Shown here: positions 1 to 64,000 of the stretch, piece by piece
Position numbering within the stretch: the first letter of the stretch is position 1
How the letters are laid out: the number at the start of each line of letters is the position of its first letter
Source of the DNA: Halococcus hamelinensis 100A6
GTDB lineage: Archaea; Halobacteriota; Halobacteria; Halobacteriales; Halococcaceae
Length of the DNA stretch: 64,000 nt
Assembly: GCF_000336675.1 (NCBI RefSeq)
Contig: NZ_AOMB01000032.1
Coordinates: 62,001 to 126,000, forward strand
Direction: 5' to 3'
The notes under the pieces: generated by a model
Database searches by the model: none
The model's input: the letters and a program-made list of their open reading frames with translations, nothing else
Told to the model about the DNA's origin: nothing
Program-made: the position numbers and the translations under genes

Positions 1-1421
1 CGGACCGTGGCGCGAAACCGGTTCGAGAGCCCGACGAGCCCGGCGAAGTAGACCGCCCCGCCGACCGCGACCAGCCCGACCGTCCAGGGAACGCCGGAAG
101 GCGCGAAATTGCGTGCCACGAGAACCACGACACCCATCGCGACGGCGGCGGCGACCTGGTTCGCGAGTTCGCGGGTGGGTATCGGGACGGCGACGAGCCG
201 TCGGAGAAAGTAGTAGCCGAGGACGAGCCCCACCGCCGCCGAGGTCGCGGTGGCGACCGCCGCGCCGAGCCAGCCGAACGCGTAGACGAGCGCGAGGTTG
301 AGGACGAGGTTGGTGGCGACGAAGACGACGTTGACCCGGAAGGCGGCGTCGGGGCGGTCGATCGCCGCGAGGACGTTGGTGAGCTGGGACTCGTAGACGT
401 AGAGCAAGCGCCCCACGACGAGCACGACGAGCACGGCGTAGCCCTGGACGAACTCCGGGCGGTAGATCGCGAGCACCCGGTCGCCGACGACGAGACAGCC
501 CACGAGACCGGGCACCACGAACAGCCCCGAGAAGGCGATCGAGTCGTCGATCAGGCCACGGATCGCCTCCCGGTTCTCGGCGCTCGACAGCCGGCTGATC
601 GCGGGAAAGAGGGTGGTGCTCACCGACGCACCGAACACCGCGAGGACCGAGGCGAGGTTCCAGGCGACCTCGTAGATCCCGATCCGACTCGAACTCACGG
701 CGAAGACGGGGACCGCGAGCACGAGGGTGTCCATCGAGGCGAAGGTCCGGGATTCGAGCCCCGAGAACCACGAATATTTGGCGTAATCGAGCATGCTCGC
801 GACCTGCGCACGGGTTGGGAGCTGCGGTCGGAGGCCGAGGAGCGCGATCCCCACCATGCCCGTGACGAATTCCGCCGCCGCGAAACCCGTCAGGAGCCAC
901 TTGACCGTCCCGAGCCCCACGACCACGACCCCGATCTGGAGGAGACCGCGAAGCAGGCGGTCGAACGGGCCGAGCAGCGAGGAGAGGTCCACCCGATGAC
1001 GACCTTCGAGCGCGGCTCGGACCTGCCACACCAGGAGTCCAGTGAAGAGGAGGACGACCAACAAGAGTGCGGCGTCGGTGCGGAGATAGTCGTTGACCGG
1101 CCCACGGAAGACCAGGATCGCCGCGGCGAGGACGACGAACGCGAACGTCTGGAGCGAGAGCCCGCCGCCGAAGAATTTCGCTTCGTCTGCTCCCTCGCTG
1201 ATGCGCTTTCGGGTCGCCATCTGGATGCCCTGGCCGCCGAGGACCTTCCCCCAGACCACGACGGCCGCGACGAGGTAGTACTCCCCGAGCACCGCGCTCC
1301 CGAGTTCGCGCGCGAGGTAGATCGTCACCACGAAGCCGAAGACCGAGGTCGCGACCTCCGAGACGAAGTTGACGACGGAGGTCTGGCCGATCCGCATCAG
1401 CGACTCACGGGGTTCGTCCAC
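1..1421 (-). CDS. Polysaccharide/oligosaccharide flippase, C-terminus cut by window edge
   Basis: A multi-pass membrane protein of the MATE/MVF flippase superfamily (polysaccharide biosynthesis, Wzx/RfbX type), expected to flip lipid-linked glycans across the membrane. About 473 residues are visible and the frame stays open to base 1. It opens with RIGQTSVVNFVSEVATSVFG followed by alternating hydrophobic helices throughout, including a typical mid-protein segment (SSSRIGIYEVAWNLASVLAV). The GTG at 1421 gives the longest form; an ATG at 1397 (eight codons in) is an alternative. It lies 43 bp downstream of the sulfatase-like gene in the same direction, so the two are probably co-transcribed. 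Its neighbours (glycosyltransferases, AglB) suggest export of an N-glycan or other surface glycan precursor. Family call is secure; the substrate is inference. Confidence 0.82.
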   Translation of the reverse strand, partial: MDEPRESLMRIGQTSVVNFVSEVATSVFGFVVTIYLARELGSAVLGEYYLVAAVVVWGKVLGGQGIQMATRKRISEGADEAKFFGGGLSLQTFAFVVLAAAILVFRGPVNDYLRTDAALLLVVLLFTGLLVWQVRAALEGRHRVDLSSLLGPFDRLLRGLLQIGVVVVGLGTVKWLLTGFAAAEFVTGMVGIALLGLRPQLPTRAQVASMLDYAKYSWFSGLESRTFASMDTLVLAVPVFAVSSSRIGIYEVAWNLASVLAVFGASVSTTLFPAISRLSSAENREAIRGLIDDSIAFSGLFVVPGLVGCLVVGDRVLAIYRPEFVQGYAVLVVLVVGRLLYVYESQLTNVLAAIDRPDAAFRVNVVFVATNLVLNLALVYAFGWLGAAVATATSAAVGLVLGYYFLRRLVAVPIPTRELANQVAAAVAMGVVVLVARNFAPSGVPWTVGLVAVGGAVYFAGLVGLSNRFRATV

Positions 1422-1464
1422 GCGTCCCTAGCAACGAAAACCGGCGGGGGAGACACGTGCGTCA

Positions 1465-2835
1465 TCACTCCGCGTAGCCGAGGTCGCGGAGGCGCTGTTT
1501 CGTGGTCTCGTCCATCTCCACAGTCGAAAGGTCGTCAGCGGTCGCGGCGATCGTCCGGCGGTGGTCGTCGAGGACCGCCTCGATGCGCTCGCGTTCGTCG
1601 GGGTTGTCGGCCGCGACGTCCCGCTCCTCGCCGGGGTCGGCTCGGAGGTCGTAGAGCGCGCCCACCCCGTCGCGTTCGACGTACTTCCAGCGGCGGTCGC
1701 GGTAGGCGTAGCGGTGTTCGCCCTCGCCCGTGTTCTCGGCCGACCAGTCGCCGACGACGTGCTCGCGGGGCCACTCACCGGTTCCGTCGAGGAGCGGCCG
1801 GAGGCTGTGGCCGTGGAAGGCCTCGGACTGCGTGCCGCCCGCGTAGTCCACGATGGTCGGGGTCACGTCGAGCAGGCCCACGATCTCGTCGTGGGTTTTC
1901 GGCTCGCTCGATTCGGGACCGAGGTCGACCACCAGCGGGACGTGGAGCACCTCGTCGAAGAAGGTCTGTGAGTGGCCGAACTGCCCGTGCTCGCCGAGCG
2001 CCTCGCCGTGGTCGGCGGTGAGCACTATCACGGTATCCTCGCCCCACGAATCGCGAACGGAGTCGACCAGCCGACCGATCTCGGCGTCGGCGAAACGGGT
2101 CTCGGCGTCGTAGAGGTCGATCAGGGTCTCGCGTTCGTCGGAGGTGAGGTTCTCGGGTTCCTCGACCATCGTCCGGCGGAGGCGCACCGCCTCGCGTTCG
2201 TCCACCGGGTCGAGTCCCAGGGCGCGCTGGTGGCGCTCGGGCGGGAGGTAGGGGTGGTGGACGTCCATGTAGTGCACCCAGCCGAATCGCGGGCCTCTAT
2301 TCTGGCTTTCGGCCCACGCGAGCGCCTTGTCGGTGATCTCGTCGGCGCGGACGTAGGCCGAGCCGAAGGAGAGGCCGGCCTCCTTCTCGGCGGTGTCGAC
2401 CGCGCCCGAGAGGAGTCGGTAGAGCGCGCCGTCCTCGTCGAGCCGGCGCTTGACGACCTGCTTGAGACGGGCGATCCGTCCGGGGTCGGTCTTCGAATCG
2501 AAGAAGTGCTCGAAGCCGCGGTCGTAGCCGAACTCCGCCGAGAGGTAGAGGTTCGAGTGAAAGCCCGCCGTGCGACAGGCGTCGGGGAGCGCCTCGGTGA
2601 CGAGGGTCTGCTTTTCGGAGACGCGTTCGTAACCGCCGTGCATCAGCGCCGTCGCGGAGGTCAGGATCGAGGGGAAGGAGGCCCGGGTCGCACACGCGTG
2701 GGCGAACGCGTTCTCGAAGCGGTGGCCGCCGGCCGCGAGGGCGTCGATGGCGGGGGTCGTCTCGCGCCCGTAGCCGTAACACCCGAGATGGTCGGCTCGG
2801 AGCGAGTCGACGGTGATGAACAGCACGTCTCGCAT
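1465..2835 (-). CDS. Sulfatase / alkaline-phosphatase-superfamily enzyme without the formylglycine motif
   Basis: A 456-residue protein of the sulfatase/phosphoglycerol-transferase superfamily. The N-terminus carries the metal-binding strand (FITVDSLRADHLGCYGYG) and residues near 285 carry VLTADHGEALGEHG. At the nucleophile site it reads ACATRASFPSILTS: the Cys-x-Pro-x-Arg signature of formylglycine sulfatases is absent, and a Thr precedes the Arg, as in LtaS-like phosphotransferases. There is no signal peptide or membrane helix, so it is probably cytoplasmic. The ATG at 2835 is chosen because the family homology begins there; upstream in-frame sequence is repeat-derived. It sits directly ahead of the flippase gene and may modify or trim a glycan precursor. 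Sulfate versus phosphate chemistry cannot be settled from sequence. Confidence 0.8.
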   Translation of the reverse strand: MRDVLFITVDSLRADHLGCYGYGRETTPAIDALAAGGHRFENAFAHACATRASFPSILTSATALMHGGYERVSEKQTLVTEALPDACRTAGFHSNLYLSAEFGYDRGFEHFFDSKTDPGRIARLKQVVKRRLDEDGALYRLLSGAVDTAEKEAGLSFGSAYVRADEITDKALAWAESQNRGPRFGWVHYMDVHHPYLPPERHQRALGLDPVDEREAVRLRRTMVEEPENLTSDERETLIDLYDAETRFADAEIGRLVDSVRDSWGEDTVIVLTADHGEALGEHGQFGHSQTFFDEVLHVPLVVDLGPESSEPKTHDEIVGLLDVTPTIVDYAGGTQSEAFHGHSLRPLLDGTGEWPREHVVGDWSAENTGEGEHRYAYRDRRWKYVERDGVGALYDLRADPGEERDVAADNPDERERIEAVLDDHRRTIAATADDLSTVEMDETTKQRLRDLGYAE

Positions 2836-2942
2836 CGTTCGTTTCGAGTCCTCCCCACGGCTTTGAGTACCTTTCCCTCCGTCGTCGGCCGGGTTTTCGG
2901 TAACGAAATTACCTCGGTGGGAGGCCGGTGCGGCCACGGTGC

Positions 2943-3212
2943 AGTGGTGGTGCGGTTGCGGTACGGATGCTGTGGCGCGCGCTCGCGTCGGTGCGAACGA
3001 AGTCGTTCGAAAGGCGCTTCGCGCCTTTCGTGATGACGAGAGAGCGAAGCTCTCTCGAACCATGAGCGCCGACCGCGAACATTGTGCGAGGGATGAGTGA
3101 GCGACCAGAGGGAGCGAACGAATCGGCTGGGGAGGCGTGTGGCCCTCGTGGGGCGGTAGCAGGGCGGTCTCTCGTTTGTGTCGGGATTCGTCGTCGCGGC
3201 GTCAGTCACCAA
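2943..3212 (+). repeat. Dispersed intergenic repeat, copy A
   Basis: This non-coding block between the divergent sulfatase-like and glycosyltransferase genes shares ordered segments with 12055-12430 in the same orientation. Shared pieces include GGTGCGGTTGCGGTA (2949 and 12060 areas), TGGCGCGCGCTCGCG (2972 and 12112), CATTG-GCGAGGGATGA (3080 and 12163), GGGGAGGCGTGTGG (about 3129 and 12214) and a final segment ending GTCACCAAC (3204 and 12422). Copy A also contains two near-perfect hairpins that copy B lacks. It has no open frame of its own. It looks like a dispersed non-coding element, possibly a non-autonomous mobile element; no terminal inverted repeat or target duplication was identified. 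Confidence 0.7.
3008..3057. other. Two adjacent strong hairpins inside repeat copy A
   Basis: Bases 3008-3030 fold as a 10-bp perfect stem with a TTC loop (CGAAAGGCGC / GCGCCTTTCG). Bases 3037-3057 fold as a 9-bp stem with a GAA loop (CGAGAGAGC / GCTCTCTCG). Both stand upstream of the GT2 gene at 3290 and could act as RNA structure or simply be part of the repeat. Confidence 0.6.
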
Positions 3213-3289
3213 CTATCCACCCACTCGTGCACACCATCCCCGAACGGAAAAGCCGTTAACCCGCGCTCCTAGATGTCGTACCAAGACTC

Positions 3290-4234
3290 GTGCCGAAGAC
3301 AGTCACACTGCCACGCTCGCTCCAGACAGGAGCGGGCCCGCTCGTCTCCGTCGTCGTCCCGACCTACGGCGACGCCGAGTACCTCCCCGAAGCGCTCGAA
3401 TCCATCGCGAACCAGACCCACGCGAACCTCGAACTCGTCGTCGTCGACAGTTCGGGAGTGAGCTGGCTCCGAGAGCTCGGCGAACGCGTCGAGGGCTTCG
3501 AGTACATCGAACAGGAGCCCCAGGGTTTGGCGGCGGCGCGGAACCGGGGGCTCGACGCCGCCACTGGCGCGGTGATCAGTTTTCTCGACGCCGACGACCG
3601 GTGGTGCCCGACGAAACTCGAAAGACAGCTCGCGGCGCTCGATGACGGTGCCGATGTCGTCTACTCGGACGTCTCCCTCCTCGAAGGCGACTCGAAACGC
3701 TACCAGTCGGCGTTGCCGGTCGAGAACCCGGAAACCCATCACGTCGACTTCCTCTACGAGGGTGGGGTGCCGATGCCGACCGTCGTCGCCCGCCGGGAGT
3801 GCTTCGCCGCGGAACGGTTCGACGAGAGCCTGCCGGCCGTCGAGGACCGCCACCTCTGGGCCCGGCTGTTCGCCCGCTATCGGCCCGCCCGGGTGGCCGA
3901 ACCGCTCGCGTGCTACGCCGTGCGCGAGGACTCGATGAGTTCGGACGCCGAAACCATGTACGACTCGGAGCTCGCGGTGGTCGCGGACCTCTGTGACCGA
4001 CTACCGGGACTCGACTCCCATCGCGCGGCGCTCGAACGCAAGGCCGAGTACAAGTACGGGAAACGGCTGCTCCGGGTCGGCGACGCCGGGGCTGCTCGTG
4101 CCCCGCTCCGGGCGGCGCTTTCGGGCGAACGGTCCGATCCTCGACTCCTCGTACTGCTCGCGGTCGCGTACCTTCCGTTCGGCCACCGACGAGTACTCCA
4201 GCTCCTCGAACGTCTTCAGGAACGCCGGCGATAG
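3290..4234 (+). CDS. Glycosyltransferase family 2
   Basis: A 314-residue GT-A fold glycosyltransferase that transfers a sugar from a nucleotide- or dolichyl-phosphate donor. Residues about 17-28 (PLVSVVVPTYGD) form the nucleotide-binding strand, and SFLDADDRW near 97-105 carries the DxD metal/donor motif. EDRHLWARL near 183 fits the ED-type acceptor/catalytic region. There are no membrane helices. The start is a GTG at 3290; no ATG lies between it and the conserved VSVVVPTYGD strand. It is transcribed away from the sulfatase-like gene, behind repeat copy A. It ends 4 bp from the convergent GT4 gene. Role in surface glycan assembly is inferred from context; the sugar is unknown. Confidence 0.9.
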   Translation: MPKTVTLPRSLQTGAGPLVSVVVPTYGDAEYLPEALESIANQTHANLELVVVDSSGVSWLRELGERVEGFEYIEQEPQGLAAARNRGLDAATGAVISFLDADDRWCPTKLERQLAALDDGADVVYSDVSLLEGDSKRYQSALPVENPETHHVDFLYEGGVPMPTVVARRECFAAERFDESLPAVEDRHLWARLFARYRPARVAEPLACYAVREDSMSSDAETMYDSELAVVADLCDRLPGLDSHRAALERKAEYKYGKRLLRVGDAGAARAPLRAALSGERSDPRLLVLLAVAYLPFGHRRVLQLLERLQERRR

Positions 4235-4237
4235 GTG

Positions 4238-5257
4238 TTACCGTTTTCCTGCGCCGACGACGCGCCTGATGACCTGCGCGTAGCCCTCGGCGATCCGTGC
4301 GTAATCGAACTCCCCGACGTGGTCGCGAAACGCCTCGACGTCGCGCTCGCCCGCCCGTCCCACCGCACGGGCGACGCTCTCCGGGTTCGGGTCGCAGCAC
4401 TCGACGAACTCGCCGAAGCGGTCCTCGACGCGACCGTGGAGCCCGACGGCGGGGAGACCAGCGGCGGCGTATTCGAGGATCTTCAGAGTGTGGGGGTCGT
4501 CGACCAGCGCGACTCCCGCCTCGGCCGCGTGGAGGTAGCCCGGAACTCGCTCGTGGGGCACGCTCCCGAGGAAGACGACGTTCTCGCGCTCGGCGGCGGC
4601 CCGTTCGACCAGCCCTTCGAGCGACCCCGTCCCGAGCACCGCGAGGGTCCAGTCGTCGAGGCGATCCATCGCGCCGAGGAGGGCTTCGACGTGATAGATC
4701 GGTTCGAGCCCGCCGACGTAGATCGCGAGCGGGGTCTCCGGACCGACACCGCTCTCCGCGAGGTGTGCTCGTGCGTCCGCGACGATCCCCCTGTCGGGGT
4801 CGGCGAACGCCTCGAAGGCGACCCCGAGGTCGGTCTCGGTCGCGGCGCGGGCGTACCGCTCGACGCGCGGACGTTCCTCGTCGTAGACGTAGAGCGTGTG
4901 GTCGGCGAGCCGAAAGGCGACGTTCTCGGCGAGGCCCACTCCGAACGAGAGCGCGGTGCCGTGGGTCTCCGCGAACTGGCGGATCGGGTCGACGTGGTCG
5001 ACGACCAGTGGAACTCCCGCGAGCTTCAGTCCCGCCCCCGCGAACGCGCCGGCCCGCGTCGTCCCGACCACCACGTCGTACTCGGCGCGTTCGCGAAACG
5101 AGGACAGCGCGGTCCGCGGGGTCGTGCCCCGGAGCGTGACGCGAAGGCCCTCGTCCCGGAGGTGCTCGGCGATCCGGCGACGACCAACGCTGATCGTCTC
5201 GGGCTTGTCCGGCGTGAGCCAGAGCACGCGGATCGAGTCCTCGTTGGTGTCAGCCAT
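4238..5257 (-). CDS. Glycosyltransferase family 4 (GT-B fold)
   Basis: A 339-residue GT-B glycosyltransferase. The N-terminal Rossmann half starts IRVLWLTPDKPETISVGRRR. The C-terminal half contains IYVGGLEPIYHVEALLGAM and ILEYAAAGLPAVG, the region that holds the nucleotide-sugar phosphates in GT4 enzymes. The ATG at 5257 overlaps the end of the upstream GT2 gene by 8 bp, which indicates translational coupling, and it begins exactly where homology begins. No signal or membrane segment is visible, so it acts at the cytoplasmic face. Expected to add one sugar to a lipid-linked N-glycan or surface glycan; specificity unknown. Confidence 0.9.
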   Translation of the reverse strand: MADTNEDSIRVLWLTPDKPETISVGRRRIAEHLRDEGLRVTLRGTTPRTALSSFRERAEYDVVVGTTRAGAFAGAGLKLAGVPLVVDHVDPIRQFAETHGTALSFGVGLAENVAFRLADHTLYVYDEERPRVERYARAATETDLGVAFEAFADPDRGIVADARAHLAESGVGPETPLAIYVGGLEPIYHVEALLGAMDRLDDWTLAVLGTGSLEGLVERAAAERENVVFLGSVPHERVPGYLHAAEAGVALVDDPHTLKILEYAAAGLPAVGLHGRVEDRFGEFVECCDPNPESVARAVGRAGERDVEAFRDHVGEFDYARIAEGYAQVIRRVVGAGKR

Positions 5258-6203
5258 CGTCGGACTCCGCGGGACGGTATCGAAGCATCGCGTAGACGTA
5301 TCCGAACCCGACGAGACCGGTGAGCAGGACGAGCGTGACGAGTTGACTCGCGCGTTCGCGCGACGGGTGCCGAACGAGGCTCGCGAATCGGTGGGGAACG
5401 AACTCCGTGAGAAGCGCTCCCAGAAACGCGCTCTCCTCGCCCGTCGAGTCCGGCACGAACGACTCCATCGCGCGCTTCGAGTAGCCCTGCCAGAACGCCC
5501 GGCCCGCGAGCCACCGCGGGTCCGTCCGGTAGGCGAACACCTTGTGGCCCACGAGCGCGTCGGGGTCGTACCACACCCGTTCGCCGTACTCGCGTTCGAG
5601 CCGGGCGCAGAGTTCCGTTTCGCCGCCCTGGAGCTTGTTGTTCCCCTTCCGACCGCCGATCTCGGTGTCGAAGCCACCCAGACCGAGGAAGACCTCGCGG
5701 CGAAAGGAGAGGTTCGAGCCGTTGGTGTTGCGGACCTCGCCCGGACGGTGTTCGTCGCCAGCGGGGCCGAACCCCCGGTGGGTGACGCCGACGAGCCAGT
5801 AGAACTCCGCCGGGAGGAACGTCGGTCGTCCGGCGACCCACTCGGGGGTCATCCGACCGCCGACGGCGAGCGCCCCCCGCGTCTCGTAGGCCGCGACGAG
5901 GCGGGCTATCCACTCGGGGTCGGCCCGCGCGTCGTCGTCGAGGAAGGCCACCACGTCGCCGGCGGCGACCTCGGCCCCCGTGTTTCGGCTTTCGAGCAGT
6001 CCTCTGTTTTCGTCGTTCTCGTGGATCGTGACGTCGTCGTGGGTGCCGTAGGTCTCCCGAACCCGGTCGGCGAGCGCGGGGTCGCCGTCGACCACCACCA
6101 CGAGCTCGGCGGGGTGGGTGTTGGCGAGCACGCTGTCGGCGGCGGCCCGGAAGTCCGAGAACAGCGCCGGGTCGTAGCTACAGAGCACCACTGACACCCG
6201 CAT
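5250..6203 (-). CDS. Glycosyltransferase family 2, AglG-like
   Basis: A 317-residue GT2 enzyme with a C-terminal hydrophobic anchor. It begins MRVSVVLCSYDPALFSDF, has FLDDDARADPEWI near 88-100 (DxD site) and ends with LVTLVLLTGLVGFGYVYAML, a likely membrane segment. The layout resembles haloarchaeal AglG/AglE-type transferases that build the dolichol-phosphate-linked N-glycan; the closest paralogue cannot be assigned here. The ATG at 6203 is chosen because upstream in-frame sequence is only antisense to aglB. It is transcribed divergently from aglB across a 114-bp spacer and overlaps the downstream GT4 gene by 8 bp, forming a two-gene unit. Confidence 0.87.
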   Translation of the reverse strand: MRVSVVLCSYDPALFSDFRAAADSVLANTHPAELVVVVDGDPALADRVRETYGTHDDVTIHENDENRGLLESRNTGAEVAAGDVVAFLDDDARADPEWIARLVAAYETRGALAVGGRMTPEWVAGRPTFLPAEFYWLVGVTHRGFGPAGDEHRPGEVRNTNGSNLSFRREVFLGLGGFDTEIGGRKGNNKLQGGETELCARLEREYGERVWYDPDALVGHKVFAYRTDPRWLAGRAFWQGYSKRAMESFVPDSTGEESAFLGALLTEFVPHRFASLVRHPSRERASQLVTLVLLTGLVGFGYVYAMLRYRPAESDDG

Positions 6204-6285
6204 GTGCCCGCTGGGATCGGTCGCGGCATAGCCCTTTTCGTTCGGTCGTCGAGCGGGGAGAGGGCTTCCGTCGGGCGTTTCACAA

Positions 6286-6293
6286 GCTTTATG
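6286..6293 (+). promoter_or_regulatory. TATA box of aglB
   Basis: The element GCTTTATG is centred about 28 bp before the ATG at 6318. This spacing predicts a leaderless aglB transcript and argues against the in-frame ATG at 6291, which lies inside the TATA box. Confidence 0.55.
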
Positions 6294-6317
6294 CGCGTCT
6301 TCTTGCTGGGATGGACA

Positions 6318-9236
6318 ATGAGCCAACGCCGGGAACGCCTCGCCGATTCGGTTCCCGACCCGGTTCTCGACGCGGTCGAGTCGTGGTATCACGTCCCGCT
6401 TCTCCTCCTCCTCGTCGCGTTCATGCTCTGGATACGGGTCCGCAACTGGCGGAACTTCATCGTCGACGGCCAGGTCTACTTCAGCGGCAACGACGCCTGG
6501 TACCACCTCCGGCAGGTCCAGTACACCGTCCGACACTGGCCCAGCACGATGCCGATGGACCCCTGGACCGGCTTCCCCGAGGGCGCGACGGTCGGCCAGT
6601 TCGGCACCCTCTACGACCAGCTCGTCGCCACGGCGGCGCTGGTCGTCGGCGGCGGCAGTCCGTCGGCCCAGACCACCGCGCTCACGTTGCTGTTCGCGCC
6701 GGCGGTGCTGGGAACGCTGGTGGCGGTCCCCGCCTACTTCCTCGGCAAGCGGTTCGGCGGGCGGCTCGGTGGGCTGGTCGGGGTCGCGATACTCGCGTTC
6801 TCGCCCGGCTCCTTCCTCTCGCGCTCGATCGCCGGCTTCTCCGACCACCACGCCGCCGAGGTGTTCTTTCAGGTCCTCGCGGTCGCGCTCCTCGTGGTCG
6901 CCATCGTGGTCGGCGAGCGCGAGAAACCGATCTACGAGCAGTTCGTCGAGCGCGACGTCTCGAGCCTCCGAAAACCCGTCGGCTGGGCGGCGCTCGCGGG
7001 CCTCGGTTTTACGCTCTACGTCTGGGCCTGGCCGCCCGGCGTGCTTCTCGTGGGGGTCTTCGGCGTCTTCCTGCTCGTGGCGCTCCCCCTCCAGTTCCTC
7101 CGGGACGAGAGCCCCGAACACCTCGCGATCGTGGGCGCGGTCTCGCTCGGTGTCGCCGGCATACTGCTGCTCGCGACGTTCGACACCACCGAGGTCAGCG
7201 CGTCGAGCTTCTCGCTGCTCCAACCGCTGCTCGCGCTCGTCGGTGCGGTCGGCTGTGTCTTCCTCGCGTGGCTCGCACGCGTCGTCGAGCGCAGCGAGTA
7301 TCCCAGCTACGCCTACCCCGGAACGATCCTCGGGCTGTTCGTCGCCGTCGTGGTCGTGATGGCGGTCGCACTCCCCGACTTGCTCGACTTCTTCGTGAAC
7401 CAGCTCGTCCGTACCATCGGGCTGGGGTCGAACGCGACCGCCCTCACCGTCGGGGAGGCACAGCCGCCGTATAACGCGGGCGCTCCGTTCGGTCAGGCGG
7501 TGGGCCAGGCCGTCGGCTTCCTCTTCAACTCCTACGCGTTCGCGCTCGTCGGGGGTGCAGTTGGTGCGGCATTGATGCTGTTCGGCCTCGCGCGTGGCCG
7601 ACTGAAACACCGAACGGCGGCCGGGTTCGTGCTGCTCTGGACCGGCTTCATGCTCGCCGCGACCCTCACCCAGTCGCGGTTCGATTACTACCTCGTGACG
7701 CCGGTCGCGGTGCTGAACGCGTACCTCGTCGGCTGGGTCGTCGGCTACTTCGCCGAGACCGACGCCCGCGCGACCCTTCGAAGCCTCCACCTCCGCCAGG
7801 TCCTCACCGTGTTCGTGGTGGTGCTGTTCATCACCGCGCCGCTCGCGGTCGGCGGAAACGCGGGGGCGGTGACCTCCGCCGGGAGCTACGCCGACGGGAG
7901 TTCGACCCCCGGATCGACCATCCAGGGCTGGGACGGGGCGCTGGAGTGGCTCAACACCAGCACGCCCGCCGAGGGCACCTACGGCGGCGCGGACAACGAG
8001 ATGGGCTACTACGAGCGCTACGACCGCACGAACGACTTCGAGTATCCGAACGGCTCCTACGGGGTGATGTCGTGGTGGGACTACGGCCACTGGATCACCG
8101 TGCTCGGCCATCGGATCCCGGTGGCGAACCCGTTCCAGCAGAACGCCCACGAGGCCGCGAACTTCCTGCTCGCGCCGAACGAGTCCCGCGCCAACCAGAT
8201 CGCGAGTTCCCCCGAGGGGTCGGGCGACCGGTACGTGATGATCGACTGGCGGATGGGTGACGTCGCCGGGGGTGCGCTGTACACCGTGCCGTACACCTGG
8301 TACAACGACGGCCCGATATCGCTCTCCGACGACGTGTTCGTGGTCGCGAACCAGTCCTCGGGGAACCAGTTCATCGCGTACAACCAGCGCCACTACGAGA
8401 CGATGCGAACCCGGCTCTACGCCTTCCACGGCTCGGCGGTCGAACCCAAACCGGTCGTGATCGACTACGACACGACGCAGGCGACCTCCAGCGGCGTGCA
8501 GGCCGCGGTCGCGACCGGCGGCCATCCCACGGTTCGGCGGTTCGATAACATGAGTGCCGCGCGCGCCTACGTCAGGAACGACAGCACCTCCCAGATCGGC
8601 GGCGTCGGGAAGTACCCAGAGGAGTACGTCCCCGCGCTCCAGCACTACCGGCTGGTCAACGCGACGGAGACGAGCGGTCTCCTGAGCTCGCAGTCGTTCT
8701 ATCAGTCCCTGATCAACCAGAACCAATCGACGGGACTGAGCCCGAACGAGCTCTACGCCACCCCGCAGAACTGGGTCAAGACCTTCGAGCGGGTCGACGG
8801 GGCGACCGTCGAGGGACAGGGCCCGCCGAACAGCACCGTCGAGGCCAGCGTCGAGCTCCGGATGCCCGCCTCCCCGGTGCTCAACGACACGTTCACCTAC
8901 ACCCAGCGGGCGAACACCTCGGCCGACGGCTCGTTCACGATGACCCTGCCGTACTCCACGACGGGCTACGACCGGTGGGGCCCGGAGCAGGGCGCGACCA
9001 ACGTCTCGATCCGGGCGACGGGCCCGTACACGTTCGAGACGGCGGGCGCGAACGACACCCGGTCGAGCACGACCGTCGACGTCCCCGAGGGCGCGGTGAT
9101 CGGGCGAACCGACGGCCCGGTGACCGTCGACCTCCAGCGGGGGTCGGCATCGGGCTCGAACGCGACAACGAACGCCTCGACCGCCTCGGAACGCGCTCCC
9201 GTCGCTGAGACGACCGCCGCGAGCGTGGTACGATGA
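6318..9236 (+). CDS. aglB: Dolichyl-phosphooligosaccharide--protein glycotransferase AglB
   Basis: The STT3-type archaeal oligosaccharyltransferase, which moves the assembled glycan from dolichol (pyro)phosphate to Asn in N-x-S/T sequons on the outer face of the membrane. It is 972 residues long, usual for haloarchaea. The N-terminal half is a multi-helix membrane domain with FSGNDAWYHLRQV near 57-69, the catalytic-loop Asp region of STT3. The hallmark WWDYG is at 586-590 at the start of the soluble domain. The C-terminus (about 820-972) is Ser/Thr/Asn-rich and beta-like. The ATG at 6318 fits the TATA spacing. The gene stop overlaps the next start (ATGA at 9233), so it is coupled to the DUF368 transporter. 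Neighbouring transferases and flippase support an agl cluster. Confidence 0.96.
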   Translation: MSQRRERLADSVPDPVLDAVESWYHVPLLLLLVAFMLWIRVRNWRNFIVDGQVYFSGNDAWYHLRQVQYTVRHWPSTMPMDPWTGFPEGATVGQFGTLYDQLVATAALVVGGGSPSAQTTALTLLFAPAVLGTLVAVPAYFLGKRFGGRLGGLVGVAILAFSPGSFLSRSIAGFSDHHAAEVFFQVLAVALLVVAIVVGEREKPIYEQFVERDVSSLRKPVGWAALAGLGFTLYVWAWPPGVLLVGVFGVFLLVALPLQFLRDESPEHLAIVGAVSLGVAGILLLATFDTTEVSASSFSLLQPLLALVGAVGCVFLAWLARVVERSEYPSYAYPGTILGLFVAVVVVMAVALPDLLDFFVNQLVRTIGLGSNATALTVGEAQPPYNAGAPFGQAVGQAVGFLFNSYAFALVGGAVGAALMLFGLARGRLKHRTAAGFVLLWTGFMLAATLTQSRFDYYLVTPVAVLNAYLVGWVVGYFAETDARATLRSLHLRQVLTVFVVVLFITAPLAVGGNAGAVTSAGSYADGSSTPGSTIQGWDGALEWLNTSTPAEGTYGGADNEMGYYERYDRTNDFEYPNGSYGVMSWWDYGHWITVLGHRIPVANPFQQNAHEAANFLLAPNESRANQIASSPEGSGDRYVMIDWRMGDVAGGALYTVPYTWYNDGPISLSDDVFVVANQSSGNQFIAYNQRHYETMRTRLYAFHGSAVEPKPVVIDYDTTQATSSGVQAAVATGGHPTVRRFDNMSAARAYVRNDSTSQIGGVGKYPEEYVPALQHYRLVNATETSGLLSSQSFYQSLINQNQSTGLSPNELYATPQNWVKTFERVDGATVEGQGPPNSTVEASVELRMPASPVLNDTFTYTQRANTSADGSFTMTLPYSTTGYDRWGPEQGATNVSIRATGPYTFETAGANDTRSSTTVDVPEGAVIGRTDGPVTVDLQRGSASGSNATTNASTASERAPVAETTAASVVR

Positions 9237-10183
9237 GCCGCCGGCGCTCCGTGCGGGCGCTGGTCGTCGTCTACCTCAAGGGCATCTTCATGGGCGCGGC
9301 GGACGCGGTCCCGGGCGTCTCCGGCGGGACGATCGCGCTCATCACGGGGATCTACGAGCGGCTCATCGCCGCGATCACCGCGCTCGACCCGCGGGCGCTC
9401 CGCTACCTCCCGCGGCTCCACCGCCGGACCGGCCGCGCCGCGTTCCGCGACGCGCTGGTCGAGATGGACATCCCGTTCCTGATGGCGTTAGGACTGGGTA
9501 TCGCGACGGCGCTGGTCACCGTCGCACGGCTCATGGCGTACGCGTTCGAGACGTACCCAGCCTACGTCGCCGCCCTCTTCTTCGGGCTGATCGCCGCCTC
9601 GGCGGTCGTCCTCTACGAGTACGTCTCGCTCGATACGCCGCGCCGAGTCGCGGTTGCGGTGTTCGGGTTCGTGCTGGCGTTCGTCGTCTCCGGTCCCGAG
9701 GTCGGAAGTTCCTTTTCGAACTCGCCGACGATCGTCTTCTTCGCGGGCACGATCGCCATCGCCGGGATGATCCTCCCGGGGATCTCCGGAGCCTTCTTCC
9801 TCTACGTTCTCGGCCAGTACGAGTACCTGAGCAACACCCTCACGACGTTCACGAACCGGCTCGCCGGCTTGCTCTCGGGAGGGTCGGTCGGCGGGTTGGT
9901 CGAACCCGGCATCGTCATCGTCGCGTTCGGGGTCGGCGCGCTCATCGGCCTGTTCTCGATCTCGTACGCCATCCGATGGGCGCTGGCGAACTACCGCGCA
10001 GCGACCCTCACGTTCCTCGTGAGCCTGATGGTCGGCGCGCTTCGCCTTCCGGTGACCGACGTTCTCGACCACACTTCGAACCCGAATCCGACGGTGATCG
10101 GGACGATCCTGGTCGTGGCCGTTCTCGGCGGCGTGCTCGTGCTCGTCGTCGACCGGTTCACCGAGGATATCGAGTTCTCCTGA
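9233..10183 (+). CDS. DUF368 polyprenyl-phosphate transporter family protein
   Basis: A 316-residue membrane protein of the DUF368 family, recently linked in bacteria (PopT) to undecaprenyl-phosphate translocation. The signature MGAADAVPGVSGGT lies near residues 20-33, and a second related repeat (AGMILPGISGAFFLYVLGQY) near 178-197, consistent with an internally duplicated, re-entrant-loop transporter. About eight to nine hydrophobic segments are visible. Its ATG overlaps the aglB stop codon, so the two are translated together. AglB releases dolichyl phosphate on the outside of the cell, so a polyprenyl-phosphate recycler is a logical partner; that role in archaea is inference. Confidence 0.88.
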   Translation: MSRRRSVRALVVVYLKGIFMGAADAVPGVSGGTIALITGIYERLIAAITALDPRALRYLPRLHRRTGRAAFRDALVEMDIPFLMALGLGIATALVTVARLMAYAFETYPAYVAALFFGLIAASAVVLYEYVSLDTPRRVAVAVFGFVLAFVVSGPEVGSSFSNSPTIVFFAGTIAIAGMILPGISGAFFLYVLGQYEYLSNTLTTFTNRLAGLLSGGSVGGLVEPGIVIVAFGVGALIGLFSISYAIRWALANYRAATLTFLVSLMVGALRLPVTDVLDHTSNPNPTVIGTILVVAVLGGVLVLVVDRFTEDIEFS

Positions 10184-10314
10184 TACGGCGCTCGAATCGA
10201 CATTTTTCGATGTTCAAATCGTAGTATTATGGGTACGACTCGTCATAGCCGACCGGCAGTTGCAGGCTCAACCCGAAAGGGGTCGACGAGTGTTCGAATA
10301 GATGGAGACAAACC

Positions 10315-10704
10315 ATGAATCCCCTTCCCGAGGACCTGCAGCTGCCGAGTGGCTGGGTCTGCAAGCGAGCGTGCGCGGACGAGCTCGTCCTCGGTCGGTG
10401 TGCGGATGGGTTCGAGGTCGTCGCGACGCGAACCAGCGACGCCGACCGGCTGCCGTTCGAGCCGTCGCGCGGGTGGGACCTGTCGTGTCGGATCCGGGCG
10501 GGCGAGTCCGTGAACCGGCGGTCCATCGGTCGGGTGTCGACCCAGCGCGCGGCGCTTACGGCGCTGCGCTCGTGCATGGAACGCGTGACGGAACTCGCCG
10601 ATGCCCGCTCGGCGGACGAGCTCAGCCTCGCGGTCGTGGTGCAGGACATCCACAACCGGTGTGAGATCCCGTCGATGACGCACGACCGCGCGGTCAGCGG
10701 GTAG
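10315..10704 (+). CDS. Small haloarchaeal protein of unknown function
   Basis: A 129-residue soluble protein I do not recognise. It starts MNPLPEDLQLPSGWVCKRAC and contains a central RPFEPSRGW-like region (DRLPFEPSRGWDLSCRIRAG) followed by a helical segment (TQRAALTALRSCMERVTEL). Cysteines (near 16, 20, 29, 61, 84 and 117) are scattered without a clear metal motif. A TATA-like TTCGAATAG at 10284-10292 is 27 bp ahead of the ATG, supporting a real, leaderless gene. It stands alone between the DUF368 gene and the convergent HAD gene, whose end is 6 bp away. Coding probability is good from codon use; function unknown. Confidence 0.7.
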   Translation: MNPLPEDLQLPSGWVCKRACADELVLGRCADGFEVVATRTSDADRLPFEPSRGWDLSCRIRAGESVNRRSIGRVSTQRAALTALRSCMERVTELADARSADELSLAVVVQDIHNRCEIPSMTHDRAVSG

Positions 10705-10710
10705 CCCCGG

Positions 10711-11952
10711 TCACCCGATCGTCGCCAGCCGGTTGAGCGCGTAGACGATACGGAGCACCTCGGCGGCGCTCCCGCGGTCGAAGACGAGTTCGTCGGTTCG
10801 GATGACGTAATCGAGCACCGCGCGAGAGGCGTGTTCGGGCGCGGCGGCGAGACCGCTGTCGCCGACCCACTCCATCACCCGGAGGTCGGACTTCGAATCG
10901 CCCATCACGAGCGGGAAGGCGTCGTCGATACCGAGCACGTCGAAGGCCGCCTCGACGCCGACGACCTTGTTGAGTTCGAGACTGCCGATCTCGGCGGCGT
11001 CGGCCTCGTAGTAGGCGACGTCGATGCGCTCGAAGGTGTCCGTGACCGCTGACGGAACCTCCTGGACGTCGAGGTCGGGGAGGGCGTCGCGGGCTTCGAG
11101 CACGCCCCGGATCTCGGGGTCCGCATCGGCGTAGAACCCGCGGGCCCAGTCTGTTCCGGCTCCGTCCGCCGCGGTATCGGTACGGTCGGCGACGACCTCG
11201 CCGAGGAGGTCGAGGAGGTGACACAGCGCGGTGTCGATGACCTCGGCTGCCGGGTCGCTACCGACCTCGGCGTTCGGCTTGAGGGTGACGTTGAACTCGT
11301 TGCCCTGGAGGTGACAGCCCTGGCGGATCGCCTCGGGCGCGTCGGGCAGCACGCGCGAGCGGATCCGGTAGAAGACGTCCTGGATCTCCTCGTCGAGGTC
11401 CTCATAGAGGAGTTCCTTCGTTCGGGGGCCGTGTCCGGGCGTGAACGCGCCGGTGCCGGCCTCGTAGACGATACTGACGTTTCCCGAGTGGACGAGTTCG
11501 CTGCCGAGGCCCTGGATCGTGAAGCCCTTGACGTTCTCTAAGGTCTGTCCCGTGCAGATAACGATCGGAACGCCCGCCTCGTGGAACTCGGTGAGGTAGT
11601 GGAGGGTCTCCCTCGGGATCTCGTTGTCCGTGCTGCCCGCCGAACGAAGGGTCTCGTCGACGTCGAGCACGAGGACGTTCACCCGACGGCCGTGTTCGGT
11701 ACAGAGGTCGAGCGCGGTGAACGCCTCCTCGCGGGTGGCGTGGGCGGCGACGTCGGCGAGGGTCTCGCCGGCCTCGAAGGCGTCCCGGATCTCGTCCTTT
11801 CGGTCCGTGAGTTCGGCGTCGATCGTCTGGTAGTGGGAGAGCGCGACCCGCGAGTCCACCGGTGGGAAGACGTCGACGAAACGCTGGTGGTCCCGGAGCG
11901 CGTCGGCGTCGAACTCGTCGTAGAGCTCGTAGAGGAGGTCGTAGCGGTCCAT
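10711..11952 (-). CDS. HAD-superfamily hydrolase with N-terminal extension
   Basis: A 413-residue protein of the haloacid dehalogenase superfamily, expected to be a phosphatase. Motif I is LVLDVDETLRS with the nucleophile Asp at 97; motif II is IVICTGQT near 126; motif IV is LVMGDSKSDLRVME near 365. A helical extension of about 90 residues precedes the catalytic core. The large insertion between motifs II and IV makes it a cap-bearing type. The ATG at 11952 is where the sensible protein begins; a weak TATA-like GTATTTC lies 25-30 bp upstream. It is transcribed away from tyrA, with repeat copy B in between. Substrate unknown. Confidence 0.82.
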   Translation of the reverse strand: MDRYDLLYELYDEFDADALRDHQRFVDVFPPVDSRVALSHYQTIDAELTDRKDEIRDAFEAGETLADVAAHATREEAFTALDLCTEHGRRVNVLVLDVDETLRSAGSTDNEIPRETLHYLTEFHEAGVPIVICTGQTLENVKGFTIQGLGSELVHSGNVSIVYEAGTGAFTPGHGPRTKELLYEDLDEEIQDVFYRIRSRVLPDAPEAIRQGCHLQGNEFNVTLKPNAEVGSDPAAEVIDTALCHLLDLLGEVVADRTDTAADGAGTDWARGFYADADPEIRGVLEARDALPDLDVQEVPSAVTDTFERIDVAYYEADAAEIGSLELNKVVGVEAAFDVLGIDDAFPLVMGDSKSDLRVMEWVGDSGLAAAPEHASRAVLDYVIRTDELVFDRGSAAEVLRIVYALNRLATIG

Positions 11953-12054
11953 AGCTGCAGAACAATCCCCGTGGTGAAATACTGTCGGCCGGGCTCGATG
12001 TCGAGTCGGGTGGGTGGAGGCTGGGCGCACGGTAGCGGTCGGCGTGTGCGGCTG

Positions 12055-12430
12055 GAGGCGGTGCGGTTGCGGTAGGGTTGCGGTGGCGGTACGGTTGCGG
12101 TAGCGGACGGTTGGCGCGCGCTCGCGGTCGTGCGCGAACGGACGTGAGCGCGCGACCGTTGACATTGCGCGAGGGATGAACGAAACGAGCGAAGCGAGTG
12201 AAGTGAATCGGTTGGGGAGGCGTGTGGACGATGGGGAGCGGTAGTGATGGTGGTTCTACTGCGAGCGAACGGAGTGAGCGAGCAGCCTTTTTAGTCCAGG
12301 TTTTTGCGACGAGCGGTGGCCGACCGGAGGGAGGCCACCCGAGGAGTAAAAAAGTGGGTGCGGTAGCGGTGCGGTCCCTCATTTGTAACGGGTTACTCGC
12401 GGTCGTCGCTGGTACACCGCCGTCACCAAC
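12055..12430 (+). repeat. Dispersed intergenic repeat, copy B
   Basis: The partner of the block at 2943-3212, in the same orientation and again between divergent genes (HAD hydrolase and tyrA). It contains short GGTTGCGGTAG-type tandem units at 12060-12105, the shared GCGCGCGCTCGCG and GGGGAGGCGTGTGG words, and the shared tail ending GTCACCAAC at 12430. Relative to copy A it has about 110 extra bases around 12230-12355 that include TTTTTAGTCCAGG and GGAGTAAAAAAGTGGG. No protein is encoded with confidence. Confidence 0.68.
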
Positions 12431-12513
12431 GGATGAGGACGAGAACCCGGGGACCGGTATCGTCGTCGCCCGCACTCGAACGGTTTTTTGCCGCCGCGGC
12501 GGAACCACGGCCA

Positions 12514-13260
12514 ATGAATCTCCTCGTCGTCGGCGCGGGCGCGATGGGACGGTGGTTCGCCGACGTCGTCGGGTCGGCGGGCACCGAGGTCGCCTTCGCC
12601 GACACCGATCCCGACGTGGCTACCGCCGCCGCCGACGCGGTCGGGGGCCGTGCCGTCGCGCTCGACACCACCGAGCGCTTCGATGGGGTCTGTCTCGCGG
12701 TACCGATCTCGGCGGTCGAAAGCGCGGTCGCGACGTTCGCGCCGCGCGCCGAGCGCGCAATGGTCGACGTCACCGGCACGATGGCGACCCCGGTCGAAGC
12801 GATGCGGACCCACGTGCCCGACCGCGAGCGGCTGAGCCTCCACCCGCTGTTCGCCCCGGGGAACGCCCCCGGCCGGATCGCCGTCGTCGACGACGCAGCG
12901 GGGCCGGTGACCGACGAGATCCGCGAAACCCTTGCCCGGGAGAACGAACCGTTCGAGACGACTCCCGACGAACACGACCGCGCGATGACCACGGTACAGG
13001 CCCGCACCCACGCCGCGGTGCTGGCCTACGCGCTCGCCGCCGACGACGTCCCGGACCGCTTTCACACGCCGATCTCCGGGCCGCTCTCCGAGCTCGCCGA
13101 CCAGGTGCTCTCGGGCTCGCCGGGGGTCTACGCCGAGATACAGACGGCCTTCGACGGGACGGACGAGGTCGCCGCCGCGGCCGAACGCATCGCCGCCGCG
13201 GGTCCCGAGGAGTTCGAGGCGCTCTACCGCGAGGCGCGCGGTTCGGTGGGCGAGCGATGA
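12514..13260 (+). CDS. tyrA: Prephenate dehydrogenase
   Basis: Converts prephenate plus NAD(P)+ to 4-hydroxyphenylpyruvate in tyrosine synthesis. It is 248 residues long, shorter than fused bacterial TyrA but normal for haloarchaea. The Rossmann fingerprint VVGAGAMGRWF is at 5-15, and LSLHPLFAPGNAPGR near 109-123 contains the conserved His that contacts prephenate. The helical C-terminal half includes HDRAMTTVQARTHAAVLAYA. The ATG at 12514 is chosen because the NAD-binding strand starts immediately; GGTTTTTTGCC about 27 bp upstream can serve as TATA element. Its stop overlaps the next start (ATGA at 13257), so the methyltransferase is co-translated. Confidence 0.9.
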   Translation: MNLLVVGAGAMGRWFADVVGSAGTEVAFADTDPDVATAAADAVGGRAVALDTTERFDGVCLAVPISAVESAVATFAPRAERAMVDVTGTMATPVEAMRTHVPDRERLSLHPLFAPGNAPGRIAVVDDAAGPVTDEIRETLARENEPFETTPDEHDRAMTTVQARTHAAVLAYALAADDVPDRFHTPISGPLSELADQVLSGSPGVYAEIQTAFDGTDEVAAAAERIAAAGPEEFEALYREARGSVGER

Positions 13261-14657
13261 GCGCCGACCAGCGCGAGCAGATCAGGGCGAACGCGAAGTA
13301 CCTCCGGGAGGTTCGACCTATCGACCCCGAGGAGATCTTCGAGTACGTCGACGGCCGGCCCCACCCCGCGGTGGTTCGGGAGACGCTCCGCGACGTCGCC
13401 CCCGACCTCGGACTCGTCGAGCGGGCGGACGGCACGTTCGTTCCGGTCGCCGACGACCCGATCGCGGTCGAGTTCGACGGCGTGTCGGCGTTCCCCGACT
13501 CCCACACCCGCGAACTCGAGAACCTGCTGGTCGAGGCGTATGGATCGGGCTGGCCCGACGGCGAATCGGGCGACCGGCTTCGCGATCTGATTCGCCGGTT
13601 CAAGGAGTCCTACTTCGCGGGGCGGGCGGTCGAGTACGATACCGATACCGCGCTGGCGTACGCCATCTACCACCTCCCCGACTACTACGCCGTCGCCCAG
13701 TACGTGCTCGCCGACCTCGCGCGAGACGGACTGCTCTCCCACCACCTCCGGGTGCTCGACGTCGGTGCCGGCGTCGGCGGCCCGGCGCTCGGCCTCGCCG
13801 ACCTGCTCCCCGGCGACGCGCTCTGTGAGTACCACGCGATCGAGCCGAGTCCGGCCGCCGACGTGCTCGATTCGCTGCTCGAATCCACCGGCCGGAACGT
13901 CCACCCGACGATCCACCGAACGACGGCCGAGGACTTCGAACTCGATGGCGAGTACGACCTCGTGCTGTTCGCCAACTCCCTCAGCGAACTCGACGACCCC
14001 GCGGGAACCGCCCGACGGTATCTCGATGCCCTCGCCCCCGACGGGTCGCTGGTCGGGGTCGCCCCCGCGGACCGCGAGACCTCGATCGGCCTCCGGCGGG
14101 TCGAGCGCGCGCTAGCCGACCAGGGCCCCGCGACGTGCTACGGCCCGACCGTTCGGCTCTGGCCGGGCCACGCGCCCACGGACCGCGGCTGGTCGTTCGC
14201 TGTCGAACCCGATTTCTCGGTGCCGGGCTTCCAGCGACGGCTGGCCGATGGTGCGGGTCCCGAGGCCGACCCCGACGCGTTCGTCAACGTCGACGTCCAG
14301 TTCTCCCACACGGTCCTTCGGACGGACGGGAAACGACGGGTCGAGTTCACCCCCGACCCGAACCGAGCGGCGAAGATGGCCGAGAGCGAGCGTCACGTCT
14401 CGAACCGGGTGGACTGCGTGGCGGCGAAGCTCAGTCGATCGCTGTCGACGGGCAACCCCCTCTACAAGGTCAGCGACGGCAGCGAATCCGTCGACCACTA
14501 CGCGGTGGTGACCCGCGAGACCGGGCTGAATCGCGCGCTGACGACGGCCGACTACGGCGACCTCCTCGCGTTCGAGAACGCCCTCGTGCTCTGGAACGAC
14601 GACGAGGAGGCCTACAACCTCGTCGTCGACGACGAAACGGTCGTCGACCGTCTGTGA
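13257..14657 (+). CDS. SAM-dependent methyltransferase, possibly Rsm22-related
   Basis: A 466-residue protein with a class I methyltransferase core. LRVLDVGAGVGGPALGLADL near 165-184 is the SAM-binding loop, and YDLVLFANSLSELDDPAG near 235-252 is the post-II motif seen in Rsm22-like proteins. The first 160 residues are helical and specific to this haloarchaeal group. The C-terminal part contains scattered Cys but no obvious four-Cys cluster. The ATG at 13257 overlaps the tyrA stop. Rsm22 homologues act on small-subunit rRNA or ribosome assembly; whether that holds here is uncertain. Linkage to tyrA is by overlap only, with no obvious metabolic reason. Confidence 0.78.
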   Translation: MSADQREQIRANAKYLREVRPIDPEEIFEYVDGRPHPAVVRETLRDVAPDLGLVERADGTFVPVADDPIAVEFDGVSAFPDSHTRELENLLVEAYGSGWPDGESGDRLRDLIRRFKESYFAGRAVEYDTDTALAYAIYHLPDYYAVAQYVLADLARDGLLSHHLRVLDVGAGVGGPALGLADLLPGDALCEYHAIEPSPAADVLDSLLESTGRNVHPTIHRTTAEDFELDGEYDLVLFANSLSELDDPAGTARRYLDALAPDGSLVGVAPADRETSIGLRRVERALADQGPATCYGPTVRLWPGHAPTDRGWSFAVEPDFSVPGFQRRLADGAGPEADPDAFVNVDVQFSHTVLRTDGKRRVEFTPDPNRAAKMAESERHVSNRVDCVAAKLSRSLSTGNPLYKVSDGSESVDHYAVVTRETGLNRALTTADYGDLLAFENALVLWNDDEEAYNLVVDDETVVDRL

Positions 14658-14891
14658 GGCCCTCCCAGGGGTGTATCGTCGACCACTGGTTTCGGTGCCC
14701 GACCGACGGCGGAGCGGTCGACGGTGAGCAGGCCGGCACCGAAGGGGAAGAGGGCGACCTCCCCCGCCGCGGCGAACCAGAGCGTGACTCGGCCCCGCCG
14801 GTCGTGGGACGGAGCGGATCCGGTCTACCGCTGCCGACGTGAGCCGGCGTTACGTTCATCACGTCGGGGGTCGTAGCGTGAACAGACCCGA
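14658..14891. other. Intergenic spacer with a decayed-looking minus-strand frame
   Basis: No intact gene is seen. Read on the minus strand, about 14650-14810 gives a protein-like stretch (VTLWFAAAGEVALFPFGAG and LLTVDRSAVGRAPKPVVDD) that lacks a start codon and is preceded in frame by TAG. This could be a gene remnant or chance. Confidence 0.35.
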
Positions 14892-15359
14892 ATGAGGCGC
14901 GAGTACTTCGACCTCCACGTCAGCAACACCGATTGGGTATCGGCCGAGGACGAGCCTCGAAAACCCACGATCGTCATCGCGTTCGAGGGCCCGCGCGAGG
15001 TGCTCGAAACCCGCCTCGCGGGAACCGACGAGGGCCTCGTCGAGGCGAGCGAGACCGACGTCAACTACCGGTTTCACGCCGACGGGCCCGCGGGCGACGG
15101 CGTGCTCTCGGTCACCAACCGCATCACGGGCGACTTCGTGCTCGAACTCAACGCGACCGCCGACGGCGTCCTCGAGTTCATCCGGGCGGCCCGGGCCTAC
15201 GGCGAGCGCGCCGCCGACGGCGACGGCCGATATCAGCTCGTGGTTCGCTTCGAAGACGAGGAGCTCCTCGCCCACGAGAAGTCCACCTTCCTCGTCTACA
15301 ACCACGAGGGCAACCTCGTCCGCCAGCACAGCCTCATTCCCGGCGGCGTCGAACTCTAA
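14892..15359 (+). CDS. Haloarchaeal conserved protein (DUF5793-like)
   Basis: A 155-residue acidic, soluble protein. It begins MRREYFDLHVSNTDWV and has a predicted beta-rich middle (PTIVIAFEGPREVLETRL, TNRITGDFVLELNATADGV) and a final strand-rich part with FLVYNHEGNLVRQHSLIPGG. From memory this matches the haloarchaeal family DUF5793; that label was not checked. No enzyme motif, membrane segment or metal site is visible. It is 52 bp upstream of the phosphohexomutase gene in the same direction, but the latter has its own TATA box, so co-transcription is possible rather than certain. Function unknown. Confidence 0.75.
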   Translation: MRREYFDLHVSNTDWVSAEDEPRKPTIVIAFEGPREVLETRLAGTDEGLVEASETDVNYRFHADGPAGDGVLSVTNRITGDFVLELNATADGVLEFIRAARAYGERAADGDGRYQLVVRFEDEELLAHEKSTFLVYNHEGNLVRQHSLIPGGVEL

Positions 15360-15410
15360 ACCCGGTCCCCATCCTCCCAGATTAAGTAGCCCCGCCACCC
15401 GAGACTGGAT

Positions 15411-16787
15411 ATGACGCTCTTCGGTACCGCGGGTATCCGCGGTCCGGCGATATCTCGGGTGACACCCGAACTCGCGCTCGCGGTCGGCCGGGCGGCGGGG
15501 CTCGACGCCTGCACGAGGGACGACGTGGACCCGACGTTCGTCGTCGCACGCGACGGTCGCGAGACGGGGTCCGGGCTCGTGGCCGCCCTCGAAGCGGGGC
15601 TCGAAAGCGCCGGCGTAGCCGTGCGCCGTGCGGGCGTGCTCCCGACGCCAGCGCTCGCGTTCGCCTCGCGGGGACGGCGCGGCGTGATGGTCACCGCGAG
15701 CCACAACCCGCCGGCCGACAACGGCCTGAAGCTCTTTCACGACGGCCAGGAGTACGACGACGACGCCGAGGCACGCATCGAAGCCAGGGTCGAGGACGAC
15801 GCTGGCCCGGTGGCGTGGGACGAGTGGGGGACGGCGGAGCGACTGTCCCCGCTCGGGGCGTATCACGAGGCGGTCGTGGACTACGCGGAGGAGTACGGCA
15901 CGGCGCTCGACGGCCTCGCCGTCGTCGTCGACTGCGGCAACGGAATGGCGAGCCGAGCGACCCCCCAGGTGCTCGACGAACTCGGCGCGGACGTCACGAC
16001 GTTGAACGCGAACGTCGACGGGTCGTTCCCCGCTCGTGGGTCGAAACCCACGCCCGCTACCCTCGGTGACATTCGGGCATTCCTCGCGGACGGCGACGCC
16101 GACCTCGGGTTCGCTCACGACGGCGACGCCGACCGGATCGTGGTGCTCGACGGTACCGGCGAGATCGTCCACGAGGACACAGTCGTGGCCGTGCTCGCCG
16201 AACGGTACACCCGCGCGAGCGACGCTACGGATCCGGTCGTGGTGACGACGCCGAACGCCTCCTCCCGGATCGACGACCGCGTCACCGCGGCGGGCGGGCG
16301 GGTCGAACGGGTGCGTTTGGGCGCGCTCCACGAGGGGGTCGCGGTGGCCCGCGCGGCGGGGACGGACGACACGCGAGTGGTGTTCGCGGCCGAGCCCTGG
16401 AAACACGTCCATCCCGGACACGGCCCCTGGATAGATGGCGTGGCGAGCGCCGCGGTCCTGGCGCGACTGGTTGCCGAGAGCGGTCTCGACGCCCTCCGCG
16501 AGCCTATCCAGGAACTCCCCTACCGAAAGGTGAGCGTCGACTGTCCCGACGACCGAAAGGGACCGGTGATGGAGCAGCTCGCGACGACCCTCCCGGACGA
16601 GTTCCCCGATAGCGAGGTCTCGACCGAGCACGGAGTCCGCATCGAGCGCGACGACGGCTGGGTGCTGGTGCGTCCGAGCGGTACCGAACCGAAGGTCAGG
16701 ATCTACGCCGAGAGCGAGCGGGTGGATGCGCTCATCGACCGAACCCGTCAAGTCATCGGGACCGCCATCGACCGACCGAACTCCTGA
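15411..16787 (+). CDS. Phosphohexomutase (phosphomannomutase / phosphoglucosamine mutase type)
   Basis: Interconverts hexose-6-phosphate and hexose-1-phosphate through a phosphoserine, supplying nucleotide-sugar synthesis. It is 458 residues long, typical for the alpha-D-phosphohexomutase family. The four signatures are present: TASHNPPADNG with the catalytic Ser at 97, metal-binding FAHDGDADR near 235-243, the sugar-binding AAEPWKH near 326 in place of the usual GEESGH-type loop, and phosphate-binding RPSGTEPK near 422. GATTAAGTAG at 15380-15389 is centred about 27 bp before the ATG and fits leaderless transcription. Whether it prefers mannose, glucose or glucosamine phosphates cannot be decided from sequence. 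It may feed the glycan cluster upstream. Confidence 0.9.
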   Translation: MTLFGTAGIRGPAISRVTPELALAVGRAAGLDACTRDDVDPTFVVARDGRETGSGLVAALEAGLESAGVAVRRAGVLPTPALAFASRGRRGVMVTASHNPPADNGLKLFHDGQEYDDDAEARIEARVEDDAGPVAWDEWGTAERLSPLGAYHEAVVDYAEEYGTALDGLAVVVDCGNGMASRATPQVLDELGADVTTLNANVDGSFPARGSKPTPATLGDIRAFLADGDADLGFAHDGDADRIVVLDGTGEIVHEDTVVAVLAERYTRASDATDPVVVTTPNASSRIDDRVTAAGGRVERVRLGALHEGVAVARAAGTDDTRVVFAAEPWKHVHPGHGPWIDGVASAAVLARLVAESGLDALREPIQELPYRKVSVDCPDDRKGPVMEQLATTLPDEFPDSEVSTEHGVRIERDDGWVLVRPSGTEPKVRIYAESERVDALIDRTRQVIGTAIDRPNS

Positions 16788-17882
16788 ATCGGCTGATCTC
16801 GGGTTTTCTTCGAGCAAGCGTGCTCGGCGAGATAGAGGCGAATTAGGTATCGCAGTATATAGTTTATACGTCGTGAATCAGACAGGGTTCTCACAAAAGA
16901 AGCATATCCAACATATCACTTTATCTGTCGTTTCGCGGGGAAGATCATCCGAGTGAACCAAAAGTGGTCGGAAGGGAGGGAAGACGAAGGACTGTAGTGA
17001 GCGGCCGCCGTCGAAGAGATCCGGTTCGTATAGCAGGACTCGATATACTCGTTCGACACGGTTGTAGGAGGTACCCAAACAGGTGTGGTGTATCGTGCGG
17101 CCGTACGGATGTTTTCTCCTCCCCCTCGGGAGCCGCTTAGGAATGGCTCGACGGTTTCTCGCGGCCTCACGCTGGCTGACGACGAGAGGAGGTTCACGCG
17201 CGTCCAGAGCCCTTTATCGGAAGGGAATCGAAGCACTGTGGCGGTCAGCAACGCTCTCCGCCCCAGATGGCGAGGACTCCTACGGCCGTATCGCAGCGCT
17301 GAGCTGGAGGTTTCAGGGCCGCAGTTCCTGACAACTGCTGGGAGTGCAAACACCTGGTATTCCCCTCGTTCGGGCCGTCACGACGGACGAGTGGTCCTTC
17401 GATCACCTTCGGAAAGGGCGTTCGCCGAGTGTGGAGGTGTCGAAGCTCGTTCGACCATTCCGGTATAAGCATGGATATGGCGCGTTCGATGGCGTGAGAT
17501 GCGTCCGCAGACAGCCGAAGTGTTGTGATTTGGGCGGCTGCGAGGCCTACGACCCGAGATTGCGCCCCCGTGTCCCCATTCTCGAAACACTTCGCGTTCT
17601 TGGCTGCAGGAAGACGCATAGCCCGTCCATACCCTACAGAACGAGGTTTCGTGCCAGTTCTTTCGCTGGATCACAGTCCGGGTGGCAGAGCAGCTCCCCT
17701 CGCTCCGGTCGCAACGAAATGGTTAGTGGGCCGTTGCGATGCTCGGTCCCGCCTCCGCTCCGAAGAGCACTCGACTCCTCGTGTGGGGGGGCCATTCGAG
17801 CGAACGCGTGCATATCGTCCTCCTTGAAAAATTCGGAAGCTGAACCGAGATGAGGGTCGAGACATCGGGAGACGACGAGCGG
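16788..17882. other. 1.1-kb gene-poor stretch of lower G+C
   Basis: No frame in this interval looks like a real protein: all candidate frames are short, Arg/Ser-rich and mutually overlapping. The sequence is visibly less G+C-rich than its flanks, especially 16840-16960, which holds several TATA-like runs. It separates housekeeping genes from the recombinase region and is probably degraded mobile-element or old intergenic sequence. I could not align it to a known insertion sequence by eye. Confidence 0.6.
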
Positions 17883-18140
17883 TCATTCGTCCCGCGCCTC
17901 CCGCCGGTCCTGTTCGATGAGGGCCTGCTGAACCTGGTGGCGAAGCGGCGCGCCGTCGATATCGTACGGGAACCCCTCGACGGTCTCCTCGACGGCGATG
18001 GCGAGGCGCATCGCCTCCTTGACCGCCTCCGAGCGCGAGCCGGCGTGGTCGGGCCCGCAGCCGAGCGTCTCGTCGAACTCCCGGAGAACGTCGTCGTCCG
18101 CGCCGATCCAGATGCCGATCGTGGTGCCGTCCGAGGCCAT
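17883..18140 (-). CDS. Small ribbon-helix-helix (CopG/Arc-like) protein
   Basis: An 85-residue protein whose first half has the ribbon-helix-helix layout: a beta strand (TTIGIWIGADDDV), a helix (LREFDETLG) and, after a loop, a second helix starting SRSEAVKEAMRLAIAVEET. The C-terminal 35 residues are helical and may carry dimer or partner contacts. GACTAAAC at 18162-18169 (read on the minus strand as GTTTAGTC) is about 27 bp before the ATG at 18140, supporting a leaderless promoter. It points away from the DUF5805-like/integrase pair. Such proteins bind DNA as repressors or antitoxins; no toxin gene is next to it. Confidence 0.7.
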   Translation of the reverse strand: MASDGTTIGIWIGADDDVLREFDETLGCGPDHAGSRSEAVKEAMRLAIAVEETVEGFPYDIDGAPLRHQVQQALIEQDRREARDE

Positions 18141-18361
18141 GTCTCGACCTGGTTCGCGGGGGACTAAACACGCGGGATATCGCTTTCGTGATGCTCGGCG
18201 GTCCGCTCGTGGTTGGGATTGTCGGGGCCGCTCTGGACTTCCCTTGGAGAGGCTCACCGCTCGCGCTACGGATCGATCCGGTCGTTCCAAGGGTTTATGA
18301 CGTTCGAGACTCAGCGGGAAGTGACCACGTTGCCAGAACGAACTCGAAAACCGAGTCCGAT

Positions 18362-18414
18362 CCTGCAAGGCTGCAAGGCTAATCTTGCAGGCCTGTTCCA
18401 GTAGACCTGCAAGG
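18362..18414. repeat. Iteron-like cluster of CCTGCAAGG words
   Basis: Three direct copies (CCTGCAAGG at 18362, GCTGCAAGG at 18370, CCTGCAAGG at 18406) and one inverted copy (CTTGCAGGC at 18384) occur within 53 bp, about 120 bp upstream of the ribbon-helix-helix/recombinase pair. The arrangement resembles an operator or recombination accessory site. Which protein binds it is unknown. Confidence 0.55.
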
Positions 18415-18530
18415 ACGCGCGAAAAACGCATGACGTGAAAGGGGTAAGCGAAAACGCTCTGTGAAAATAAGAGACCTTATCCTGTGTTAGTGCCGAAGAT
18501 TGATGCCGGTGGCGTGCGAGGAGTCGATCG

Positions 18531-18914
18531 ATGGTCGACACCGAGGCGACGGTCAGGATGAAGGTTCCCTCGTACCAACGGGAGGAGTGGCGGGCGCACG
18601 CCGACGAACTCGGGATGAGCCAGAGCGAGTTCGTCAGGTCGATGGTCCAGGCCGGACGTCACGGGTTCGACCTCGATACCGAAACCGGGGAACCCCGTTC
18701 TGACGATGCGACCCCAGGGGTCGACGACCTCGAAACACGGGTCCTCGACGTTCTGGACGAGGAGTCCCGTTCGTGGGACGAGATCGTCGGAGCGCTCACC
18801 AAGGACCTCGAAGACCGGCTCGAAACCACCCTTCAGCGCCTCCAGCGCGAGGGGCGCGTCCAGTACAACGGCCGTCGGGGTGGCTACGCCGTGACCGGGA
18901 CGGATGTCGACTGA
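18531..18914 (+). CDS. Ribbon-helix-helix plus C-terminal helical-domain regulator (DUF5805-like)
   Basis: A 127-residue protein with two parts. Residues 5-45 form a ribbon-helix-helix DNA-binding unit (ATVRMKVPSYQREEWRAHAD then GMSQSEFVRSMVQAGRHG). Residues about 64-124 (VDDLETRVLDVLDEESRSWD then LETTLQRLQREGRVQYNGRR) resemble a winged-helix with its wing. From memory this matches haloarchaeal DUF5805 proteins found next to integrases; not checked. GGAG about 7 nt before the ATG may act as a Shine-Dalgarno, since no TATA box sits at the leaderless distance. It overlaps the recombinase start by 11 bp, so the two are co-translated and the protein is a candidate regulator or directionality factor for it. 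Confidence 0.78.
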   Translation: MVDTEATVRMKVPSYQREEWRAHADELGMSQSEFVRSMVQAGRHGFDLDTETGEPRSDDATPGVDDLETRVLDVLDEESRSWDEIVGALTKDLEDRLETTLQRLQREGRVQYNGRRGGYAVTGTDVD

Positions 18915-19932
18915 GACGGTCTCGCCGGACGACCCGGTCGCGTACTTCCTCCAGAACCTCGAATATCAGGGGCGCTCCGAGCGCACCCGTGCGGCGTACG
19001 AACGTGTGCTCCGTCGATTCGAACGGTTTCTCGACGACTCGGCGGGGCGGACGCTCGCCGAAGCCGGCGAGCACGAGTGTATGGCCTGGGTGCACTCCTT
19101 GCGAACGGACCTGGCTCGGAGCACGGTGGCGACCTACGCGACGTATCTCCACCGGTTCTACACCTACATGGCCCGCGTCGGTGCCTTCGAGGCCAACCCG
19201 ATGGCGCTCGTGGTCGAGGGGATGGACGAGACGATCGACAAGAACCCTCACCGACGGGATATCTCGTTGTCCGCGATGCGGGCGTTCGTCGCCGACATCC
19301 ACCATCCCCTCGACCGGGCCCTCGTGGTGACGCTGCTGAAGACCGGAATGCGCGTCGGCGAGCTCTGTAACCTCGATCTACGGGACCTCACGCTGGCCGA
19401 CGACGAGCTCGCCGCTCGACTCCCCCTCGGAAGTAGAGCGCTCCAGGACCGCGAAAACGCGGTCTACGTCAGAAGCGACGTCTCGAAGGGGGCTGTCGTC
19501 AACGGCGAGGAACGACGCGCCTCGAACAAACGGAAACGAGCGACCGTGGTCCCGGTCGACGGGGAACTCCGCTCGACCCTCCGGTGCTGGTTCGCCATCC
19601 GGCCGGATACGACCTCACCCGCCGAACCGCTGTTCCTCAACACCGGCCGCAAGTGGGGTGAACGCCTCACACCGGCGATGGTGGGTCGGATCGTGCGGGA
19701 ACACGCCCGAGAAAACGACTGGTACCGAACGGGTGGCGGGGCGAGCGAAAACGTCACCCCCCACTACTTCCGGCATTTCTTTACGACGCACCTCCGTGAC
19801 CGTACCGGCGACCGCGGCATCGTGAAGTACCTCCGCGGTGACGTCGCCAGCGACGTCATCGACACCTACACCCACGACTGGGGTGGCCGGGTTCGCGAGC
19901 GATACTTGTCAAATATTTATAAGCTATTCTGA
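18904..19932 (+). CDS. Tyrosine recombinase / XerC-D-type integrase
   Basis: A 342-residue site-specific recombinase. Residues 10-105 form the SAM-like core-binding domain (RTRAAYERVLRRFERFLDD). The catalytic domain follows with Arg150 in LLKTGMRVGELCNL, a Lys-bearing beta hairpin near 200 (RRASNKRKRATVVPVDG), the H-x-x-R box at His287/Arg290 in PHYFRHFFTTHLRD, and the nucleophile Tyr322 in VIDTYTHDW. All key residues are present, so it should be active. The ATG at 18904 lies within the end of the upstream regulator gene. Haloarchaeal members of this type occur on proviruses, plasmids and genomic islands; no tRNA gene or clear attachment duplication was found here. Confidence 0.92.
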   Translation: MSTETVSPDDPVAYFLQNLEYQGRSERTRAAYERVLRRFERFLDDSAGRTLAEAGEHECMAWVHSLRTDLARSTVATYATYLHRFYTYMARVGAFEANPMALVVEGMDETIDKNPHRRDISLSAMRAFVADIHHPLDRALVVTLLKTGMRVGELCNLDLRDLTLADDELAARLPLGSRALQDRENAVYVRSDVSKGAVVNGEERRASNKRKRATVVPVDGELRSTLRCWFAIRPDTTSPAEPLFLNTGRKWGERLTPAMVGRIVREHARENDWYRTGGGASENVTPHYFRHFFTTHLRDRTGDRGIVKYLRGDVASDVIDTYTHDWGGRVRERYLSNIYKLF

Positions 19933-20167
19933 CGGTCCGGTGATACTATCACGTCTCATCTCGAACTCGTAAATCATATGCTGTTATATGAACACGGCAC
20001 CTGGGAAGTGCAGGAGCCTGGTCGGACCGGTTTTCTCGATACCGAGCGCGTGTAGGCGTTCGTCGTTGGCTTGGGACGATGACCACCGAGCCGTATAGCA
20101 GTTTTTCCCGTCTCGGCCCAATGCAATTTACCGAACATTAATCAGGATCGATGCCGTCGGTTGTGGC

Positions 20168-21241
20168 ATGACATCACTTGACGATGTTTTTATCGTGGAT
20201 GCGGTGTGCCACGCGTACGACCAGACCGAGGCGAACTACCGGGTGCCCGAATATGCAGCACAGGTGGTACAGATCGGCGTCGGCTTGGAGAACGCGATGC
20301 CGGACGGTTACGCACGCACGGAGGAAACCTTTCTCAGCGACTGGGCCATCGAGAACACGGAGAACGCGCTCTTCCGTGAAAGTCAGACGGATTTCAGCGT
20401 CATCCATCCACAGTCCATTGCGGCGTTCCACGACGGCCTTACCGCGCTCGATAAAGCGATCGCCTACCAGGAACGCAACCCGTACCGTGGCGCGGCGCTC
20501 GCCAGCATCGACGCTGTTGGGACGGACGACCCCGAGGCAGAACTGACGCGTCAGGTCGACGAGTTCGACCCCCACGGCGTGAAGGTCTATCCCTCTTACT
20601 GGGAGGAGGATGGGACCCACCATCCATTCAAAATGGACGATCCCGAGACCGCGTTCCCACTCTGGGAACGCGCGAGCGACCTCGGTCTCGACGTCGTCGC
20701 CGTCCACAAGGCCCTCCCGTTCGGCGCTGCCCCGATGGACTCCTACAAGGTCGGCGACGTCGAAGAAGCCGCCAACTGCTTCCCCGAACTCAACTTCGAG
20801 ATCGTCCACGGCGGATTGACGTTCGCCAAGGAGACCGGTTGGCAGATCGCCCGCCACTCGAACGTGTACGTCAACCTCGAACTCACCCTTGCGGAGGCCG
20901 TGACGACGCCGAAAACGTTCACCGAGACGTTTCAGGACCTCCTCTACGCTGGCGGGAAACACGCGGTCGACAAGATCCTCTGGGGAACCGGTGCGCCACA
21001 CTTCCATCCCCAGCTCCTCCTAGAGCGATTCTGGGAGTTCGACTTCCCCGAGATGGAGAGCTTCTCCGGGAGCTTCACGATCACGGAGGACGACAAGCGG
21101 AAGATCCTCGGGGCGAACTTTGCGGAGGCGCACAACTTCGACCTCGACGAACTGAAAGACCGAGCCGCGAAGGGCGAGTCCAGCACCGGGGAGACAGTGG
21201 CCGAACCGTGGTCGACGACGGACTTCGAGGTGGCATCGTGA
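20168..21241 (+). CDS. Amidohydrolase_2-family protein, diiron-monooxygenase-associated type
   Basis: A 357-residue TIM-barrel protein of the amidohydrolase_2 superfamily. It keeps barrel landmarks (FIVDAVCHAYDQ at 8-19, HGVKVYPSYWEE near 137, DVVAVHKALPFG near 175, FEIVHGGLTF near 211, KILWGTGAPHFHP near 273). However, the usual HxH start reads C-H-A-Y, and the usual GSDxP Asp position reads G-T-G-A-P. This variant resembles the amidohydrolase encoded beside soluble diiron monooxygenases (propane or mim type) in actinobacteria; that match is from memory. Its stop overlaps the GTG start of the DUF59 gene. No monooxygenase gene is in the window, so the pair is an orphan here. Confidence 0.85.
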   Translation: MTSLDDVFIVDAVCHAYDQTEANYRVPEYAAQVVQIGVGLENAMPDGYARTEETFLSDWAIENTENALFRESQTDFSVIHPQSIAAFHDGLTALDKAIAYQERNPYRGAALASIDAVGTDDPEAELTRQVDEFDPHGVKVYPSYWEEDGTHHPFKMDDPETAFPLWERASDLGLDVVAVHKALPFGAAPMDSYKVGDVEEAANCFPELNFEIVHGGLTFAKETGWQIARHSNVYVNLELTLAEAVTTPKTFTETFQDLLYAGGKHAVDKILWGTGAPHFHPQLLLERFWEFDFPEMESFSGSFTITEDDKRKILGANFAEAHNFDLDELKDRAAKGESSTGETVAEPWSTTDFEVAS

Positions 21242-21618
21242 CGACAACAGCGGCCGTCCGCGATGCGCTTCGGGGGATCGTGGACCCGTGCAGCGTGGCG
21301 ACGGGGTCCAACCTCGACATCGTCGAGATGGGGCTCGTCGAATCGATCGACGTCTCCGACGGACACGCCCGGGTCGGGATGCGACTCACGACGCCCGCGT
21401 GCCACATGGGTCCGTACTTCATCAAGGAGACCAAGGAGCGCGTCGGCGCGCTTCACGATGTAGAGTCGGTATCACTCGATACCGACGGTGGCTTCGAGTG
21501 GTCCGAGGACATGATGACCGACGATGCCAAGGAACGCCGTCAGGCAGTCCTCGACGAACAGGAACGACGCTACCGCGAGGAGATCGAGGCCGAGCGTCGT
21601 TCGGTCGTTCGAGAGTAG
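21238..21618 (+). CDS. DUF59 / MIP18-like metal-sulfur cluster assembly factor
   Basis: A 126-residue protein. Residues 5-90 form the DUF59 (PaaD/SufT/MIP18) alpha-beta domain: VRDALRGIVDPCSVATGSNL, then VEMGLVESIDVSDGHARVGM and LTTPACHMGPYFIKETKERV with the family Cys at about 56. The last 35 residues are a charged helix (ERRQAVLDEQERRYREEIEA). The start is a GTG at 21238 inside the end of the amidohydrolase gene, and no ATG lies nearby, so translation is coupled. DUF59 proteins help mature iron-containing enzymes. Together with the amidohydrolase it forms the accessory pair known from diiron monooxygenase loci. Confidence 0.85.
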   Translation: MTTTAAVRDALRGIVDPCSVATGSNLDIVEMGLVESIDVSDGHARVGMRLTTPACHMGPYFIKETKERVGALHDVESVSLDTDGGFEWSEDMMTDDAKERRQAVLDEQERRYREEIEAERRSVVRE

Positions 21619-21936
21619 CGACGAAGCGAGCGATCCCATCGCCCTTCTATCGAGCAGCGCTTCGCCGAGTTTCGGGCTGTCGCTGAACGAACGCTGGAGG
21701 TGTCTCAATATTTAGCGCAGGTGAGTCCATGGCGTCGCACGGCGACACGACGACCGGTTGGCGATCGCGCTCGACCGTCATCCCCTCGACCAGGTCGACC
21801 GCACCGCCCTCGACACGGATCGAGGGTTGGGACGAGTACACGGTCGTTACCACGCTGGACCCCATCCCGATTATCAAATAGAAACTCTAAAATAGCAGAA
21901 CTTATTAAGAACGAATATCTTGATAACAATATAACG
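21619..21936. other. Intergenic region with AT-rich promoter for the ABC importer
   Basis: Bases 21878-21936 are AT-rich, with CTTATTAAG at 21901-21909 about 32 bp before the importer start. On the minus strand a 72-codon frame from an ATG at 21865 to 21647 (MGSSVVTTVYSSQPSIRVEG onward) looks mildly protein-like, but there is no independent support for it. Confidence 0.4.
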
Positions 21937-23028
21937 ATGTACGAACGCACTCGACGACGGGTTCTCACGGCGAGCGGGACGGCAGCCCTCTCCGTGATGG
22001 GGCTGTCCGGCTGCGTCGGTCGAAGCAGTCCGAGCGGTAACGACAGCGCCAGCAGCACCAACAACAAGGGGGAAACCAGCCGTGCCGGCGGTGGGAGGAG
22101 TGGTGGAAAGCTCACGGTCGCCTACGTGCCGATCTACCCGAACATGCAGCACTACATCATGCAGGAGGAGGGCTACTACGACTCCCTCGCGACCGAGGTT
22201 ACGGCCAAGCGTTTCTCCGACGGCCCGAGCGTGGTCAAGGCGTTCGCGAGCGACGAGGTCGACATCGCGCTGTTCGGTGTCACGCCGGCCATGGTGCTCA
22301 CCGACAAGAGCAAGCAAGCCGACGTTCTGGCGGCGAACAGCCGGAACGGCTTCCGGGCGATGGCGACGAACGCGTTCGCCGACCTGTACGCGGACCGAGA
22401 GGGCGACGCGTTCGCGGCGTTCGAAAAGCAGGAGGGCCGGAAAGTGAAGTTCGGGGTCCCGCCGGACGGGAGCGTGCCGGATATCACCCTTCGTTACTGG
22501 ATCGAACGGGACCTCGGTCTGGGGGAACTGGAGTCGGTCGTGGAGAAGGTGACGGTGTCCCCGGCGAAGGCCCCACGGACGATGGGGAGCGGCGGGGTCG
22601 ATGCGACGATGATCCAGGAGCCGTTCGCGACGGTGATCGAAAACGAGCGGGGCTTCGGGGAGGTCGCCTGGTCGGGCGACGTCCTTCCGGGACACCCGGT
22701 CACGGTCACGTTCGTCCAGAACAGCGTTCCGAGAGACGTCGCCGAAGGGTTCGTCGAACAGCACAGCAAGGCGACGCAGTTCGTCCGGGAGAACCCGGCG
22801 AAGGCGGCTGCGGACGCCGCGGCGGTCATCGGGTCCGGTGTCAACGCTGACCTGGCCCGGAGAGCGATCGACTCGCGAGCTTCCGACTTCCTCTCGGACC
22901 CTCGCGAGGTACGAACGCAGTCCGAGGAGATGGCCGAACTCGTCGAGGAGGTCGGGAACACCGAGTCGACGGTTTCGCCGAAGCGGCTCTTCGACTTCGG
23001 CGTCTACGATGGAGTCTCGGAGCGATGA
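21937..23028 (+). CDS. ABC substrate-binding lipoprotein, NMT1/SsuA-like
   Basis: A 363-residue secreted binding protein. A Tat signal ([12 protein letters not shown]) and lipobox (LSGC, Cys26) start it, followed by a Ser/Asn/Gly-rich linker to about 55. The mature part begins [19 protein letters not shown] and contains [20 protein letters not shown] near 98-117 and [20 protein letters not shown] near 214, features of NMT1/THI5-like binding proteins for nitrate, sulfonates, taurine or pyrimidine precursors. The ATG at 21937 is used because the signal peptide begins there. It overlaps the permease gene by 4 bp and heads a three-gene importer operon. Substrate unknown. Confidence 0.88.
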
Positions 23029-23873
23029 GCGTCGGAACCGGCGACGCCGACTCGGCCACGGAAAAGCGGTCGTTCCCCGATCTGAACCCAGGCCGGATCG
23101 TGAGAGGGACCCTCGGGACCGCCGGATTTCTCGTGCTCTGGTGGGTCGCGTCGTCGCTGGTCGAACCGGCGTATCTCCTCCCGAGCCCGGCGGCGGCGGC
23201 AAGCGCCTTCGTCGAGCAGCTCACGATGAGCGCGTGGTTCACCGTCCCGCTGGTCGGTACCGAGATCCGAACGTCACGCATGGTGGTGAAACTCGCTCAG
23301 ACCCTGCTCCACTACGTTCCGGGGCTGCTCGTCGGTGCCTCGTCCGGTATCGCGTTCGGGATCGCCCTCGGCTGGAGCGGGCGGCTCGACGACGCGCTGA
23401 CGCCGGTCGTGCGGGTCCTCCGGCCGATCCCGCCGCTGGCGTGGGTCGTGTTCGCGATCGTGTGGTTCGGGATCGGACACGCCGGGGCGGCGTTCATCGT
23501 CTTCGTCGGCGCGTTCTGGATCAACGTCTACGGGGCGTACAGCGGCGTCGAGGACACGCCGGGGCGGCTCACGGAGGTCGCGTCGAGCCTCGGGGTGCGG
23601 GCGGACCTCGGGATGATCCGTCACGTCGTGTTGCCGAGCGCCGCCCCGCAGATCCTGACGAGCTTCCGGACGAGCATCGGCCGGTGTCTGATGATCGTCG
23701 TGGGCGCGGAGCTCTTCGGGGCCCCCGGGGTCGGCTACGAGATACTCAACGCCTCGAACAACCTCGCGATGGACACCAGCGTCGCGTACATGCTGGTGAT
23801 CAGCCTCGTCTATCTCGTGACCGACGGGGCGTTCCGCGGTCTCGAAGGGAGGATGCTCGCATGGCGCGAGTGA
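23025..23873 (+). CDS. ABC permease, SsuC/TauC/NrtB-like
   Basis: A 282-residue membrane subunit of the importer. Six hydrophobic segments are visible. The cytoplasmic EAA loop lies near 185-205 ([20 protein letters not shown] and [18 protein letters not shown]), where the ATPase docks. [20 protein letters not shown] near 35-54 is the typical entry of this permease class. The ATG at 23025 overlaps the binding-protein stop (ATGA), and its own stop lies inside the ATPase start region, so all three are co-translated. Nothing points to a specific substrate. Confidence 0.9.
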
Positions 23874-24727
23874 GCGACGGCGAGCCGGGACGGACCGACG
23901 ACTACACAACCGACGACTGCACGACCGCCACCGAACGTGCCGACGGAGCGGACCGGGCCAACGAGACGCCGGTGGTCCTCGTCGACGGGGTGAGCAAGCG
24001 CTACGAATCCGAGCGCCAGTCGGTACAGGCGCTCGACGACGTCCGGTTCACCGTCGAGACCGGCGAGTTCGTCTGTCTCGTCGGGCCGTCGGGCTGTGGA
24101 AAGACGACCCTCCTCCGAGCGGTCGCGGGGCTCGAAACGCCGACGAACGGGGCGGTCGTGGTCGACGGCGAGCGGGTCGAGGGACCGGGAACCGACCGCG
24201 GGATGGTGTTCCAGGAGTACGGCCTGTTCCCGTGGCTCACCGTCCAGGAGAACGTCTGTTTCGGGCTCGAACGCCAGGGAATGGCGCGAGAGGCCTGTGA
24301 CAACCGGTGTTACGAGATGCTCGACCTCGTCGGGCTCGACGGGTTCGCCGATGCCTACCCGAAAGAACTGAGCGGCGGCATGAAACAGCGGGTCGCCGTC
24401 GCCCGCGCGCTCGCCGTCGACCCCGAGATCCTCCTGCTGGACGAACCGTTCGGGAGCGTCGACGCGCGGACTCGCGAGCGGCTCCAGAACGAACTCCTCG
24501 ATATCTGGCGAACGACCGAGAAAACGACGCTGTTCGTGACCCACGAGGTCGACGAGGCCGTCGTTCTCGGCGACCGGGTCCTCGTCATGGGTGCCGACCC
24601 CGGCCGGGTAGTGGAGACGGTCGACGTCGACCTCCCGCGACCACGCTCGCGAACGGACGAGGCGTTCGTCGCGTACACCGAACGGGTCCGCTCGCTCATC
24701 GGCGGCGGGACGACCGATCGGTTTTAA
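23861..24727 (+). CDS. ABC ATP-binding protein, SsuB/TauB/NrtD-like
   Basis: A 288-residue ATPase. After an acidic, Thr-rich N-terminal tail of about 35 residues it shows Walker [12 protein letters not shown] near 75-85, the Q-loop [10 protein letters not shown] near 121, the ABC signature [15 protein letters not shown] near 169-183, Walker [13 protein letters not shown] near 190 and switch His [11 protein letters not shown] near 226. [12 protein letters not shown] is characteristic of the nitrate/sulfonate/taurine group. The ATG at 23861 overlaps the permease by 13 bp. It ends 24 bp before the NikR-like gene, whose own TATA-like TTTTAAC lies in the end of this gene. Confidence 0.92.
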
Positions 24728-24751
24728 CAATTCGAAGGTCTAATTTATCAC

Positions 24752-25186
24752 ATGGAAGTCGTGAGCGTCTCGATGACGGACACCCTGCTCGACCGGATCG
24801 ACGGGTTCGCGGACGAACACGGGTACGCGGGTCGAAGCGAGGTGATGCGCGAAGCGGCACGGGGGCTGCTCGACGAGTTCGACGACGACCGACTCGCGGA
24901 CCGTGAACTGATGAGTACGGTCTCCGCGCTGTTCGAGTACGACAGCCCCCGCGTCGAGACCCGGATGCGGCGTCTCCGACACGAGTACGACGACCTCCTC
25001 GCCTCGACCACGCACGACTGCGTCGGCGAGGAGCACGGCTGCATGGAATCGTTCGTTCTCGAAGGCGACCTCGAGGAGATCTCGTCATTCGTCAGGAAGG
25101 TTCGCGCCGTGGACGAAGCGCTGACCGTCGAGTACACCCTCCTCCCCATCGAGCCCATCGACGAGCGACCCGTCCACACCGAGTGA
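24752..25186 (+). CDS. NikR-like metal-responsive ribbon-helix-helix regulator
   Basis: A 144-residue regulator with NikR architecture. Residues 1-45 are a ribbon-helix-helix (VVSVSMTDTLLDRIDGFADE, then GRSEVMREAARGLL). Residues 55-140 form an ACT-like metal-binding domain. His77, His88, Cys90 and Cys97, plus His95, fall close to the E. coli NikR ligands His76, His87, His89 and Cys95, so a metal site is likely, though one His is replaced by Cys. It directly follows the NMT1-type ABC importer and may control it and itself. The metal could be nickel, cobalt or another thiophilic ion. Family assignment is strong; the regulon is inference. Confidence 0.85.
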   Translation: MEVVSVSMTDTLLDRIDGFADEHGYAGRSEVMREAARGLLDEFDDDRLADRELMSTVSALFEYDSPRVETRMRRLRHEYDDLLASTTHDCVGEEHGCMESFVLEGDLEEISSFVRKVRAVDEALTVEYTLLPIEPIDERPVHTE

Positions 25187-25260
25187 AGTCGTAAATCAAC
25201 GATAATCGGCTTCAGACGACCGCAGACATCCTTTTCCGACCGGCTCCACAAGCAAGAGCG

Positions 25261-26022
25261 ATGGCAATCGACACCGACCAGATAGACGGTTCGACGGCGG
25301 TCGTCACCGGTGCGTCCTCCGGGATCGGCGAAGCGACGGCCAGTGCGCTCGCCGACGAGGGGGCGAACGTCGTTCTCGCCGCACGCCGCGAGGACGAACT
25401 CGAATCGCTCGCCGACGCGATCGAAGCCGACGGCGGCCGCGCGCTCGCCGTCCCCACCGACGTCACGAACGAGGACGACCTCGACGCGCTCGTCGACGCC
25501 GCGCTGGAGACCTTCGGGACGATCGATATCCTCGTGAACAACGCCGGCGTGATGCTCCTCGAACCCGTCGAGCGCGCCGACCGCGAGAACTTCCGGCAGA
25601 TGGTCGAGGTCAACCTCCTCGGGCTGATGAACCTCACCCACGCCGTCCTCCCGGTGATGCAGGACCAGGGGAGCGGCCACATCGTCAACGTCTCCTCGAC
25701 GGCCGGTCGGCAGGCGAACGCGAACTCCTCGGGCTACAACGCGACGAAGTTCGGTGTCAACGGGTTCACCGAGGCGCTCCGCCAGGAGGTCACGGGGGAG
25801 GGGGTCCGCACGACGATAATCGAGCCCGGCGCGGTCGAGACCGAACTCCCGGAGCACATCCCCGACGAGGAGGTCAAAGAGCAGATGGAGGAGGGCCTGT
25901 TCGATTCGATGACACCACTCCAGAGCGAGGACATCGCGCGGGCGGTCGCCTACGCCGTGACCCAGCCCCAGCACGTCAGCATCAACGAGATGCTGGTTCG
26001 GCCGACCGACCAGCAGCGCTGA
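25261..26022 (+). CDS. Short-chain dehydrogenase/reductase (YdfG-like)
   Basis: A 253-residue classical SDR oxidoreductase using NAD(P)H. It has the cofactor motif TGASSGIG near 16-23, NNAG near 91-94, catalytic Ser in VNVSSTAGRQ near 142, and Tyr/Lys in YNATK near 155-159. A basic pair after the second strand (AARREDE near 41) favours NADP over NAD. The family handles short-chain alcohols, serine or 3-hydroxy acids, so the substrate is open. It stands alone between the NikR-like gene and the PRC-barrel gene, with no overlap with either. Confidence 0.9.
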   Translation: MAIDTDQIDGSTAVVTGASSGIGEATASALADEGANVVLAARREDELESLADAIEADGGRALAVPTDVTNEDDLDALVDAALETFGTIDILVNNAGVMLLEPVERADRENFRQMVEVNLLGLMNLTHAVLPVMQDQGSGHIVNVSSTAGRQANANSSGYNATKFGVNGFTEALRQEVTGEGVRTTIIEPGAVETELPEHIPDEEVKEQMEEGLFDSMTPLQSEDIARAVAYAVTQPQHVSINEMLVRPTDQQR

Positions 26023-26114
26023 CGAAGGCCATCCACACGAGCGGTAGGGAGCACCGCGGGCCGGGGGCTTCCGCGAGACGCAACTACTCGTCCGCCGATC
26101 GGGACCGTTTCGGT

Positions 26115-26444
26115 ATGAAGTTCGAGGAGAGCGACGAGGGGAAACGGGTCGTCGACCGGGAGGGGAACGTCATCGGCGAGGTCGCGACCGTCCGCGACGG
26201 CATCGGCTACGTGAGGAAGACCGGCGAGGAGAGCGTTATCGACGCCATCACGACGAGTCTCGGCTGGGACGACAGCGCTATCCAGGAGCTCGAACGCGAA
26301 CACGTGGACGCCATCGACGACACCGAAGTGCGGCTCCGGGCGTTCTGGAGCGGCCCGAGCGGCCGGCGAGGATTTATACCGACGTCCGTTATCCCCTCTC
26401 GATGGTGCGACCGTTCGAAACCGTTCGTCGCAGGGGCGGGATAG
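26115..26444 (+). CDS. PRC-barrel-like domain protein
   Basis: A 109-residue protein. Residues 1-75 match haloarchaeal PRC-barrel proteins (ESDEGKRVVDREGNVIGEVA, then RDGIGYVRKTG and SLGWDDS with a closing EHVDAIDDTEVRLR). The last 35 residues (from about AFWSGPSGRRGF) look unlike the family and may be read-through into former non-coding DNA; a frameshift or lost stop near 26340 would explain it. The small membrane-protein gene begins 2 bp after its stop, and a TATA-like GATTTATACC lies inside its 3' end at 26370-26379. Function of single PRC-barrel proteins in archaea is not established. Confidence 0.7.
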   Translation: MKFEESDEGKRVVDREGNVIGEVATVRDGIGYVRKTGEESVIDAITTSLGWDDSAIQELEREHVDAIDDTEVRLRAFWSGPSGRRGFIPTSVIPSRWCDRSKPFVAGAG

Positions 26445-26445
26445 C

Positions 26446-26640
26446 GTGAACCTCGGTGTGAGTTCGGAGCACGTTCTGTCCGGCATGGAGCGGCTGGCGG
26501 CGCTCTGTATCGCCCTCGGGCTGATACTGGGGCTGCTGCGGCGGTTGGTCTTCCAGCTCCCGTCCCGACTGGGGGTCTGGATGATGTTCTTCGGGCTGTT
26601 CCTGTTGATCCTCACCGTTGCGCTCGACCGAACGCTGTGA
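26446..26640 (+). CDS. Small two-helix membrane protein
   Basis: A 64-residue protein with two hydrophobic segments (LAALCIALGLILGLLRRLVF and LGVWMMFFGLFLLILTVALD). The start is a GTG at 26446; an in-frame ATG at 26485 would still keep both helices. Upstream, a TATA-like GATTTATACC (26370-26379) precedes an ATG at 26402 that opens a 15-codon frame ending in TGA overlapping this GTG, so a coupled leader peptide is possible. No family recognised. Confidence 0.6.
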   Translation: MNLGVSSEHVLSGMERLAALCIALGLILGLLRRLVFQLPSRLGVWMMFFGLFLLILTVALDRTL

Positions 26641-26709
26641 GGTGACCCCGCTCGAACGAACTCTCCGATGGGTGAACTTTTACTGTACGGTGACTAACAG
26701 CGGAGTGCC

Positions 26710-27198
26710 ATGCGTCGACGAACATACCTTCTCACCGCCGGGGCGTTATCAGCCGGACTTCTCGCAGGCTGTAGCAGCGGCGACAGTGGGAACAACAGTA
26801 GCGGTGGAGGCGGCGGGAGCGGCGGTACCGAGGGCGACAACGACGACGACAGCGACACGGATTCCGGGTCGGGGAACGACAGCGATGCCGAGTCGGATAC
26901 CGATTCAGACGACTCGGATCCCGACAACGGGACGGATTCGAACGGCAGCGACGACGACACCGATTCGGATTCCGACAACGGAACCGATTCCGACGACTCG
27001 GAGACCGACGTCGGCTCGGACGACGGCAACGAAACCGACTCGGGCGACGATTCGGATTCCGACAACGAATCCGATAGCGACAACGGGTCGGACGACGATT
27101 CGGACGGCGACAACGGGTCGGACGACGGCGACGATAGCGACACCGACGCCGTCGCGAACGCCAGTTCGAACGCCAGCGACTCGGATGACTCCGACTGA
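26710..27198 (+). CDS. Lipoprotein composed of Ser-Asp repeats
   Basis: A 162-residue predicted lipoprotein with a Tat-like start (MRRRTYLLTAGAL), a lipobox (LLAGC, Cys21) and then only low-complexity sequence: a Gly/Ser spacer followed by about 120 residues of Asp, Ser, Gly, Asn, Glu and Thr in SD, DSD and DNGSD units. No globular domain, cell-wall motif or second membrane segment is present. The stretch resembles the stalk of SD-repeat surface proteins without the head. It should be an extended, highly charged polymer tethered to the membrane, with possible glycosylation at many Ser/Thr and N-x-S/T sites. TTTTACTG about 30 bp before the ATG may be its TATA box. Confidence 0.72.
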   Translation: MRRRTYLLTAGALSAGLLAGCSSGDSGNNSSGGGGGSGGTEGDNDDDSDTDSGSGNDSDAESDTDSDDSDPDNGTDSNGSDDDTDSDSDNGTDSDDSETDVGSDDGNETDSGDDSDSDNESDSDNGSDDDSDGDNGSDDGDDSDTDAVANASSNASDSDDSD

Positions 27199-27470
27199 CG
27201 GAACGCGCGAGGGTTTCATACCGGTTCTGACACGGGCCGGCGATCGAAAGCCGAAGGGACAACCGGCGGACAGCGATAGTACGATACGGGGCGAAGGAGG
27301 ATCCACCCATTCCCCTTGCTATCCTCCGACGGACCCCATGCTCTAATTCTCGAAACCGGACGCCGGGCAGCCGGCCACGAACGCGCCGAGACGGACCGGG
27401 AGAACGGGGTATCGCGGTTCGAGCTCCGGAAGTCGGACGGCCGGATCGACACGAGCCGTTTTTCACCCCG

Positions 27471-28529
27471 TCAATCGAGCGCCGCGAGGTCCGCTTCGAG
27501 CGCGTCGGCTGCATCGAGTCGAAGCCGTTCGGCGGTCGCTTCGTCGAGGCGGGCCGGTCCCGATATCGAAGCCGTGAGCGGCCGATAGTTCGCCGGGTCG
27601 AAGTCCATCGTTTCGAGGTACTCGCGGACGGCCGGAGCACCGATGCCGTCCTCGACGGCCGCGTCGGTCAGCTCGCGGAGTTCGGCGAAGGGCGGAACGC
27701 CGATCCGCTCGTCGCCGGTCCCGGGGTCGCCGACCTGTACCGGGGTGTCGTTCGTGCGTTCGACGAGGTTCGCGACCGTCTCGACCAGTTCGAGAACCTG
27801 GCTCGGAAGCGCCGTGTCGGGCGCGCGCCACTCGACCGTCGGCTGCTTCCCGCGGAGCCGTACCGGCGTCAGCACCGCGTTCTCGGGCTGGAAGTGCTCG
27901 CCGAACGCCGCGTCGTCGATGCCCGCCTCACGCGCGAGCGCTTGCAGCTCACGATAGCGAGCCTCGATGCGGTTCTCCCACTCCGCGACGTCGGTCGTGT
28001 ACTCCCAGAGGTCGCGATAGCGCTCGAATCGCACGCCGGACTCGTGACGGTAGACGTGGGCCCGCGAGCAGTTCGCGATGCGCTCGCCGCGGTAGTACGG
28101 CGACGAGCTCACCAGCGCGAGCGCGGGGTCGAGCGCGGTCAGCAGGTTCAGCTGTCGTGTCACGCGCTCGCGCTCGAAGTGAACGTGCGTGCCGGCACAG
28201 TTCTTCGCGGGCTCGATACCGTCGCCGTAGATGCGTTCGAGGAGCTTCCCCCGGGCCGACCGGACCGCCCCGGTCTGTGACGACAGCGGCGTTCCGAGCG
28301 GAACGAGCCGTCGTCCATCGGACGCGGCGGCCCCGATCACGGTTTCGAGCACCTCGACGAGCGTCTCGCGGAGTTCCGGGATCGAACCGACCGGCGGGGT
28401 TTCGACCTCGATCATCGCGTCGACGAACTCGGGCGAGACCCGGTCGTGCGCCTCGACGAGGTCGCGCCCGTCGCACAACCTCCCTCCCCCGTCGACCACC
28501 CAGTATTCGGCTTCCAGTCCTAATCGCAT
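27471..28529 (-). CDS. Glutamate-cysteine ligase family protein (GCS2)
   Basis: A 352-residue ATP-dependent carboxylate-amine ligase of the GCS2/YbdK family. It starts LGLEAEYWVVDGGG with the substrate-binding Glu residues, has CAGTHVHFERERVTRQLNLL near 112 (metal-binding His/Glu) and TVEWRAPDTALPSQVLELVE near 228. Haloarchaea make gamma-glutamylcysteine as their main thiol with a member of this family, so this may be that enzyme or one of the paralogues; sequence alone does not decide. The ATG at 28529 is where the conserved LEAEYW begins. No partner gene lies next to it. Confidence 0.82.
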   Translation of the reverse strand: MRLGLEAEYWVVDGGGRLCDGRDLVEAHDRVSPEFVDAMIEVETPPVGSIPELRETLVEVLETVIGAAASDGRRLVPLGTPLSSQTGAVRSARGKLLERIYGDGIEPAKNCAGTHVHFERERVTRQLNLLTALDPALALVSSSPYYRGERIANCSRAHVYRHESGVRFERYRDLWEYTTDVAEWENRIEARYRELQALAREAGIDDAAFGEHFQPENAVLTPVRLRGKQPTVEWRAPDTALPSQVLELVETVANLVERTNDTPVQVGDPGTGDERIGVPPFAELRELTDAAVEDGIGAPAVREYLETMDFDPANYRPLTASISGPARLDEATAERLRLDAADALEADLAALD

Positions 28530-28984
28530 GGCGTCCCTACCTGCATGGGGTATCTGTATCTGATGCTTTGCGCATCACCGAACGCTGCTCGTTGTGGGAC
28601 GGAGACGAGCCGGCCGAGCCGCTGTGGGGCCGAACTCGCGGACGGGTTGGCGATCGAGTGTTCCACCCCACTACGACAATCGACCGGGCCACGACCTCTT
28701 TCGTGGGGCTCGATAGCGTGCGGGAGCCGGCACGTTCTTCACGATAGAGTATAGTAGATACTCCTGTAGGGAGCCGCCGAGAGCGGTCGCCGTCGACGCG
28801 AGTGCCTTCGCCGACCCACTGAATATCAGACCTCGAATAAAGAAGTCCGATCGGGAACCGAATCGAGATCTCTGCCCAGAATCCGTGTTACGTCGGTTCG
28901 TTGCAGCTCGCCTCGAATTCGAATACAAGACGTCACTGATCCGGTGTGCATAGAGTAAAGTATTCGGAGCCGGATCGTCACCTA
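28530..28984. other. Intergenic region upstream of glpA
   Basis: This 455-bp spacer holds the glpA promoter at its right end and AT-richer DNA around 28740-28870. A minus-strand frame at 28671-28928 is possible but has no supporting motif. Confidence 0.5.
28954..28965 (+). promoter_or_regulatory. TATA region of glpABC
   Basis: AGTAAAGTATTC is centred about 26 bp before the ATG at 28985 and supports a leaderless start there rather than at the upstream in-frame start at 28946. Confidence 0.5.
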
Positions 28985-30754
28985 ATGGATGGAACGGTGG
29001 CGGTGATCGGCGGCGGTTCCACGGGGACGGGTATCGCCCGGGACCTGGCGATGCGCGGGTTCGACGTGACGCTCGTCGAGAAGGGCAACCTCACCCACGG
29101 GACCACCGGCCGAATGCACGGCCTGCTTCACAGCGGGGGTCGCTACGCGGTCTCCGACCGATCGAGCGCGCGCGAGTGTATCGAGGAGAACCGCGTTCTC
29201 CGGGAGATCGCGACCCACTGCGTCGAGATGACCGGCGGATTGTTCGTCCAGAAGGAGGGCGACGCCGACGAGTACTTCGAGGAGAAACTCGAGGGCTGCC
29301 GGGAGTGTGACATCCCGGCGGAGGTCGTCTCGGGCGAGGAAGCCCGGGCGATCGAACCCTACCTCGCGAAGGACGTCAAACGCGCGATCCGGGTGCCCGA
29401 CGGCGCGATCGACCCGTTTCGGCTGTGCGTCGCCAACGCCGCGAGCGCGATCGAACACGGCGCGCGCGTCGAGACCCACGCGAAGGTGACCGACGTGCTC
29501 GTCGAGGACGGCGCGGTCGTCGGCATCGAGGTCGAACACGAGAGCGGGCCGGGGAAGCGAGTCCATCGAAAACCCGGCACCGTCGAGGAGATCCGCGCCG
29601 ACTACGTCGTGAACGCCACGGGCGCGTGGGCCGGTCGGGTGGGCGCGATGGCGGGCGTCGACGTCGAGGTCCGCCCCTCGAAGGGCGTGATGGTCGTGAT
29701 GAACACCCGACAGGTCGACACCGTGGTGAACCGGTGTCGGCCGAAGGGCGACGCCGACATCATCGTGCCCCACGAGACCGCCGCGATCCTCGGGACGACG
29801 GACGAAGAGGTCGAGGACCCCGAGGACTACCCCGAGGAGGGCTGGGAGGTCGACCTGATGATCGACACGCTCTCCGAACTCGTCCCGATCCTGCAGGAAG
29901 CCCGAACCATTCGATCCTTCTGGGGCGTGCGGCCGCTCTACGAGCCCCCGGGAACCGGAACCACGGACCCCACCGACATCACACGGGACTTCTTCCTGCT
30001 CGACCACGACGAACGCGACGATCTGCCGGGAATGACCTCCATCGTCGGCGGGAAGTTCACGACCTACCGGCTGATGGCCGAGAAGATCTCGGACCACGTC
30101 TGCGAACAGTTCGGGGTCGAGGCCGAGTGTCGAACCGCCGACGAGCCCCTGCCGGGCAGCGAGGACATCGGGAACCTCGACGAGTACATGGACGAGTTCG
30201 GGCTTCGCTCGCCGATCGCCAAACGGAGCACCAAGCGCCTCGGGAGCTTCTCGCCGCAGGTGCTCGGCGGGAGCGACCCCAACCCCGTCGTGTGTACCTG
30301 CGAGGCCGTGACCAGCGCCGAGATCGACAAGGCGATCGACGAATCGGGAACGGACCTCAACGCGGTCCGGCTCCGCACCCGGGCCTCGATGGGCAACTGT
30401 CAGGGGGCCTTCTGCTGTCAGGGGATGGCGAGCCAGCTCCACCCGACCTACGACGAACCCACTGTGCGCGACGCCTACGACGAACTCTACCAGGAGCGCT
30501 GGAAGGGCGAGCGCCACGGCCTCTGGGGCGAACAGCTCTCACAGGCCGCGCTGAAGTACGCCCTCCACGCCACGACGCTGAACCGCGACCGCGACCCCGC
30601 CGCACGCGAGTCCGACCTCGACTTCGCGGCGTTCGACGACGGACGGACCGCGACGAACGCGGGCACCGACGTCTCGCGTTCCGAGCGCGAAACCGCCGCC
30701 GACGGCGGTCGACGACCGACCTCTCCGAACGGGGACTCCGATGGCGATTCGTGA
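28985..30754 (+). CDS. glpA: Anaerobic glycerol-3-phosphate dehydrogenase subunit A
   Basis: The FAD-containing catalytic subunit that oxidises sn-glycerol 3-phosphate to dihydroxyacetone phosphate. It is 589 residues long. The FAD fingerprint GGGSTGTG is at 9-16, followed by [20 protein letters not shown] near 40-59, typical for GlpA/GlpD. A C-terminal BFD-like [2Fe-2S] domain has Cys in [10 protein letters not shown] near 436-445 and [13 protein letters not shown] near 469-481. The last 40 residues are a disordered acidic tail. The start was placed by the TATA distance and by the FAD strand. It overlaps glpB by 14 bp. With glpB and glpC it feeds electrons to the respiratory quinone pool during growth on glycerol, a common compound in brines with Dunaliella. 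Confidence 0.95.
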
Positions 30755-32021
30755 GGACGTCCTCGTCGTCGGCGGCGGCCTCGCCGGGATGAGCGCCGCG
30801 CTCTCGGCGGCCGAGACCGGCGCGACGGTTCGATTGCTCTCGCACAAGAAGAGCACGCTCCGTCACGCCAGCGGCCTCGTGGACTGTTTGGGCTACAGCG
30901 GCGACGACGGCCCCTTCGCGGACCCCTACGCGGCGATGGACGACCTCCCGGACGACCACCCCTACCGGATCGTCGGCGAATCGGCGGTTCGCGAGGGGTT
31001 CGACCGCTTCGATAGCGTCGTCGGCGACAGCTATCGGGGCGGTCACACCGACGTCAACGCGCTGATTCCGACCCAGGCCGGGACGATCAAACCGACGGCG
31101 CGCTATCCGGCCTCGATGGCGGCAGGCCTCGCGAGCGACACCCGCTCGACACTACTGGTCGGATTCGAGGGCCTGAGCGACTTCGACGCGCCGCTCGCGG
31201 CCGACCGCCTCGCCGCGGCGGGCGTCCCGTTCGACGTCCGGGGTGTGACGCTCCGCTTCCCGAAGAAGTTCCGCGCCGACGCCAAACTCACGCGGTACGC
31301 GCGGGCGCTCGACCGGGACGAGGAACCCGACAAAGACCGCGCGCCCCGGTTCGACGGGGTTCGGCGGGCGCTGGCCGAACTCGTCAGGCCGAAACTCGAC
31401 GGGGCCGAGCGCGTCGGCTTTCCGTCCCTCATCGGCGACGACCGCAACGACGAGGTCCGCGACGACTTGGAGGAACGCCTCGGCGTCCCGGCCTTCGAGC
31501 TCGCAGCGTCGCCGCCGAGCCTCCCCGGTGTGCGCCTCGAATCCCGCTTCCTCGCGGCGCTCGACGAGGCGGGCGTCCGACGGACCACCGGCAACCCCGT
31601 CGTCGACTACGAGTCCGCGGATGGGGCCATCACGACGGTCTACACGGACAACAACGGCCAGCGCGTGCCCTACGGTGCCGACCAGGTCGTCCTCGCGACG
31701 GGCGGGCTCGTTGGAAAAGGGATCGGGAGTTCGCGCGAGAGCGTGCGCGAACCGGTCTTCGACTGCCATATCCCCCACCCCGAGGACCGGTACGACTGGT
31801 CCGCGACCGACGCCTTCGGCGACCAGCCGTTCGCCCGGTTCGGTGTCGTCCCCGACGACGACCTCCGACCGCTCGACGCGGCCGGGGAAACCGAGTTCTC
31901 GAACCTCCGTGCCGCCGGCAGCGTGCTCGGCGGTGCGGATTTCGCCGCCCAGAAGTGCGGGAGCGGCGTCTCGCTCGCGACCGGTCACGTGGCCGGCGAG
32001 CGTGCAGGAGCCCTGATCTAA
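30741..32021 (+). CDS. glpB: Anaerobic glycerol-3-phosphate dehydrogenase subunit B
   Basis: A 426-residue flavoprotein subunit of GlpABC. It starts [20 protein letters not shown] (dinucleotide-binding fold at 4-23) and ends with a second FAD-contact region ([20 protein letters not shown] near 391-410 and [16 protein letters not shown] at the end). [20 protein letters not shown] near 46 is characteristic of GlpB. The ATG at 30741 lies within the glpA tail, so the two are translationally coupled. It links the catalytic GlpA to the iron-sulfur subunit GlpC. No membrane segment is present. Confidence 0.94.
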
Positions 32022-32029
32022 CTACCACA

Positions 32030-33337
32030 ATGAGCGACGCAGACACGACCCCGACCGACGCCAGCGACGAATCGTTCGAACCAGTTGACGTCTTCTCCGG
32101 CGAGCCGATGGACCTCCGGCCCGGCGCGGACGACTGCTATAAGTGCACGACCTGCGATACGTCGTGCCCGGTGGCGGAGGTCGACGACGACTTCCCCGGC
32201 CCGAAGTTCCAGGGCCCCGAACAGTGGCGGCTGAAACGCAAGGGCGACGACGACATCGACCCCTCGATCAATGCGTGTTCGAACTGCATGCGGTGTGACA
32301 ACGCGTGTCCCTCGTCGGTGCCGCTCAGCCAGATGCACAACGAGGCGCGCGGGGCGTTCGTCGAGCGCCAGATGGAGAAGCTCTCGACGGAGTACATCCG
32401 GAATCGGATCCTCGCCAACTACCACACCTCGGCGTGGTTCGCCTCGAAACTCCCGCGGGTGGCGAACTTCGCGATGAACTTCGGGCCGGCGCGCTGGGCG
32501 ATGGAGAAGACCCTCGGCGTGACGGCCGAACGCGAGTTCCCGGCGTTCGCGGGGCAGACCTTCCGTGAGTGGTGGGCCGAGCGTGGCGGGGCCCACGTCG
32601 AGAACCCCGACAAACGGGTGGCCTACTTCCACGGATGTTACTCGAACTACAACACGCCAGAGGTCGCGAAGGCGCTGGTCCACGTCTACGAACACTTCGG
32701 CTACGAGATACTCGTGCCACCCCAGAAGTGTTCGGGCACCCCGATGTTCGCCAACGGGATGCTCACGGACGCCCGCCGACACGCCCGGACCAACGTCGAG
32801 GAGCTCGCGGCGGCGATCGACGACGGGGCCGACGTCATCGCCTCCTGTACCTCGTGCTCGATGGCGCTCCGCCAGGAGTACCCCGAGCTCTTCGACATCA
32901 CCGACATCGAGACGGTCGCACAGAACACGTACGAGGGCCTCGAATACCTCCGGATCAACGAGGACCTCCGGGGTGCGGTCGAGGAGGGCGAGGTCGACAT
33001 GCCCGATATGGCCTACCACGCGCCGTGTCACGCCCGGAATCAGGGTCTCGACCGCCAGGCCGTCGAACTCTTCCGTGACCTCGACGGGGTCGACGTCGAG
33101 GACGTCGGGCCGTCGTGTTCGGGGATCTCCGGGACCTACGGCTGGAAGGAGGAGAAGTACGACAAGTCGATGGAGATCGGCGAGGAGATGTTCGAACACA
33201 TGGAGGCCGGCGCGGGCGAGGAGGGCATGACCGAGTGTCCGACGTGTGCGATGCAGATGGAACACGGCACCGGCTACGAGATCACCCATCCCCTCGAAGT
33301 GCTCCGGGAAGCGCTGACCGGGACGTCGGCGTCCTGA
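32030..33337 (+). CDS. glpC: Anaerobic glycerol-3-phosphate dehydrogenase subunit C
   Basis: A 435-residue iron-sulfur membrane-anchor subunit. Two ferredoxin-type [4Fe-4S] motifs are visible: CYKCTTCDTSC with Cys36, 39, 42 and 46, and CSNCMRCDNAC near 83-93. Two CCG-type cysteine-rich domains follow (FHGCYSNYNTPEVAKAL near 203 with CSGTPMF; YHAPCHARNQG near 331 with GPSCSGISGTYG), plus a final CPTCAMQMEHG. It belongs to the GlpC/HdrD-like group that passes electrons to quinone. The ATG at 32030 is 8 bp after glpB. Together the three genes form one transcription unit; no glycerol kinase gene is in this window. Confidence 0.94.
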   Translation: MSDADTTPTDASDESFEPVDVFSGEPMDLRPGADDCYKCTTCDTSCPVAEVDDDFPGPKFQGPEQWRLKRKGDDDIDPSINACSNCMRCDNACPSSVPLSQMHNEARGAFVERQMEKLSTEYIRNRILANYHTSAWFASKLPRVANFAMNFGPARWAMEKTLGVTAEREFPAFAGQTFREWWAERGGAHVENPDKRVAYFHGCYSNYNTPEVAKALVHVYEHFGYEILVPPQKCSGTPMFANGMLTDARRHARTNVEELAAAIDDGADVIASCTSCSMALRQEYPELFDITDIETVAQNTYEGLEYLRINEDLRGAVEEGEVDMPDMAYHAPCHARNQGLDRQAVELFRDLDGVDVEDVGPSCSGISGTYGWKEEKYDKSMEIGEEMFEHMEAGAGEEGMTECPTCAMQMEHGTGYEITHPLEVLREALTGTSAS

Positions 33338-33422
33338 GGTCGAACGAACCCATCGATCCCGGCGGTCGCGATTGACACCGGGTGCGCAATTCGTAACTAT
33401 CTGCGGCGACTATCGACGGACA

Positions 33423-33881
33423 TTGAGCGAACCAAACGACCACGACGCCGTGCTCGCCGGTGTCAGGGCGGCACTCGAGGACAACGGGTTCGACGTCGAG
33501 TGGGTCGACTACGACGACGAGCACGGCGCGATCGTCGTCCAGTACGCGACCATCGTCGGCGCTGCCGACGAGATCAGGGACGTCCTCACGACGGACATCC
33601 CGAAGACGATGGGGGCGTTCCAGGGCCCCGTACTGGCGGCGAGCGACCCCGACCCCTACACCGAACTGGTCGTGCTGGTCGTCAACTCCCGGACGACGCC
33701 GGCCGAACGGACCGGGAAGCTCCGCTGGGAGATCGCCTGGGAGTGGGTCCCCGGCGAGGCGGGGGTCTCGCCCACGGAGTACGAGGAACCCCTCCAGCGG
33801 GTGCTCTCGACGGCCGTCGTGATAGACGACGAGGGAACACACGAAATCGACGCCGAGTTCGAGTTCACCGACACGGAGTGA
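33423..33881 (+). CDS. Haloarchaeal conserved protein of unknown function
   Basis: A 152-residue acidic protein starting with TTG at 33423 (SEPNDHDAVLAGVRAALEDN); another in-frame TTG at 33372 would add 17 residues. It shows alternating strands and helices (DVEWVDYDDEHGAIVVQYAT, then TELVVLVVNSRTT and RWEIAWEWVP) but no catalytic or metal motif that I recognise. The absence of any ATG in the first 60 codons is unusual. It lies between glpC and the convergent sulfatase gene and is probably a single-gene unit. No function proposed. Confidence 0.7.
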   Translation: MSEPNDHDAVLAGVRAALEDNGFDVEWVDYDDEHGAIVVQYATIVGAADEIRDVLTTDIPKTMGAFQGPVLAASDPDPYTELVVLVVNSRTTPAERTGKLRWEIAWEWVPGEAGVSPTEYEEPLQRVLSTAVVIDDEGTHEIDAEFEFTDTE

Positions 33882-33928
33882 GGCGAACGGAGGCCCCCGT
33901 GGCGTGACGCAGGAGTTTCGGCTGTGAG

Positions 33929-35539
33929 CTACCCGTTTTTCCCGTTTTTCCCGTTCTTCCTGCTCTTCTTGGTCCTGCCCGTGAGGTCGTCCGGTGCGGT
34001 CTTCGGCGCGTTCTTCGGCCGCTTCTTTCGGTTGTTCCCGCGTCGTTCGCGCTGGAGCGGGATCGGGACGCCGCCGCCCGACTCGATCCAGTCGAAGAGC
34101 CGGTCGTGCATCGCCTTCCGGCGCTGCTCGTGATTCCCGTCGTCGAACAGGTTGTTCGCCTCCGCGGGGTCGGCCCGGAGGTCGTAAAGTTCGTCCTGCA
34201 TCGGCCCGTAGTACCAGATGTACTTGTACTGGTCCTGCCGCGTACTGAACATGGTCGGGTGCTTCGGGAAGCCACCCCAGAACGATTCGTAGTAGGGCTC
34301 CTGACTTCGGGCGGTTCCCTCGCCGGCCAGCGCGGGGAGGAAGGACTCCCCGCTCATGTAGTCTGGGCGGGAGCGACCGGCGACCTCGAGGAACGTCGGC
34401 GCGAGGTCGATGTTCGAGACCGCCCGGTCGATGGTCGTCCCGGACTCGACGAGCCCCGGTGCCCACGCGAGCAACGGAACCCGCATCGAGGGTTCGTAGG
34501 CGGTCTGCTTGCCGATGAGGCCGTGTTCGCCGAGCGAGAAGCCGTTGTCGGACATGTAGAGCGTCAACGTCGAATCGGCGACGCCGGACGTATCGAGCTG
34601 GTCCATCACCGCCCCGATGCTCTCGTCGAGCGAGAGCAGCGTCTCACAGTACCTCCGGTAGAGGGTATCGAACCCGGACGGGCCGCCGAACCCGAAGTTG
34701 CCGCCGAAGACGTAGTCCACCCCGCGAACGCTGTCGCGCTGTTCGCGCACCCAGTCCGGTTTGTCCCGGTAGTTCGCCGGGGAGTTGGCCATCGTCTTCG
34801 GGTACTCGATCGGCGCGTCGGCGTATCGTCCCCGATGACGGCGCGCGGGGCGGAACCAGGCGTGTGGGGCCTTGTGGGAGAGATAGAGGAAGAACGGTTT
34901 GTCGCCGCTCCGGTTTCTGAGCCACTGGAGCGCGTACTCCGTCAGGATGTCGGTGATGTAGCCGCTGTGGTCCACCCAATCGCCGTCGACGTTGAGCCGC
35001 GGGTCGAAGTAGTTGCCCTGCTTTTCGAAGCTCACCCAGCGGTCGAACGCCGGCCGGGGTTCGGCGCTGTTGATCCGGAACGTGTCCCACTTCCCGATGA
35101 ACGCCGTCTCGTAGCCGGCGTCCTTGAGGTGGTCGACGAAGAACGGGTCGTGGTCGGCCTGTGGATGCTGGTTGTCGATGACGCCGTGTTCGTGGGCGTA
35201 CTGACCGGTGAGGATGGAGGCCCGGCTCGGCGCACACAGCGACGTGCTGACCGTGGTGTTCGGGAGGTGTGCGCCCTGGTTCGCCATCCGGTCCATGTTG
35301 GGCGTCTCCAGGAACCCGGGCGTTCCCGGTTCGTCCATGAAGTTCATGAAGTCGTACCGGTGGTCGTCGCTCAGGACGAAGACGATGTTGCGAGGCTGGG
35401 ACGTACCGGTGCTCCCGAGGAGGGCGACGTTGGACGAACAGCCGCTGAGCAGCCCGCCGACCCCGAGTCCGCCGGCCGCCTTCATGGCGTTTCGCCGGTG
35501 GAGGCGACGGCGGGGTCGTTCGGTGGTCCGGTCGGCCAT
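33929..35539 (-). CDS. Exported formylglycine-type sulfatase lipoprotein with basic C-terminal tail
   Basis: A 536-residue S1-family sulfatase. A twin-arginine signal (LHRRNAMKAAGG) and lipobox (LLSGC, Cys34) predict Tat export and lipid anchoring outside the cell. Metal residues start in VFVLSDDHRYDF (Asp58, Asp59). The formylglycine motif is canonical: LCAPSRAS with Cys102. YMSDNGFSLGEHG near 330 gives the second metal site, and TAFIGKWD near 143 is the family Lys region. The last 40 residues are strongly basic and Lys/Asn/Gly-rich, ending in three KNG units, odd for a halophile. It faces the sugar importer operon, 147 bp downstream of the YesL-like gene, and likely removes sulfate from polysaccharide at the surface. 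Confidence 0.92.
   Translation of the reverse strand: MADRTTERPRRRLHRRNAMKAAGGLGVGGLLSGCSSNVALLGSTGTSQPRNIVFVLSDDHRYDFMNFMDEPGTPGFLETPNMDRMANQGAHLPNTTVSTSLCAPSRASILTGQYAHEHGVIDNQHPQADHDPFFVDHLKDAGYETAFIGKWDTFRINSAEPRPAFDRWVSFEKQGNYFDPRLNVDGDWVDHSGYITDILTEYALQWLRNRSGDKPFFLYLSHKAPHAWFRPARRHRGRYADAPIEYPKTMANSPANYRDKPDWVREQRDSVRGVDYVFGGNFGFGGPSGFDTLYRRYCETLLSLDESIGAVMDQLDTSGVADSTLTLYMSDNGFSLGEHGLIGKQTAYEPSMRVPLLAWAPGLVESGTTIDRAVSNIDLAPTFLEVAGRSRPDYMSGESFLPALAGEGTARSQEPYYESFWGGFPKHPTMFSTRQDQYKYIWYYGPMQDELYDLRADPAEANNLFDDGNHEQRRKAMHDRLFDWIESGGGVPIPLQRERRGNNRKKRPKNAPKTAPDDLTGRTKKSRKNGKNGKNG
33931..33958. repeat. Tandem CCCGTTTTT-type microsatellite in sulfatase 3' end
   Basis: Three imperfect 9-bp units (CCCGTTTTT twice, then CCCGTTCTT) encode the terminal KNG repeats of the sulfatase on the minus strand. 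The unit length is a multiple of three, so slippage would change tail length without breaking the frame. Confidence 0.6.
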
Positions 35540-35686
35540 GAGCCCCCTCGCCGCGTCGAACTGAAAGCCGTTTCTATCGGGTCATCGACGGGGTTCGGCG
35601 GCCGGTTCGCGCTCGCGATTCCCCTTCCGATGTTCGCTACGACCGCTATCGTGTGTCCCGACGTCGCGGGATTCGATCCAGGCGAC

Positions 35687-36313
35687 TCACGCCTTCGAGG
35701 GGGAGTGTAGGGTGCCGTCTCGCACTACCCCTTCGTGGAGCGTGAAGAGGAGCGCCGGGACGATGATCACCAGTCCGATCACGGAGACCGCACCGAGCAA
35801 CAACAGCCCGGCGTAGACGAAGATCAGGGTCGTCGAGTGTGTCGGGTTGCCCACCACCCAGGTGTAGCCCGTCGAGAGCGAACCGACGAACGAGCGGTCC
35901 CGCGAGAGAACCGCGAACGTCGTCAGCACGACGAGTGATAAGAAGATGAACAGATAGGTGCCGGCGATGGCGATGGCGAGGTACCGAAACGAGTCGGTTC
36001 GAACGTATGTCAGGAAGTAGGTAGCCGTGGCGAAACCTATGATGATTGGTACGTATATCAGGAGGGAGGCGTTTACGCCGTGTCGCCGAATAGTTGCCGT
36101 TATTTCACTGAATTTCACCTTTTTGTTGGAACGAAGCGAACGGATCGCCGAATACGCACCGAGAGTAGAAATTCCGCAGGTGACGACCGGGAGCGAACTA
36201 ACAACCCAACAGACACTTATGACGACGAGAACGAGGCTGTGTCGGTACGCGAAGCCGAGGGCGTCCCTGAGCGACCCGCCGAACGATCCCTCGTTCTCGT
36301 CGTCCGCCCTCAT
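35687..36313 (-). CDS. YesL-like (DUF624) membrane protein
   Basis: A 208-residue membrane protein with about five hydrophobic segments. It resembles the DUF624/YesL family: GSLRDALGFAYRHSLVLVVI, then PVVTCGISTLGAYSAIRSLR near 49-68 and a long C-terminal membrane hairpin. In Bacillus, yesL sits in the rhamnogalacturonan operon beside the YesOPQ sugar importer. Here the ATG at 36313 overlaps the permease stop by 4 bp, so it belongs to the importer operon. Its N-terminal coding half is noticeably less G+C-rich than its neighbours, hinting at acquisition. Biochemical role of YesL proteins is not known. Confidence 0.8.
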   Translation of the reverse strand: MRADDENEGSFGGSLRDALGFAYRHSLVLVVISVCWVVSSLPVVTCGISTLGAYSAIRSLRSNKKVKFSEITATIRRHGVNASLLIYVPIIIGFATATYFLTYVRTDSFRYLAIAIAGTYLFIFLSLVVLTTFAVLSRDRSFVGSLSTGYTWVVGNPTHSTTLIFVYAGLLLLGAVSVIGLVIIVPALLFTLHEGVVRDGTLHSPSKA

Positions 36314-37170
36314 CCGGTCGTACCCTGGAACTGCACCGCCTCGATGATCTGGTCCTGGAGGAGGAGGAACAGCACGAACAGCGGGAGGGACGCGATGATC
36401 CCGGAGGCCATGAAGAGACCCGGCCGGAACGTGAACGTATCACGCAGGATCACCAGCCCCAGCGGGAGGGTGAACGAGGCCTGGTTCTGGAGCACGACGA
36501 CCGGCCAGACGAACTGGTTCCAGTTGTAGACGAACATGAAGATGGCGAGCGCGGAGAGGATCGGGCGCGAGATGGGCAGGACGATCCGGGAGTAGATCTG
36601 GAAGTTCGAGAAGCCATCCAGTCGGGCCGCTTCACCGTACTCCTCGGGGATATCCCGGAAGAACTGATAGAGCAGGAAGACGCCGAGCGGGTTCGCGACC
36701 GCGGGCAAGATCACGCCGAACAGGCTGCTGACGAGTCCCAGGTCCGAGACCGTGGTGAACAGCGGGACCAGGTTGACGTAGAAGGGGACCATGAAGCTCC
36801 CGATGATGATCGTGAGCAGGATCGACTGGCCGGGCCAGTTGAGCCGCGTGAGCGAGAACGCGATCATGGAGTCGACGATCAGGACGAGCACCGTCGCCGT
36901 CGTCGCGACGATGAACGTGTTGAGCACCCACTGGAGGATGAGGGTCCCCGAGAGCAACTCGGTGTAGTTCGCGAGCGTGAACTCCGGGGGGATGAGGTGC
37001 GGGACGGAGCTGATCGCGATCTCCTGGGGCTGTAGGGAGAGCGAGATCATGTAGAGATAGGGGACCATGAACAGTATCGCGACCGCGTACAGCCCGACGT
37101 GGACCGCGACCGTTCGTGTGGTGGCGTTGCTCAGGATACCTCGACGTCCGTTGGCGGTTGCTTCGCTCAT
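36310..37170 (-). CDS. Sugar ABC permease, MalG/UgpE-like
   Basis: A 286-residue CUT1-type inner subunit. Six hydrophobic segments are visible. The EAA loop near 187-206 reads EYGEAARLDGFSNFQIYSRI with VLPISRPILSALAI following, the docking site for the MalK-like ATPase. The N-terminus (LYAVAILFMVPYLYMISLSL) is typical of this subunit. It overlaps the upstream permease by 4 bp and the downstream YesL-like gene by 4 bp. Works with the binding protein at 38074-39402 and probably the divergently transcribed ATPase at 39631-40761. Confidence 0.92.
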   Translation of the reverse strand: MSEATANGRRGILSNATTRTVAVHVGLYAVAILFMVPYLYMISLSLQPQEIAISSVPHLIPPEFTLANYTELLSGTLILQWVLNTFIVATTATVLVLIVDSMIAFSLTRLNWPGQSILLTIIIGSFMVPFYVNLVPLFTTVSDLGLVSSLFGVILPAVANPLGVFLLYQFFRDIPEEYGEAARLDGFSNFQIYSRIVLPISRPILSALAIFMFVYNWNQFVWPVVVLQNQASFTLPLGLVILRDTFTFRPGLFMASGIIASLPLFVLFLLLQDQIIEAVQFQGTTG

Positions 37171-38084
37171 GCTGAATCACTTCCGATGTACCGGTAGTTC
37201 ACGTACGATACGACCACGAGGAGTCCGAAGAGGAGGTAGCCCACCGCCGCGGCGTAGCCGAACCGTTGCTGGCTGAACGCCGCGTTGTAGAGGTAGTAGA
37301 CGAGCGTCATCGTGGAGTTGTTCGGTCCGCCGTCCGTCATCACGTAGGGTTGGCCGAACACCTGGAACTGCTGGATGAACTGGACGATCACGACGAACGC
37401 GATCGCGTTCCGCATCTGCGGGAGGGTGATGTCGCGGAAGGCGCGCCACGTACCCGCGCCGTCGAGCCGTGCGGCCTCGTACAGCCGCTCCGGGACGTTC
37501 TGCCGGGCGGCCAGCAGGATGACGAAGTTGAACCCGAGCAGCCACCAGTTGGTGACGACGGCGAGCACGGGCATCGCGAGGGCCGACGAACCCAGCCAGT
37601 TCGGCGGCGTCTCCATGATGAAGCCCAGGTAGTAGTTGATTGGCCCGAAGCCGGACGAGAGGAAGAGGCTCCAGACGATACCCACGATGGAGACCGTCAG
37701 GATGTACGGGCTGAAGTAGATCGTCCGGAGGTAGCGCCGGCCGATCACCTTCTTGTTGACGCCCAACGCGAGCGCCAGCCCGAAGATCACCATCGCCGGC
37801 ACGGTCAACACGACGAAGTAGACCGTGTTCACCAGCGCGTTCCAGAACGCGGGGTCCTGGAGCATCGAGGCGTAGTTCTGGATCCCGAGGAACTCCGACT
37901 GGGCGGGGAACAGCGGGTTCCACTCGAAGAGGCTCATGTAGAGCCCCTGCAAGAGCGGATAGAGGAGGAACACACAGAAGAAGACCATGTAGGGGACCGC
38001 GAAGAGGATCCCGTCGACCGTCTCCCGTCGCTGGAGGCTCCCCTCGGTCGCTTCCGTGCGACTGAATCGGTCCCTAATTGACAT
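37167..38084 (-). CDS. Sugar ABC permease, MalF/UgpA-like
   Basis: A 305-residue CUT1-type permease. After a short charged N-terminus it shows PYMVFFCVFLLYPLLQGLYM near 31-50, six membrane segments, and the EAA loop LYEAARLDGAGTWRAFRDIT near 201-220. The family feature SLFEWNPLFPAQSEFLGIQN follows the first helix. Its ATG lies 11 bp inside the end of the binding-protein gene, and its stop overlaps the next permease start, so the operon is tightly coupled. Substrate inferred from the locus: an oligosaccharide rich in arabinose and/or uronic acid. Confidence 0.93.
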   Translation of the reverse strand: MSIRDRFSRTEATEGSLQRRETVDGILFAVPYMVFFCVFLLYPLLQGLYMSLFEWNPLFPAQSEFLGIQNYASMLQDPAFWNALVNTVYFVVLTVPAMVIFGLALALGVNKKVIGRRYLRTIYFSPYILTVSIVGIVWSLFLSSGFGPINYYLGFIMETPPNWLGSSALAMPVLAVVTNWWLLGFNFVILLAARQNVPERLYEAARLDGAGTWRAFRDITLPQMRNAIAFVVIVQFIQQFQVFGQPYVMTDGGPNNSTMTLVYYLYNAAFSQQRFGYAAAVGYLLFGLLVVVSYVNYRYIGSDSA

Positions 38085-39402
38085 CGTCGATCAACCCCTG
38101 GACGGTCTCCGCCCCGCGTTCGAGCCCGGCCTTGGGGGAGGTGCTGTGCGAGTAGATGTCGAGGAGGAAGTCCCACGTCGACGCCTCGTTCACGTTGAAC
38201 GGGGTCCGTGGGAGGTACGCGAACTGGTCCTCGCTCGCCATCTCCGAGAACTTCGAGAGGGACTTCGACCAGAGGGGTGATTCCCGGAGTGCCGGGGAGT
38301 TCTGGAGCTTCGAGGCGGCGGGCAGGTGGCCCGCCTGCGTCCCCCAGATCGGGTTCTCCTGGGTGAGCCACTCGGCCACCCTCACGGCCGTCTGGGTCTG
38401 CTCTCGGTCCCTGGACTGCTTCCGGGGGAGCACGATCGTGTGGCTCCCGGACTCCGTCCAGTTCTGTTGCTTCCCGGGGGCGACGAACGGTTTGAACATG
38501 TTCCAGTCCATCCCGTCGAGCGTCTGCAACACGGCCGCGTACCAGGTCCCGTTCACGATTATCCCCAGGTTCCCGTCCTGGAAGGCGACGTCCGTTCTGC
38601 TGGCGGACGCGTTCGGGAGGTCCCACCCGTACTTGCCGGTGCTGTTGTGGTAGAGCTGGGCGATCCGGAGGCCGTTCGGGTTGTTGAACCGGACCTCGGT
38701 GAGGTCATCGTTGAAGAGCTGTCCACCCCGCTGCCGGTCGAACGCGATGAACGTCCGGAGCAGCTCGATCGGGCTCATGGCGGCCGAGGGGGCGAAGGCG
38801 TTGGCGTCCGTCTCGGTGACGATGGTGTCGCAGACGTTCTTGAACTCCCGGAAGTTCGTCGGCGGGGAGTCGGGGTCCAGCCCGGCCTCCTCGAACACCG
38901 AGCGGTTGTAGTAGGCTCCGATGGGGTGGGCGTCGAGGGGGAGGGCGAGCTGGTTCCCGTCGAACCGCATCCGCTTCCAGAGGGTCGGGACGTACTGCGA
39001 AGCGGTGGAGTCGTCGATGTAGCGGTTGTACGGCGTCAGCATCTGCCGGAACCGGCTGATGAGGGCCTGGTGCATGATCGCGATGTCGGGACCCTTGTCG
39101 GCGACCAGCGCCGTGTAGACCTTGGTGTAGTAGTCGTTCCACGGTATCCGCTGCCGGTCGATCTGGACGTTCCCGAGGGGCTGTTCGTCGTTGAATCGGC
39201 TCACGATGGACTGCATCGTGGCACCGTCACCGCCGCTGAACAGGGTCCAGAACTCGACCGTGGTGCCGGACCCGCTGGCGATGTCCCCGACGAGGGCGTT
39301 TCGGGTACTGCAGCCAGCCAGTCCCATCCCACCGGCCACGCCGAGGCCGGTGAGAAATCGCCGCCTCGAAGACGTCGTGTGTGCTCTCTCGGACGCTACC
39401 AT
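38074..39402 (-). CDS. Sugar ABC substrate-binding lipoprotein (family 1)
   Basis: A 442-residue extracellular binding protein of the UgpB/MalE type. A Tat signal (SSRRRFLTGLGVAGG) and lipobox (LAGC, Cys31) lead into TTVEFWTLFSGGDGATMQSI near 47 and VYTALVADKGPDIAIMHQAL near 95, standard for CUT1 binding proteins. Aromatic residues in the C-terminal lobe (TWYAAVLQTLDGMDWNMF near 299) suit sugar stacking. The ATG at 39402 is 22-34 bp downstream of a TATA box, so the message is probably leaderless. It heads an operon with two permeases and the YesL-like gene. Confidence 0.93.
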   Translation of the reverse strand: MVASERAHTTSSRRRFLTGLGVAGGMGLAGCSTRNALVGDIASGSGTTVEFWTLFSGGDGATMQSIVSRFNDEQPLGNVQIDRQRIPWNDYYTKVYTALVADKGPDIAIMHQALISRFRQMLTPYNRYIDDSTASQYVPTLWKRMRFDGNQLALPLDAHPIGAYYNRSVFEEAGLDPDSPPTNFREFKNVCDTIVTETDANAFAPSAAMSPIELLRTFIAFDRQRGGQLFNDDLTEVRFNNPNGLRIAQLYHNSTGKYGWDLPNASASRTDVAFQDGNLGIIVNGTWYAAVLQTLDGMDWNMFKPFVAPGKQQNWTESGSHTIVLPRKQSRDREQTQTAVRVAEWLTQENPIWGTQAGHLPAASKLQNSPALRESPLWSKSLSKFSEMASEDQFAYLPRTPFNVNEASTWDFLLDIYSHSTSPKAGLERGAETVQGLIDDVN

Positions 39403-39423
39403 AGTGGAATCGAGGCGTCCACC

Positions 39424-39436
39424 GTAATAAATGTTT
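39424..39436 (-). promoter_or_regulatory. Promoter of the first sugar importer operon
   Basis: Read on the minus strand this is AAACATTTATTAC, centred about 28 bp before the ATG at 39402. The identical 13-mer occurs at 56405-56417 ahead of the Gfo/Idh gene, a possible shared core promoter. Confidence 0.55.
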
Positions 39437-39595
39437 ATGGCCTTTGGTTCGCCGACACATCGTCCCTCCTCGAACGCGTGCGTGCCGGTTCGTTCACGGC
39501 CCGGTCTACGAAGCGTACGAGCGCTTTTCGACGTTTCGTGAACCACCAATTCACGGGCCGTCCACACGACGTGCCGTCGACGGCGTGAGGGAAAG

Positions 39596-39609
39596 CCATA
39601 TATATACAT
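39596..39609 (+). promoter_or_regulatory. Promoter of the divergent ABC ATPase
   Basis: CCATATATATACAT is centred about 28 bp before the ATG at 39631, giving a leaderless transcript. The 230-bp spacer between the divergent genes therefore holds two opposed promoters and room for a shared operator. Confidence 0.6.
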
Positions 39610-39630
39610 GAATGATTGATGTAGTTTAGG

Positions 39631-40761
39631 ATGAGCGAGATCCGCCTGGAAAACGTACGGAAGGAATACGGCGAGGGGATCGTGGCCGTGGACGACTTCA
39701 GTCTCGACATCGCGGACGGGGAGTTCATCACCATCGTCGGCCCGTCGGGGTCCGGGAAGTCGACGGTGCTCCGGATGATCGCGGGGCTCGAAGGGATAAC
39801 CGACGGGGCGATCTACATTCGGGACCGGAAGGTGAACGACATTCCGCCCCAGAACCGCGACATCGCGATGGTGTTCCAGAACTACGCGCTCTATCCACAC
39901 ATGTCGGTCGAGAAGAACATGTCCTACGGCCTGAAGCTCAACTCGGACCTCTCGGACGACGAGATCGAGTCGCGGGTGCGGGAGGCGGCCGGGATGATGG
40001 GGATCGAAAACCAGCTGGAGAAACGACCGAGCGAGCTCTCGGGCGGCCAGCAACAGCGCGTCGCGACCGGCCGCGCGATCGTCCGCGACCCGTCGGCGTT
40101 CCTCATGGACGAACCGCTCTCGAACCTCGATGCCAAACTTCGGACGCACATGCGAACGGAGCTCCAGCGCATCCAGGAGGACCTCGGCACGACGACCATC
40201 TACGTCACCCACGACCAGGAGGAGGCGATGACGATGAGCGACCGGGTGATCATCCTGAACGAGGGGGTTCTCCAGCAGGTCGGCACCCCCCGGGAGGTCT
40301 TCTCCGAGCCGGTCAACCAGTTCGTCGCCGAGTTCATCGGGAGCCCGGCGATGAACTTCTTCGACGTCGCCCTGGACGGCACGACGCTGCGCGGCGAGGA
40401 CATCACGTACACCCTCTCGGAGGAGTACGCCCAGCGGGTCGCCGAACGCGCCACCGAGGACGCGCTGGTGCTCGGGATCCGACCGGAACACATGACGTTC
40501 TCCGATGGGTCGACCGCGAACAGCATCGACGCCGTCCTCGAGGTCAAAGAGCCCGTGGGCGACGACAACTACCTCTATCTCCGGTCGGACGACACCGAGT
40601 TCACGATGCGTGTGCTCGGGCAGATAGACCAGACCGAGGGCGACGAGATCTCCGTCGCGTTCGACGAGTCCGACATCCACATCTTCGACAAGTCGACGGG
40701 GGAGAACCTGCTCTCGCAGGAACGGGAGTCGGACGCCCCGTTACAGAGTACACCGTCGTAG
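39631..40761 (+). CDS. Sugar ABC ATP-binding protein, MalK/UgpC-like
   Basis: A 376-residue CUT1 ATPase. Walker A GPSGSGKSTVL is near 38-48, Q-loop FQNYALYPHM near 82, signature LSGGQQQRVATGRAI near 135-149, Walker B AFLMDEPLSNLD near 155 and switch His VTHDQEEAMTM near 192. The C-terminal 130 residues form the MalK-type regulatory/TOBE domain (GIRPEHMTF near 287). It is transcribed away from the binding-protein/permease operon but is the only ATPase next to it, so it probably powers that importer; it could also serve other permeases, as MsmX does in Bacillus. Confidence 0.93.
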   Translation: MSEIRLENVRKEYGEGIVAVDDFSLDIADGEFITIVGPSGSGKSTVLRMIAGLEGITDGAIYIRDRKVNDIPPQNRDIAMVFQNYALYPHMSVEKNMSYGLKLNSDLSDDEIESRVREAAGMMGIENQLEKRPSELSGGQQQRVATGRAIVRDPSAFLMDEPLSNLDAKLRTHMRTELQRIQEDLGTTTIYVTHDQEEAMTMSDRVIILNEGVLQQVGTPREVFSEPVNQFVAEFIGSPAMNFFDVALDGTTLRGEDITYTLSEEYAQRVAERATEDALVLGIRPEHMTFSDGSTANSIDAVLEVKEPVGDDNYLYLRSDDTEFTMRVLGQIDQTEGDEISVAFDESDIHIFDKSTGENLLSQERESDAPLQSTPS

Positions 40762-40862
40762 AAGCAGTCGTACCCTCGTTTCGTTCCGACGCACTCCGCA
40801 TCGTCGTCCAGCGAACGCGAAATTTTCGGAGAACGAACCGACTCGAGGCGTCCTCGGGTCCC

Positions 40863-42359
40863 CTATCGGATGGTGATCCCGGCAACCGTCGCGGGTTCGA
40901 GGTCAGCGCTGAGCCCGTCGCCGTCGGTCGCGACGTCGAGCTCCTCGGCGGCGAACGAGTCGGCGTTGCCGGCGTCGACTTCGGTGTCGGGGTCCTGGCC
41001 TGCGAACAGGACCTCGGCGTCGATGGAGGCCTCACCGAGGTCGATGCCTTCGAGCCCGACGTCGACGGTGTGGGCCGCGCGGCAATCGAGGTTGGTGAGC
41101 GTGAGGAAGGTCTCGGTATCGTCCACCGAGGCGGACGCGCCGACGAGCGGGAGGTCGTCCTCGCCGACGTCGCGGGTCGGCGTTTCGAGCGAGGTTCGAA
41201 CCGACTCGTTGCCCTTGTGGGGGGCGTAGAGGTCGAAGACTCGATACGTGGGCCGTGCCCACGCGTCGTCGCCGTCGGTCTCGACCAGACACTGGAGGAC
41301 GTTCACGGTCTGTGCGATGTTCGACATCGTCATCACGTCGCTGTGGTGGTTGAAGACGTCGAGCACGGCGGCGGCCGAGAGCGCGTCGAAGACGGTGCCC
41401 GGCTGTTCGAGCCCGTTCGAGGCCACGGCCTCCGGATGCCAGGTCCCCCACTCGTCGATGATGACGCCGATGTCGCGCGTCGTGGCGACGGCGTCGATCG
41501 CCGCGGCGATCCGCTCGATGTGACGGTCCATCTCGAGGGCCTCGACCAGCATCTGGTCGTAGCCCTCCTCGCCGGCCTCGTCGACGTTCATCGTACGGCC
41601 GTAGTAGTGATGCAGCGTGAGGTGGTCGAGGGGGAACTCCACACCCCACTCGGCCTCGCCGACCTCCTCCATGAAGAGTCGATTCCACTCGTGGTTCTCG
41701 AACCCGCACGCGATGAGTTCGAGGTCCTCGTCGAGCATCAGGTCGTCCATCGAGCCGACGTAGGTCGCGAAGCGGCGGTACTCCCGAGCGTACTGCTCCG
41801 GGCTCATCCGACCGCCACAGCCCCAGTTCTCGTTGCCGAGTCCCCAGTAACGCACCCCGTAGCCGTCCTCGTGGCCGTTCGCCCGCCGTCGGTCGGCGAG
41901 TTCGGTGTCGCCCTCGTAGTTGCAGTACTCGACCCAGTCGGCCGCCTCCTGGGGGTCGCCGGAGCCGACGTTCGCCGCGAGGTACGGTTCGGTCCCGACG
42001 CGTTCGCAGAGCTGGAGGAACTCGTCGGTGCCGAACGCGTTGGACTCCTCGGGGTCCTCCTCGATGCCCTGGGCCCAGAACAGGTTCCGGCGGCGTGGGC
42101 GCTCCTCGCGGGGGCCGACCCCGTCCTCCCAGTGGTAGTCGTCCGCGAAACAACCGCCGGGCCACCGCAGGACGGGGATCTCGAGGTCGGCGAGCAGGTC
42201 GACGACGTCGTCACGGAACCCGTCGGTGTCGGCGGTATCGTCGCTCCAGAGGCCGTCGTAGACACAGCGGCCGAGGTGTTCGGAGAAGTGGCCGTGGACT
42301 TCGGGTTCGATACGGCCGATAGCGGCCTCAGTGTGGACGGTAACGTGTGCGTTCGACAT
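40863..42359 (-). CDS. GH51 alpha-L-arabinofuranosidase
   Basis: Removes terminal alpha-L-arabinofuranose from arabinan, arabinoxylan or arabinogalactan side chains. It is 498 residues long, normal for the family. The N-terminal barrel carries VLRWPGGCFADDYHWEDGVG near 63-82. The acid/base Glu177 lies in YWGLGNENWG and the nucleophile Glu303 in VIIDEWGTW. HHYYGRT near 250 contributes to the active site. A C-terminal beta-sandwich starts near 400. There is no signal peptide, so it works on imported oligosaccharides. GATTTATC (minus strand, 42387-42394) about 30 bp upstream can be its TATA box. It is divergent from an SDR gene. Confidence 0.95.
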   Translation of the reverse strand: MSNAHVTVHTEAAIGRIEPEVHGHFSEHLGRCVYDGLWSDDTADTDGFRDDVVDLLADLEIPVLRWPGGCFADDYHWEDGVGPREERPRRRNLFWAQGIEEDPEESNAFGTDEFLQLCERVGTEPYLAANVGSGDPQEAADWVEYCNYEGDTELADRRRANGHEDGYGVRYWGLGNENWGCGGRMSPEQYAREYRRFATYVGSMDDLMLDEDLELIACGFENHEWNRLFMEEVGEAEWGVEFPLDHLTLHHYYGRTMNVDEAGEEGYDQMLVEALEMDRHIERIAAAIDAVATTRDIGVIIDEWGTWHPEAVASNGLEQPGTVFDALSAAAVLDVFNHHSDVMTMSNIAQTVNVLQCLVETDGDDAWARPTYRVFDLYAPHKGNESVRTSLETPTRDVGEDDLPLVGASASVDDTETFLTLTNLDCRAAHTVDVGLEGIDLGEASIDAEVLFAGQDPDTEVDAGNADSFAAEELDVATDGDGLSADLEPATVAGITIR

Positions 42360-42435
42360 CCTGATCCCTACTGCTCCGTGGTGGATGATAAATCAACTGG
42401 TTCCCACCCCGGCGTGAGGGTGGTCACGGACGGTG

Positions 42436-42445
42436 GGTTTTAAGC
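42436..42445 (+). promoter_or_regulatory. TATA box of the SDR at 42468
   Basis: GGTTTTAAGC is centred 27 bp before the ATG. Together with GATTTATC on the other strand at 42387-42394, the 108-bp spacer holds both promoters of the GH51/SDR divergent pair. Confidence 0.5.
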
Positions 42446-42467
42446 GCCGTCCACCGAATCGAGGGGT

Positions 42468-43244
42468 ATGGATACGGACCTCTCCGGACGAACTGCGCTC
42501 GTCACGGGTGCGGGGCGCGGGAACGGCCGCGCAATCGCGCTCGCCCTCGCCGACCACGGGGCGAACGTCGTCGCGAACGACCTCGACGAAACCGTCGCCG
42601 AGGAGACCGCCGAGGAGATCGAAGACGCGGACGGAAACGCCGTCGCGGTGGGCGCGGACGTCAGCGACCCCGCTGCGGTCGAGGCGATGGTCGAACGCGG
42701 CACGGAGGCGTTCGATACGATAGACGTGCTCGTCAACAACGCCGGCGTCGGAACGGCGGGGCCCTTCCTCGATACCGACTACGACGACGCGTTCGAACTG
42801 AACCTCGACGTGCACCTCCGCGGCTCGCTCAACTGCCTCCGGGCGACGGTCGATGGGATGGTCGAGGCGGGCTACGGGAAGGTCGTCAACATCACCTCGA
42901 TCCACACCAAGAACGGCGTCGGGATGTCGCCACAGTACGACGTCGGGAAGTTCAGCCTGCTGGGGCTCACCAAGAGTCTCGCGCTCGAACTCGGACGCGA
43001 GGGGGTCCGGGTCAACGCCGTCGCGCCGGGCTGGGCGAACACCCGGATGGTCGAGGACTTCTCCGAGGCCGTCACCGAACAGATCCAGGAGAACAACCCG
43101 CTCGGGCGGTTCGCGGAGCCCTCCGAGATCGCCGACGCGGTCACGTTCCTGGCCTCGCCCGCCGCCGACTACGTCAACGGCCACGAACTCCGCGTCGACG
43201 GCGGCCAGGTCCCCATCGACAGCTGGCGACTCGACGATCGGTAA
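42468..43244 (+). CDS. Short-chain dehydrogenase, candidate sugar dehydrogenase
   Basis: A 258-residue classical SDR. Cofactor motif TGAGRGNG near 14-21 (the usual Ile before the last Gly is Asn), NNAG near 91, and the catalytic Tyr/Lys in YDVGK near 157-161. Asp after the second strand (VVANDLDE near 39) favours NAD. The C-terminus DGGQVPIDSW is typical of sugar/polyol SDRs. It is divergent from the GH51 arabinofuranosidase. The Haloferax L-arabinose 1-dehydrogenase is an SDR, so this is a reasonable candidate for oxidising a released sugar; nothing in the sequence proves the substrate. Confidence 0.9.
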   Translation: MDTDLSGRTALVTGAGRGNGRAIALALADHGANVVANDLDETVAEETAEEIEDADGNAVAVGADVSDPAAVEAMVERGTEAFDTIDVLVNNAGVGTAGPFLDTDYDDAFELNLDVHLRGSLNCLRATVDGMVEAGYGKVVNITSIHTKNGVGMSPQYDVGKFSLLGLTKSLALELGREGVRVNAVAPGWANTRMVEDFSEAVTEQIQENNPLGRFAEPSEIADAVTFLASPAADYVNGHELRVDGGQVPIDSWRLDDR

Positions 43245-43282
43245 ACCGGTAAGAAGCGGTCCCGGTTCGACGACGGACGACG

Positions 43283-44110
43283 CTACAGGATCTGGTAGCC
43301 ACCGTCGACGTACTGGAGGTGGCCGGTCATGTAGTCGGCGTCGTCGGAGGCCAAGAAGAGATACGACCCCGCGAGGTCGTCGGGCGTTCCCATACGGTCC
43401 ATCGGGATCTCGGGGGTGATCTCGACGTCGTCGACCGCAGGGACGTCGGCGTCGTCGACGAAGAACGTCTCCTCGGAACCGCCCGGCGGCTCGGGGTTGC
43501 CGGTGCCGAAGGTCGTCTCGATGATCCCGGGTGCGACTGCGTTGACCCGGATACCGAACCGGGCGAGTTCGAGCGCCGCGACCCGCGTGATCATCATCAC
43601 GGCTCCCTTCGAGCCGTCGTACATCGTGTGCCCGAGCTGTGCGTACTCCGAGGAGATCGAGGCGGTGTTCACGATACAGCCGGGTTCGTCGCGCGCGAGC
43701 ATGTCCCGCGCGGCGGCCCGACAGCCGAGGAACACGCCCCGGACGTTGATCGCCATCACCTGGTCGAACGCGTCGACCGGGGTCTCGACCACCGAGGCCT
43801 CGCGGTAGATGCCGGCGTTGTTGACCATCACGTCGATACCGCCGAACTCCCGGGCCGCCTCCACGACGGATTCGACGTCCGCGGGCTTCGAGACGTCCGT
43901 CTGGACGAACGTCGCCCGACCCGGGCCGTCCTCGATGGCCTCGTGCGTCGGGGTCGATTCGCCCTCGTCCTTCGGTTCGTCGCGGATGTCGGCGACGACG
44001 ACGGTCGCCCCCGCGTCACCGAACCGGCGCGCGACGGCCCGCCCGATGCCCGACGCGCCGCCGGTTACGACCACCGTCTCGTCCGAGAAATCGTAGGTTG
44101 ATCGACCCAT
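43283..44110 (-). CDS. Short-chain dehydrogenase
   Basis: A 275-residue SDR with TGGASGIG near 16-23, NNAG near 97-100, Ser in TASISSEYAQ near 149 and Tyr/Lys in YDGSK near 163-167. Asp in VVVADIRDE near 40 points to NAD. An insertion of about 25 acidic residues (GSEETFFVDDADVPAVDDVE near 211-230) precedes the final helix. It converges with the preceding SDR gene, leaving 38 bp between the stops, and is divergent from the GH127 gene. Likely oxidises a sugar, sugar acid or polyol from the same pathway; the two SDRs are not close paralogues. Confidence 0.9.
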   Translation of the reverse strand: MGRSTYDFSDETVVVTGGASGIGRAVARRFGDAGATVVVADIRDEPKDEGESTPTHEAIEDGPGRATFVQTDVSKPADVESVVEAAREFGGIDVMVNNAGIYREASVVETPVDAFDQVMAINVRGVFLGCRAAARDMLARDEPGCIVNTASISSEYAQLGHTMYDGSKGAVMMITRVAALELARFGIRVNAVAPGIIETTFGTGNPEPPGGSEETFFVDDADVPAVDDVEITPEIPMDRMGTPDDLAGSYLFLASDDADYMTGHLQYVDGGYQIL

Positions 44111-44213
44111 AGGTTCAGGCTCGCTACCGCTCGACGTAACTGTTTCCCTCCCACGTGCGGAGCCGGCGGGACGACGGATCCCGTTATCGTTTCGTTCGGC
44201 CCCGACCCCGAAG

Positions 44214-44222
44214 AGTATATGC
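44214..44222 (+). promoter_or_regulatory. TATA box of the GH127 gene
   Basis: AGTATATGC is centred 27 bp before the ATG at 44245, fixing that ATG as the likely start. Confidence 0.55.
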
Positions 44223-44244
44223 CACCGGCTCGGGTGGGGGTAGT

Positions 44245-46182
44245 ATGGAACGTCGAAGTCAGGTGGTCGACTCGCTCGGTTTCACGGACGTCGAGATGGA
44301 CGACGCCTTCTGGTCGCCCCGTATCGAGACGAACCGGGCGGTCACGATCGAGTACCAGTACGACCAGCTGGAGGAGTCCGGCACGCTGGAGAACTTCCGG
44401 CGCGCCGCGGAGGGGGGATCGGGCGAGTTCAGCGGGATGTGGTTCCAGGACTCGGACGCCTACAAGTGGCTCGAAGCCGCGAGTTACGTCCTCGCCACGG
44501 AGGACGACCCGGACCTGAGGGAGCGCGTCGACGAGGTCGTGGACCTGGTGGCCGCCGCACAGGACGACGACGGCTACCTCAACACCTACTTCACCCTCGT
44601 CGAACCCGACGGTCGGTGGACGAACCTCCACATGATGCACGAACTCTACTGTGCGGGCCACCTCGTCGAGGCGGCCGTCGCCAACCACCGCGCCACGGGC
44701 GGCGATTCGTTGCTCGACGTCGCGATGGGGTTCGTCGACCACATCGAGGCGGTCTTCGCCGACGAGGACTTCGACGGCGCGCCGGGCCACGAGGAACTCG
44801 AACTCGCGCTGGTGGAGCTCTATCGCGTCACCGACGAGGAGCGGTATCTCGACCTCGCCCAGTACTTCGTGGACGTTCGCGGCCACGACGCCGACCGGTT
44901 CCGCTGGGAGGTCGAACACTACGACCGAATCGCGGGCTACGGGGAGGGGAAGGCCATCGAGGACGGGCCGGCGGGGACCTTCCTCGACGACGAGGGCGAG
45001 TACGACGGGAGCTACGCGCAGGCGCACGCGCCGTTCGACGACCAGGAGGCGGTCGAGGGCCACTCGGTGCGTGCGATGTACCTCTACGCGGGCGTGGCCG
45101 ACCTCGCGATGGAGCGAGAGGAGACGGAGCCGCTGGACGTCCTCGACGACCTCTGGCACAACATGACCGAGCGCCGGATGTACGTCACCGGCGGTATCGG
45201 TCCGGAGGCCGCCCACGAGGGGTTCACCGAGGACTACGACCTCCGGAACGAGGACGCCTACGCCGAGACCTGTGCGGCCATCGGGAGCGTCTTCTGGAAC
45301 CAGCGGATGCTCGAACGCACGGGCGACGCGAAGTACGCCGACCTCATCGAACGCACCCTCTACAACGGGTTCCTCGCCGGCGTCGGCCTCGAAGGCAAGG
45401 AGTTCTTCTACGAGAACCCACTGGAGAGTTCCGGTGACCACCACCGCAAGGGCTGGTTCACCTGCGCGTGCTGCCCGCCGAACGCCGCCCGGCTGTTCGC
45501 CTCGCTCGGCGGATACCTCTACGGCGATGACGGGGACGACCTGTTCGTCCACCAGTACGTCGGGAGCCGCGTCTCGACCGAGGTCGGTGGGACGGCGGTC
45601 GACCTCGACGTGGAGACCGACCTCCCGTGGTCCGGTGACGTCTCGCTCGACGTGACGGCATCGGAGGGAGAGTCGTTCGCCCTCCGTCTCCGGGTGCCGG
45701 CTTGGAGCGAGGGAACCACGGTCGAAGTGAACGGCGAGTCGGTGGACGCGGCGGTCGAGGACGGCTATCTCGCGCTCGACCGCGAGTGGACGGACGACAC
45801 GGTCGAACTCACCTTCGAGCAAACCGTGCAGACGGTCCGGGCGCACCCGGCCGTCGAGGCGGACGCGGGACTCGTCGCCGTCGAACGCGGCCCGCTGGTC
45901 TACTGCCTCGAAGCGACCGACAACGACCGGCCCCTCCACCAGTACGTGCTCCCGACGGACGGGGAGTACGAGGTCGACCACCGCGAGGACCTGCTCGGCG
46001 GCGTGAGCGTGCTCAGCGTCGAGGCACGCGTGCCCGACCGGTCGGAGTGGGAGGGCGAACTCTATCGCCCCGCCGACGAGACCGGTCAGGAAGACGCGAC
46101 AGTGACGGCCGTCCCGTACTTCGCGTGGGACAACCGCGAGCCCGGCCCCATGCGCGTCTGGGTTCGCGGCGAGCAGCAGTAA
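44245..46182 (+). CDS. GH127 beta-L-arabinofuranosidase
   Basis: A 645-residue DUF1680/GH127 enzyme that releases beta-linked L-arabinofuranose, as found in plant extensin and pectic side chains. The (alpha/alpha)6 barrel carries WFQDSDAYKWLEAASYVLAT near 65-84 and a VTGGIGPEAAHEGF segment near 313. The zinc/nucleophile site is complete: Glu390 in FFYENPLE, and Cys407, Cys409 and Cys410 in CACCPPN. C-terminal beta-sandwich domains follow (LRLRVPAWSEGTTVEVNGES). No signal peptide is present, so it acts in the cytoplasm. It is 67 bp upstream of the first GH2 gene in the same direction. Confidence 0.95.
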   Translation: MERRSQVVDSLGFTDVEMDDAFWSPRIETNRAVTIEYQYDQLEESGTLENFRRAAEGGSGEFSGMWFQDSDAYKWLEAASYVLATEDDPDLRERVDEVVDLVAAAQDDDGYLNTYFTLVEPDGRWTNLHMMHELYCAGHLVEAAVANHRATGGDSLLDVAMGFVDHIEAVFADEDFDGAPGHEELELALVELYRVTDEERYLDLAQYFVDVRGHDADRFRWEVEHYDRIAGYGEGKAIEDGPAGTFLDDEGEYDGSYAQAHAPFDDQEAVEGHSVRAMYLYAGVADLAMEREETEPLDVLDDLWHNMTERRMYVTGGIGPEAAHEGFTEDYDLRNEDAYAETCAAIGSVFWNQRMLERTGDAKYADLIERTLYNGFLAGVGLEGKEFFYENPLESSGDHHRKGWFTCACCPPNAARLFASLGGYLYGDDGDDLFVHQYVGSRVSTEVGGTAVDLDVETDLPWSGDVSLDVTASEGESFALRLRVPAWSEGTTVEVNGESVDAAVEDGYLALDREWTDDTVELTFEQTVQTVRAHPAVEADAGLVAVERGPLVYCLEATDNDRPLHQYVLPTDGEYEVDHREDLLGGVSVLSVEARVPDRSEWEGELYRPADETGQEDATVTAVPYFAWDNREPGPMRVWVRGEQQ

Positions 46183-46249
46183 ACGAACTGCCCCGAGATA
46201 CAGGGAGTGGAAAAGATAATACTCCCCCCCGTCGTCGGGTGGAGCCACG

Positions 46250-48961
46250 ATGAACGCGTTCGATAGACCCGCCGCCGTCGACCTCTCGGGGGAGTGGACG
46301 TTCACCACGGATCCGGACGACGTCGGCATCGCGGAGCACTGGTACGAACGGGACGAGAGCCTCCCGAATTCCCGAGGCGTGACCGTTCCGCACGCCTGGC
46401 AGGAACACGACGACCTCCGGGAGTACACGGGGGTCGCGTGGTATCGCCGGACGGTGACGCTCGATGGGTTCGACGACCGGGTTCGCCTCCGGTTCGGGGC
46501 CGTCGATTACCGGGCGACCGTCTGGGTCAACGGCGTCGAGGTCGGCTCGAACGAGGGTGGCTATCTCCCCTTCGCGTTCGACGTGACCGAGGCGGTGGTT
46601 CCCGGCGAGAACGTCGTCGCGGTCCGCGTGGCCGACCCGGACGATCTCCGCGAGATACCCCACGGCAAGCAGGGCTACCCGTGGTACACGCGGGTGAGCG
46701 GCATCTGGCAGCCGGTCGATATCACCACCGTTCCGGAGACGCGTATCGCCGACCTCCGGGTCACCCCGGACCTCGATGCCGACGCGGCGCGGGTCGATGT
46801 CGATATCGCGAACATCGATCGAGGAGCGGATCTGCGGCTCCGGATCCGCGTGACACAGGACGGAACTACACTGGGAACGGACGAGCTACCGGTCGGTTCG
46901 GAGACCGTCTCGACGGTCGTTTCCCTCACTGATCCGGCCTACTGGACACCGGACGACCCCGAACTGTGCGACGTCGAGGTGTCGCTTCTGACCGACGGTG
47001 GAAGCGGCGACGCGGGAATCGACGAGGGCGATAAGACGGTCGTCGACAGGCTCACCGACTACTTCGGGATGCGGAGCGTTTCGGTCGAGAACGGCGAGTG
47101 GTATCTCAACGGCGAGGTGCTCCGGGTCCGCGGGGCGCTCGACCAGGCCTACTATCCGGACACCCTCTATCGGCCCGCCGACCTCGACACCTACCGCGAG
47201 GAGATAGCGACCGCGAAGGAGCTCGGGTTCAACATGCTCAGAAAACACATCAAACCCGCTCATCCCCGCTTCGTCGAGCTGGCCGACCGGATGGGGATCC
47301 TGGTGTGGGAGGAGCCGGCGAACGCCGACGTCGACACCGATGCCTCGCGACGACGGGTTCGTGAGGCGTTCGAGGGGCTGGTCGCGCGGGACTACAACTC
47401 GCCGAGCGTCGTCGTCTGGAGCCTCTACAACGAGGAGTGGGGGTTCGGCATCGACCAGCACGACTTCCCCGACCGCGACGACCCGGTTCGGCTGTGGAAC
47501 GACTCGGAGAAACAGTCGTACCTCGCCGACTACTATCGCGAGGCCAGGGATCTGGACCCCACACGGCTGGTCTGTGACAACTCCGGCTGGGCGCACGTCG
47601 CCACCGACCTCAACGACTACCACGAGTACTTCGTCGTTCCCGACCGAAACGAGGCGTGGCGGGACCGGCTCGACGACCTCCTCTCGGACCCGGCGGGAAA
47701 CTACGCGGCGACGGGTGACGGGCCGGCCCCGGAAGAAGTGCCGACCGTCGTTTCGGAGTTCGGCACGTGGGGGCTCCCCGAGCTATCGTCGCTCCGGGCC
47801 CACTACGGCGGCGACCCCGACTGGTTCGACCACGAGTTCCTCTCGGGGCTGAAACGCCCTGCAGGTGTCGAGGAGCGCTTCGAGGACAGCGCGCTGAGCG
47901 ACGTCTACGACGGACTCGACGACCTCGCCGCCGACTGGCAGCGCCGGGCGTTCGCGTCGGTCGCGGGGACAGTCGCCGATATGCGCCTCGAGGACGAGGT
48001 CTCCGGCTACGTCCTCACCGAGTTCACCGACATCGAGTGGGAGTTCAACGGTGTCCTCGATTACCTCCGTGAGGGGAAGGCCTCGGTCGACCGGCTCGCC
48101 GCCGCGAACGGACGGACGATGGTTCGGCTCGAACCCGACACCTGGACCCTCCGCACGGGCGACCGGTTCGTCGCGGACCTCGCCGTCGCCAACGACGGAC
48201 CCGAACCCCTCGAAACGGCTGTCGAGTGGACGGCGTTCGGTGAATCGGGTCGCGAGCCGGTCCGCGTCGACCCGGCGGGAACGACGCGGCTCGACGGCGT
48301 GATCGACCTACGAGTACCGAAAACCGGAACGGGAGACGAGGAAGTGTCGACGGAGACCGCCACCGCCGACCTCGTGGATACGCCTGCCCACTGGGAATCG
48401 GAGGTAACCGTCGTCGGAGGGGGGGAAGGAGGAGCCGATACGCGCGTCTTCGCACCCACGGAGGCCGAGGCGATCCGGTCGACGCTGACGGATGCGGGCT
48501 ACGACCCGCTGGGGGCAGCGGCGGACGCCGACACGTTGGTCACGACGGACTTCGACGAGCGGGCCCGTGCGTTCGCGACGGACGGCGGCCACGTCGTTCT
48601 CCTGCCGCGGCCCGACGGGTCGATGGCGGACTCCGTTCGCGACGCGTTTCCGATCCGTGAGCTCCCCGAACGCGAGAGCTGGAACCTCTGTGCCTCCTTC
48701 GTCTATCAGACGCTCTTCGATGGCGTGAAGCGTGTTCCCGGCTGGGCGTTCGAGGGGCTCTATCCCTACGCCTACGTCACACCGACGGCGGACGGCGATA
48801 GCGTCCACAGCGGCTACGTCGAGGGGTGGCTCTCGGAGCCCGGCGCGACCGTTCTCGAACGCGACGACGACGACGGACGGGTGACGGTCTGTACTCTTCG
48901 CGTAACCGGGAGTGAGAACCGGCCGATGAGCGGAGCGATCGTTCGCCGGCTCGTCGATTGA
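46250..48961 (+). CDS. GH2 glycoside hydrolase
   Basis: A 903-residue GH2 enzyme (beta-galactosidase/beta-glucuronidase/beta-mannosidase clan). The N-terminal sugar-binding sandwich includes VTVPHAWQEHDDLREYTGVA near 44-63. The barrel contains the acid/base pair at Glu395 in SLYNEEWG and the nucleophile Glu503 in VVSEFGTWG. A further C-terminal region of about 250 residues (from about 640) with beta-rich and Rossmann-like stretches is not needed for GH2 catalysis. Cytoplasmic: no signal peptide. AAAGATAATAC at 46213-46223 is a candidate TATA about 32 bp upstream. Which sugar it removes cannot be told; L-arabinopyranose, galactose or glucuronate are all plausible in this locus. Confidence 0.9.
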   Translation: MNAFDRPAAVDLSGEWTFTTDPDDVGIAEHWYERDESLPNSRGVTVPHAWQEHDDLREYTGVAWYRRTVTLDGFDDRVRLRFGAVDYRATVWVNGVEVGSNEGGYLPFAFDVTEAVVPGENVVAVRVADPDDLREIPHGKQGYPWYTRVSGIWQPVDITTVPETRIADLRVTPDLDADAARVDVDIANIDRGADLRLRIRVTQDGTTLGTDELPVGSETVSTVVSLTDPAYWTPDDPELCDVEVSLLTDGGSGDAGIDEGDKTVVDRLTDYFGMRSVSVENGEWYLNGEVLRVRGALDQAYYPDTLYRPADLDTYREEIATAKELGFNMLRKHIKPAHPRFVELADRMGILVWEEPANADVDTDASRRRVREAFEGLVARDYNSPSVVVWSLYNEEWGFGIDQHDFPDRDDPVRLWNDSEKQSYLADYYREARDLDPTRLVCDNSGWAHVATDLNDYHEYFVVPDRNEAWRDRLDDLLSDPAGNYAATGDGPAPEEVPTVVSEFGTWGLPELSSLRAHYGGDPDWFDHEFLSGLKRPAGVEERFEDSALSDVYDGLDDLAADWQRRAFASVAGTVADMRLEDEVSGYVLTEFTDIEWEFNGVLDYLREGKASVDRLAAANGRTMVRLEPDTWTLRTGDRFVADLAVANDGPEPLETAVEWTAFGESGREPVRVDPAGTTRLDGVIDLRVPKTGTGDEEVSTETATADLVDTPAHWESEVTVVGGGEGGADTRVFAPTEAEAIRSTLTDAGYDPLGAAADADTLVTTDFDERARAFATDGGHVVLLPRPDGSMADSVRDAFPIRELPERESWNLCASFVYQTLFDGVKRVPGWAFEGLYPYAYVTPTADGDSVHSGYVEGWLSEPGATVLERDDDDGRVTVCTLRVTGSENRPMSGAIVRRLVD

Positions 48962-49017
48962 GCCGGGAGCTTCTCGCAGTTCCCGTCGTCGCGGTCGCGA
49001 TCCGGACGGCCGGCCCC

Positions 49018-49119
49018 TCAGTCGGCACCGTGTCGTGGGACGTACCCACAGTCCTCACACCGCCACGAGTCGTTCGTTCGTGCGATCCGTCCCGTGCAGT
49101 TCCGACAGTCGAACGCCAT
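49018..49119 (-). CDS. 33-residue zinc-ribbon microprotein
   Basis: A tiny frame encodes MAFDCRNCTGRIARTNDSWR followed by CEDCGYVPRHGAD: two Cys-x-x-Cys knuckles at Cys5/Cys8 and Cys21/Cys24, the layout of haloarchaeal small zinc-finger proteins. A minus-strand TATA-like GAGTTATGTTTT (49141-49152) is centred 28 bp before the ATG, fitting leaderless transcription. It lies between the GH2 gene and an IclR gene. Such microproteins often regulate other proteins or nucleic acids; its role here is unknown. Confidence 0.68.
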   Translation of the reverse strand: MAFDCRNCTGRIARTNDSWRCEDCGYVPRHGAD

Positions 49120-49230
49120 CGCCCGAACCCACAGTTCGACAAAACATAACTCTTGATACGTCGATCGTCGAACTTCGGGGATCCGTCGACACGCCGAATC
49201 GGATGTGGCGGCTCCACCCCGTGTCGACGG

Positions 49231-49995
49231 TCACGAGTAGGTGACGTTCAGCTCGACGACGTTCGCGGTCTCCAGTACCCGCTCCGGAAGCTCCTCGGTG
49301 AACCGTTCGCCACGGACGCGGTTCGACGGCCCAGCGACGCTCAGCGCACCCAGTATCCGCCCGTTCGTGCTCGAGATCGGTGCGGCGACGCAGTTGAGCC
49401 CCTCGATCCGCTCCTCCCTGTCGAAGGCGACCCCTCGGTCGTGTATCTCGGCCAGCTCCTCGTCGAGCTCCCGGCGGTCGGTTATCGTTCGCGCGGTCTT
49501 CGGCTCCAGTCCGTGACGGTCGACGATGGCGTCGACGCGCTCGGGCGGGAGGTGGGCCAGAATGGCCTTCCCCAGCGCCGTGGTGTGCAGCGGAACGCGC
49601 GTCCCGACGTGGGCTTCGACCTGTACCGCCGTCTCCCCGCGTGCGCGATGGAGGTAGGCCCCGAACCCGTGCTCCTCGACCATGAGGTTGGAGAGCTCGC
49701 CCGTCCCCTCCGCCAGCCCGTCGACTTCCGGCTTCGTGATCTCGTAGAGGGGGACCTGTGAACGGGCGTAGGCACCGTGTTCGAGGAACCGAAGCCCGGC
49801 TCGGTAGGCGGTGCCGTCCTTGACCACGTACTCCTCCTGAACCAGCGTGCTCAGATAGTTGTGGACCGTGCTCTTCGGGATGTCGAGCCGGTCGGCCAGC
49901 TCCGAGACCCCGGCTCCGTCGAGTCGTTGGAGCTCGTCGACGATCCTGAACCCGGTTTCGAGGGACCCTATCGCGTACTTCGCTCGTCTTCCCAT
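49231..49995 (-). CDS. IclR-family transcriptional regulator
   Basis: A 254-residue regulator. Residues 8-65 form the winged helix-turn-helix (GVSELADRLDIPKSTVHNYL); residues 80-250 form the effector-binding GAF-like domain (LSNLMVEEHGFGAYLHRARG, and LNCVAAPISSTNGRILGALS near 199-218). TATTCAATAATG on the minus strand around 50013-50024 lies about 25 bp before the ATG and suits a leaderless promoter. IclR proteins in haloarchaea commonly control sugar and sugar-acid catabolism, so this is a candidate regulator of the surrounding glycoside hydrolase genes. It is a paralogue of the neighbouring IclR gene at 50576. Confidence 0.93.
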   Translation of the reverse strand: MGRRAKYAIGSLETGFRIVDELQRLDGAGVSELADRLDIPKSTVHNYLSTLVQEEYVVKDGTAYRAGLRFLEHGAYARSQVPLYEITKPEVDGLAEGTGELSNLMVEEHGFGAYLHRARGETAVQVEAHVGTRVPLHTTALGKAILAHLPPERVDAIVDRHGLEPKTARTITDRRELDEELAEIHDRGVAFDREERIEGLNCVAAPISSTNGRILGALSVAGPSNRVRGERFTEELPERVLETANVVELNVTYS

Positions 49996-50575
49996 ACCAC
50001 CTCTCGGTATCCTTCATTATTGAATACTTTGTTCCACGGTGGTTTCTCGGTCGACGGCGGGGGCGAAAAAAGGGCCGTCGAAGCGTCTCGCTGGGGTCGG
50101 CCGCTGGCCGGGGCTGTGGACAAACGACACAGGTCCACCGGTCGGGACGTCTTCACCGTCCCGCCGACGGGATGAAAGACGCGACAGTATCGGGGACCGA
50201 CAGGGGTTTCGCATTCATGAAAATTACATACAGAGTCGATGGTCGCTATATTCGAACATCCATAAACGAACACGCAATAAAACGAACTATCATCGAGATA
50301 CGAACGTTTTCGGAGCCGTTATCGAACGAATCGTTCACACACGACAGGATATCGAGTTCAGTATGGTGGAATAAGGACGCGAGATGATGAATTCGAATCC
50401 GGTCCAGCTAAACTCGGTTATTCGTGGATGAACCGTTTGTAACAGACATACTGCAGTTACAACTGGGTTGGAGGAGGAACGGAGCAAGCGAAGGCGAGGG
50501 TACGAGGAACGAACCTCGACCGGTCGACTCGATGGACGTGGAAAGCCGTTCACGGATGCCGAATGGGGTCGATAC
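49996..50575. other. AT-richer spacer between the two IclR genes
   Basis: No convincing gene. Bases 50200-50440 are much lower in G+C than the flanks. A 71-codon plus-strand frame at 50172-50387 exists but has no recognisable motif and no consistent promoter. The segment may hold operators for one or both IclR proteins. Confidence 0.5.
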
Positions 50576-51343
50576 TCAGTTGTAGGTGATGTTGAGTTCG
50601 ATGACGTTCGCGACCTCCAGGAGCATGGTCGGGAGCTCCTCCCGAAAGCGCTCGCCCTGGAGCCGGCTGCTCGGCCCCGAGACGCTGATCGCCCCCTCGA
50701 CCTCGTCGTGGTTGTTGACTATCGGTACCGCCACACAGCGGAGACCCTTCACGCGCGCCTCGTCGTCCAGCGCGTAGCCGTTCTCGCGGATCGTCTCGAA
50801 CGCCTCGAACAGCGTCTCACGGTCGGTGATCGTGTTCTCGGTGGTCTCCGGCATGCCGTGGGTCTCGATGATCCGGTCGACACGCTCGGGCGGCAGGTGG
50901 GCGAGGATCGCGTTTCCGAGGGCGGTGTTGTGGAGGTAGACCTCCTGGCCGACGTACGAGTCCGTCTGGACCGCGTTGTTGCCGTGCGCCCGGTAGAGGT
51001 AGAACCCCTTCCCGTTCTCCTCGACGAGCAGGTTCGCCAGCTCCCCGGACTCCTCGGCCAGGCTCGCGACCTCGTTCCTCGCGACGTCGTAGAGCGGCTG
51101 TCCGTGTTGTGCGTGGCCACCGAGGTCGAGCAGTTTGAGCCCGATCCGGTAGGCGTTGCCCTCCTTGACGACGTAGCCGTCGTGTTCGAGCGTCGTCAAG
51201 TAATTGTGGATGCTGCTTTTGGAAAGATCGAACGTTTCGGCCAGCTCGGTGACCGTTGATCCCCTTTTGTGCTTCAACGCGTCCAGGATCCGAAGCGTCG
51301 TTCGCGCCGTTTTGACGTAGTTCGTGGATTGTTTGGTATCCAT
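50576..51343 (-). CDS. IclR-family transcriptional regulator
   Basis: A 255-residue regulator with a winged helix-turn-helix (STVTELAETFDLSKSSIHNY near 27-46) and a C-terminal effector domain (LANLLVEENGKGFYLYRAHG, and LRCVAVPIVNNHDEVEGAIS). It is similar along its full length to the IclR protein encoded at 49231-49995, including the shared HLPPERVD segment and the -TAN/ANV-ELN-TY end, so the pair arose by duplication. The ATG at 51343 is preferred over 51364 because CTTATG (minus strand, 51369-51374) is about 28 bp upstream. It is divergent from the GH88 gene, its most likely target. Confidence 0.93.
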   Translation of the reverse strand: MDTKQSTNYVKTARTTLRILDALKHKRGSTVTELAETFDLSKSSIHNYLTTLEHDGYVVKEGNAYRIGLKLLDLGGHAQHGQPLYDVARNEVASLAEESGELANLLVEENGKGFYLYRAHGNNAVQTDSYVGQEVYLHNTALGNAILAHLPPERVDRIIETHGMPETTENTITDRETLFEAFETIRENGYALDDEARVKGLRCVAVPIVNNHDEVEGAISVSGPSSRLQGERFREELPTMLLEVANVIELNITYN

Positions 51344-51368
51344 GGATACTCGATTTGGACCCATTCAT

Positions 51369-51374
51369 CATAAG
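51369..51374 (-). promoter_or_regulatory. TATA box of the second IclR gene
   Basis: CTTATG on the minus strand sits 28 bp before the ATG at 51343. The remaining 51380-51755 spacer up to the GH88 promoter has no gene and is the place to look for IclR operators. Confidence 0.45.
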
Positions 51375-51760
51375 CTTGTATGGTGTGATTCTGTATGTGA
51401 CTCAGTATTACTGGATTTCGGTTGAGGAGACGGTCCACACGCCGAGCGAGTGGAGTTATTCTGTGTGGAGGCACCGGCGGTGGGTCGGACGTGAAGCGAC
51501 GGCTCCTCGTCTCGAAACCCCTCACTCCGCGGTTCAGCGGTGTTTTCGGATTCCGGAACGGATCTCTGGGCGGTGTCGTCGGATCGCCTGCAGCGGTGCT
51601 GGTTCGACACTGGTCCGGACCGGGCGTTTCCGATTCCCCGTTCGATATGACTGGAACGCATACTACAGCGGGGGCACGAAACGATACCAAATGAGGGAGT
51701 TCGGGAACCGAGGGACGGGGAGCGACGATCGAAGCGGTTCTCACGGGGTTCAGCGACGGA

Positions 51761-51768
51761 TTTATACA
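51761..51768 (+). promoter_or_regulatory. TATA box of the GH88 gene
   Basis: TTTATACA is centred about 29 bp before the ATG at 51794. Confidence 0.55.
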
Positions 51769-51793
51769 ATGTGGGCCTGGAGTATCGGTTCAC

Positions 51794-53002
51794 ATGCCAC
51801 GGGCTCCACGCGCACTGGTTGCGTCGGTCACCGACCACGGCCTTCCGAACCGCTACTCGGGATCCACGACGACCCCGTCGACCGATCTCGAACGAGCGCT
51901 CGGGACGGCCACCGACCGGGTGCGGAGGAATCTGGACGAGTTCTACGATACCTTCCCCGAACCCTCAAGCGAGGACCTGGTCTATGGCTCGACCGACAAC
52001 ATGAGCGGCTGGACGACCTCCTTCTGGACCGGGCTCTGCTGGCTCGCCTCCGAGACGTCCGGTGAGGCGCGGTATCGCCGCGCCGCCGAAACACAGTTGG
52101 AGACGTTCGAGCGGCGGCTCACCGCCGGCGAGGTCAAGACGCACGACCTCGGTTTTCTCTATACGCTGTCCGCGGTCGCCGGCCATCGTCTCACCGGGAA
52201 CGAGCGCTATCGGTCCGCGGCGCTGACGGCCGCCGACCACCTCGTCGAGCGGTTCTGGGACCGACCCGCGCTCATCCAGGCCTGGGGCGACCACGAGAGC
52301 ACCGAGGAGTCCTGGGAGCGGGGGCGGATGATCGTCGACACGATGATGAACCTTCCACTGCTGTTCTGGGCCAGCGAGACGACGGGTGACCCCTCCTACG
52401 CATCCATCGCGGAGACCCACGCGCGCACGACGGCCCAGCACCTCGTCCGACCCGACGGTTCGACGTTCCACACCTTCAAGTGCGACGTGGAGACCGGCGA
52501 CCCGGTCGGCGGCGAGACCGCGCAGGGCTACGACGCTGACTCCTGTTGGGCCCGGGGACAGGCCTGGGCCATCTACGGCTACGCGCTCGTAGCGGACTAC
52601 ACCGGTAACGGTCAGTACGCCGAACTCTCGGCGAAGCTGGCGAACTACTACCTCTCGAACCTCGAGGACGACGACGTTCCCCACTGGGACTTCGACGCAC
52701 CGAGGGACGAGGACATCCGCGATACGTCGGCCGCCGCCATCGCCGTCTGTGGCCTCGACGAACTCACCAGACAACTCCCGTTCGGCGACGAGCGGGTCCC
52801 CGGCTATCGGAACGCCGCGCTCGCGACGCTTCGAAGCCTCGCTGAGAACTACACCACCGACGGGCTGGACTCCAACGGCTTGCTGACCGATGCGGCCTAC
52901 GACACCGCCGACGGGGACTACGACGAGTGCTGTATCTGGGGCGACTACTTCTACTACGAGGGCCTCGTTCGGGCACAGCACCACTGGTCCCGGTACTGGT
53001 AG
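51794..53002 (+). CDS. GH88 unsaturated glucuronyl hydrolase
   Basis: A 402-residue (alpha/alpha)6-barrel enzyme that hydrolyses 4,5-unsaturated uronic acid from the non-reducing end of oligosaccharides made by polysaccharide lyases. SFWTGLCWLASETSGEARYR near 75-94 and the key acids Asp118 (KTHDLGFLYT) and Asp182 (MIVDTMMNLP) match the two catalytic Asp of UGL; ARGQAWAIYGYAL near 253-265 and CIWGDYFYYEGLV near the end are GH88 hallmarks and separate it from GH105. No signal peptide, so it is cytoplasmic. No polysaccharide lyase is in the window, although its action implies one. DUF2264 gene follows in the same direction. Confidence 0.92.
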   Translation: MPRAPRALVASVTDHGLPNRYSGSTTTPSTDLERALGTATDRVRRNLDEFYDTFPEPSSEDLVYGSTDNMSGWTTSFWTGLCWLASETSGEARYRRAAETQLETFERRLTAGEVKTHDLGFLYTLSAVAGHRLTGNERYRSAALTAADHLVERFWDRPALIQAWGDHESTEESWERGRMIVDTMMNLPLLFWASETTGDPSYASIAETHARTTAQHLVRPDGSTFHTFKCDVETGDPVGGETAQGYDADSCWARGQAWAIYGYALVADYTGNGQYAELSAKLANYYLSNLEDDDVPHWDFDAPRDEDIRDTSAAAIAVCGLDELTRQLPFGDERVPGYRNAALATLRSLAENYTTDGLDSNGLLTDAAYDTADGDYDECCIWGDYFYYEGLVRAQHHWSRYW

Positions 53003-53084
53003 CTCGCGGGTTCCCGAACTTCTCGACCGCGAGACGTCGACGGTCACGATTCGAACGACGGACCGGTTCCGGAGGCGGTATGCT

Positions 53085-53095
53085 ATACATTTATG
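53085..53095 (+). promoter_or_regulatory. TATA box of the DUF2264 gene
   Basis: ATACATTTATG is centred about 29 bp before the ATG at 53119 and sets that start; longer in-frame upstream sequence belongs to the 3' end of the GH88 gene and spacer. Confidence 0.5.
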
Positions 53096-53118
53096 AGGGA
53101 CACTGGTCTCCTTCGGCC

Positions 53119-54945
53119 ATGGATCCGGTAGCGGACAATCCGCTTCGAACGCGGGACGACTTCCAGCGCGCGGTCGGACAGCTCTTCGAGCCGCTGTCCG
53201 CACACTTCAGCCCGGGAAAGGCCCGGGTTCGGCCGATGGCCTCCGGCGCTCACTTCCCCGACGTCGCGGCGGAATTGGAGGGGTTCGCCCGACCTCTCTG
53301 GGGGATCGTTCCTCTGGGTGCCCAGGGCGAGTTCGATCGATGGGAGCTGTTTCGGGAGGGACTGGTCAACGGTACCGACCCCTCTCACGAGGAATACTGG
53401 GGGACGGCGGGGGACCACTCACAGAAGCACGTCGAGATGGCGGCGATAGGCGTCGGGCTCGCACTCACGCCCGAGCACCTCTGGGAGCCGCTCTCCGAGG
53501 TCGAACGGGACCGGCTCGTCGCGTGGCTGAACCAGATCAACGACGCCGAACTCCCCGACTGCAACTGGCTGTTCTTCCGGGTCATGGTGAACGTGGGGCT
53601 CCGGTCGGTCGGGGCGCGACACGACTGGGAACGCACGCAGGACTCGCTCGACCGACTCGAATCGTTCTATCGCGGGGACGGCTGGTACACCGACGGGCCG
53701 GCATCGGACCGGAGCCCCGTCGATTACTACCTCCCGTGGGCCATGCACTTCTACGGGCTCGTCTACGCGACCGTCGCCGGCGAGGCGGACCCGGAGCGAG
53801 CGGAGCGGTTCCGGGCCCGCGCCGAGACGTTCGCCAGCCATCACGTCCACTGGTTCGCGGAGGACGGGCGGGCGCTCCCGTACGGTCGGAGCCTGACCTA
53901 CCGCTTCGCGCAGGCGTCGTTCTGGGGTGGGCTCGCGTTCGCCGGGCTCGACCCGCTCCCCTGGGGCGTCATTCGAGGGCTGTGGGCACGGAACGTCAGG
54001 TGGTGGCTCGACCAGCCGATATTCACCGACGGCGGGTTGCTCTCGGTCGGCTATCGGTACCCGAGCATCAAGATGTCCGAGGACTACAACTCCCCGAACT
54101 CGCCGTACTGGGCGATGAAGGCCTTCTTCCCGCTCGCGCTGTCCGCCGACCATCCGTTCTGGCAGGCGGCCGAAGAACCCCTGCCGGACCTTCCGACCCG
54201 AATCGTGCAGCCGGAAGCGGGGAAGGTCATCTGTCGGGCCGACGACCACCTGTTCGCGCTCTCGCTCCCACAGGACAGCACCCACGGACGGGAGAAGTAC
54301 ACCAAGTTCGCGTACTCGACCGAGTTCGGCTTCTCCGTCGCCGGGCGGTCCCCGGGCCCGGGACGGGCGGGTCACGACAGCGCGCTCGCGCTCAGCCTGG
54401 ACGGCGACCAGTTCAAGACCCCGGGGTCGCTGACGGCGACCGAGATGGAAGGCACGACAGTCGTCTCCCGGTGGGAGCCGTGGAACGGCGTCCGCGTGGA
54501 TTCGTGGGTCGCGCCGGCGCTCCCCTCGCACGTCCGGCTCCACCGGCTGGTTTCGGACCGGACGATACACACCGAGGAGGGCGGGTTCGCCCTCGACCGG
54601 ACGGGCGACGACGGGACCGAGTTCACCCACGAAACGGGGGACGGGACCGCGCTCGCTCGCTATCCGAACGGCATGAGCGCCATCGCGAGCCTCGGGACCG
54701 ACCGGTCGGCCACGGTCATCGACGGCGAACCGAACACGAACCTGCATCACTCGCGAACCGTCGTACCGACGTTGCGGGAGACCTACGAACCGGGCGAACA
54801 CTGGTTCGGGTCGGCGGTCCGGGCCAGTCCCGACCGTGAGGCCGCCTGGGAGCGAGGGATGACGGCCGTCCCGACGGAAGCGGGGATCGCAGTCGAGACC
54901 GCCGACGGCGAGCGGCTCCTCGACCCGTCGAACGGGGCGGAGTAG
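53119..54945 (+). CDS. DUF2264 carbohydrate-active protein (possible GH154 beta-glucuronidase)
   Basis: A 608-residue protein matching DUF2264. The first 370 residues form a helical barrel (FEGFARPLWG-like element ELEGFARPLWGIVPLG near 53, PDCNWLFFRVMVNVGLRSVG near 150, YTDGPASDRSPVDYYLPWAM near 191). The second part is a beta-sandwich (about 400-600). From memory, DUF2264 proteins overlap CAZy family GH154, which includes beta-glucuronidases from arabinogalactan loci; this was not checked. In many genomes the gene accompanies pectin or arabinogalactan degradation. It has no signal peptide. It sits between the GH88 and LarA-like genes, each with its own TATA box. Confidence 0.85.
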   Translation: MDPVADNPLRTRDDFQRAVGQLFEPLSAHFSPGKARVRPMASGAHFPDVAAELEGFARPLWGIVPLGAQGEFDRWELFREGLVNGTDPSHEEYWGTAGDHSQKHVEMAAIGVGLALTPEHLWEPLSEVERDRLVAWLNQINDAELPDCNWLFFRVMVNVGLRSVGARHDWERTQDSLDRLESFYRGDGWYTDGPASDRSPVDYYLPWAMHFYGLVYATVAGEADPERAERFRARAETFASHHVHWFAEDGRALPYGRSLTYRFAQASFWGGLAFAGLDPLPWGVIRGLWARNVRWWLDQPIFTDGGLLSVGYRYPSIKMSEDYNSPNSPYWAMKAFFPLALSADHPFWQAAEEPLPDLPTRIVQPEAGKVICRADDHLFALSLPQDSTHGREKYTKFAYSTEFGFSVAGRSPGPGRAGHDSALALSLDGDQFKTPGSLTATEMEGTTVVSRWEPWNGVRVDSWVAPALPSHVRLHRLVSDRTIHTEEGGFALDRTGDDGTEFTHETGDGTALARYPNGMSAIASLGTDRSATVIDGEPNTNLHHSRTVVPTLRETYEPGEHWFGSAVRASPDREAAWERGMTAVPTEAGIAVETADGERLLDPSNGAE

Positions 54946-55007
54946 GGTTCTCAGGGCCGCCATAGTCCGAAGTGCGGCGAGGGACTGATGCACGGTCGGC
55001 ACGGTCA

Positions 55008-55018
55008 GGTTTATTATC
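55008..55018 (+). promoter_or_regulatory. TATA box of the DUF2088 gene
   Basis: GGTTTATTATC is centred 27 bp before the ATG at 55040. Confidence 0.55.
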
Positions 55019-55039
55019 GAACTCCCTGATGGATCGGGT

Positions 55040-56380
55040 ATGGACACAGACGAGGCCGCACGCGCGCTGGCCGTCCCGGAGGACGTCGTGATAGACGCCT
55101 GTGACGACCCGCCGCTCCCCGAGATGGGGGTCATCGAACAGCGATGGGAGAGCGAGTCGATTCGAACTGACTCGATCGGCGACCACGCCGCGCGGGCGGT
55201 GGACTCGCTCCCGTTCGAGGACGTCCCCGACGGCGGCGAGATCGCGCTCGGCGTCGGGAGCCGGGGTATCGCGAACCTCCCGGCGATCGTCGCCGGGGTG
55301 GTCGAGGCCGTGGACGAACGGGGGTACGAGCCGTTCGTCTTCCCAGCGATGGGGAGTCACGGCGGTGCCACCGGCGAGGGACAGCGGGCGATGCTCGAGG
55401 ACCTCGGCGTGACGGAGTCGGCGGTCGGCTGTGCGATCCGATCCGAGATGGACGTCGTCGAGGTCGGTCGGACCGCGGACCGCGACGTTCCCGTGGTCGC
55501 CGACGCGAACGCCGCCGCCGCGGACGGCATCATCCCGGTCAACCGGGTCAAGCCCCACACCGACTTCGACGGGACGGTCGAGAGCGGGCTCTCGAAGATG
55601 CTGGTCATCGGGATGGGCAAACAGCGCGGCGCGAAGATCGCCCACGAGTGGGCCGTCGACTGGTCGTTCCGGGAGATGATCCCCGAGATCACGAACCAGC
55701 TCCTCGTGACCCTCCCGGTCGTCGGCGGCGTCGCGGTCGTCGAGGACCAGTACGACGAGACGGCGCTCGTCGAGGGCGTCCCGCCGAGCGGTTTCCTGCA
55801 TCGGGAAGAGGAGCTGCTGGAGCGAGCCTACGACCTGCTGCCGAAGCTACCGTTCGACTCGCTGGACGTCGTCGTCTTCGACCGACAGGGCAAGGACATC
55901 AGCGGGCAGGGGATCGACACCAACGTGATCGGTCGCCGGCCGTTCGCGATAAACGAGCCGGAACCCGAGCGGCCGGAGATCAAGCGGATCTACGTGCGTG
56001 ACTTCACCGAGACGACCCACGGCAACGCGATGGGTATCGGGTCGGCCGACGTCGTCCACCGGGACATCGCGGCGAAACTCGACGCCTCGACGACGCTCAT
56101 CAACGCGCTGACCGCGAGCACGATCCGCGGCGTTCGGCTGCCGCCGGTCGTCGAGACGGACCACGCGGGGCTGGTGGCCGCGCTGTCGACGATCGGGGTC
56201 GTCGACACCGAGACGGTGCGCGTCGTTCGAGCGCCCGATACGATGCATCTCCACCGGCTCTACGCCTCGACGAGGCTGGTGGAGCTGGCGCGCGACCGCG
56301 ACGACCTGCGGGTGGTCGAGGAGCCCTCGCCCATCGAGTTCGCGGACGGGGAGTTCGCGGCCCCGTCGCTGGACACGTAG
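55040..56380 (+). CDS. DUF2088 / LarA-like nickel-dependent racemase family protein
   Basis: A 446-residue homologue of lactate racemase LarA. The cofactor-site layout is recognisable: FPAMGSHGGATGEGQ near 106-120, VKPHTDFDGTVESGLSKMLV near 170-189 (His and Lys) and KQRGAKIAHEWAV near 194-206 (second His), corresponding to the LarA residues that hold the nickel-pincer nucleotide and do the hydride transfer. Relatives racemise or epimerise 2-hydroxy acids, including sugar acids. In this locus it may epimerise an aldonate or uronate product. LarB, LarC and LarE, which make the cofactor, are not in the window. Family sure; reaction inferred. Confidence 0.87.
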   Translation: MDTDEAARALAVPEDVVIDACDDPPLPEMGVIEQRWESESIRTDSIGDHAARAVDSLPFEDVPDGGEIALGVGSRGIANLPAIVAGVVEAVDERGYEPFVFPAMGSHGGATGEGQRAMLEDLGVTESAVGCAIRSEMDVVEVGRTADRDVPVVADANAAAADGIIPVNRVKPHTDFDGTVESGLSKMLVIGMGKQRGAKIAHEWAVDWSFREMIPEITNQLLVTLPVVGGVAVVEDQYDETALVEGVPPSGFLHREEELLERAYDLLPKLPFDSLDVVVFDRQGKDISGQGIDTNVIGRRPFAINEPEPERPEIKRIYVRDFTETTHGNAMGIGSADVVHRDIAAKLDASTTLINALTASTIRGVRLPPVVETDHAGLVAALSTIGVVDTETVRVVRAPDTMHLHRLYASTRLVELARDRDDLRVVEEPSPIEFADGEFAAPSLDT

Positions 56381-56404
56381 CCACGTGCGGGCCGTCCCGT
56401 ACTC

Positions 56405-56417
56405 AAACATTTATTAC
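56405..56417 (+). promoter_or_regulatory. Promoter-like 13-mer shared with the importer operon
   Basis: AAACATTTATTAC is identical to the promoter element of the importer operon at 39424-39436 (minus strand). It would start transcription near 56440, about 87 nt ahead of the Gfo/Idh ATG at 56527, so this message would have a leader unlike its neighbours. Confidence 0.5.
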
Positions 56418-56526
56418 AGATGAGGGAGGATCGAAGACGTGCCTTGCCGTTCGCACCGTGCGGACGGAGAACAGGGTCCCGCCACACCATGCAAACCCAC
56501 CAACCGAAACCGGAATTCGAGTATCT

Positions 56527-57624
56527 ATGACGTACACCGCAGGAATCATCGGCACCGGAGGCATCGCCGGGATGGGGATCCTCGGGATGCACGACGAGGA
56601 CGTGATCGGCACCGAGCGGATCGAGGCGAGCCACGCCGGCGGCTACGAACGCACGGAGGAGGTCGAACTCGTCGCAGTCGCCGACATCGACGAGGAGAAC
56701 CTCGCCACGTTCGGCGACGCGTGGGACCTCTCGTCCGACCAGCAGTACCTCGGCCACGAGGCCATGCTGGCGGCCGAGGACCTCGACGTCGTCTCCGTCT
56801 GTACGCCCTCGTACCTCCACCACCGACACACGGTCGACGCCGCGCGGTCCGCCGCGAACCCCGACGTGGTCTGGTGTGAGAAGCCGATCGCCTCCCAGGT
56901 CAACGAGGCCGAGGAGATGGTCGAGGTCTGCGAGGAAACGGGAACGGAGCTGGTGATCAACCATTCCTTCCGATTCACGAACAAGCTCCAGCGGCTCCGC
57001 GACCTCGTTCGCAAGCGAAACCTGCTCGGCGACGTCAAATCGGTGAGCACGCAGTACCGGATGGAGCTCATGCGCAACTCGACGCACGTCCTCGATACGC
57101 TGGTCTATCTCCTCGATACCCGGGCCGAACACGTCAGCGGCTACATCACCGGGGAGAACGAGGCGGTCGATTCGCTCGACACGATGCTCGACGTCGACGA
57201 CGCCGGCGGCGGCGGTCACGTCGTCATGGACGACGGTTCGTTCGTGACGGTCGACTGTACGATCCCCCGGGACGTCTCCTCGATGACGCTGAACTTCATC
57301 GGGACCGAGGGGAAGCTCTACATGAACAACGACGACGGCGTCTGGCGGTACTGGTCGCTCGAGGACGGCGAGCACGTCGAACGGCCGCTCCCGGGCATCG
57401 AGGGGGCGTGGACCTGGGAGGACGACTACAGGCGTTCGTTCGCGAACGCGGCCGTCCACGTGCAGGACATCCTCAACGGCGAGCAGGAGAACCTCTCACC
57501 CGGAACCGACGCCACCCGGTCGCTGGAGATCATCGTCGGCTTCTACCTCTCACACTACACCGGGTCGACGGTCGACGTCCCCCTCGCCCAGCCGCTCCGC
57601 GCGGTCCCGATAACGTCCTGGTAA
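56527..57624 (+). CDS. Gfo/Idh/MocA-family oxidoreductase
   Basis: A 365-residue NAD(P)-dependent dehydrogenase. The Rossmann start is GIIGTGGIAGMGILGM at 6-21. The family motif EKPIA near 118-122 (Lys catalytic) is present, and ELVINHSFRFTNKLQRLRDL near 139 opens the alpha/beta domain. These enzymes oxidise or reduce sugars, sugar acids and inositols. The ATG at 56527 is chosen because the NAD strand follows immediately; a GTG at 56458 would add 23 unconvincing residues. It follows the DUF2088 gene in the same direction and probably acts in the same sugar-acid route. Confidence 0.92.
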   Translation: MTYTAGIIGTGGIAGMGILGMHDEDVIGTERIEASHAGGYERTEEVELVAVADIDEENLATFGDAWDLSSDQQYLGHEAMLAAEDLDVVSVCTPSYLHHRHTVDAARSAANPDVVWCEKPIASQVNEAEEMVEVCEETGTELVINHSFRFTNKLQRLRDLVRKRNLLGDVKSVSTQYRMELMRNSTHVLDTLVYLLDTRAEHVSGYITGENEAVDSLDTMLDVDDAGGGGHVVMDDGSFVTVDCTIPRDVSSMTLNFIGTEGKLYMNNDDGVWRYWSLEDGEHVERPLPGIEGAWTWEDDYRRSFANAAVHVQDILNGEQENLSPGTDATRSLEIIVGFYLSHYTGSTVDVPLAQPLRAVPITSW

Positions 57625-57693
57625 GCCGTTCGAAGCTCCGATCGGGGTAAAAACGTAAGATGTCGATTCCGTCGTTTCTCCGCGCTCGCCGAC

Positions 57694-58500
57694 TCAGGCG
57701 TCGAGCCACGGCGCGCCGTCGCGTTCGACGTACCGCTCGGTCCGATCGATCGCCCGGATCCGCTCGATGTCCTCCTCGCTCAGTTCGAGGTCGAGCGCAT
57801 CGAAGTTGTCCCGAACGTGTTCCTCGCTCGTCGCCTTCGGGATCACGCTCACCGCCTCCTTCGAGAGGAGCCACGCGAGGCTGACCTGCGACGGGCTCAC
57901 GTCGTGTTTCTCGGCGACCTCGACGACTTCGGGGATGTCGAAGACGTCCCCGCGAGCGAGTGGTGAGTACGCGACGTGGTGGTACTCGTGTCGCTGTGCA
58001 TGGTCGACGAGTTCGTCCTGCGGGAGCAGCGGGTGGGTCTCGACCTGATGGGCGAACAGCGGGGCGTCGAGGTGGTCCATCGCCTCGTCGAGCAGTTCCG
58101 TGCTGAAGTTACAGACCCCGACGTGGTCGATCAGTCCCCGGTCGACGAGCTCGTCGAACGCCGGCATCGTCTCGGCCGCCTCGTAGTTGCCGACCGGCCA
58201 GTGGACGTACAAGAGATCGAGGGAGTCGAGACCAAGCCGATCGAGCGTGACTTCGAGCCCCTCGATCACCTGGTCGTGGGACAGGCCGAACTTATCGGCG
58301 TGGACCTTCGACCCGACGAACACCTCGTCTCGGGGAACGTCGGCGGCGTCGATGCCCTCCCCGACGGCCTCCTCGTTGCCGTAGTACTGTGCGGTGTCGA
58401 TGTGACGATAGCCGACGTCGAGCGCCGTCCGCACGCTCTCGGCACAGGTCTCCGAATCCGTGTTCTGCCACGTCCCCAGTCCGATCTCCGGCAGGTGCAT
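57694..58500 (-). CDS. Aldo/keto reductase
   Basis: A 268-residue NADPH-dependent reductase of the AKR superfamily. The catalytic tetrad is visible: Asp and Tyr in HIDTAQYYGNE near 33-43, Lys in FVGSKVHAD near 61-69 and His in LLYVHWPVG near 97-105. The C-terminal VSVIPKATSEEHVRDNFDAL is the cofactor-binding segment. The ATG at 58500 is preferred because the minus-strand TATA box at 58524-58529 is 27 bp upstream; a second ATG at 58515 would add five residues and lie too close to that TATA. It is divergent from the second sugar importer operon. May reduce a released aldose or keto sugar. Confidence 0.9.
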   Translation of the reverse strand: MHLPEIGLGTWQNTDSETCAESVRTALDVGYRHIDTAQYYGNEEAVGEGIDAADVPRDEVFVGSKVHADKFGLSHDQVIEGLEVTLDRLGLDSLDLLYVHWPVGNYEAAETMPAFDELVDRGLIDHVGVCNFSTELLDEAMDHLDAPLFAHQVETHPLLPQDELVDHAQRHEYHHVAYSPLARGDVFDIPEVVEVAEKHDVSPSQVSLAWLLSKEAVSVIPKATSEEHVRDNFDALDLELSEEDIERIRAIDRTERYVERDGAPWLDA

Positions 58501-58523
58501 GCACGTAGGTGCCATCCATCCTC

Positions 58524-58590
58524 ATATATCTCTTTGGATCGCCCGCATCGGGGGCGCTCACCGACGCCCACAAGGGAAAATTATTTATAG
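58524..58590. promoter_or_regulatory. Divergent promoters of the AKR and second importer
   Basis: ATATAT at 58524-58529 serves the aldo/keto reductase on the minus strand. TTATTTATAG at 58581-58590 serves the binding-protein gene at 58617 on the plus strand (about 32 bp spacing). The 50 bp between them could hold a common operator. Confidence 0.5.
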
Positions 58591-58616
58591 TTACATAGGA
58601 AACGCTCTTGGTAGGC

Positions 58617-59993
58617 ATGGCGAGCCCTCACAAACAGCGTGGACGCAGAGAGATGTTGGCACTCCTCGGGAGTCTCGGGATCACCGGTGCCGCGGGCTGT
58701 ATCACGACGAACCCGCCCTCCGATTCGTCCGGCGGCGGCAACGGATCCGGTAACGGCTCCGGCGGTGGCAACGCCTCCGGAAACAACAGCGCGGCCAACG
58801 GCTACTCCGGTTCGATGGCCGATTCCTTCAGCTTCTGGGAGATGAGCGGGAGCTGGAATCACCACATGAAGCGGTACCAGGACGAGACCGGGGTGTCGAT
58901 CAACCACACCAACATGGGGTACGACGAGATCATCGACCGGATGCAAACCCGGCTTCTGTCCGGTACCGACGCGCCGGGAGCGGCGCTGGTCGAGTACGCC
59001 TCGCTGAAGCAAGTCGCGAACACCGGTGGACTCCGCGACCTCTCGCCCTGGATCGAGGACGCGAACATCAAGAACAAGTTCCCCTCGTCGATCTGGACGA
59101 CCGCCGGTAGCGGCAACGAGATCTACGAGATCCCGTACGACATCAACCCGACGAGTTTGTTCTACCGGAAGGACGTCTGGGACGAACACGGACTCAATGC
59201 CGATATCGAGACCTGGGACCAGCTCATCGAGGAGGGAAAGAAGCTCCCCGACGATATCGCGCTGCTTTCGCTCCCCTCGGCAGCGATCGACCTCTACTGG
59301 CGGATGCTGTACTGGCAACAGGGTGGACAGGAGTTCGACAAACAGGGACGGCTCGCGTTCGACAACGATACTTCGCTTGGCGTGTTTCGACTGCTCAACC
59401 GACTGGGCGAAGAAGGGCTGACCAACAAAGTCGCCAACTTCAGTCAACAGTGGTTCAGCGGGTTCAGTAATGGGTCGATCACCGGCTACTGCTCGGGCGC
59501 GTGGTTCAACTCGACGCTTCAAGAATCCGTCAAGGACACCGCCGGCAAGTGGCGAGCGATGAAGCTCCCCGCCTTCGAGGAAGGCGGGAATCGTGCCAGC
59601 AACCGTGGCGGGTCCGGCCTCTGCATCCCGAAGCAGGTGAGCGACGACGTCGCCCGTCGCGCCTTCGATTTCGCTCTCAAGACGAACGCCAACGCGGACG
59701 AGATGGCGTGGCTCTTCAAAAACGTCGGGAACTTCCCCGCCTTCGGGCCGGCACACGAGCGTGACGCGTTCAGTCAGGGATTCGATTTCTTCGGTGGACA
59801 GAAGCTCGGCGACCTCTGGGTCGAGCAGCTCCCGGATATCCCGCCGTACCGGTTCACCGTCGACAGTCCGACGGTCATGGACGTCATAAACACACAGCTC
59901 CGCCGGGTCGTCTACGGAAACGCCAGCCCGGAGGCAGCACACGAAAAAGCGGTACAGGAGGCGGCGAAACAGACCGACCGGGACGTCGCATAA
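58617..59993 (+). CDS. Sugar ABC substrate-binding lipoprotein (family 1)
   Basis: A 458-residue extracellular binding protein. The start shows a Tat-like signal (KQRGRREMLALLGSLG) and lipobox (AAGC, Cys28), then a Gly/Ser/Asn-rich linker to about 65. The mature domain begins DSFSFWEMSGSWNHHMKRYQ and contains EIYEIPYDINPTSLFYRKDV near 167-186, the canonical CUT1 hinge segment. It is 16 bases longer in an upstream TTG form, but the ATG at 58617 starts the signal peptide. Its TAA is followed at once by the permease ATG. First gene of a complete four-gene importer operon. Confidence 0.93.
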   Translation: MASPHKQRGRREMLALLGSLGITGAAGCITTNPPSDSSGGGNGSGNGSGGGNASGNNSAANGYSGSMADSFSFWEMSGSWNHHMKRYQDETGVSINHTNMGYDEIIDRMQTRLLSGTDAPGAALVEYASLKQVANTGGLRDLSPWIEDANIKNKFPSSIWTTAGSGNEIYEIPYDINPTSLFYRKDVWDEHGLNADIETWDQLIEEGKKLPDDIALLSLPSAAIDLYWRMLYWQQGGQEFDKQGRLAFDNDTSLGVFRLLNRLGEEGLTNKVANFSQQWFSGFSNGSITGYCSGAWFNSTLQESVKDTAGKWRAMKLPAFEEGGNRASNRGGSGLCIPKQVSDDVARRAFDFALKTNANADEMAWLFKNVGNFPAFGPAHERDAFSQGFDFFGGQKLGDLWVEQLPDIPPYRFTVDSPTVMDVINTQLRRVVYGNASPEAAHEKAVQEAAKQTDRDVA

Positions 59994-60977
59994 ATGAGCT
60001 CGATCGACCGACGAACCGAACTATACGACGAACTCCGGTACAAGCGTCAGCGGTTGAACCGTCTGTTGCCCTCGACGCTAAACCCGCCCTTCGTGCTTTT
60101 GAGCCCGATGCTCATCCTGTTCGCGGTGTTCCTCGCCTTTCCGATCTTCTTCACGCTGGTTCTCTCGTTCTTCGTGTATCAGGGGGTCTCCGCGGAGCCG
60201 CTGTTGGGGATCAACCTCGGTCTCGTATACATCACGATACCACAGGTTCTCGACCTCCAGTTCGTCGGGCTACAGCACTTCGAGCGAATGCTCAGCGATA
60301 GCGTCCTCCACCAGTCCCTGTTCAACACGGTCTACCTGTTCGCCGTCCTGATCCCGACGATGGTGATCATTCCGTTGGGTCTGGCTATCGCACTCAACTC
60401 GGCGCTGATCCGATTCAGGAACACGTTCCGAAGCCTCCTGTTGATCCCCACGGCGGCGAACACGATCGCCTACTCGGTGGTGTTCGTCGCCATCGTCGCC
60501 GAGGGCGGACTGGCGGACAGCCTCTTCGTCCTCATCGGGATCGACCCGATCGCGTGGCTTCAAAACGGGTTCTGGTCCCGGAATCTGATCGCCTTCATGT
60601 CCGTCTGGCGGTGGACGGGCTACAACATGATCATCTTCCTGGCCGGGCTCCAGACCATCTCCGGATCCCTCTACGAGGCGGCGGAGATCGACGGCGCGAC
60701 CAGGCTCCAGAAGTTCCGGTACATCACGATACCACAGCTCCGGCCCGTGCTCCTGTTCATCATCGTCACGAGCACGATCTCGATCTTCAAGAAGTTCGCC
60801 GAGCCACAGATCCTGATCTCCTCGGGCGCACCGCTGGAGGAGACACGGACGATCGTCTACTACATCTACCAGGTCGCGTTCCAGAACCTGGAGTTGGGGT
60901 ACGGCTCCGCACTGACGGTGTTGCTGGTCGTGATCGTAAGCGTCATCTCCCTCATGCAGTTCCGGGTGGGTGACTGA
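59994..60977 (+). CDS. Sugar ABC permease, MalF/UgpA-like
   Basis: A 327-residue CUT1 permease with six or more membrane segments. MLILFAVFLAFPIFFTLVLS near 37-56 is the first conserved helix; a longer periplasmic insertion follows than in the importer at 37167. The EAA loop is LYEAAEIDGATRLQKFRYIT near 226-245. The ATG directly abuts the binding-protein stop, and the gene ends one base before the next permease ATG, so the operon is contiguous. Confidence 0.92.
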   Translation: MSSIDRRTELYDELRYKRQRLNRLLPSTLNPPFVLLSPMLILFAVFLAFPIFFTLVLSFFVYQGVSAEPLLGINLGLVYITIPQVLDLQFVGLQHFERMLSDSVLHQSLFNTVYLFAVLIPTMVIIPLGLAIALNSALIRFRNTFRSLLLIPTAANTIAYSVVFVAIVAEGGLADSLFVLIGIDPIAWLQNGFWSRNLIAFMSVWRWTGYNMIIFLAGLQTISGSLYEAAEIDGATRLQKFRYITIPQLRPVLLFIIVTSTISIFKKFAEPQILISSGAPLEETRTIVYYIYQVAFQNLELGYGSALTVLLVVIVSVISLMQFRVGD

Positions 60978-60978
60978 G

Positions 60979-61827
60979 ATGCACGAGAAAGCCCGCAGCG
61001 AGGCCCTCTGGAAGTTCGGTGGCTACGGCTTCGTGATCGCCGCCACGATGTTCGTCATCGTCCCGATCTACTGGCTCCTCGTCGCGTCGACGCTTCCACA
61101 GACGGAGATCCTCGGCAGCGCGGGCAGCCTCCCGCGATTGCTTCCGGGGACGAACTTCCTCGACAACGCCCAGGCGCTCGCCGGTCGTCAGAACGCAAAC
61201 TACTATCAGAGCGTCATCAACAGCGTTCTGGTCGCCACCGTCTACACCGTGCTCTCGCTGATCCTCTGTTCGATGAGCGGCTTCGCGTTCGCGAAGTACG
61301 AGTTCCGGTTCAAGGAGCCGATATTCCTCGGGATCCTCGGAACACTGATCATCCCGATCAATCTCCTCGTGATCCCGCTGTTCTTGCTGGTCTCGAACGT
61401 CGGGCTCTCGAATACGTTCGCGGCGATCATCCTGCCGTGGGCAGCGTATCCCGTCGGGATCTTCTTCATGCGGCAAACGATGCAATCGATACCCGACTCC
61501 CTCCTGGAGGCCGCCCGGATGGACGGTGCGTCGGAGTTCCAGCTCTACTACCGGGTCGCGCTGCCGACGGTCCGGTCGGGGATGGCCGCGCTGTCGGTCA
61601 TCCTCTTTCTCTTCCAGTGGAACCTCTTCTTGTGGCCGCTGGTGGTCCTCCAGCAGGACAAGTTCACGATCCCGGTGGCGCTCACGACGATCGTGAGCCA
61701 GCAGACGCCGGCGTTCGACCAGCTGATGGTCGCGGCGCTGATAGCGATCGTCCCGATGTTGATCGTGTTCGTGGCGCTCCAGCGCCACTTCGTCAACGGT
61801 ATCCTGGCGGGAGCGGTGAAGGAGTAA
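60979..61827 (+). CDS. Sugar ABC permease, MalG/UgpE-like
   Basis: A 282-residue CUT1 permease. The N-terminal helix is YGFVIAATMFVIVPIYWLLV near 19-38, and the EAA loop is LLEAARMDGASEFQLYYRVA near 178-197. NLFLWPLVVLQQDKFTIPVA near 220 is the conserved penultimate region. The ATG at 60979 begins one base after the previous stop; a GTG at 60970 is possible but would overlap that gene. Pairs with the permease just upstream. Confidence 0.92.
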   Translation: MHEKARSEALWKFGGYGFVIAATMFVIVPIYWLLVASTLPQTEILGSAGSLPRLLPGTNFLDNAQALAGRQNANYYQSVINSVLVATVYTVLSLILCSMSGFAFAKYEFRFKEPIFLGILGTLIIPINLLVIPLFLLVSNVGLSNTFAAIILPWAAYPVGIFFMRQTMQSIPDSLLEAARMDGASEFQLYYRVALPTVRSGMAALSVILFLFQWNLFLWPLVVLQQDKFTIPVALTTIVSQQTPAFDQLMVAALIAIVPMLIVFVALQRHFVNGILAGAVKE

Positions 61828-61833
61828 CAGAGT

Positions 61834-62940
61834 ATGACACAGATCGAAATCAACGAACTCACGAAGGAGTACGACACGGGCGACAGCGCGATCGTTGCGG
61901 TCGAGGACCTCGACCTCTCGATCGAGGACGGGGAGTTCATCGTCTTCGTCGGACCGTCCGGCTGCGGGAAGTCAACCACCCTCCGCTGTATCGCGGGGCT
62001 CGAAAGCGTCACGGACGGCGAGATCCGCTTCGACGACGAGGTCGTCAACGACCTCCGCCCCCGCGACCGCGACGTCGCGATGGTGTTCCAGAACTACGCG
62101 CTCTACCCCCACATGACGGTCAAGCAGAACATGAGCTTCGGCCTCAAACTCTCCTCGCAACTGTCGAGCGGGGAGATCGACTCGCGCGTGACGGACGCGG
62201 CCGAGATGATGGGCATCGACGACCTCCTCGGAAAACGACCGGGCGAGCTCTCGGGCGGCCAACAACAGCGCGTCGCCCTCGGACGGTCGATCGTCCGCGA
62301 GCCGGGCGTGTTCCTGATGGACGAGCCGCTCTCGAACCTCGACGCGAAGCTCCGGGCGGGGATGCGAACCGAGATCCAGGAGCTCCAGAACGAACTCGAC
62401 GTCACGACGATCTACGTCACCCACGACCAGACCGAGGCGATGGCGATGGGCGACCGGATCGCGGTTCTCAACGGTGGGGTCCTCCAACAGGCGGCCGTCC
62501 CGGAGGAGCTCTACCGAAACCCCGTGAACGAGTTCGTCGCGGACTTCATCGGCAGCCCGAGCATCAACCTCTTCGACGTGACCGTCGAGGGAACCCGCCT
62601 CGCCGGACCGGGCGGGTTCACCTACCGGCTCTCCGGCTTCGACCTCGGCGAGCGGTCCCACGCGCGAATGGGCGTTCGCCCGGAGGACCTCGCCATCGAC
62701 GAGCGGGGTGACGACCTGACCGTGACCGTCGTCGAGAAGATGGGGAACGAGAACTTCATCTACGGCGAACTGGGCGGCCAGGAGGTCGTCGCACGGACCG
62801 ACTCCTCGATCCGCCCCGAACCCGACGACGAGGTCGGGTTGGCGTTCGAGGAGGAGGCCGTCTACTTCTTCGAGCCGGACTCCGGGCGGGCGATCAAGAC
62901 GAAGACCGACGAGATCGACTCGATGCGAACGCAGATCTGA
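61834..62940 (+). CDS. Sugar ABC ATP-binding protein, MalK/UgpC-like
   Basis: A 368-residue CUT1 ATPase with Walker A GPSGCGKSTTL near 40-50, Q-loop FQNYALYPHM near 84, signature LSGGQQQRVALGRSI near 137, Walker B VFLMDEPLSNLD near 157 and switch His VTHDQTEAMAM near 194. The C-terminal domain has GVRPEDLAID near 285. It starts 6 bp after the permease, completing a binding protein-permease-permease-ATPase operon. It is paralogous to the ATPase at 39631, so the locus has two separate, complete sugar importers. Confidence 0.94.
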   Translation: MTQIEINELTKEYDTGDSAIVAVEDLDLSIEDGEFIVFVGPSGCGKSTTLRCIAGLESVTDGEIRFDDEVVNDLRPRDRDVAMVFQNYALYPHMTVKQNMSFGLKLSSQLSSGEIDSRVTDAAEMMGIDDLLGKRPGELSGGQQQRVALGRSIVREPGVFLMDEPLSNLDAKLRAGMRTEIQELQNELDVTTIYVTHDQTEAMAMGDRIAVLNGGVLQQAAVPEELYRNPVNEFVADFIGSPSINLFDVTVEGTRLAGPGGFTYRLSGFDLGERSHARMGVRPEDLAIDERGDDLTVTVVEKMGNENFIYGELGGQEVVARTDSSIRPEPDDEVGLAFEEEAVYFFEPDSGRAIKTKTDEIDSMRTQI

Positions 62941-63016
62941 CTCTTCGACGCGTCATCGCTCGACGGGTCGGTCCGATCGCGGTCCGGAATTTCGGAAACC
63001 GGGAACGAACACGCAG

Positions 63017-63026
63017 ACTTAATTCC
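63017..63026 (+). promoter_or_regulatory. TATA box of the terminal GH2 gene
   Basis: ACTTAATTCC is centred 26 bp before the ATG at 63047. Confidence 0.45.
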
Positions 63027-63046
63027 CCACCCGCTGGAGGCCACGT

Positions 63047-64000
63047 ATGCAGCGGGCATTTCCCACATCGAGGACTCGTACGTACCGCTCCCTGGACGGT
63101 CGCTGGGAGTTCGTTCCGGACCCGAACGACGTCGGTGAGCGGGACGCGTACTACGACTCGTTCCCCGCCGACCACGACGGCCAGTACGTCCCGGGCACCT
63201 GGAACACGACCCCCGAGTACTACGACCACGAGGATCCCGCCTGGTATCATCGGAGCTTCCACCTCCAGGAACGCACGGACGCGCTGCTTCGGTTCACCGC
63301 CGTCGCGCACGAGGCGACCGTCTGGGTCGACGGTCGCGAGGTCGCGTCCCACTACGGCGGCTACACGCCGTTTCGGGCACATCTATCGGGACTCGATACG
63401 GGTACACACGACGTCACGGTCCGGGTCGACAACTCGCGTACGCCCCACAGCCTCCCGCTGCCGGATACGGACTGGTTCCCCTACGGCGGCATCACCCGCG
63501 AGGTGTTCCTTGAGACCGTCCCGACGAGCTATCTCGACGACCCCACGGTCCGGTATCGGCTCGACGGCGACGTCGCGACGGTGACCGCCGAAGTCCTCGT
63601 TCGAAACACGGGTGAGGCTTCTAACGGGACGGTCACCGTCGAAGTCGGTGACGAGCGGGTCGGCGAGTCGGTCACGGTCCCGAGCGGCGAGTCGGTTCAC
63701 GAGGTCGAACTCGGGCTGGACGTCGAGCGCTGGTCGCTCGACGACCCCACGCTGTACGACGTCCGGGCCACGTTTTCGAGCGAGACCGGCGTCGAGGACG
63801 AACTCCGGGATCGGATCGGGTTCCGCGAGGTCGACGTCACCGAACGGTCGTTGTTGCTCAACGGCGAGCCGGTCGACGTGGCCGGGGTCAACCGACACGA
63901 GGACCACCCCGACTGGGGGCACGCGGTTCCCCTGGAGCTGATGGAGCGGGACCTCGACATCATCGAACGGCTGGGCTGTAACACGATCCGGACCTCGCAC
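63047..64000 (+). CDS. GH2 beta-glucuronidase-like enzyme, cut by window end
   Basis: The first 318 residues of a GH2 enzyme, open at the right edge. The N-terminal sandwich shows SLDGRWEFVPDPNDVGERDA near 15-34 and FTAVAHEATVWVDGREVASH near 83-102. The barrel start VAGVNRHEDHPDWGHA near 282-297 and IIERLGCNTIRTSH at the end closely match the E. coli beta-glucuronidase pattern (GVNKHED ... NSYRTSH). The catalytic Glu residues lie beyond the window. No signal peptide. It probably belongs to the polysaccharide locus as its glucuronide-removing step; beta-galactosidase activity remains possible. Confidence 0.9.
   Translation, partial: MQRAFPTSRTRTYRSLDGRWEFVPDPNDVGERDAYYDSFPADHDGQYVPGTWNTTPEYYDHEDPAWYHRSFHLQERTDALLRFTAVAHEATVWVDGREVASHYGGYTPFRAHLSGLDTGTHDVTVRVDNSRTPHSLPLPDTDWFPYGGITREVFLETVPTSYLDDPTVRYRLDGDVATVTAEVLVRNTGEASNGTVTVEVGDERVGESVTVPSGESVHEVELGLDVERWSLDDPTLYDVRATFSSETGVEDELRDRIGFREVDVTERSLLLNGEPVDVAGVNRHEDHPDWGHAVPLELMERDLDIIERLGCNTIRTSH

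Follow-up and report, generated by a model that had tools for sequence, protein, structure and literature searches.

Pairing of a two-cysteine DUF59 protein with an amidohydrolase-fold protein of altered metal site in Halococcus hamelinensis

Amidohydrolase and DUF59 genes occur together in the prm- and mim-type clusters of soluble diiron monooxygenases (SDIMOs), which carry an amidohydrolase, a DUF59 protein and a GroEL (PMC4428276, PMC6849523). In Mycobacterium sp. AT1, the amidohydrolase, an unknown protein and an alcohol dehydrogenase are encoded apart from the propane monooxygenase, where GroEL remains, and, as far as the accessible text of that report goes, only the GroEL-like protein is described as essential for the monooxygenase (PMC6849523). 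No functional study of the pair and no biochemical data on any member were found in the literature. DUF59 proteins as such share the motif DPE-X26-31-T-X2/3-C, the D, E, T and C of which lie on solvent-exposed loops, with a pocket in several structures (PMC9045647). SufT homologues have one strictly conserved Cys, which has been remarked on as atypical of proteins that carry clusters, two or more being the rule in Fe-S carriers (PMC4982691), and the one-Cys SufT of Mycobacterium tuberculosis (Mtb) was reported to bind neither Fe nor a cluster (PMC9045647).

The window, the whole stretch of 64,000 nucleotides analysed here, contains a pair of these two families, as the preliminary description had stated. 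An ATG-started gene (20168-21241, + strand) encodes a 357-aa amidohydrolase-fold protein, P0001, which matches PF04909 Amidohydro_2 (E 6e-20) with 72.5 bits, above the curated cut-off of 26.4. The following GTG-started gene (21238-21618, + strand) encodes a 126-aa DUF59/FeS_assembly_P protein, P0002, which matches PF01883 (E 7e-13) with 49.1 bits, above the cut-off of 23.5. The start codon of P0002 and the stop codon of P0001 overlap by 4 nt (GTGA). The closest relative pair, in a congener (genome G008, locus L042), is 96% (P0001) and 87% (P0002) identical and has ATG at the aligned position, which makes the GTG start of P0002 credible. The third-position GC values, 0.81 for P0001 and 0.80 for P0002, are similar to those of the neighbouring genes.

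The neighbours are also as previously described. A tyrosine recombinase (XerC/D-like integrase, PF00589; 18904-19932, + strand) lies upstream and probably has no functional tie to the pair. Downstream, an ABC importer begins with an NMT1_2/SsuA-type substrate-binding lipoprotein (21937-23028, + strand), followed by a permease (BPD_transp_1; 23025-23873, + strand) and an ATPase (ORF end at 24727), and a short-chain dehydrogenase gene (SDR; 25261-26022, + strand) follows some 4 kb after the amidohydrolase gene. The importer adjoins the pair only in this genome and G008, and the importer and SDR are common to the window and G008 only. Right after this SsuA/TauA-type importer, a NikR_C-domain ribbon-helix-helix protein is encoded (24752-25186), perhaps a metal-responsive regulator. 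The idea that the recombinase delimits a mobile island was considered and rejected. A clean empty site could not be identified, since in the other congeners the homologues of the genes on either side (15411-16787 and 27471-28529) are on separate contigs or widely spaced, and G008 has the recombinase at the same position. A promoter and terminator scan, the scope of which does not extend to archaeal promoters, gave nothing clearly above chance.

Compared with the pairs of SDIMO clusters (Gordonia TY-5, M. smegmatis and Rhodococcus BCP1; loci L010, L076 and L078-L081, with hydroxylase and GroEL alongside), the window pair agrees in its two families, their order and their direct adjacency, and the amidohydrolases share D11, N23, K139, Y141, H180-K181, D197 and H214. 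In contrast, the SDIMO-linked amidohydrolases are only 25-27% identical to P0001 and retain the HxH motif and the beta8 Asp, and their DUF59 partners are roughly 250-280 aa long with a DPE loop, whereas P0002 has 126 aa and a DPC loop. Neither GroEL nor an SDIMO hydroxylase was matched within 8 kb of the window pair, in agreement with the preliminary description.

The amidohydrolase homologues split into clades A and B in both trees (support for the A core 99/95 in the careful tree), a split that is surer than the position of the root, owing to the long end branches to the outgroup. Clade A comprises the window protein with its subclade A1 (58-96% identity), subclades A2 and A3, and proteobacterial and actinobacterial members on plasmids; loci L052, L071, L069 and L082 diverge at the base of the A side and were tallied separately. 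Clade B, whose members are 25-31% identical to the window protein, comprises the SDIMO-linked proteins and a widespread haloarchaeal set without SDIMO. In NCBIfam, the amidohydrolases of both clades are without a name. A single clade for A1 and the SDIMO-linked proteins was rejected (AU p 7e-9). These results indicate that the window pair is a distant cousin of the SDIMO-linked pairs, inherited independently of them. The preliminary description was right that prm/mim clusters carry such accessory genes, but the window pair is very probably not their orphan, and its amidohydrolase does not group with theirs.

The haloarchaeal clade B module (zinc alcohol dehydrogenase, divergent from an amidohydrolase followed by a DUF59 protein of about 250 aa) is the same pair, likewise without SDIMO, yet it differs from the window pair in its canonical metal ligands, DPE loop, longer DUF59 protein and low identity (27%). 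The genome of the window itself holds a second pair of this type (G000:C41:50301-51278, locus L058), with a canonical metal site and a zinc alcohol dehydrogenase in divergent orientation; comparable clade B matches are numerous among the 392 genomes of the class.

Among the assessable rows of the two clades, the pairing is without exception. The DUF59 gene adjoins the amidohydrolase gene in 61/61 assessable rows of clade A and 29/29 of clade B, and follows it in every case but Thermomicrobium (L065), in which the DUF59 gene comes first. In the 392 class genomes, an amidohydrolase of at least 39% identity was found at 32 places, and the 32 best DUF59 matches sit one-to-one directly behind these, which excludes chance pairing. 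The distance matrices of the two proteins correlate (Mantel r 0.91, 0/2000 permutations), which largely reflects shared ancestry. In Shinella (L082, 9002-9298) and Ensifer (L069, 10011-10319), a NifU-domain gene (PF01106 E 3e-12 and a 4 nt overlap in Shinella) takes the DUF59 slot behind the amidohydrolase, suggesting that an Fe-S-type partner is kept despite the change of family. The amidohydrolases of these two loci have Glu at the beta8 position. In another basal relative of clade A (L052 in G012, complement of about 6700-7100), the DUF59-like partner lacks DP and has CC instead, in a gene call that is not clean.

The canonical metal ligands of Amidohydro_2 proteins are an HxH motif on beta1, a His on each of beta5 and beta6, and an Asp on beta8. 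By alignment, on which the equivalence of all these positions rests, the site of P0001 consists of V13 in place of the first His of HxH, H15, K139, Y141, H180-K181, H214, G275 in place of the Asp, and H280 of an HPQ motif. These changes mark the whole clade. The first His of HxH is absent in 62/62 clade A proteins (V/I/S13) and present in 30/30 of clade B, the beta8 Asp is absent in 62/62 (G/A275) and present as D275 in 30/30, and conversely H280 occurs in 62/62 of clade A and 0/30 of clade B. H15, H180 and H214 are invariant in clade A, and the canonical ligands of clade B are complete save for one row without the second His. In addition, N23, K139, Y141, H180-K181, D197 and H214 are conserved across both clades. 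The PF04909 match of P0001 spans only positions 76-282 of the 289 of the profile, whereas clade B proteins match 1-289. A phmmer search of the PDB with P0001 gave no match, and the family profile matched only 3irs (E 1e-9), the solved structure of the uncharacterised Amidohydro_2 protein BB4693, of which residues 77-265 alone align. An AlphaFold model of P0001 built from 3 sequences was too poor for geometry (pLDDT 48.5).

For P0002, the T and C of the published motif are present, and the DPE is replaced by a DPC loop (C18) followed by a 5-residue insert. C18 is present in 61/61 clade A partners and 0/29 clade B partners, whereas the canonical Cys (C55) is retained throughout. Among 13 unpaired haloarchaeal DUF59 proteins, C18 was found in 0/13; they carry DPE throughout, apart from DPD in the one encoded by the window's own genome. 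P0002 shares the DUF59 domain, above the Pfam cut-off, and the conserved T and Cys with SufT, PaaD and MIP18, which keep DPE and do not have the DPC loop with its insert. It scored 40-47 bits against the SufT (TIGR02945/TIGR03406) and PaaD (NF041868) models, far below their equivalog cut-offs of 143-203, and the nearest solved structures are 1uwd (TM0487) and 5ird (Mtb SufT). Taken with the changes in the amidohydrolase, these data identify clade A as a remodelled version of the amidohydrolase-DUF59 pair.

The genes around the pair vary by clade. At haloarchaeal loci, a dehydrogenase lies within 1 kb of the pair in 2/19 cases for A1, 9/14 for A2, 23/23 for A3 and 9/10 for B. The A2 and A3 pairs adjoin SDR, alcohol dehydrogenase (ADH) or aldehyde dehydrogenase (ALDH) genes and acyl-CoA ligases, with a dehydrogenase density of 0.39-0.50 per kb near the pair versus 0.00-0.05 far from it, and the haloarchaeal clade B pairs are mostly beside the divergent zinc alcohol dehydrogenase. 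The A1 pairs are mostly alone, although in Natrialba (L002) an ADH of the clade B type (55% identical) is encoded divergently beside an A1 pair. Since a dehydrogenase is within 1 kb in only 2/19 A1 loci, the catabolic context of the window pair is borrowed from its relatives.

The reading that we consider most likely, with a probability of roughly 0.4, is a self-contained two-gene unit in which P0002 would load a metal or an Fe-S centre specifically into P0001, the enzyme encoded directly upstream. It is favoured above all because both presumed metal-handling sites changed in the same clade and because an Fe-S-type partner is kept in Shinella and Ensifer. The constant pairing and the dehydrogenases near most related subclades also speak for it, and the reported lack of Fe binding by Mtb SufT speaks against it. 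P0001 would then be a working catabolic enzyme, probably one that helps to oxidise small alcohols, ketones or aldehydes. Its centre would have moved from the canonical HxH/His/His/Asp set to H15, H180, H214 and possibly H280, and P0002 would have changed in parallel from a DPE loop to the Cys-bearing DPC loop. In the mim cluster, the amidohydrolase makes up 3.2% of the proteome, which is in the range of MimA (1.8%), MimC (3.8%) and Adh1 (6.1%) and suits the role of an enzyme, yet the GroEL-like MimG is equally abundant (4.0%; PMC7176365).

A possible but more doubtful account is that the two proteins together mature a third metalloenzyme, encoded elsewhere, with P0001 as a scaffold or client adaptor and P0002 as the supplier of metal. 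DUF59 proteins such as SufT do serve as maturation factors (PMC4982691), and the DUF59 protein PaaD is required in vivo for the diiron monooxygenase PaaABCE (PMC4498308). Conservation of N23, K139, Y141, H180-K181, D197 and H214 in both clades despite their different metal sites is also what a binding role would lead one to expect, and the solitary A1 pairs allow a client in trans. On the other hand, no constant client gene was found beside the pair, and the obvious diiron clients are missing from the window's own genome, where searches of the assembly, about 96% complete, for PaaA/PaaC (PF05138) and for the SDIMO hydroxylase (PF02332) gave no match.

Having lost two canonical metal ligands, P0001 could also be catalytically inactive, binding P0002 and a ligand in a regulatory or structurally supporting role. 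The loss of the first HxH His and the beta8 Asp throughout clade A and the Pfam match that no longer reaches the N-terminal HxH part are consistent with this. We nevertheless regard it as unlikely, since the remaining pocket residues are strongly conserved, with H280 in every clade A protein, which points to a changed rather than an abandoned site.

The preliminary description had further proposed that the hydroxylase served by the pair might be encoded elsewhere in the genome. The PF02332 search covered the whole genome (3.42 Mb, about 96% complete) and returned 0 matches, whereas both subunits were recovered from the plasmid of locus L010 as a positive control. Among the 392 class genomes, an SDIMO occurs in 4 and an amidohydrolase match in 175. 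No amidohydrolase, DUF59 or GroEL gene of this type accompanies any of the four haloarchaeal SDIMO loci (L158, L159, L160 and L161), two of which are truncated by contig ends. Two of these four genomes, from one genus, also hold an A1 pair, 304 kb from the SDIMO in G271 and on a different contig in G382. The co-occurrence data agree with the layout in Mycobacterium sp. AT1 in suggesting that the module is separable from the monooxygenase (PMC6849523). The outcomes that the preliminary description had set against its own proposal were thus found in part: the amidohydrolase does not travel with monooxygenases, but it does not simply fall among unrelated decarboxylases either, forming instead a distinct sister clade that is always paired with DUF59. 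Despite the distant homology to the SDIMO-linked amidohydrolases and the two genomes that hold both, it is very unlikely that the window pair is the orphan accessory of a propane/mim-type SDIMO, given the missing hydroxylase, the rarity of SDIMOs in the class, their loci without such genes, the rejected grouping, and the clade B pair of the same genome, which is nearer to the SDIMO-linked kind and also lacks an SDIMO.

Within the loader and acceptor reading, the two-Cys DUF59 protein might be a genuine metal or Fe-S carrier dedicated to an amidohydrolase-fold enzyme with a metal site that was remodelled in parallel, possibly into an iron or Fe-S centre new to the superfamily; this stronger form is conceivable but rather improbable. 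The known DUF59 proteins have a single conserved cysteine. The clade A partners form a natural DUF59 family in which two cysteines are invariant at the conserved motif and which goes with a single partner of altered metal site, and such a compact two-gene system makes metal transfer by a DUF59 protein directly testable. In addition, the module of amidohydrolase and DUF59 genes found next to propane monooxygenases belongs to a far larger family that is used without a monooxygenase and is often accompanied by a zinc alcohol dehydrogenase.
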